Source: Oasisia sp. SBJ-2009 (taxonomy: Eukaryota > Annelida > Polychaeta > Sabellida > Siboglinidae). Taken from it: a stretch of 64,000 nucleotides of DNA. The notes under the pieces are model-generated. The model saw only the letters and a list, made by a program, of their open reading frames with translations. It made no database searches and had not been told where the DNA came from. The translations under genes were made by a program, and so were the position numbers. Shown piece by piece: positions 1 through 64,000 of this stretch (positions are counted from its first letter, which is position 1; the number at the start of each line of letters is the position of its first letter). The stretch lies in contig OZ024857.1 of the NCBI GenBank assembly GCA_964017155.1, positions 4,764,869 through 4,828,868 of the forward strand. The letters are read 5' to 3'.

Positions 1-982
1 TAGGGTATATACCCCGTAGGGCTACAACCATACATATATCTACTACAGCCTACAGTATCGTGTATGCCTGCATAATAAAATGGATATCATTATAAACATG
101 AATCATGGAGTTATCACTCCTACCACAGTTGGGGACGACACAACAAAGTGTATTTTTGGACATATATACATACTTTTAAACCATGGTTATACATTTATTT
201 AAAGATAGAGTATATAGGGCCTAATTCTCTCAAGATAATCCAACATATGCATTATGTAGTTATGCACCCATCCTGGGCCTGAACATATTGTTGTGTTAAA
301 TAGTTTCTTTATTAGAATCCAGCGTAAAAATATTCAAATTTTTGCCCATAATAAAGAAGTTGACTTTACGACTGTACAGGAGAAATTCTTACTGGATATG
401 TCAAAATGACATTGTTTTTATAAAATTTACTTAGAATTATTCGTTTAACATTACGTGCAGGTTAGACCTTTAAATTAGACTGAGTAACAGTTTGTAATCT
501 ATTGGCTATATAACTCAATATTGTTTACATATTCACATCATCTGGTTTGTATATGATTATGATCTGACTACATTTCTGTTTGACTGTGCAACATAATATT
601 TTTTTGTTAATTGTTTTCCTGATAATGATATGTAAAGGGATTCTTTTAACATTTTAAACTCTTTAAATTAAACTTTTAATTAATCTTGTACATTTTTTTC
701 CATATCATTCCATGCCTACATTTAATTGTAAATCTGTTTTATTAATCAGAACCTAACAATGTGTCAAAAAATTATTCTGCATATGTATAGTTTCTTGTTT
801 GAGCTCCGCCTACACTAATATCTATATGGCACGGTCATGAATATTTAATTCTGCAGTTCCCCAGACTTTGGCTTTATCCAATAAAAAGCTCACTGCGTCT
901 AAAGTTAATGTTTATCACATGGTTCACAGCGCATGCGTGAATATTCATTATAATTGAACTGCATAATAAATCACCCACACTT
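1..982. other. AT-rich intergenic DNA, no gene seen
   Basis: No open frame with recognisable homology and no splice-bounded coding block on either strand. A GCGCATGCG palindrome (NRF1-like) lies near 928-937 and a CCAAT box near 876, which could mark a promoter, but no transcript can be tied to them. Confidence 0.5.
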
Positions 983-1262
983 CCCTTGGCCAAAAAAAAC
1001 TTTAAATTTTCTATAGAATATTCTATAGGATTTTTGCTTATAGTTTTCTATAGGATTTTTGCCAATAGTTTTCTATAGGATTTTTGCCAATAGTTTTCTA
1101 TAGAATTCTTTAGAAAACTATAGAAAAATCTATAAAATTATATAGAACAATTTAGGACTCACAAAATCTATAGAAAATTCTGTAGAATGCTATAGAAAAC
1201 TGCAAAATTCTATAGAAATCTATAGAAAATCTATAGTTTTCTAAAGAATTTTTTGCCAAGGG
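983..1262. mobile_element. MITE-like element with CCCTTGGC inverted ends
   Basis: The left end reads CCCTTGGC followed by an A-run; the right end is a T-run followed by GCCAAGGG, giving terminal inverted repeats about 280 bp apart. The interior is a degenerate series of the palindrome TTCTATAGAA and relatives. No coding capacity. The target-site duplication is not clear, so the superfamily is unassigned. Confidence 0.6.
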
Positions 1263-1922
1263 TTAAGCATAAACACAGTTATGTATCAGCTTGTTGCACA
1301 AATAACACACAAGTTATGCATTGATTTGCAAGACAAATGCTCAGAGAAAGTGTAGTTAATTACTTGAGCAAAATTATAATGTTTGGATACAGTACAGTTG
1401 TACACCGCAAATGCATATAGCTTAAGATGAATCCCTTTAAAGAAGACATAACAATGACACTGTAATCTGTAGATTAAGATATATTTAACTTATAACTTAA
1501 TTTGTCGCCAATGTGAACACAAAACTTGACTTAGTAGGTATGTGTCTATCTCCGGTAGACATGATTTTATGATCTGGTCAAATGAGCTGAAAAATCAGCC
1601 TTTCTGTAATTCATCTGAAAGTGCAGGGCTCATGTATTTATGTTGGCAACTGTGAGAACTCTTGATTCAAGCTCTTGCACATTGGAGGGGTTACCAATTG
1701 ATGTATGCCTTTCAAATGGTTTGACCCACTAAGAATTTACTATTGATCATTGTCCAAAATGGCCAAAGCTGCATTAGACAATATGGTCAGTGGGTTCAGT
1801 CCAGTTCTCATGGCTTTGTTGCACTGCGTATTTCATATACATAAATACCTTGGGCTTAATTCCAGAACTAATTGTATGAAGTGCCATTATCATCCAACTT
1901 TCTAGTAAAACTGATATATATA
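1263..1922. other. Intergenic DNA, nothing recognised
   Basis: AT-rich sequence between two mobile elements, with no coding block, RNA gene or repeat that I can support. Confidence 0.4.
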
Positions 1923-3511
1923 ATACAAAACAGAGATGGAGCGAGTACAATACAAATGTACTCGAGTACGAGTACGATTACTTTGAACATGCATGAGTAC
2001 GAGTACGAGTACTTAGAAAACAAATGTACTCGAGTACGAGTACGATTACTTTACAATGTACTCGAGTACGAGTACGAGTACGATTACATTAGAATGTAAT
2101 CACGATTACTTTCATGATTACTTTATTGAATATCCTGTTTCTAACATAAAGACAATTTTCATGGAATCCCTAGGTGTCATTCTTGTTCTGTTGCTGTGGC
2201 ACTATCAAGTGTTCTAACTGATTACTGCTATCCACTATCCAGGTGTTATTATTATTAATAATCAGATGATTTTGGGGCGGGTTGGTATGGTTTCTGAATC
2301 AAATACAAATATGATGCATTTAAGAATTTAAAATGTCCTCTGTTTATTTTAAATGTTAAAAACACATGATCAAATACATTACAACAACATTTCAACTCCA
2401 GGGGGTCATATTTAAAAGAGTATCCAATTCAACTATATAGTATATAGGGGTGGGACAGGGGGTCAAATACATTTGTATTTGATAGTATTTAAATACTTTT
2501 CTAAACTATTTATATTTGAATTCAAATACTTTTTCAAATACATTGTCAGTATCAACATTTTGTTTTCACTGTCACATATAATGCCTGCCAAACTAATTAC
2601 CATCACTGCAACTTCACCCAACAGTGCTAATTACTGATGAAGACACTTCACAGCAGATGTCCTCCATGGCCCTGCACTGACCACAACTTTTGTTTGCTCA
2701 GAGCCAGAGGACAGATTAGCACCTGACCCTTTGTTCTTTAGCTATTCTGGTTTCATGGCTGAATTTGAAGGTGAACTGTCACACTTCCTCACAAGATCGT
2801 AGCAGTGATTAGTAGTGTCTCTTCTGAGGACAACATAGGCATTTTATTACATACCTCCTGGTTTAACATAACAGACAACATATTTTGGCCTTTACCTCGG
2901 TAGGCAGGTTTCCAGTTTACACTTAATTAAACACAATAGACAGGAATTTAGCAGCTAACTGCCCAGACTCAGTCAGGATTCTGGATACATAGGAACCATG
3001 ACCAGTCATTCACACCCTACTGACAGAGCAAACAGTACAGGTGGGGTGGAGTCTAAAATTACAAAGCAAGATGTTAGGGGATGCTTATCTACTGCAGGGC
3101 TTCCCAGGGACTGTGGCAATATAACTTTATACTACCAGTACTACAGTAAGCAGGAGGGTCAGGAGATGTGGCTTCTCTGGGGAGTGAATGTTTTAATTAG
3201 GGAAATGTGACTGAATATTTATTTAACTGAAATGCTTAACAGTAATAGAAAATTAATAGCTCAATTAATATTACATTCATTAGATTATTTCTTATATTGT
3301 CATTTTATCTGTCTAATATATTTGCATGCAACTGTTCATATGAACAAAATGTAATCGTGAGAAGTAATCGTGAGTACGATTACTTTGGTAATGTACTCGA
3401 GTACGAGTACGATTACTTTGCTTCGTACTCGAGTACGAGTACTCCAAAAGTACTCGTACTCGAGTACGAGTATGAGTACACGAGTACGATTACTCCATCT
3501 CTGATACAAAA
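1923..3511. mobile_element. hAT-type DNA transposon (non-autonomous) with 8-bp TSD
   Basis: The element proper is 1931-3503. Its ends are inverted repeats beginning CAGAGATGGAG (left) and, on the reverse strand, CAGAGATGGAG (right). Both sides are flanked by the identical 8-mer ATACAAAA (1923-1930 and 3504-3511), which fits the hAT consensus nTnnnnAn. Both subterminal regions (about 1935-2125 and 3350-3500) carry clustered GAGTAC/GTACTC repeats, often palindromic as in GTACTCGAGTAC; in hAT elements such clusters are typical transposase-binding arrays. The 1.57-kb interior shows no transposase frame. A second set of AAATAC repeats near 2290-2550 hints at a nested element. Confidence 0.8.
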
Positions 3512-3548
3512 TAGCACTTTTAATGCATACCCATGTGTGTATGCTCAG

Positions 3549-7797
<4,249 letters not shown>

Positions 7798-7798
7798 C

Positions 7799-27991
<20,193 letters not shown>

Positions 27992-28084
27992 ATGTAGGCA
28001 ATAAGTCACCGTCTGCAAACGACACTCACATGTGTTCAGTCATCTTATTTATCTCTCTGTGCAACGAGCGTGTGTCATGTGTAC

Positions 28085-28510
28085 CACCAATACATTTGTG
28101 TGTACAGCGTGTGTACGATACACGTGTGTATCACCAGTGCATTTGTGTGTACAACATGTGTACAATACACTTGTGTGTCACACCAGTACGTCTGTGTGTA
28201 CAGTGTGTGTATGAACCACTTGTGTGTATCACCAGTACATTTGTGTGTACAGTGTGTGTGCAATACACTTGAGTGTAACACCAGTATATTTGTGTATACA
28301 GCACGTATACAATACACTTGTGTGTAACACTAGTACTCATGTGTGCACAGTGTGTGTACAATATGCTTGTGTGTAACACCAGTACGTCTGTATGTACAGC
28401 ATGTGTACAATACACTTTTAACACTATAACATATGTGTGTAGTGTGTGAACAGTACACTTGTGTGTAACACCAGTATGTATGTGTGTACAATACACTTGT
28501 GTGTGTGTGT
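28085..28510. repeat. 47-bp minisatellite in the KIF17 3' region
   Basis: About nine GT-rich units (TTTGTGTGTACAGTGTGTGT, then ACAATACACTTGTGTGTAAC and ACCAGTA), starting about 95 bp after the stop codon and so probably in the 3' UTR. Confidence 0.9.
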
Positions 28511-28789
28511 TTACGTGTGTATAAAATATATGTATACGCATATAAACTTGCATTGTGGACACCTCTCTATTACACCTCCTCGCAATTAAGTTCACCCTGG
28601 GATAGTCCCAGAAGATTTCATTAGTAGGAAAGTATAGGAAATTAATTACCACTAGTGAGATCGCTGCATTGGTTAAGTCATTCTGGCCCGGTCCCAAAGG
28701 TAACTTGTAGCACGGGTCCATTGTATATACCGGCCTAGATTTTATGAACATACAACTGATACTGTTCCTGGTTTGTACGTTATTTTAAC

Positions 28790-28820
<31 letters not shown>

Positions 28821-31800
28821 ATATATGGTTAATTATGTGCAGTTTCACCACGAATGTTCAATGAAAGTTACTTGTAATGTAACAAACAACACACAGTAAC
28901 AATGTCCAAAGTAATAAAAAGGGCAACAGTTTAATAAAAACAACAGAGATGTCCCCCACTGGGTATTGTCCCTGTGTTTGTGTGCGTCTGTCTATGTGTG
29001 CCTGTGTCTGTGAATGTTGGTGTGTAAGAATGTATGTACCTGTTCAGTGTTAGACAAATACTGTGTGATGATATCTAGGCGATATTTATTAATCCAGAGT
29101 GTGATTACTTAGGTGAGAATTCCATCCATCTGTTGCAAAGACGACAGGTCATGTGATAACCATGTGATAAGCTGGCAAATCTGTGATAAACTTTACCTGC
29201 CAGTGCAGTGTAGGCTCAACACCACTTCCTGTGCATTGATCACATAGCTAAAAGACCTGAGCAACTGTCTATTATTTACACTACATGTATGTGTGTATAT
29301 GTTGTATTATACATATATAAATACCGCGGTATATGTATATATAGCAGTCACGTCTTGTGTTTCCATACATGTTGTTTGTATGCCTTTAAAGGGATATAGC
29401 ATTAATACTATAATTATGAAACAGTGCAGGATTTATACTAGTTTGTTTACACTGCAGATGAACCACATGACAGGTTTGCGAAGCAAAATTATTTGTTTAG
29501 CAGCATTTAGATTCAGTAAAACTCATCAGTACCTCGGTATTTGGATTTAAGTCAACAATCAATTTATTACATACCTGTTCGGTTTGATGTGACGTCGAGT
29601 CTTGTTTGTGAGCAGTGTAGCTTTTGTTTGGAGTTTGGTTATGCAAAACAAAAGAGAAAGTGCCATTTCTATCTGTATAAATTGTTTATATGGTTAAGTA
29701 GTTAAATGGAATGTGTTATGGTCTCAAGTCATTTGTCTTGTGTTATCGAGCAAAATGGTTTGTTAGCATGGGTTTACTGTGATATTGAAGAAGGCAACAA
29801 AACGGACACCAGTCAAAATAAACTCAAAGCATTTGAACCGAGAATCAGTCACTCGGTGATATGCCATATTGGAATTGAGCATATGGTGCCATCTGTTGTA
29901 TATACGTGGCATTGTTACACTGCTTTCGTTGAGAATTCTTGCTTTGGAGGCCACAGCTTAAAAAGCACCCAAAAGCATGTTTTACTATCAGAGTAAGTGG
30001 TGTGACACTATGGTACCTTTCACTAGTAACAACAGTTAATTCAGGTCACAATGACAATGTTTTAGTGCTCTATCTATGCAACTGATGGCACTATACGAAG
30101 TGACTTGTTTCTTAACTCAGATGCTTTTAGTTTATGAGGCCCAGCGTGTTCTGTGGCAATCGAAAGCCCTAATACCTACTGCACCACATGATATTTGTAG
30201 GAATTTTGCCATTGTCTTGGTTCAAAAGCATCTGCACTGTTTGACCATTTCTTTGTCGTGTAAAACGTGAACACTACTCGGCAGATTCTGTTTGTACGAG
30301 TGTGATAGCTTCCTTACTTTTTAGCCAATCACTGATATAGATTGGCTTGACAATTTGCAAAGTATGAATGTATACGCATACAGGGTATTATTGGGTGTGT
30401 GTGGTTACTTTGATATCATCACGCTGGTTTGTGGTCATGTCAGAAGAGATCCATGTAGGAAAATGTAAGCAGGGTTTGTACACAGTGAGATGCTGTTAGA
30501 CAGAGTTCTTAAGCACAGCAAGAAAACGTTATATCGTTGAGAGGAATGCAGAGAACCAGGATGTAGTTGTTGGAGGTCGCTTGCAATAAAGACAATCTTT
30601 AATTGGATAAATGAATGACGTCTTCTGGTGTTTATGTGCTTTCTTAGCATATCTTGCGAGTTCATTGGAAACTGCAGGTCAATGTTGGGCGACATATCCG
30701 GGTTTGCGGAATGATGCTGTAACAGTCATGTAGCTGATGTGGAGTCCTGAGCTGAATATAAAAGAACAAACTAGGTAATACCGAAGTGAAAAAATTGTGA
30801 AAGTGAAACTGGGAAGGCTGAAAGGACATGACACTTGGTTTGGTTTTTGTGGAGGAGGCATTATATCATCCGTATGAATACTAGTGGGAATCAATTGTAT
30901 GAGCATGTTGGACCCAATTCCTGAAATGTCAATAATTCTCTTCATGGCATGAGCACAGAAACATCTAGGCCACTGGTCGTAGTATTAGATGACTTGTCAG
31001 AAGTACAGTACTAAGAATGAAATGCGGGTTGGTACCTCCACACAAAGTTCTTTGAGAATTTCTCGGCATTTCCCAAGTGATTCTGGTGCCCAATTATGTG
31101 GTCTATTGCTCAAATATATTAACATTTCATCGAACTAATTCAGTTTTAGTCAGCCAGAACTTCTCTGGTAGGTATTCTGCTAAATTGCATTTATTTACAT
31201 CAAACGTATTCGTGCATACAATTTCATCACCGTCTGAAACTTTTCATCTTGAAGAAATATCCAAAGGGCACAGATGATGAGGCTGCCAGACCTTGACAGT
31301 AGCACACCCATCAACTCCTGTCATTACGTTTTAGTCTGCTACAATGTTTCCATATTTAAGAACCCTGCACCACAAACCATAAAATCGAACCAAATACAAA
31401 ACTATTCCTGTTTCCTTCATTTTGACATAATGCAAGCACCATTTGTTAAATTGTTTGTGCATAATGAAAAACAACGAAAACAAATACCGACCAAACATTT
31501 TTACTTCCGTTGATGGCATTTCACATGTAACAAGTCAGTCGGCAAACATTCCCAGATCTGAACATTTCAGATCTGAAATTCTATACAGATCCATTTTGCA
31601 TTGGACAGCATTATTACTTTGATCGACCATGTATTAGGCTGCAAAGTTCACCTCATTGAAATGACATACCTCAATTGCTGTGTGTGTACACTGTGGCTTG
31701 CATGCTGAACTTGCTCTTGAATAATACCTATACAGTTTTTAATAGATGTATATATGTAAATCATCTTGCTTGTACAAAATATATGTATATATTCATTCAA

Positions 31801-31933
31801 TACAATAAAGCACTATAATACAATATGGCAAAACAACTGTAAAATCTCAAAATGATTTACAATGTGTACTTTCTTCACTTCAGATTCGAGATACTGCTGT
31901 ACTGCTCTCTAACAATCAATACCAATATGTTGC
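28511..31933. other. Intergenic DNA 3' of KIF17
   Basis: Contains (TA)n near 28792-28826 and AATAAA signals at 28913 and 28933 on the plus strand. Short frames at 29706-29996, 30435-30945 and 31077-31513 show no domain I can name; they may be degraded repeat sequence. Confidence 0.45.
28913..28938 (+). terminator. KIF17: Candidate KIF17 polyadenylation signals
   Basis: Two AATAAA hexamers (28913-28918 and 28933-28938) about 930 bp after the stop codon, the first plausible pair I noticed. No transcript evidence. Confidence 0.25.
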
Positions 31934-32285
31934 ACACACATTCATGTGATCTATAGGTGAAATGAACATCCAGGGACCATCCTGTATTTCACAACACACC
32001 CTTCGATTCTCCACCCTTCCCAGGCACATTCATGTGATCTATAGGTGATATGAACATCCAGGGACCATCGTGTATTTCACAACACACCCTTTGATTCTCC
32101 ACCCTTCCCACACACATTCATGTGATCTATAGGTGATATGAACACCCAGGGACCATCGTGTATTTCACAACACACCCTTTGATTCTCCACCCTTCCCACA
32201 CACATTCATGTGATCTATAGGTGATATGAACACACAGGGACCATCCTGTATTTCACAACACACCCTTTGACTCTCCACCCTCCCC
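31934..32285. repeat. 88-bp tandem repeat, 4 copies
   Basis: Units begin CACATTCATGTGATCTATAG and end TTGATTCTCCACCCTTCCCA, repeating near 31934, 32024, 32111 and 32199. The last one is diverged. Confidence 0.92.
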
Positions 32286-32850
32286 ACCAAACAGTCTCCC
32301 CTAGATCACACGACACTGTAGGTGCACATATTACCTTGCACAATACATTCACAATGGGACACACAGAATCACAGACATTAGCAAAGCATAATTTTAAGGT
32401 GTATTTTTCTGACCACACACCAGTGGAATCATGGCATAGCACCTTCATGATTTGTCCTTAATCCTTCTGCTCTAATACTCCTTCATCACTTGATTAAGTG
32501 TTATATTTAATAAAATGTTTATTTATTGAAAGAATATTTTTTTGATTTTCGTATCTGTGTTTGAAATGTCATGACAGTCAAATTCAACAATTCTGCCAAT
32601 TAGCTAATAAAAAATCTAGCATCGATTTAATAAAAAAATTGAACAAATCAGTTAACATGTCATAGTGGATAGTAGATTTAAGCAAAATTCAATGTCCAAA
32701 TTAACTAATAAATTAACTTAACTGCAGGCAGCTTTAAATATGTGAATGGGCTTGGTTTTTAAAGACATGCAGTCTTGGTGCAATTATAGATGACATTCTG
32801 TGGTCTCTTGCCATAGGAAACAACTTCGAAACCCCCACTGTCATCTGCAC

Positions 32851-32881
<31 letters not shown>

Positions 32882-32882
32882 A
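32286..32882. other. Intergenic DNA, nothing recognised
   Basis: AT-rich, ending in a (TA)n run at 32857-32881 that is the target of the next element. Confidence 0.5.
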
Positions 32883-33645
32883 GCCTAAAGGCAGCTTACG
32901 TCGACCAGTGCCTAGAGGTCCGGCTTATGTAGACCAGGCATTTTTTTTATTTAATACATTTTCCAAAGATGTAAAACTGGAACATTGTTTCTAATACTAA
33001 TGTTTAACACATAATGAACGTTCATCAAAATGTTTCAATAAATAAGGTGTATATGTAAAAAAATCGGTCTTCCCCAAAACCGCATATGCATATATTTATT
33101 TAGCCTTTTTTGTGGTAGACCGCCGAGTCTAGTATTTGATGTTACATGTTTGTACATTGTATTTAACAATTTAGTGGATGCTGCAAAGCCAATATTCGAG
33201 GGATCTATCGGTTCGCAACAAAGACAAAATGCAATTTTTACTAATTTACACATAATAATATAGCCTTTTGCATCAGTATGAAGCATATCATACACTGAAC
33301 ACGAAAGTCCAACCCTTCGTACAGTATATACCATTAAAACAAATTTATAAGAACTTTGACCCGGTACACATAACCCAGCACACAATATACTCAAAAATAT
33401 GCACGGTGCTGGAGAAAACACGCTCAAAATCACTGAAGATGTTGTTCATTTAAAAAATTATTACACACAGTACTTCACTGTCATATGAACTGTGTGCACA
33501 AGCAATGGTACTGGTCAATTCAATTGTGTTAGTTGTTAACTAACACATCAAATCTTTATGTAGACCAGTTTTGGTCTACATAAAACAGCGGTCTACATAA
33601 GCCGGTCCTATATGCATACTCGGTCGACATAAGCTGCCTTTAGGA
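32883..33645. mobile_element. Non-autonomous TIR element inserted in a TA tract
   Basis: The left end GCCTAAAGGCAGCTTACGTC and the right end, read in reverse, CCTAAAGGCAGCTTATGTCG form inverted repeats. Imperfect similarity extends inward to a shared CCGGCTTATGTAGACC. The element is flanked on both sides by (TA)n, consistent with TA-targeting. Near the right end, ACATAAA/GTCTACAT motifs repeat in both orientations. No transposase frame in 763 bp. Confidence 0.8.
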
Positions 33646-33646
33646 G

Positions 33647-33677
<31 letters not shown>

Positions 33678-33784
33678 CGGAACATGTTGGTATGACTACT
33701 TTGGTAATTCAGCCACCTCACAACTAAGGACACAATAACAATCAGGATATTAGTCCTGTTAATAAGGTCAGGTCATACACCTGT

Positions 33785-34003
33785 AGTATGTATCACTGTG
33801 CCGTAGTGTGTATCACTGCCGTAGTGTGTATCACTGTGCCGCAGTGTGTATCACTGTGCCGCAGTGTGTATCACTGTGCCGCAGTGTGTATCACTGTGCC
33901 GCAGTGTGTATCACTGTGACGCACTGTGCATCACTGTGCCGCAGTGTGTATCACTGTGCCACAGTCTGTATCACTGTGCCGCAGTGTGTATCACTGTGCC
34001 ATT
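33785..34003. repeat. 20-bp minisatellite overlapping the RP1 stop codon
   Basis: About eleven units of GTATCACTGTGCCGCAGTGT. The RP1 TGA (33993-33991, minus strand) and its last codons lie within the array's first units. Confidence 0.92.
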
Positions 34004-34329
34004 ATCGCCCACCTTGGTACATTCATATACTCAATGATGTATTCAGGATAGCACTGTGCATTGTCAAAGATGACGTAGATCCGTGGGTCGTTCACGTCGT
34101 TCACGCAGGAGTCGTAGCACTTCCCGTATATGTCACTGGGGTTGAGTGGTGGGGGTTTGCGTAGGGCGGGGTGGCCAATTGTGTAGTTTCCAACGAGAAC
34201 CCGCGCTATGAACATCGTATGTCGTGATCTGCACGTCTGCGGGCCAGAGATGGTTGTGTTTTGCCAAACAGGCGCTGGTCCCCCTGTCACTGGGCTGACC
34301 ACTGGGGTGAATGCGTGGAAGATCGGTAA
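33991..34329 (-). CDS. RP1 exon 8 (PARP C-terminal part)
   Basis: Encodes LPIFHAFTPVVSPVTGG, then HTMFIARVLVGNYTIGHPAL, CYDSCVNDVNDPRIYVIFD and YPEYIIEY, the second half of the ADP-ribosyltransferase fold. The final residues and the TGA are supplied by a minisatellite. Acceptor CACTACAG just above 34329. Confidence 0.92.
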   Translation of the reverse strand, partial: LPIFHAFTPVVSPVTGGPAPVWQNTTISGPQTCRSRHTMFIARVLVGNYTIGHPALRKPPPLNPSDIYGKCYDSCVNDVNDPRIYVIFDNAQCYPEYIIEYMNVPRWAIMAQ

Positions 34330-37300
34330 CTGTAGTGATAAAAACATTTGAATGTTTACATGAAATTTACAACGATTTAGAAATATATATGACGGTTTGT
34401 GAATATTTTTTAGCAATTAGTTTATCTTACATTACTGCACCAGAATAGTTATTGTATTTAGAATAGTTGTAATAATAATTTTGTTCATGTTTTATGATAT
34501 CGTAATTCTAAAAAACATCAACTGGTGGAAGATTTTAAATAAACCTGTATGGATGTAAAATACCAGCAAGATGAACCATCCTCTGGAATGGATAATAGCG
34601 ACTATTTGCAATAAGATCAGGCTCGACGAAAATTTTCTTAAAAAGGCTGATTAGTTGAATGACACCTCATAATATATTGTCAGTTAATAGAAAGTTGCCA
34701 AGTGCTGGAACCAACTAGCATTGTGAGAAACCATGGAACTAAGTCCTCAGATTCACATGTTGTTTTTACTTCTTCAATGCATCACATCCTCACAAACACA
34801 CAGCATGGTTTCACAAATTATTCACTTGCACATTTGACGAAGACAAACAGCTTATGTTTGAATAGTTGCTCACAACATGATCAGCATTTCAAAGGTTCCA
34901 TAAACTGTCCTTTGGTCAGCCGGTGGAAGAAGAATATCATGGACAGTTGACGTAACTTGACTGGTCACAGAAAAGGTAATAGTTGGGATACTTAGGAAAA
35001 GAAAGTGCTACAGATCCTTCTTAACATTATTATCAATTGGTCATAGATATTTCAAGTGTCTGGGAATAGTCAAGCAATGGGTTAGTTCCATTCCTAAATT
35101 ATAGTTGATTTTTTACAGTTATTTGGAATCGGAACTTCATGAATACAATTGTGTTAAAATGGACTTGACTAGAATTGTTTCCTTAGCATTTTAAAGTAGG
35201 AAATAATAATTTGCAACTGATCTATCACAAATGGATATTCTGCAATTTAAGAGAATTGACAAAATGGAACCAACCCATCAACTGAGGGTACTACAAGGAA
35301 GGTAAACAGATTACATGTGAAAGCTCAGTTTTCCAAACGTGAGTTGTACCTGCATCTGCGGAGCTCCGAGAGTGCGGAGAAAGTTTTGCAGCGGCATTCC
35401 CACAGTCCCTGGTGTGTTGCGCAAGGTGGCGTTCCCTCCATCCGTGTACATGTGGGCGTACTTCGCATCCCGGGCAAAGTACGAGCCTGGAGCGTAAATA
35501 CACCATAAAAATATCACACACGCTCTTGAAGCAACCTACCAGGAGGGTAGGTGATAATGACTATAGTGGCTCCATCTGGAGATAACCACCAATAATCTCG
35601 GGCAGGGGAATGGCCCTTTGCAGACATAATCAATCCAACTGTTGCTGCCAGTAGTTGTACACTGCCAGTAGATGGAGTTGAACGATCCAAGAAGTTGAAT
35701 GAACACATTGACCAGTGGACCTCCGCACTTGGGAGGAGATGAACTTACCCCACAATCAGCCTGTCAGTATGCTAATTACTCGTCTATAATAGGCTTGAAA
35801 ACTGTAAACATCACCAAGCTATATATCAAACTTGTGCCTTCAGAAAGGGAATTCTATTGTACTGTACTGTAATATGGAACTGACCAAGTGGCATGGTACA
35901 GATAGATGCCCAGTGAACAGATGAAAATGTGGACAGATACTCAGTGACAAAAGAATTGTTTCTATGCATGGGGGGAAGAGATGTGTAGGACTGTACATGG
36001 CTACACGCATATCAGGGTTAATTATCCTGTTATAAAAAAGTTCTTTTATTTATTGTCCCTATGGAATGTTTGTCACTGTTTGACAACTGTCCACTGGGCT
36101 ACTTTCCTACTGTGTCTCCACCCAACCCATGACAGATAAGGCGAAGATGACGACGTCCTACCTTGGCCAAACACCGTGCCATGTGTGCCACACAGGCGCC
36201 AGTCAAAGTTGCCCTTGCAGATGGCATCGACAACGCTGCTAGACGTGCCGTGGAACAGCTTCATTTCTCGCAGCTCCTCGGTGCCGACCTCCTGCAGCAT
36301 CTGTCGTCTCTTCCTGAAGTGCCAGAAGTAAAACAATCTTGTTTAAACAACTTCTCTTCCTGAAGTGTCAGAAGTAAAACAATCTTGTTTAAACAACTTC
36401 TCTTCCAGAAGTGCCAGAAGTAAAACAATCTTGTTTACACTTCTCTTCCTGAAGTACCAGAAGTAAAACAATCTTGTTTACACTTCTCTTCCTGAAGTAC
36501 CAGAAGTAAAACAATCTTGTTTACACAACTTCTCTTCCTGAAGTGCCAGAAGTAAAACAATCTTGTTTACACAACTTCTCTTCCTGTAGTACCAGAAGTA
36601 AAACAATCTTGTTTACACAACTTCTCTTCCTGAAGTACCAGAAATAAAACAATCTTGTTTACACAACTTCTCTTCCTGAAGTACCAGAAGTAAAACAATC
36701 TTGTTTACACAACTTCTCTCCCTGAAGTGCCAGAAGTAAAACAATCTTGTTTACACAACTTCTCTTCCTGAAATACCAGAAGTAAAACAATCTTGTTTAC
36801 ATAACTTCTCTTCCTGAAGTACCAGAAGTAAAACAATCTTGTTTACACAACTTCTCTTCCTGAAGTGCCAGAAGTAAAACAATCTTGTTTACGCAACTTC
36901 TCTTCCTGAAGTACCAGAAGTAAAACAATCTTGTTTACACAACTTCTCTTCCAGAAGTGCCAGAAGTAAAACAATCTTGTTTACACTTCTCTTCCTGAAG
37001 TGTCAGAAGTAAAGCAATCTTGTTTACACTTCTCTTCCTGAAGTACCAGAAGTAAAACAATCTTGTTTACACAACTTCTCTTCCTGAAGTGCCATAGGTA
37101 AAACAATCTTGTTTACACAACTTCTCTTCCAGAAGTGCCAGAAGTAAAACAATCTTGTTTACACAACTTTTCTTCCTGAAGTACCAGAAGTAAAACAATC
37201 TTGTTTACACAACTTCTCTTCCTGAAGTACCAGAAGTAAAACAATCTTGTTTACACAACTTCTCTTCCTGAAGTACCAGAAGTAAAACAATCTTGTTTAC

Positions 37301-40300
37301 ACAACTTCTCTTCCTGAAGTACCAGAATTAAAACAATCTTGTTTACACTTCTCTTCCTGAAGTGTCAGAAGTAAAGCAATCTTATTTACACCTCTCTTCC
37401 TGAAGTACCAGAAGTAAAACAATCTTGTTTACACAACTTCTCTTCCTGAAGTGCCATAGGTAAAACAATCTTGTTTACACAACTTCTCTTCCAGAAGTAC
37501 CAGAAGTAAAACAATCTTGTTTACACAACTTCTCTTCCTGAAGTGCCATAGGTAAAACAATCTTGTTTATACAACTTCTCTTCCAGAAGTACCAGAAGTA
37601 AAACAATCTTGTTTACACAACTTCTCTTCCTGAAGTGCCATAGGTAAAACAATCTTGTTTACACAACTTCTCTTCCAGAAGTACCAGAAGTAAAACAATC
37701 TTGTTTACACAACTTCTCTTCCTGAAGTGCCATAGGTAAAACAATCTTGTTTACACAACTTCTCTTCCTGAAGTGCCATAGGTAAAACAATCTTGTTTAC
37801 ACAACTTCTTTTCCCGAAGTGCCAGAAGTAAAACAATCTTGTTTGCACTTCTTTTCCTGAAGTGCCAGAAGTAAAACAATCTTGTTTACACAACTTCTCT
37901 TCCTGAAGTGCCAGAAGTTAAATAATCTTGTTTACACAACTTCTCTTCCTGAAGTGCCAGAAGTAAAACAATCTTGTTTACACAACTTCTCTTCCTGAAG
38001 TGCCAGAAGTTAAATAATCTTGTTTACACAACTTCTCTTCCTGAAGTGCCAGAAATAAAACAATCTTATTTACACTTCTCTTCCTGAAGTGCCAGAAGTA
38101 AAACAATCTTGTTTACACTTCTCTTCCTGAAGTGCCAGAAGTTAAATAACCTTGTTTACACAACTTCTCTTCCTGAAATGCCATAGGTAAAACAATTTTG
38201 TTTACACAACTTCTCTTAGAGGAAGATGCCACACTTACACAGAGTAGAACTGCCACAAGATTGGGTTCTGGACCCGACGAATGCGCACAATCTCAGCCCG
38301 GGGAGCATGCATTGTTCTGTGGAACATCTTCTCCACGTCCATATACGATTCACTTCCTTGAATCACTTCAACCGTCTTCATATCCTGAAAGATGAACATA
38401 TGTGCCATTACTATGGCAACCACACATATATACAATATCCATAAGAAAATGTTTTGAACAAAATGTCTCTCAGTCAATAAAACCGACATATCTACATTTC
38501 AATGCTCCTTCTCAGCCTATCTTGGGAAAGAGGGCAGTAGTACCCGCAGGTTACACCCTTTTCTTCAAAATTTCATTTCATTATATCCTTAAAATAAAAT
38601 CTGTGGTCATTTTCTATATCCTTTAATAATTTTTTTTATAACTGAATGATAATTAGTATTACATTACATGGAACACACAACAATGTGAATTTGAATCAAC
38701 ATCTCTCATCTGCAGATGAGAGTAACATTTGGAACATTTAAGAATGTATCTTCATGTTATTAATATTTATCTACTTTGTACTTTGAGTAACTTATCTGTA
38801 GACAAACAAGTGAAGAAATAATAATATCTGTTGCCCAATAAACATTTACATTCCTTACGATTTATTTAGGATTATTTAGGATCATAAATCAAATATTTCT
38901 TTTCGTTGTGCTTGTTTTTATAGCCAAGATCTCAAATAAATTATGTATTTTTTATTCTGACATCATAAGAATATCTGCAGTCAGTTAATTTAATTTATAT
39001 CTACTACATGTAAAGCGCCTTGAATAGTTGTAACTAGATTTGAGGCTATATAAGTATATCGATCTATCGATCTATCGATCTATCGATCTATCGATCTATC
39101 GATCTATCGATCTATCGATCTGTCTATTAATTTTAATGTTTAACAGGGTCAGATGACAGGAAACACAAATATTACTCTAAAAGATTAAAAAAAAATTGAA
39201 ATGTCAACTCTGCCTCCACCTACCCCGTTGATGTCCATTGGCTCCCAGTGGCGGGGCAGGGTCCACGTGTCCACCCTCTCCTTCTTGTCCTCCCCTGACA
39301 CCTCACCCATCTGACCCATCATGAACTTGGTCGCGTTCTCGAGAGATTCCTGTTCCAACTTCTCTTCCACAATCTCAATCACCATCGCCGGGAGAGTCTT
39401 ACGCAGCTGACCTGGACAGAGAACACACCGCCATAATGAGGCTCTGGAAGATGCCGTCTTTGCTCACCAGGGGGTGCTGATGCTGATTGGTTTTTTGGGT
39501 CAAATTTCAAAATTATCATCCATGTCAAAATCAAATGCAGCAAGAAAAACAGAAATTTGACCAAGTTGATCGTTATAATTTGACTGATAAGGAATTTGTA
39601 ATATAATTACAATTCATGGTGATAATGTAATGCCATGGTGAGAGATACATTATCTAAATAAATCTAAATTACAATACCATATACCTAGTACAAAACTACT
39701 GTGATATCTTGCTTGTAGTCCAGCCTGTGAGTATGACACTTAATAAATACAAAAATACATTCAAATTGTACAATATTTGTGAGATTTTCCAGATCACTGT
39801 GACATGAATGGTTTATAGTATACTAAATGTCATAATATGTGAACATTGTTTATAGATGGTCTGGTAAAAAAAATTATAAAGATACTTACTAAGAGGGTAG
39901 AAGCTTTCGCATCCCGGATAAAAGCACTTTAATGATCCCTAAAACATAAAAATCATAATATTATTATGCATATATTCCTATTTTAATTTATACTTCCTCA
40001 ACTTATAATATAACACATCCATTACACGCTTTAAGATAACTATCAGCACAGCAAACTACTGGGTATATACAAACCAGTCCCATGACAGGCAATCTCAACA
40101 CGACACTTAAAGTTAAACGTAAACTGTATGTCTCTCATTTAGTAGCAGTTATTCCAAAATTCCAAATACATAATATTATTGTTCTTAATACTACAAGAAA
40201 AACAGGCTTGAAGTTGCAAGTCAAAAACAACGCCTGCAATTTGAATGAAAGCTGGAGCCAAGAAATGCTCAAGATACAAGATCTCGAGTTAAATACTAAA

Positions 40301-43300
40301 CAGCTGTTATTTTTCGTAACTGCATATATTGCAAATTCGACCATTCATGTCCTGCTAATAATAAGATAAGATTCACTGTCACGTGTTATTATTGTAGTTG
40401 ATACAAAAATGTGTACCCAGGGGTCATACAAGTGTGTACACAGGGGTCATACAAGTGTGTACACAGGGGTCATACAAGTGTGTACCCAGTGGTCATACAA
40501 GTGTGTACACATGGGTCATTCAAGTGTGTACACAGGGGTCATACAAATATGTACCCAGGGGTCATACAAGTGTGTACCCAGGGGTCATACAAGTGTGTAC
40601 CCAGGGGTCATACAAGTGTGTACCCAGGGGTCATACAAGTGTGTACCCAGGGGTCATACAAGTGTGTACACAGGGGTCATACAAGTGTGTACCCAGGGGT
40701 CATTCAAGTGTGTACACAGGGGTCATACAAGTGTGTACACAGGGGTCATACAAGTATGTACCCAGGGGTCATACAAGTGTGTACCCAGGGGTCATACAAG
40801 TGTGTACCCAGGGGTCATACAAGTGTGTACCCAGGGGTCATACAAGTGTGTACACATGGGTCATACAAGTGTGTACCCAGGGGTCATTCAAGTGTGTACA
40901 CAGGAGTCATACAAGTATGTACCCAGGGGTCATACAAGTGTGTACCCAGGGGTCATACAAGTGTGTACCCAGGGGTCATACAAGTGTGTACCCAGGGGTC
41001 ATTCAAGTGTGTACACAGGGGTCATACAAGTATGTACCCAGGGGTCATACAAGTGTGTACCCAGGGGTCATTCAAGTGTGTACACAGGAGTCATACAAGT
41101 ATGTACCCAGGGGTCATACAAGTGTGTACCCAGGGGTCATACAAGTGTGTACCCAGGGGTCATACAAGTGTGTACCCAGGGGTCATTCAAGTGTGTACAC
41201 AGGGGTCATACAAGTATGTACCCAGGGGTCATACAAGTGTGTACCCAGGGGTCATACAAGTGTGTACCCAGGGGTCATACAAGTGTGTACCCAGGGCAGT
41301 ACATTCACAAACAGCAAATGATTACATTAAAATATACTAGAGATAAAACAACAATCTGACATCATGTACAGTACAAAATAATCTCAATTTGGGCTATGTT
41401 GGCACTTAGCCATCCCACTCCGAGTTCCCCATTTTATCATCTACTGTATGTCAATCAATACAAATTTAAAAGCATTAGACATCACTATGAAGGAGGAAAA
41501 GCTCAGGTTGAACTCAGATGATTAGATCAGTTGCATTTATTCGATGATTCGGCTATCAACACTGGATGACTTGAGAGACTGAACAGACAATGGGGTCTCA
41601 CCTTTGACTGTTTTGTGAGCAGCGACTTTGCCTGTTGTTGGAGACACTGGCTGCAGCAGCGGTGGTTGTCAAGGCACTGTGACAGGTTGCCTGCTGTGAT
41701 CAGAATGCCACAGCCAAAGCACAGGTTGTGATCAATGGACCTGCCTGTGTTGGACACCCCAGAGGTGCCCGGCTGTGGCTGGCACGTGGCCGGAAGAAGT
41801 CGTTGTTTCTTTGCCACGATGGTTGAGTATGAAGTTCCATTAACTGCGTCACTGAGTGACCTTTTTGGTTGAGGCACACAAGTGTTTGGCCCGGCAGCTG
41901 CACTGAGGGAGACACCAGTGGGAAGGGTGTTACGCATGATGCTTGACACTATCGTAGGAGGCTTGTTGCCAGTAGTTGCTGCATCAAACATCAACTTTGA
42001 ACCGTTTGTCTTGTTAATGGTAGACTGCATTTGTCCACTAGTGAAAGACATACTTGGCATGGTGTGTAAACTCACAGTCGGAGGAGAGATTACTGTAAGG
42101 GTTTTACTCTTTGGCTTTGTGCTGTCCAAATTAGCAATGCAGGTATGGGTTTTACTCTTTGCCTTTGCATTGTCCAGATTAGCAATGCAGGTGCGACACA
42201 TGCCTTGCGTCACACTACACGTGCAGTCCTGCTGTGCAGAAGCTGTCTGCTGTGAGGTCGCCACTGTGTCCGTAACCTTCTTTGTGAGCGCCAACAACGC
42301 ACCTATACATTCTCCAATGCGGTGCTGATTCGTGCCACTTTTCTTGTCAGCGGAACTTGTCAGATGATTTGCTCTCTCCACTGTTGCTGATTGGTCAGCA
42401 CTACTTACACTTGTACAAGGACTAGCAGGGCTCGATGAAACCCCATCACTAGAAAACGAAGGTGGTGAGTTCGACCCAATTGTCCCATTTATACTTGCAT
42501 TGCAAGAGTCGTAACTGTGCAAAATTGGGGAAGATGAGAAATGTCTTGCACTAGTGTCACTGTCATTGCTATTAATGCTTTTAGCAGGGCTACATGGATT
42601 CGACAAAGCCGAGTGAAAAAGGGAATGTTTTCCAAAGAGGTCAGCGCTATCTTGACTGGCATCTGGACTAGCTGGACTTGACAAGGAAGAGTCTGTGTTA
42701 TCTGAAAGTGGGCTTGGCGAATTTCTCCTAGCTACATCGGCACTATCTGTACTTGCCCCAGAACTGACAGGACTTGACACAGCGGTGTCCACGTCATCTG
42801 AACAGTGAGACGGGCAGTGCTTTGTGTCTGTGTTATTTATACATGCATCAGGACTGGCAGGACTGAACAACAAGTCCGCAAACCTGGACGGGAACCTCCT
42901 TCCAGCAATGTCACTGCTAGTCTTACTTGCATCGGGACTAGCAGGACTCCACATGATAGAGCCTTTATTATCAAAAAATGGAGACGGGGAGTTGCTAGCA
43001 GCTACATCGGTGCTATCAATACTTGTACTTGGACTAGCAGGGCTTAATAAGTCAGAAATATAATGAGAAGGGACCTTCCTATCTGCAATGAGTTTGACAT
43101 CTTGAGAACGATGTGGAAGACCGGACGACGGCTGAAGTGGTTTCATGTCGGAATTCCATGTTACGGTGCCATTTGATAATACTTTCAACTGTGGTGTATC
43201 GTTTTGTTTAACATCACCATGATCTGACGGTTGTTCTGGTGAATCTAGTTTGTCCAACAGGTGGTGTAGATTCTTACCCACACCTTCAGTGGTATCATTC

Positions 43301-46300
43301 CTTGGCTTATTACTTGCATTTTCCGACAGCTTTGACAATATCTTGTCTGGAAATCGTTGGTTACTGCCAGTTCTTCGCCGATCACGTCGTACAAATATCA
43401 CATCGTGCTCACTTGGATTACCGTGTTCATCAACCACGATGATGTCATCATCATCACCATCATCTGTTTTAAAGGAAGAAAAAAAAATTGTTAGTTCTAG
43501 AAACATTTTACATTTCTTTTGATGTACACAATTAATATAACTAAATCTCAAAGAGAATGCTGTCTAACAAATAACATGCACATTTGCAGCGGTATTTGTT
43601 AGATATGATAACTAATATATCAATGTTAGTTAATATATCAACAAATCCCCCAAAATATAACAATCACAACTTAATGTTTCACAAGTAAAACAGCATTGTA
43701 CATGACTTGTCATCTCATGGTAGAATTTTTATTAAAATTGTAACAGTTTAGCAAAGCTCATATATATGGACAATAATACAAAATCTGAGAGCACTGTTAC
43801 TGTTAGTTTATCTCAAAAACGCAATGTAACCGAAGAGTAAAACACCCTAAATGGATCCATTGCGGTCATAATCAATATGACAATGTCCAATTAAGCTGCT
43901 TACTTCTTCCAAGGGAGTGGTCACCAGGGCAAAACAACAGGACAAAAGAAGAAGCTTTTCAACAACAAGATTGCCGACATGACAGAGATTTGATCTGTCC
44001 TCTGACAGAAAAAATCTGTCATTATGGATCAATTAATTTAATGTGTTCTCATAATATGTGAGTATAAACATTAATCAAAACACCACAGTGACCAGGGATT
44101 GCAGTGTTGGCTGAGCAATTACTTGATCGACTGTTATTCAGAGGAACTTGGCCACTGTGTCAAAACTCAATCGGGGCAATTTCGTCCACCCTTCATTGCC
44201 TTTGTTTTTTGTAAGAGACTCTATATGCCGTTTCCCATATATCTTGTGTTTATTATGCCAGAGGAAGAACAAATCCCAAGCAGGAAAATGGACAAACATG
44301 TTGTCGACTTCCTGCATGGGTGGAATCTCATTAAGATTATTTCACACAATCATGACTCATGTCCACTCCATTCGAATGTAGTGTAGTGGGTAAGCTAATG
44401 GAAGTGTAGTGGGTAAGATAATGGAAGAAATAATTAGAGACACCATCACTGTACATATGAAAGAAAATGAGCTATTGAGTAAATATCAGTTTGGTTTTGT
44501 AAAGGGCCGTTCAACAGTACTTCAGCTATTAAAGGTATTAGACACATGGACAGAAACGCTGGACAATGGAGGCTGTATTGGTGTAATATATTGTGATTTT
44601 ATGAAAGCATTTGACAAGGTCCCACATGCAAAACTTATAAAAAAAATCCAGAGCTATGGAATAAAGGGAAACATAATTAACTGGATCATAGATCTACTTG
44701 CACATAGAAAACAAAGAATACGAATTAACAACATATTTTCTAACTGGAAGGAAGTGATCAGTGGAATACCACAAGGATCCATGATCGGCCCTCTTCTTTT
44801 TGTTATCTTCATAAATGATCTACCTGATGTTATAAAAAACTCTCATATTTTCTTATTTGCAGATGATATGAAACTTTTTAACCCTATTCATAATGAAGAT
44901 AACTGCAACATCCTACAAAAATATCTCACCTCGGCAGAGAAATGGACAGAAACATCACTATTGAAATTTCATCCTGATAAATGTTGTAACATGCGAATTG
45001 GACGTTCCTCCATAAGAAATGATGGATATACAATGGGTAAAGATCAGAAAATAATTAATAAAGCAGAAACAGTAAAGGATATTGGAGTAACGTTTGACTC
45101 ATCACTTAACTTTGAGGCACATATGTCAGAAAAAATTAATAAAGCCAATTCTATGATGGGGATAATTCGACGCACTTTTGAATATCTAGATGACAAGTGT
45201 TTTTCTACTGTTTTTAAGTCTCTTGTCCGACCACATATCGAGTATGCAAACCAGGTATAGAGTCCATATTTAATTAAACACATAACAGCACTGGAAAATG
45301 TTCAGCGTCGAGCAACTAAATTAATTCCTGGATATAAAGAACTTGATTATAAAGAACGCATAATAAGATTAAACCTACCAACTCTTTCATACCGTCGTCG
45401 CCATGATAGAAATTTACAAAATATTAACTGGGAAATATGACTCTACAGTTACATCAAATTTTGTTACATTAAGGGATAATGAATCACTAACGAGAGGGCA
45501 CAACCTAAAAATATTTAAAGAAAGATGCTGATTAAACATCCGAAAAAATTCAGTTGTATACCGATCTACTGATGTATGGAATAGTCTGCCACAGTCTGTG
45601 GTAGATGCTCCATCAGTACTATCATTTGAAGGTAAACTTGATAAACTATGGAAAAATCACCCTATAAAAATGATTTTACTGCACCACCTCTACTATGGAC
45701 TGTGTCACCTTTATACGCATGCGCACAGTCCCATAACAATGATCAAGACAGAGCTGGCACAAGAGGCAGGAATGCCTAAGTCAGCCAGAAAAGGACCTGT
45801 AACAGTGTAAGAACCTGTACGAATATAGATGGGGGTACATTGATAAAAGCATGTTTCATTCTCTGAGACTCTGGTCTACGAAATGGGTTATCAATGAACC
45901 TAAATAGTTCTGCTTACGTAATTAAGCGGAAAACTGACAATCAAATCAAAGACGAAGAATTTGTTTATCATTCGTTTGTTTTTGTTTATTCTCTACCGTG
46001 CCACTTCCTTCTCTTTCTCTCTCTCGAAAACCCTCTCCATGCCTGTGGATTTTCAGCCTGTGTTTAGACTTAAGTACTGCATTGACTTTTCAAAGTCGAT
46101 CACAACTAAATTTCATAGGATTACCAAGCGTTTCTGTTTGGAGTCTTTTTGTATTGTATGTTCGAAGGCCCTGTTTGTTTACAAGCGAAACTGAAATGTT
46201 ATCATAGGAGTCAAGGTCACTTCACTCACTGCCATAATTTTAGACGTCTTCGCCCTCGTGTGAGTAATAGATGTTCGACTAGTAACTCACCATCAGATTC

Positions 46301-46336
46301 TACAACTATCACACAATCATTCGCCAGTTCAGCCAT
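33991..46336 (-). CDS. RP1: SIM-RING-PARP fusion protein, predicted mono-ADP-ribosyltransferase (972 aa)
   Basis: Eight exons with consistent phases: 46336-46291, 43463-41602, 39938-39890, 39411-39224, 38384-38239, 36313-36162, 35486-35350, 34329-33991. Order: hydrophobic/acidic SIM-like segments (VIVVESD 9-15, IIVVDE 23-28, VIFV 37-40); Ser/Pro-rich repeats; one C-x-C-x6-C-x2-C motif; a RING-like finger (C597, C600, C612, H616, C619, C622, C641, C646); a linker; a PARP domain with LFHGT (H785), GSYFA (Y817), HTMFIARVLVGNYT and YPEYIIEY (954-961). The PARP domain resembles PARP7/11/12, which attach single ADP-ribose units. The finger plus the following YPLSQLRKTLP resembles RNF216 RING1. A joint ubiquitin/ADP-ribose role is inference. 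No WWE or CCCH domain seen. Paralogue RP2 lies directly upstream on the same strand. Confidence 0.85.
34330..35349 (-). other. RP1 intron 7
   Basis: A 1.02-kb intron with no tandem array and nothing recognised. Confidence 0.6.
35350..35486 (-). CDS. RP1 exon 7 (catalytic Tyr)
   Basis: Encodes GSYFARDAKYAHMYTDGG through LRTLGAPQMQ. The Tyr of GSYFA is the second triad residue. After YTDGG it carries an insertion absent from typical PARP12. Donor GTACAA. Confidence 0.9.
35487..36161 (-). other. RP1 intron 6
   Basis: A 675-bp intron, nothing recognised. Confidence 0.6.
36162..36313 (-). CDS. RP1 exon 6 (catalytic His)
   Basis: Encodes KRRQMLQEVGTEELREM then LFHGTSSSVVDAICKGNFDW and RLCGTHGTVFGQG. 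Same length (152 bases) and phase as RP2 exon G. The acceptor is the founding copy of the adjacent minisatellite. Confidence 0.94.
36314..38216. repeat. 46-bp minisatellite filling RP1 intron 5
   Basis: About 42 units of 41-46 bp. In gene orientation each unit contains GTTTTACTTCTGGCACTTCAG followed by GAAGAGA, the sequence of the exon 6 acceptor plus the first exon bases. Variants have CACTTCAG, TACTTCAG or CCTATGGCACTTCAG. Only about 22 bp at the donor side of the intron (38238-38217) lie outside the array. Confidence 0.95.
38239..38384 (-). CDS. RP1 exon 5 (PARP N-terminal part)
   Basis: Encodes DMKTVEVIQGSESYMDVEKM, FHRTMHAPRAEIVRIRRVQN and PILWQFYS, the usual start of PARP7/12-type domains. 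Length (146 bases) and phase equal those of RP2 exon F. Donor GTAAGT. Confidence 0.93.
38385..39223 (-). other. RP1 intron 4 with SINE/LINE-like tail
   Basis: An 839-bp intron. At about 39000-39055, AAAGCGCCTTGAATAG and GGCTATATAAGT resemble the 3' tail of retroposons, followed by an 8-bp microsatellite (39056-39123). Confidence 0.6.
39056..39123. repeat. (ATCTATCG)n microsatellite
   Basis: Eight units of an 8-bp repeat directly after a retroposon-like tail, a common arrangement for LINE/SINE 3' ends. Confidence 0.92.
39224..39411 (-). CDS. RP1 exon 4 (RING extension, linker, PARP edge)
   Basis: Continues the finger with SQLRKTLPAMVIEIVEEK, then LEQESLENATKFMMGQM and WTLPRHWEPMDING. QLRKTLP matches the ELEKVLP helix after RNF216 RING1 (from memory). 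WEPMD marks the start of the PARP module. Donor GTAGGT. Confidence 0.88.
39890..39938 (-). CDS. RP1 exon 3 (second half of RING-like finger)
   Basis: A 49-base exon encoding GSLKCFYPGCESFYPL, the last metal pair C641/C646. RP2 has CKC after this pair; RP1 has CES, losing one Cys. Acceptor ATGTTTTAG, donor GTAAGT. Confidence 0.88.
39939..41601 (-). other. RP1 intron 2 with 23-bp array
   Basis: A 1.66-kb intron, over half of it a 23-bp tandem repeat (40406-41297). Confidence 0.8.
40406..41297. repeat. 23-bp minisatellite, about 39 copies
   Basis: Unit GGGGTCATACAAGTGTGTAC plus CCA, with C/A and A/T variants. Since 23 is not a multiple of three, all three forward frames stay open and read the same residues; these frames are not genes. 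It lies inside RP1 intron 2. Confidence 0.97.
41602..43463 (-). CDS. RP1 exon 2 (SIMs, Ser/Pro repeats, Cys motif, RING first half)
   Basis: The largest exon (1862 bases). Starts DDGDDDDIIVVDEHG and DVIFVRRDRRR, then about seven diverged repeats with SPASPDAS and NSPSPF (42395-43050), a C-x-C-x6-C-x2-C motif (42225-42187), a half-copy of it (TCIANLDSTKPK), a basic AKKQR, and CFGCG...CLDNHRCCSQC. Donor GTGAGA. The open frame past the donor is intron. Confidence 0.92.
42187..42225 (-). other. C-x-C-x6-C-x2-C motif, RP1 copy
   Basis: CTCSVTQGMCRTC, followed by IANLDNAK. Same 13-residue spacing as five copies in RP2. A likely metal-binding knuckle; family unknown to me. Confidence 0.7.
43464..46290 (-). 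other. RP1 intron 1 containing a LINE fossil
   Basis: A 2.8-kb intron in which a CR1/L2-like reverse-transcriptase remnant lies on the opposite strand (44381-45690). Confidence 0.75.
44381..45690 (+). pseudogene. Non-LTR retrotransposon (CR1/L2-like) reverse transcriptase, decayed
   Basis: The RT palm is readable: FGFVKGRST, motif A YCDFMKAFDKVPH, motif B GIPQGSMIGPLLFVIFINDL, motif C FADDMKLF, then LKFHPDKC. The open part ends in a TAG near 45258, where the family has Trp before SPYLI. Reading continues through QRRATKLIPGYK, breaks with a frameshift in the YRRR region near 45400, and has a further TGA near 45530 before STDVWNSLP, the usual C-terminal motif. A 23-bp direct duplication stands at the 5' edge (44381-44426). 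Upstream RT and endonuclease are missing: a 5'-truncated dead copy. Confidence 0.92.
46291..46336 (-). CDS. RP1 exon 1 (start, first SIM-like segment)
   Basis: Encodes MAELANDCVIVVESD plus one base, with a strong donor GTGAGT. The start context is favourable (A at -3, G at +4), and an in-frame TAG lies 24 codons upstream. The one extra base joins exon 2 in phase as Asp. VIVV followed by acidic residues fits a SUMO-interacting motif. Confidence 0.82.
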
Positions 46337-46500
46337 TTTGAAGTCTAATGTTAACACAAACAATTCGACACGGTCATGGTGGTGGTGTTTCTACGGCCGT
46401 TTCTACACCCGGAACAGGGAACACTAACACTCAGTAACACGATCGGCAACATCTGTAAATTGAGCTAGTTTACTGAGCTTCCGCAAGATGGCGCTACTTT
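46337..46500 (-). promoter_or_regulatory. Likely RP1 5' UTR and promoter with ETS and YY1-like sites
   Basis: Just upstream of the RP1 start the sequence is richer in GC. At 46478-46493 it holds CTTCCG (ETS core on the minus strand) followed by AAGATGGCG (YY1-like), a combination typical of TATA-less animal promoters. A short upstream frame (MTVSNCLC then stop) begins near 46382 in the presumed leader. Confidence 0.45.
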
Positions 46501-46755
46501 TACCCTCCTGTTGCGAAAGAGTGATTATTTATTTCAGGTGTTTTTAATATAATTTAGAATGACCCTATTCTGTTCTGAATGGGAAACCTTGCTCAATTTA
46601 TCTTGATAGTAAATGCTTGTGTCGCTGATTCTAAGAATAAATCGCTTATGTCGGTTATCCAGCTTCCGTGAGGTGGAGCCACTATATGCGATGGGATAGG
46701 CCGTTTTTGGAAAGACCTGATTTTACTAGGAAATAATGCTGTTCACATAGAATAA

Positions 46756-46785
46756 CCACGGACTTATTTGCATGTAAGTCCGTGG
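46756..46785. repeat. Perfect inverted repeat, 11-bp stem
   Basis: CCACGGACTTA and TAAGTCCGTGG around an 8-base loop, with AATAA directly on each side. Confidence 0.85.
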
Positions 46786-47671
46786 AATAACTACACTGTA
46801 TTTGTAATCCCATTACGTAGGTTACTTTAACCACATAATTCTACCTTTAGCAATAATTTATCAGAATACTAGAAAGTTAAATAGCAAAAAACTAATGAAT
46901 AATTTGGCTGATATAATTATAATTATCCCAGTTTAATTTCCGGAATTTGCATGATAATGACAAAACAAGCTTATGAATGTCATTGGTATGATGGTGAGAT
47001 AAAATGTAAAAATTACTTTTCTGTGAAAATTATTAACTTACATTTCGTTTATAATATTGGACCAATAATTGCCATGAAGTCCTTTGGATTGTAGTGATCA
47101 AGTTAGTGATTACCTTTATGGAATTATGAATTAATGTTTTGGTGAATCAGTCGCTGCCTATAGTCTATTCACTATAATCGCGTAATTGGGATTTTATCAG
47201 ATTATTCATATAAGATGACCAGTAACACAGCAAAATTGTGTGAACAATAAGCAAATGTCAAAATAAACACAACTTGCATTATAGAAAATAAGTAGTTTTG
47301 AAGAAATAGCTTAAAACTGTCGAGTTTAACAGGGATCTATTGGTTTATCGATACAGCCCCTGCCTCCAGAAAGCAATTAGTCAAGGTTTCCCATGCCACA
47401 GTAGAAGGCATGGAATGTCCACTTTCACTGGTGCTGTGGTGACGGCTGGTCTCTAGTGGGTGAATACACAGATTACTGAGAGCAGCTACAATTGAGGGCA
47501 GCAAATCTAGGCAGAAACAGGCAAAATTTGAAAAAATTGATGCCCTGAGTTGCCCTTATAAAAGGCCAGGTAACGACACATTTTTTGTGTACAATGAAAA
47601 TACCCTCAACTGCAAAATTAGAGGAAAAGCTACAGAAAAAAACCTGGAAGAGATCCTAAGAGGACTATAGG

Positions 47672-47800
47672 AGGCTTTAAAATGAGTCAATCAAATGTGC
47701 ATTTCTAGTGCAATGACAGTACCCTAAGAAACATCTATGCAAAATTCGAAAAATACATCTTCAATGGCTTTTTAAGATATAAAAAATAGCAGATGCAGAG
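47672..47800 (+). repeat. Dispersed repeat copy (partner 49060-49175)
   Basis: Shares GGCTTTAAAATG and then ACAGTACCCTAAGAAACATC with a following CAAAATT at 49060-49175. Same orientation, class unknown. Confidence 0.7.
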
Positions 47801-49059
47801 TGATGCCATGAGTCCATCATATGAATACTATTCATTATTCTTGCATGTGATTAATAAAAAGCATACAAAAAAACTTGATTACAATTTATTCAGCATTTAT
47901 TAATTCACTATCACTACAAGTAACAGATCATCAACTAGAAATATTCAGACAGAAGTAATAATTGCAACAATGAACTCCTGTCATTTTATATGTTAGTTTA
48001 CATAATTATAATACTTTAGTGGTACACAATCCCAAACATTATACAACAGCTGTAATATAATGTATGTAAATATATATAACAACTAATTACCAGTAAAATT
48101 ATAGCACTATAACGTTGATATAGCATTTGATGTAAAAAACTTACAACATTTATTCTGCCATAACACAAATTATATTGTTAATATAACCAAAATAAGATAC
48201 ATCAGCAATACAAATTCCACTTGCTCACTTGCCCACAACTGGATTTGCCACCATACAAGTGAAATTGTTACTACTTTCGTTCATAACTTAAGAGTGTAGG
48301 ACAGCATTGTTCTTCTCAGCCAAACCTACAAAGTCTAGCATACATAACCTTTGACAGAATGACCAGCACACATCATTCAACTATTGTTATTTAATTACTT
48401 ACAGATAAGTAGGTATTGGAATGTTGTGGGACAAGCTAATTGTTGTACAGACAAGTGAAATGTTTTTCTACTTATCCTTGGGACAACAAATTTAAAGAAT
48501 TTCAAACCCTGCACATCCTTTTATTTACTGTGCCTTGTGCGTGTGTGCATGTGTATGCGCGTGTGCATGGAGTGTAGGTAAGTACAAAGCTGAGATACTA
48601 AAAACATATACAAAATTGAATTATTTGATGCATCTAGTAGCATTATTATTTGCGATTCTTATATATAGGCCTACTGTTGTTCTGGAAAACTAAACTAAAC
48701 TAGCTACCACTAAACACTATACATATAACATAAAACTACACAAAATAACTCTTCTTATGAAAATATAATTTAAAACCTCTATTCATGACACCACTGCCTT
48801 TAAAACAAAAATTAGTCTCTTGTTTACGCTGTGTAGAAATCATTTAGTATTCTTGGCCTTGCATGTAAACATAAGCTGGATCAACCCTACAGAAATTATT
48901 TCAATAAAATGCAGACAATTTAAGGGACTTTAGCAATTTTAAACAAAACAAAGTGCTGTTTACCCAAACATATAATGTGATTGTTATCTATGTGCATGTC
49001 TAAATTTGCTATCCATTTGCGTATAACCTAGTGAAAATTAGGTGAATACGAAATAGTCA

Positions 49060-49175
49060 CAGGCTTTAAAATGTCAATCAATTTTTTTAATGTTATGCAC
49101 AACAACAGTACCCTAAGAAACATCTACGCAAAATTAAAAAATAGATCTTTAATAGTTTCCGAGATATGAGAGATA
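49060..49175 (+). repeat. Dispersed repeat copy (partner 47672-47800)
   Basis: Second copy, sharing ACAGTACCCTAAGAAACATC and flanks with 47672-47800. Confidence 0.7.
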
Positions 49176-49602
49176 ATGGGGTACAGCAGACGGAGCACAC
49201 AGAGTGGAGTGGACCTTCGGCTCAAAGGAGTATAAATGGGAGAAGAGTAAACAAATTGGGATAGATAAAGAAATATTGACAAGAGAGGGCGGTGATGTAG
49301 CTACCACTCTGTGACGAATGAAAAGATCAAGTTTATGAACGACATGTGAAATGTTAATGAGAGCTGTTAGACACCTTCCTGTGCCCCTGTTTTCTGATAT
49401 AAACAACACTCCTACTAAAACAAACCTTTCTAAGACCACTGCCACAATATGGCAGATGCAATGACAAATAGCAGCATGTTTACACTTCTAACCATATGAC
49501 ATATAACATACAATAAGAAACAAGGTTCAATGTATAATGTAGCATCTCGCATTTCCACCAGGTCCTTGAGGTAACGCATGCGAGTCATTGCACTAACCCC
49601 AT

Positions 49603-59324
<9,722 letters not shown>

Positions 59325-62300
59325 CTGCTGGAGCAAAAACATAATGATGTTAAAAGAATGTTGTTGTAGTTTTCACTCGAAACTATAATAAAAATATTGA
59401 TAGCAAATAGTAAAAACTGATTATAGTGCAACAGGGCTCAACATTGTCACTGGCTCAATGTCATCTTTCAGGCCATTCGAAGTTCGAACTGTCAGTTTTC
59501 AAATTTCGTTGGTTTCAATTTGACTGTCCACCATTGATATTTCTGTAACCTGACCATACACTGGGTCCTTACACATCTGGTCATTTGAAATTCAAGGCTA
59601 TTTAAGACTTTTCAAGGCTATTTGAAAAAATGTCAAGACTGTTGTAACAATATAATATATAGTATTATGTACTTTTAAGCGCAGTAAATGAAGTTAACAT
59701 TAAACATTTTACGCACTAAGAAAACAATGGCGCCAACCACAATGCAATGCTGATTGCCCAATGTGCACGAATGTTTCGTTTTCTGGCTGTTATTCATCAA
59801 AACAATTGAGCCAAAACAATATTTTATTGACCACAATTAAATACAAGACTTTTTAAGACTACTTTGTAAAATTCAAGGATTTCATGGCCTTGAATTGTGT
59901 CCAATCAAATTCAAGGATTTTCAAGACTTTCAAGGCCCCGTACGGACCCTGCATACAGGAGGACCCTAGGCTAGCACTTTATTTTATTAGATATTTCAGT
60001 CAATGTTCATTCTGTTACATTCTATTTACAACTACTTCAACAACGATGTCTAAAGCACAGCCGTGCATATACGAAGACTTGCACAACACCTCAGATTTTG
60101 CATTTATACTGGCACCATGATTCAAAATCTTCCTTTAAATTTGTATTTTGTTAAAATAGTAAATTTCATAAATAAATATGCAACATAACAGCTTTGGAAA
60201 AGTCTGCATAAAAAGGTTACTGTTAAAACTTGGTGCACTACCTGTAAAGTGACAGACACCTTGGTAGCAACATTTTTAGAGAAATTATTCTGGGTAAATA
60301 CTAATTATAAAAAGGTTTGAACTGGTCAGAGGCAAGTACTATAGAACCACTTTATAGGGTAAAAAATTTAATCTTTGGATTTCTTTTTTCATTTTTAAAA
60401 TGAGGCCAGAAAGTTTGTGTCGAACAGGACAAAAGTGAAGTGGTTTTGGGGCATGTTTAGAAAGTGAAAAGTTCGGTCCAACCACATGGTACTCATAAAA
60501 TTAAGCCAAGTAATTTTGTTCCCCTACATCATAGGTAGGTTTCAAACGGAAAAAAATTTCAGAGGCTTGAAGTATTGTTAAATTAAGCTGAATGTACACT
60601 AGACATTTCATTTTCATCAGAGTCAACGTACAGACTGTTTGCGTATGAGTTGTTTCAGATAGGACACTGACCCCTGTCAAGTGAAATTTACAGGTCTTTA
60701 CCATTGTAAATTTTTTACTGGATGTGTTATTTGCTTTGACGTGAAACTTAACGTCAGCAAGAAATAATTATCAGGAATTAAATACAACAGAAGAAAACTA
60801 AGAAAAACGTGTGTCCTGTCCGACATGCCGATTTCCATCGTTTCATATAAAACACCTAATTTGCATAATCAAGAGGTAAACATTTTGACCCAAGTTTGGG
60901 TTTTCAAGTTAGTTGAGATATATACCTAACACATCCAATTGGTATTTTGCTTATTAGATTAAAACCTTTAATGCGACATGATCAGTTTGTGGCTTTTTAT
61001 TGCAAAATCATGTTAATCAGTATAAGTTATAATTATTGTAGCGTCCTGGCCGCCAATAATTAAATTTTTTAATGAAACAGAACTGACTTCATAATGTTAA
61101 ACGTTGAATGTTTATAAGAATCCCAACGCTGTCACTCAAATCGCCGTGAGCAACACCCACCCTTTGAACTTTACCAACTGAGAGCCATGCACCTGGCTGG
61201 ATGTGGCAGTTAGTTAATAGGGCGTGTAAATCTCGTGAGCGAAAAAACGGGGCTGGGGCAGTTGGGGGCAGAAAATCCATGTTAACATGTAGGGCCTTGT
61301 TTTGTTTTGGTTGTAATAATCGAACTGTTCCCAAATAGTGTATTTCAGTTATATTGTGCGAAGGATTATTACAAGCAGAAGCAATGGAATACTTTGCCGG
61401 TGACAGAATAATTTGCTGGTGACAATGATCACGGAAATTATGAATTTTAATCGATCATTATGGTTGGTTGCCATGACATCGCCGGCTACTTGTGTTTGGT
61501 GATCAAGAGTGCCATTTTTCGCGCAGTACAACCTGTTTGGGGCAAACATATACATGTGTTATGATTTTGTGCATTTGGACAACTTGTCAGATATACGTGC
61601 TTATCAAAACCACAACGTACAGCAATGTAAATGCAAATCCCATAAGACATATATGGCCTAACATCGGGTCTATTATCTGCACTACGTAAATCGTTATACC
61701 GGTATGTCTATGATAGTGTGGTAAATTCAATATTAAATCGGACATTTAAGATAAGAAGGCGCATTCTTTATTTTATCTATTCAGTTTACAAACTCAACTC
61801 TATACTCTGAGCATGCCAGTCCAACCCAGCTATACAACACGGAGGCAGCCCAGCCTCACCTACCAGCCAGAGGGAAACCCTCCAGCTGCACACCCTGTAC
61901 CCTATGTGCGCCTGACAACTCTCTCCGTCTCTGTGTGTCCACCTCCCTTCCTGTCTTCCCCATTCCTGGCAGTTATACCCCTTTCCCAACGGTGGGAAAC
62001 CTTACCTTTGTTTAGTCTACTGCTACACTCTCTGGTGAGCATCACTCAACACCAAGACAGTCCTGCCACCATCAGGAAACCCCTGTGGTCACTCAACTTT
62101 GAGACAGGAAACCTTTGTGGTCACTCATCTTTGAGACAGCCCTGTTACTGGCTGGAAACCTTTGAAGCAGCCTTACCATAGTATGTTTACAAGGATGGGT
62201 CGAAACGAGCATCAAACTGAATAATTTTGCAACATTCCGATGTACTACAAAGTTCAAACACTGTCCCACTGTCCTCGCCTAATCAATAGAACTGTATAGG

Positions 62301-63628
62301 ATATGATGTGTATTGGAATCTGCTGCGCATTGCTATGTTTATGTAGCGAAAGAGAGTCACCAAATGTGTGTGAACAATGGCAATGCCCTTTATTAACATG
62401 TAGTACATGTAGTTATAATGTAAAATGACAAGACAATGGGCATTGCCGTCAACCTAGATAGCAGAAGGTAAATTCCCTTACAAATAAAGATGAAACGTAC
62501 ATCACTGGCGATGGGAAATGCCAATAATTAACTATCTAAGCGAAATACATGTGGGGGCCAGAAACCACCCAAAACAACCCCACACGTTTACATCTCAGTG
62601 CCTTGGGTAAAATGTATTTAATTCATGTTGGATTAAATACTTATTTATCTTAAAATTCCAAACAAATTCAAATTTTGTAAAAAAAAAAAAGGATTGAAGC
62701 CAGATGTTTTGTGGAGGCCTTTCTGAGTTTCGAGATAGCAGCCGTCTTCGGTTCATTTTCTGATTATTGTACCTATCATAGCCCCCACGATATAATCTAA
62801 ACCAGGACACAGACATTACAAACAGATATTATTTATTTAATGTCAGAAATAAACATTAGTATGCTTATATGTGAAGGGGGAGTTGTATATTTAATATAAC
62901 ACTGTAAATCCAAACCATTCTTTTTTTTTCACTTTTTTTTTAACTTTTCACATACATGTAATAATAATAATAAATCGAATCATAAAGCAATGATATAGGT
63001 ACTGCTTGTATTTGTTTTCTTTTGTAGTAATTATTTATACCATGCAGGGGTAGAACTGCCCACTAGCCCGCTAGTCAGTACAATAGTAAAGATAAGGGCA
63101 GACTACTAGTAAACCTGCCTTATAACTAATCCAGTTGTCTAGTAAAGCCTGTAAAGGTCGATGTGTCAGCCACCCCATCCTGCACTGACCTGGAGTAGTC
63201 AATCAAGCCTTTGTAACCCCAGTGACCCTAACCCTCTCCCAGACCTGGATGTAACTGAATCCCAAGCCATTAAAACATTGATAAATTGTTGCCAGTGAAC
63301 AACTGGCTACAGTTCATTTACTGATAAATGATGACATGTTCTTAGGCATGGCCACTGGGCACACACATGTCTGGGCGTTATTCATAAGATCAACAGTTCT
63401 TTGATGGGTATACTTTTCTACAATGTGATATTTTATTTCCACAATATTAATACCAGAGCAGTTTTCATAACGATGCAATCCAAGATTAATTTGGTGAGGG
63501 GAAACCATCGATTAATGCCCCTGTTTCATGGCAAACTGGCCATTCCCTAACAAGTACACATGTACTTTATCAACATTCAAGACATGTAACATTGCAACAA
63601 TACCATCTGCCAGGAACTACAAGCGTGT
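59325..63628. other. Region upstream of RP2 exon A
   Basis: Contains MITE copy 2 (59555-59957). It should hold RP2 intron 1 and perhaps its first exon, but I found no ATG exon with a phase-1 donor comparable to RP1 exon 1. Frames at 61089-62181 have no recognisable domain. AT-rich DNA otherwise. Confidence 0.4.
59555..59957 (+). mobile_element. MITE with CAGGGTCCRTAC ends and 6-bp TSD (copy 2)
   Basis: The element is 59561-59951 (391 bp). Its right end GTACGGACCCTG and slightly mutated left end CTGGGTCCTTAC match copy 1 at 12882-13330 in opposite orientation, and the interior CTTGAA/TTCAAG-rich sequence aligns well. The hexamer CATACA flanks both sides (59555-59560 and 59952-59957). Confidence 0.85.
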
Positions 63629-63968
63629 TGTAAGGAATTATGGTTGCATAAATTCCTTGTAATTACTTTTCATGAAATATTATAATTATTATACATGAAG
63701 TCATAATTAACAGTATAGTCTAGCTAGAAGCATAGCTTGGATAAACCAGTTATATCCGGTTGTCTGAGTTCGCTAAGTATAGTTTTGGGATGAGTGGGAG
63801 CTTGACCACTGAGTTGGCCGTAGGTAGGAGATACCAGCTCCTTATTAGTTAGTTGGAGGTACACTAGCCAGGCACATAGGTAGAGAGCGAAATAGCCCGT
63901 ATTTAAGGAGAGTAGTGCGCGACAGGGACAGACAAGAGAGAGAGGAGAGCATGCACCATGTAACTTCA
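63629..63968 (+). mobile_element. Putative LTR of a retrotransposon (5' LTR at window edge)
   Basis: A block that could begin TGTAAGG and end TTCA (TG...CA), with a TATTTAAGG promoter-like box at 63899-63907 and, five bases after its end, TGGCGCCCACGGAGCC, which resembles a tRNA-Lys-type primer-binding site. The left boundary is uncertain and the body of the element would lie beyond the window. Confidence 0.5.
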
Positions 63969-63972
63969 CGTC

Positions 63973-63991
63973 TGGCGCCCACGGAGCCAGG
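63973..63991 (+). other. Putative retrotransposon primer-binding site
   Basis: TGGCGCCCACGGAGCCAGG starts with the eight bases TGGCGCCC that pair with the CCA-containing 3' end of tRNA-Lys-like primers in many LTR elements. Confidence 0.45.
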
Positions 63992-64000
63992 CCAGTTAGA

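Follow-up and report, generated by a model that had tools for sequence, protein, structure and literature searches.

An RNF216-type RING1 and a PARP12-like domain joined in one predicted protein of annelids and molluscs

The minus strand of a 64,000-nucleotide window from Oasisia sp. (the whole stretch of DNA that was analysed) encodes RP1, a predicted protein of 972 residues with SIM-like motifs at its N-terminus, a RING1 homologous to that of RNF216, and a PARP domain homologous to that of PARP12. RING2 is absent, and the architecture is conserved in annelid and mollusc relatives. We favour, with a probability of roughly 0.6, the reading that RP1 is a mono-ADP-ribosyltransferase, guided by SUMO, with an RNF216 chassis in which RING2 was swapped for a PARP12-like domain. 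Ubiquitin and ADP-ribose signalling are known to meet in trans; in this conserved animal family, SIM-like motifs, half of an RBR ligase, and a PARP share a single chain.

Domain architecture of RP1

Three hydrophobic and acidic segments lie at the N-terminus, as described by an earlier sequence-only reading of this DNA: VIVVESD (residues 9–15), IIVVDE (23–28), and VIFV (37–40). Exon 1 (46291–46336, minus strand, as are all exons below) encodes the start codon and the first segment (residues 1–15), and exon 2 (41602–43463) encodes the other two, a low-complexity middle, and six of the eight RING1 zinc ligands. Across RP1 and 21 members of its sub-family (A, see below), the first 90 residues contain 47 SIM-like motifs in acidic surroundings, compared with a mean of 14.4 and a maximum of 27 in 500 shuffles and with 2 expected from the remaining N-terminal part; the motif rule does not capture shorter forms (PILI in molluscs, for example). 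Three motifs are present in 8 of these 22 sequences and at least two in 17, RP1 included.

RNF4-type SUMO-targeted ubiquitin ligases combine tandem SIMs and a RING in one chain, and RP1, with three candidate motifs, shows the same tandem arrangement. For the earlier proposal that RP1 reads SUMO, the evidence is the presence and N-terminal enrichment of these motifs, and SUMO binding itself is a prediction from sequence. Two papers (PMC9834252, PMC13153464) give a SIM for RNF216 in their figure legends, so the SIM-like motifs may be inherited, not added.

The Cys/His finger occupies residues 597–646 (39909–41721, minus strand, with one intron inside) and has the spacing described earlier, C597-x2-C600-x11-C612-x3-H616-x2-C619-x2-C622-x18-C641-x4-C646. 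Its final two ligands (KCFYPGC) and the following SFYPLS are encoded by the 49-nt exon 3 (39890–39938), and exon 4 (39224–39411) contains the transition from the helix after RING1, QLRKTLPAMVIEIVEEKLEQE, to the PARP domain, which opens with LPRHWEPM. The claim of an RNF216-like RING1 followed by an S-F-P-x-S-x-L-x-K-x-LP stretch (SFYPLSQLRKTLP, residues 648–660) holds by sequence and by profile. RP1 as a single sequence matches RNF216 among solved structures at 9.7e-06 over RING and helix, and a profile of 17 RING1 regions, taken from IBR-less members only, matches it at E 1.5e-10. The next real RBRs in this profile search are ARIH2 (0.01) and RNF144A (0.24); F-box/WD proteins at 0.0045–0.009, between RNF216 and ARIH2, are taken as chance matches. 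By these comparisons, the RP1 finger appears to be an RNF216 RING1, closer to it than to other RBRs among solved structures. A further Cys motif at residues 429–441 (C-x-C-x6-C-x2-C) has no match among solved structures.

Scanned against Pfam with matches allowed up to E 10, RP1 gave the PARP domain (E 7e-24) and a single other match (E 6.6). The profile search proposed earlier for the 972-residue model therefore confirmed the PARP fold and gave no RING, TRIAD, or IBR at that threshold. CCCH zinc fingers and WWE were also absent from the scan, which rules out a CCCH/WWE PARP12 orthologue. PARP12 is the closest solved PARP by sequence (1.1e-47, PDB), relative to which the RP1 catalytic domain has about 63 inserted residues. 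The domain begins at residue 704, with 57 residues between it and the last RING1 Cys (646), and continues through exon 5 (38239–38384), exon 6 (36162–36313, with catalytic His785 in LFHGT), exon 7 (35350–35486, with catalytic Tyr817 in SYFA), and exon 8 (33991–34329), which encodes the PARP end and the stop codon. Ile958 (YPEYII, exon 8) occupies what we take to be the third position of the H-Y-hydrophobic triad; catalytic His and Tyr are present in all 33 aligned relatives, with Leu in 14, Ile in 13, and Val in 6 at the third position. RP1 is most likely a PARP12-like mono-ADP-ribosyltransferase.

The AlphaFold model of the nearest relative, P0001, contains RING1 with its helix (residues 621–700, pLDDT 85–95) and a PARP fold. 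PARP15 structures align to this model from residue 732–736, corresponding to the exon 4 fusion point. The 50 matches listed in each fold search were all PARP domains, with no RBR chain among them, and are uninformative for the RING part.

Relatives, conservation, and what the PARP replaced

We examined the best 120 of 812 matches from a protein search. Thirty of these were scanned and all 30 contain the finger, while most of the remaining 90 are named PARP12, TIPARP, or ZC3HAV1-like or have Pfam domains of that kind. Adding three proteins from a search with the RING part gave an alignment of 33, in which the eight zinc ligands and the Leu-Pro after them are kept throughout. A named organism is available for 23, all annelid or mollusc (Lamellibrachia, Owenia, scallops, pearl and rock oysters, mussel, hard clam, Solemya, chiton, limpet, and several snails). 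Because some rows are near copies (e.g. P0009, P0012, and P0014), the 33 relatives do not represent 33 independent events. Queries consisting only of the RING part recovered PARP-bearing proteins in 8/8 and 9/10 matches, the query counted in each; the tenth match, P0121, is truncated shortly after the PARP begins. The combination of finger, SIM-like motifs, and PARP is not due to chance.

The relatives form two sub-families: A (23/33, not counting RP1, which belongs here) and B (10/33), whose seven members with a named organism are bivalves. In members of B, RING1 is followed by a complete IBR, from which about 20 residues lead to the PARP. Pfam IBR_1 scores above cut-off in P0040, P0122, and P0123, below it in P0039 and P0124; for P0034, P0038, and P0121 the scan gave no match up to E 5. 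A RING1-IBR profile of six B members matches RNF216 across the two domains (8.9e-24), with the alignment ending ahead of RING2, and the AlphaFold model of P0037 also has an IBR-like strand module (pLDDT ∼67–87). CUE was found below cut-off in two of the eight B members scanned (P0121, E 0.032; P0038, E 0.098), and the other six (P0034, P0039, P0040, P0122, P0123, and P0124) gave no CUE match up to E 5. Sub-family A has no IBR in the alignment, nor by Pfam in P0001, P0033, P0026, P0004, P0016, and P0028. The RING1 profiles of A and B align with a probability of 99.5%, and Pfam found no RING2 in RP1 or the other members scanned. For P0001, P0034, and P0123, no NCBIfam family scored above cut-off. 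The database name of P0034 is "E3 ubiquitin-protein ligase RNF216-like", an annotation that catches half of the fusion.

Since the bivalve sub-family keeps RING1 and IBR and then continues into the PARP, the PARP appears to have taken the place of RING2. The sequence-only reading had the PARP replacing both IBR and RING2; this stands for RING2 with its catalytic Cys and needs correction for the IBR, which bivalve relatives retain, so that IBR absence is a trait of RP1's branch, not of the whole family. RP1 itself lacks the RING1-IBR-RING2 order, with a catalytic Cys in RING2, that defines RBR ligases. Parsimony suggests the order RNF216, then RING1-IBR-PARP, then RING1-PARP. In a PARP tree with TIPARP as outgroup, B falls outside a group of A and PARP12-like rows (support 80 for that group), and no single branch separates A from all other rows. 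Topology tests do not reject monophyly of A plus B (p-AU 0.37) or of A alone (p-AU 0.29). Thus, two separate fusions are possible.

Among annelid-type members, RING1 appears to be under strong constraint: identity to RP1 is 48/50 for P0001, 41/50 for P0002, and 34/50 for P0003, with 328/540, 64/540, and 96/540 in the middle region. The two PARP parts are identical at 109/128 and 64/68 positions in P0001 and at 83/128 and 43/68 in P0002. In the two molluscs compared (P0025 and P0033), RING1 is kept less well than the PARP relative to RP1, at 19/50 and 13/50 against 62/128 and 56/128 in the first PARP part.

These comparisons bear on the alternative that RING1 is a structural leftover in a PARP12-like mono-ADP-ribosyltransferase whose function, for example in innate immunity as with vertebrate PARP12 and PARP13, is independent of ubiquitin and SUMO. 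The mollusc identities point in that direction, as do the free variation of E2-facing positions (below), the position of PARP12 as the closest solved PARP, and the RING1 copies without an LP helix in the paralogue RP2. We nevertheless consider it unlikely, given that RING1 conservation equals or exceeds that of the PARP against P0001 and P0002, that a leftover would have no need of eight ligands intact in 33/33 relatives, and that SIM-like motifs are enriched.

E2 recruitment and proposed action

RING1 of RNF216 binds UbcH7 through its central helix, with C517 at the canonical contact; C517A is without effect, mutation of Y519 lowers activity, and the domain keeps E2-Ub open, preventing direct discharge and favouring transfer to RING2 (all from the available text of PMC9834252). 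At the position of C517 (C1+2), 6/33 relatives have Val, Phe, or Tyr; at that of Y519 (C2+1), none of the 33 has an aromatic residue; RP1 has Gly at both. The residue after the sixth ligand is Leu in 20, Val in 11, Phe in 1, and Ile in 1, and a Lys in the RING1 central helix is invariant in the aligned relatives. RINGs that activate an E2 follow a rule of Arg or Lys at the linchpin. At this position, after the last Cys, Arg or Lys occurs in 2/33 and Glu in RP1, which therefore does not combine the linchpin with the hydrophobic E2 contacts of an E2-activating RING.

Variation at these residues leaves a canonical ligase RING unsupported. As the E2-contact positions of RNF216 are not conserved, an autonomous ligase is disfavoured and E2 docking is uncertain; the data do not point to a stand-alone RNF4-like ligase, because RNF216 RING1 needs RING2 for transfer (PMC9834252, available text). 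The sequence-only reading had proposed SUMO reading, E2 recruitment, and ADP-ribosylation in one chain: SIM-like motifs, RING1, and PARP do occur together, and E2 recruitment is the weak element, given the varying contact positions.

It thus seems distinctly improbable that RP1 is an active RNF4-like SUMO-targeted ubiquitin ligase, in which the SIMs would bind poly-SUMO, RING1 would recruit E2-Ub for discharge onto substrates, and the PARP would ADP-ribosylate those targets. The SIM-like motifs, the strong conservation of RING1 among annelid members, the zinc ligands intact in 33/33, the invariant central-helix Lys, and the aliphatic residue or Phe after the sixth ligand are all consistent with such a ligase. 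Against it stand the variable RNF216 contact positions with their scarce linchpin Arg/Lys, the lack of RING2 in members scanned, and the open E2-Ub state of RNF216 RING1, which blocks direct discharge (PMC9834252, available text).

Under the favoured reading of a SUMO-guided transferase, an ancestral RNF216-type gene with SIM, RING1, IBR, and RING2 would have lost RING2 and gained a PARP12-like domain in its place. The bivalve branch would have kept the IBR, and the annelid-mollusc branch with RP1 would have ended without it and with up to three SIM-like motifs. The SIM array may bring RP1 to SUMO-modified proteins or bodies, where the PARP would place single ADP-ribose units onto those proteins or onto RP1 itself. 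RING1 and its long helix, taken over from RNF216, would act as a docking or assembly module whose partner may be a ubiquitin-charged E2, and would not be a ubiquitin ligase on their own.

A more speculative version, to which we give little credence, has RING1 (with the IBR in bivalves) presenting open E2-Ub, while the PARP at the RING2 site would ADP-ribosylate ubiquitin, the E2, or a SUMO-bound substrate. If true, the protein would be a single-chain SUMO-directed writer of mixed ADP-ribose-ubiquitin marks. As a case of the two kinds of signalling meeting in trans, RNF114 and RNF166 reportedly extend ubiquitin at ADP-ribosyl-ubiquitin sites (PMC12583694).

RNF216 is mutated in Gordon Holmes syndrome (PMC13153464, available text). 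The family offers a natural domain-swap experiment on this ligase that can be directly expressed and assayed, and since some of its branches have an IBR and others lack it, the order of the steps can be put to the test.

With RNF216/TRIAD3, RP1 shares the RING1 ligand pattern, the LP helix, and SIM-like motifs (a SIM being given for RNF216 in the legends cited above), and the bivalve branch additionally shares the IBR and the sub-cut-off CUE of two of eight members; RP1 differs in having a PARP where RING2 and its catalytic Cys would be, and its branch also lacks the IBR. With PARP12, a clade 3 PARP, it shares the nearest solved catalytic domain and an H-Y-I triad, but it has the RNF216-type RING1 and SIM-like motifs instead of CCCH and WWE domains, and its PARP carries the insert. 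RNF4 resembles RP1 in its tandem motifs and RING and differs in that RP1 has an RBR-type RING1 without linchpin Arg/Lys and a PARP. DTX3L/PARP9 couples a RING E3 to a PARP in trans, as two chains, in contrast to the one chain of RP1. In Deltex proteins the RING is coupled to an NAD/ADP-ribose-binding DTC domain (PMC12687431, available text); Pfam did not find such a domain in RP1. Ubiquitin-pathway domains also share a chain with a PARP in the U-box-macro-PARP of Dictyostelium and the UBCc-PARPs of fungi, moss, and algae, but these have a U-box or E2 domain in place of RBR parts, the UBCc-PARPs belong to PARP clade 6, and SIMs are unmentioned in the available text (PMC2964712, PMC4245714). PARPs fused to ubiquitin-pathway domains are thus already known; among the papers listed in our searches of the open-licence PMC literature, none describes an RBR or RNF216-type RING fused to a PARP.

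Gene structure and the tandem paralogue RP2

Re-splicing of the minus strand from 46336 to 33991 yielded exactly 972 residues from eight phase-consistent GT-AG exons, reproducing the single protein described earlier, with introns of ∼0.5 to 2.8 kb and the RING/PARP fusion point inside exon 4 (39411–39224). P0001 aligns with RP1 over the full length, with 81% identity across residues 590–972; indels fall in the variable middle, the pre-PARP linker, and the PARP insert, and all exon junctions except 1/2 and 7/8 (five of seven) are free of adjacent indels. P0001 is an uninterrupted 1015-residue ORF on a 3380-base contig, probably best read as a transcript because the genomic introns of RP1 measure ∼0.5–2.8 kb. 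Both this presumed transcript and exon 4 agree with the earlier claim that RING and PARP share one transcript.

An artefact in which RING and PARP exons of two genes were wrongly joined is effectively ruled out, since exon 4 covers both the RING1 helix and the PARP start, domain order is identical in the 33 aligned proteins, relatives have ORFs on transcript-sized contigs, and the arrangement is repeated in RP2.

RP2 is a tandem paralogue on the same strand (49603–59324), for which eight phase-consistent coding exons were found in the same part order as RP1: 59324–57109, 56560–56506, 55489–53934, 53591–53537, 52826–52603, 51666–51521, 50816–50665, and 50099–49603. A pattern scan upstream within the window gave no convincing candidate for its first exon. 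Its PARP keeps H-Y-I, and one SIM-like motif is recognizable by eye. The first of its two RING1-like fingers, searched alone, had 10 matches among solved structures (best E 0.17), mostly other RINGs and none RNF216. Neither finger is followed by an LP helix, and the pair looks like an exon-pair duplication.

Repeats in RP1 and RP2

The fifth intron of RP1, the minus-strand gene (46336-33991) encoding a SIM-like/RING1/PARP fusion protein, contains a minisatellite of ∼42 copies of a 46-bp unit (36307-38217) that adjoins exon 6 (36162-36313, minus strand). Taken as the pattern TGG-T/C-ACTTCAG followed by GAAG, the 3' splice site region of this exon has 27 matches inside the minisatellite on the gene's strand. 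Intron 5 thus carries roughly two dozen decoys that resemble acceptor sites.

Intron 2 of RP1 has a second minisatellite (40410-41296; 23-bp unit, ∼39 copies), and intron 1 has a reverse transcriptase fragment (44394-45260, plus strand; Pfam RVT_1, 1.5e-29) on the strand opposite to RP1. In RP2, the tandem paralogue of RP1, a coding tandem repeat of 11 copies of a 66-bp unit (22 residues; 54615-55343) sits between the two RING1-like fingers.

A small cysteine motif

The motif C-x-C-x(5-7)-C-x2-C-x3-(L/V) occurs once in RP1 (42225-42187, minus strand; aa 429-441) and five times in RP2 (59324-49603). Comparison of the RP1 copy with solved structures gave no match; in the annelid members the motif may be a zinc knuckle.

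Other genes and proteins

Among the best 120 of 812 hits of the protein search, the entry for a lungfish protein named MIB2-like (P0084) combines MIB/ankyrin Pfam domains with PF00644; it is perhaps another E3-PARP fusion or else an annotation error.

Exons resembling those of a kinesin motor gene were recognised by eye at 7691-25380 (plus strand); the single piece tested, 11485-11904, matched Pfam Kinesin at 4e-39.
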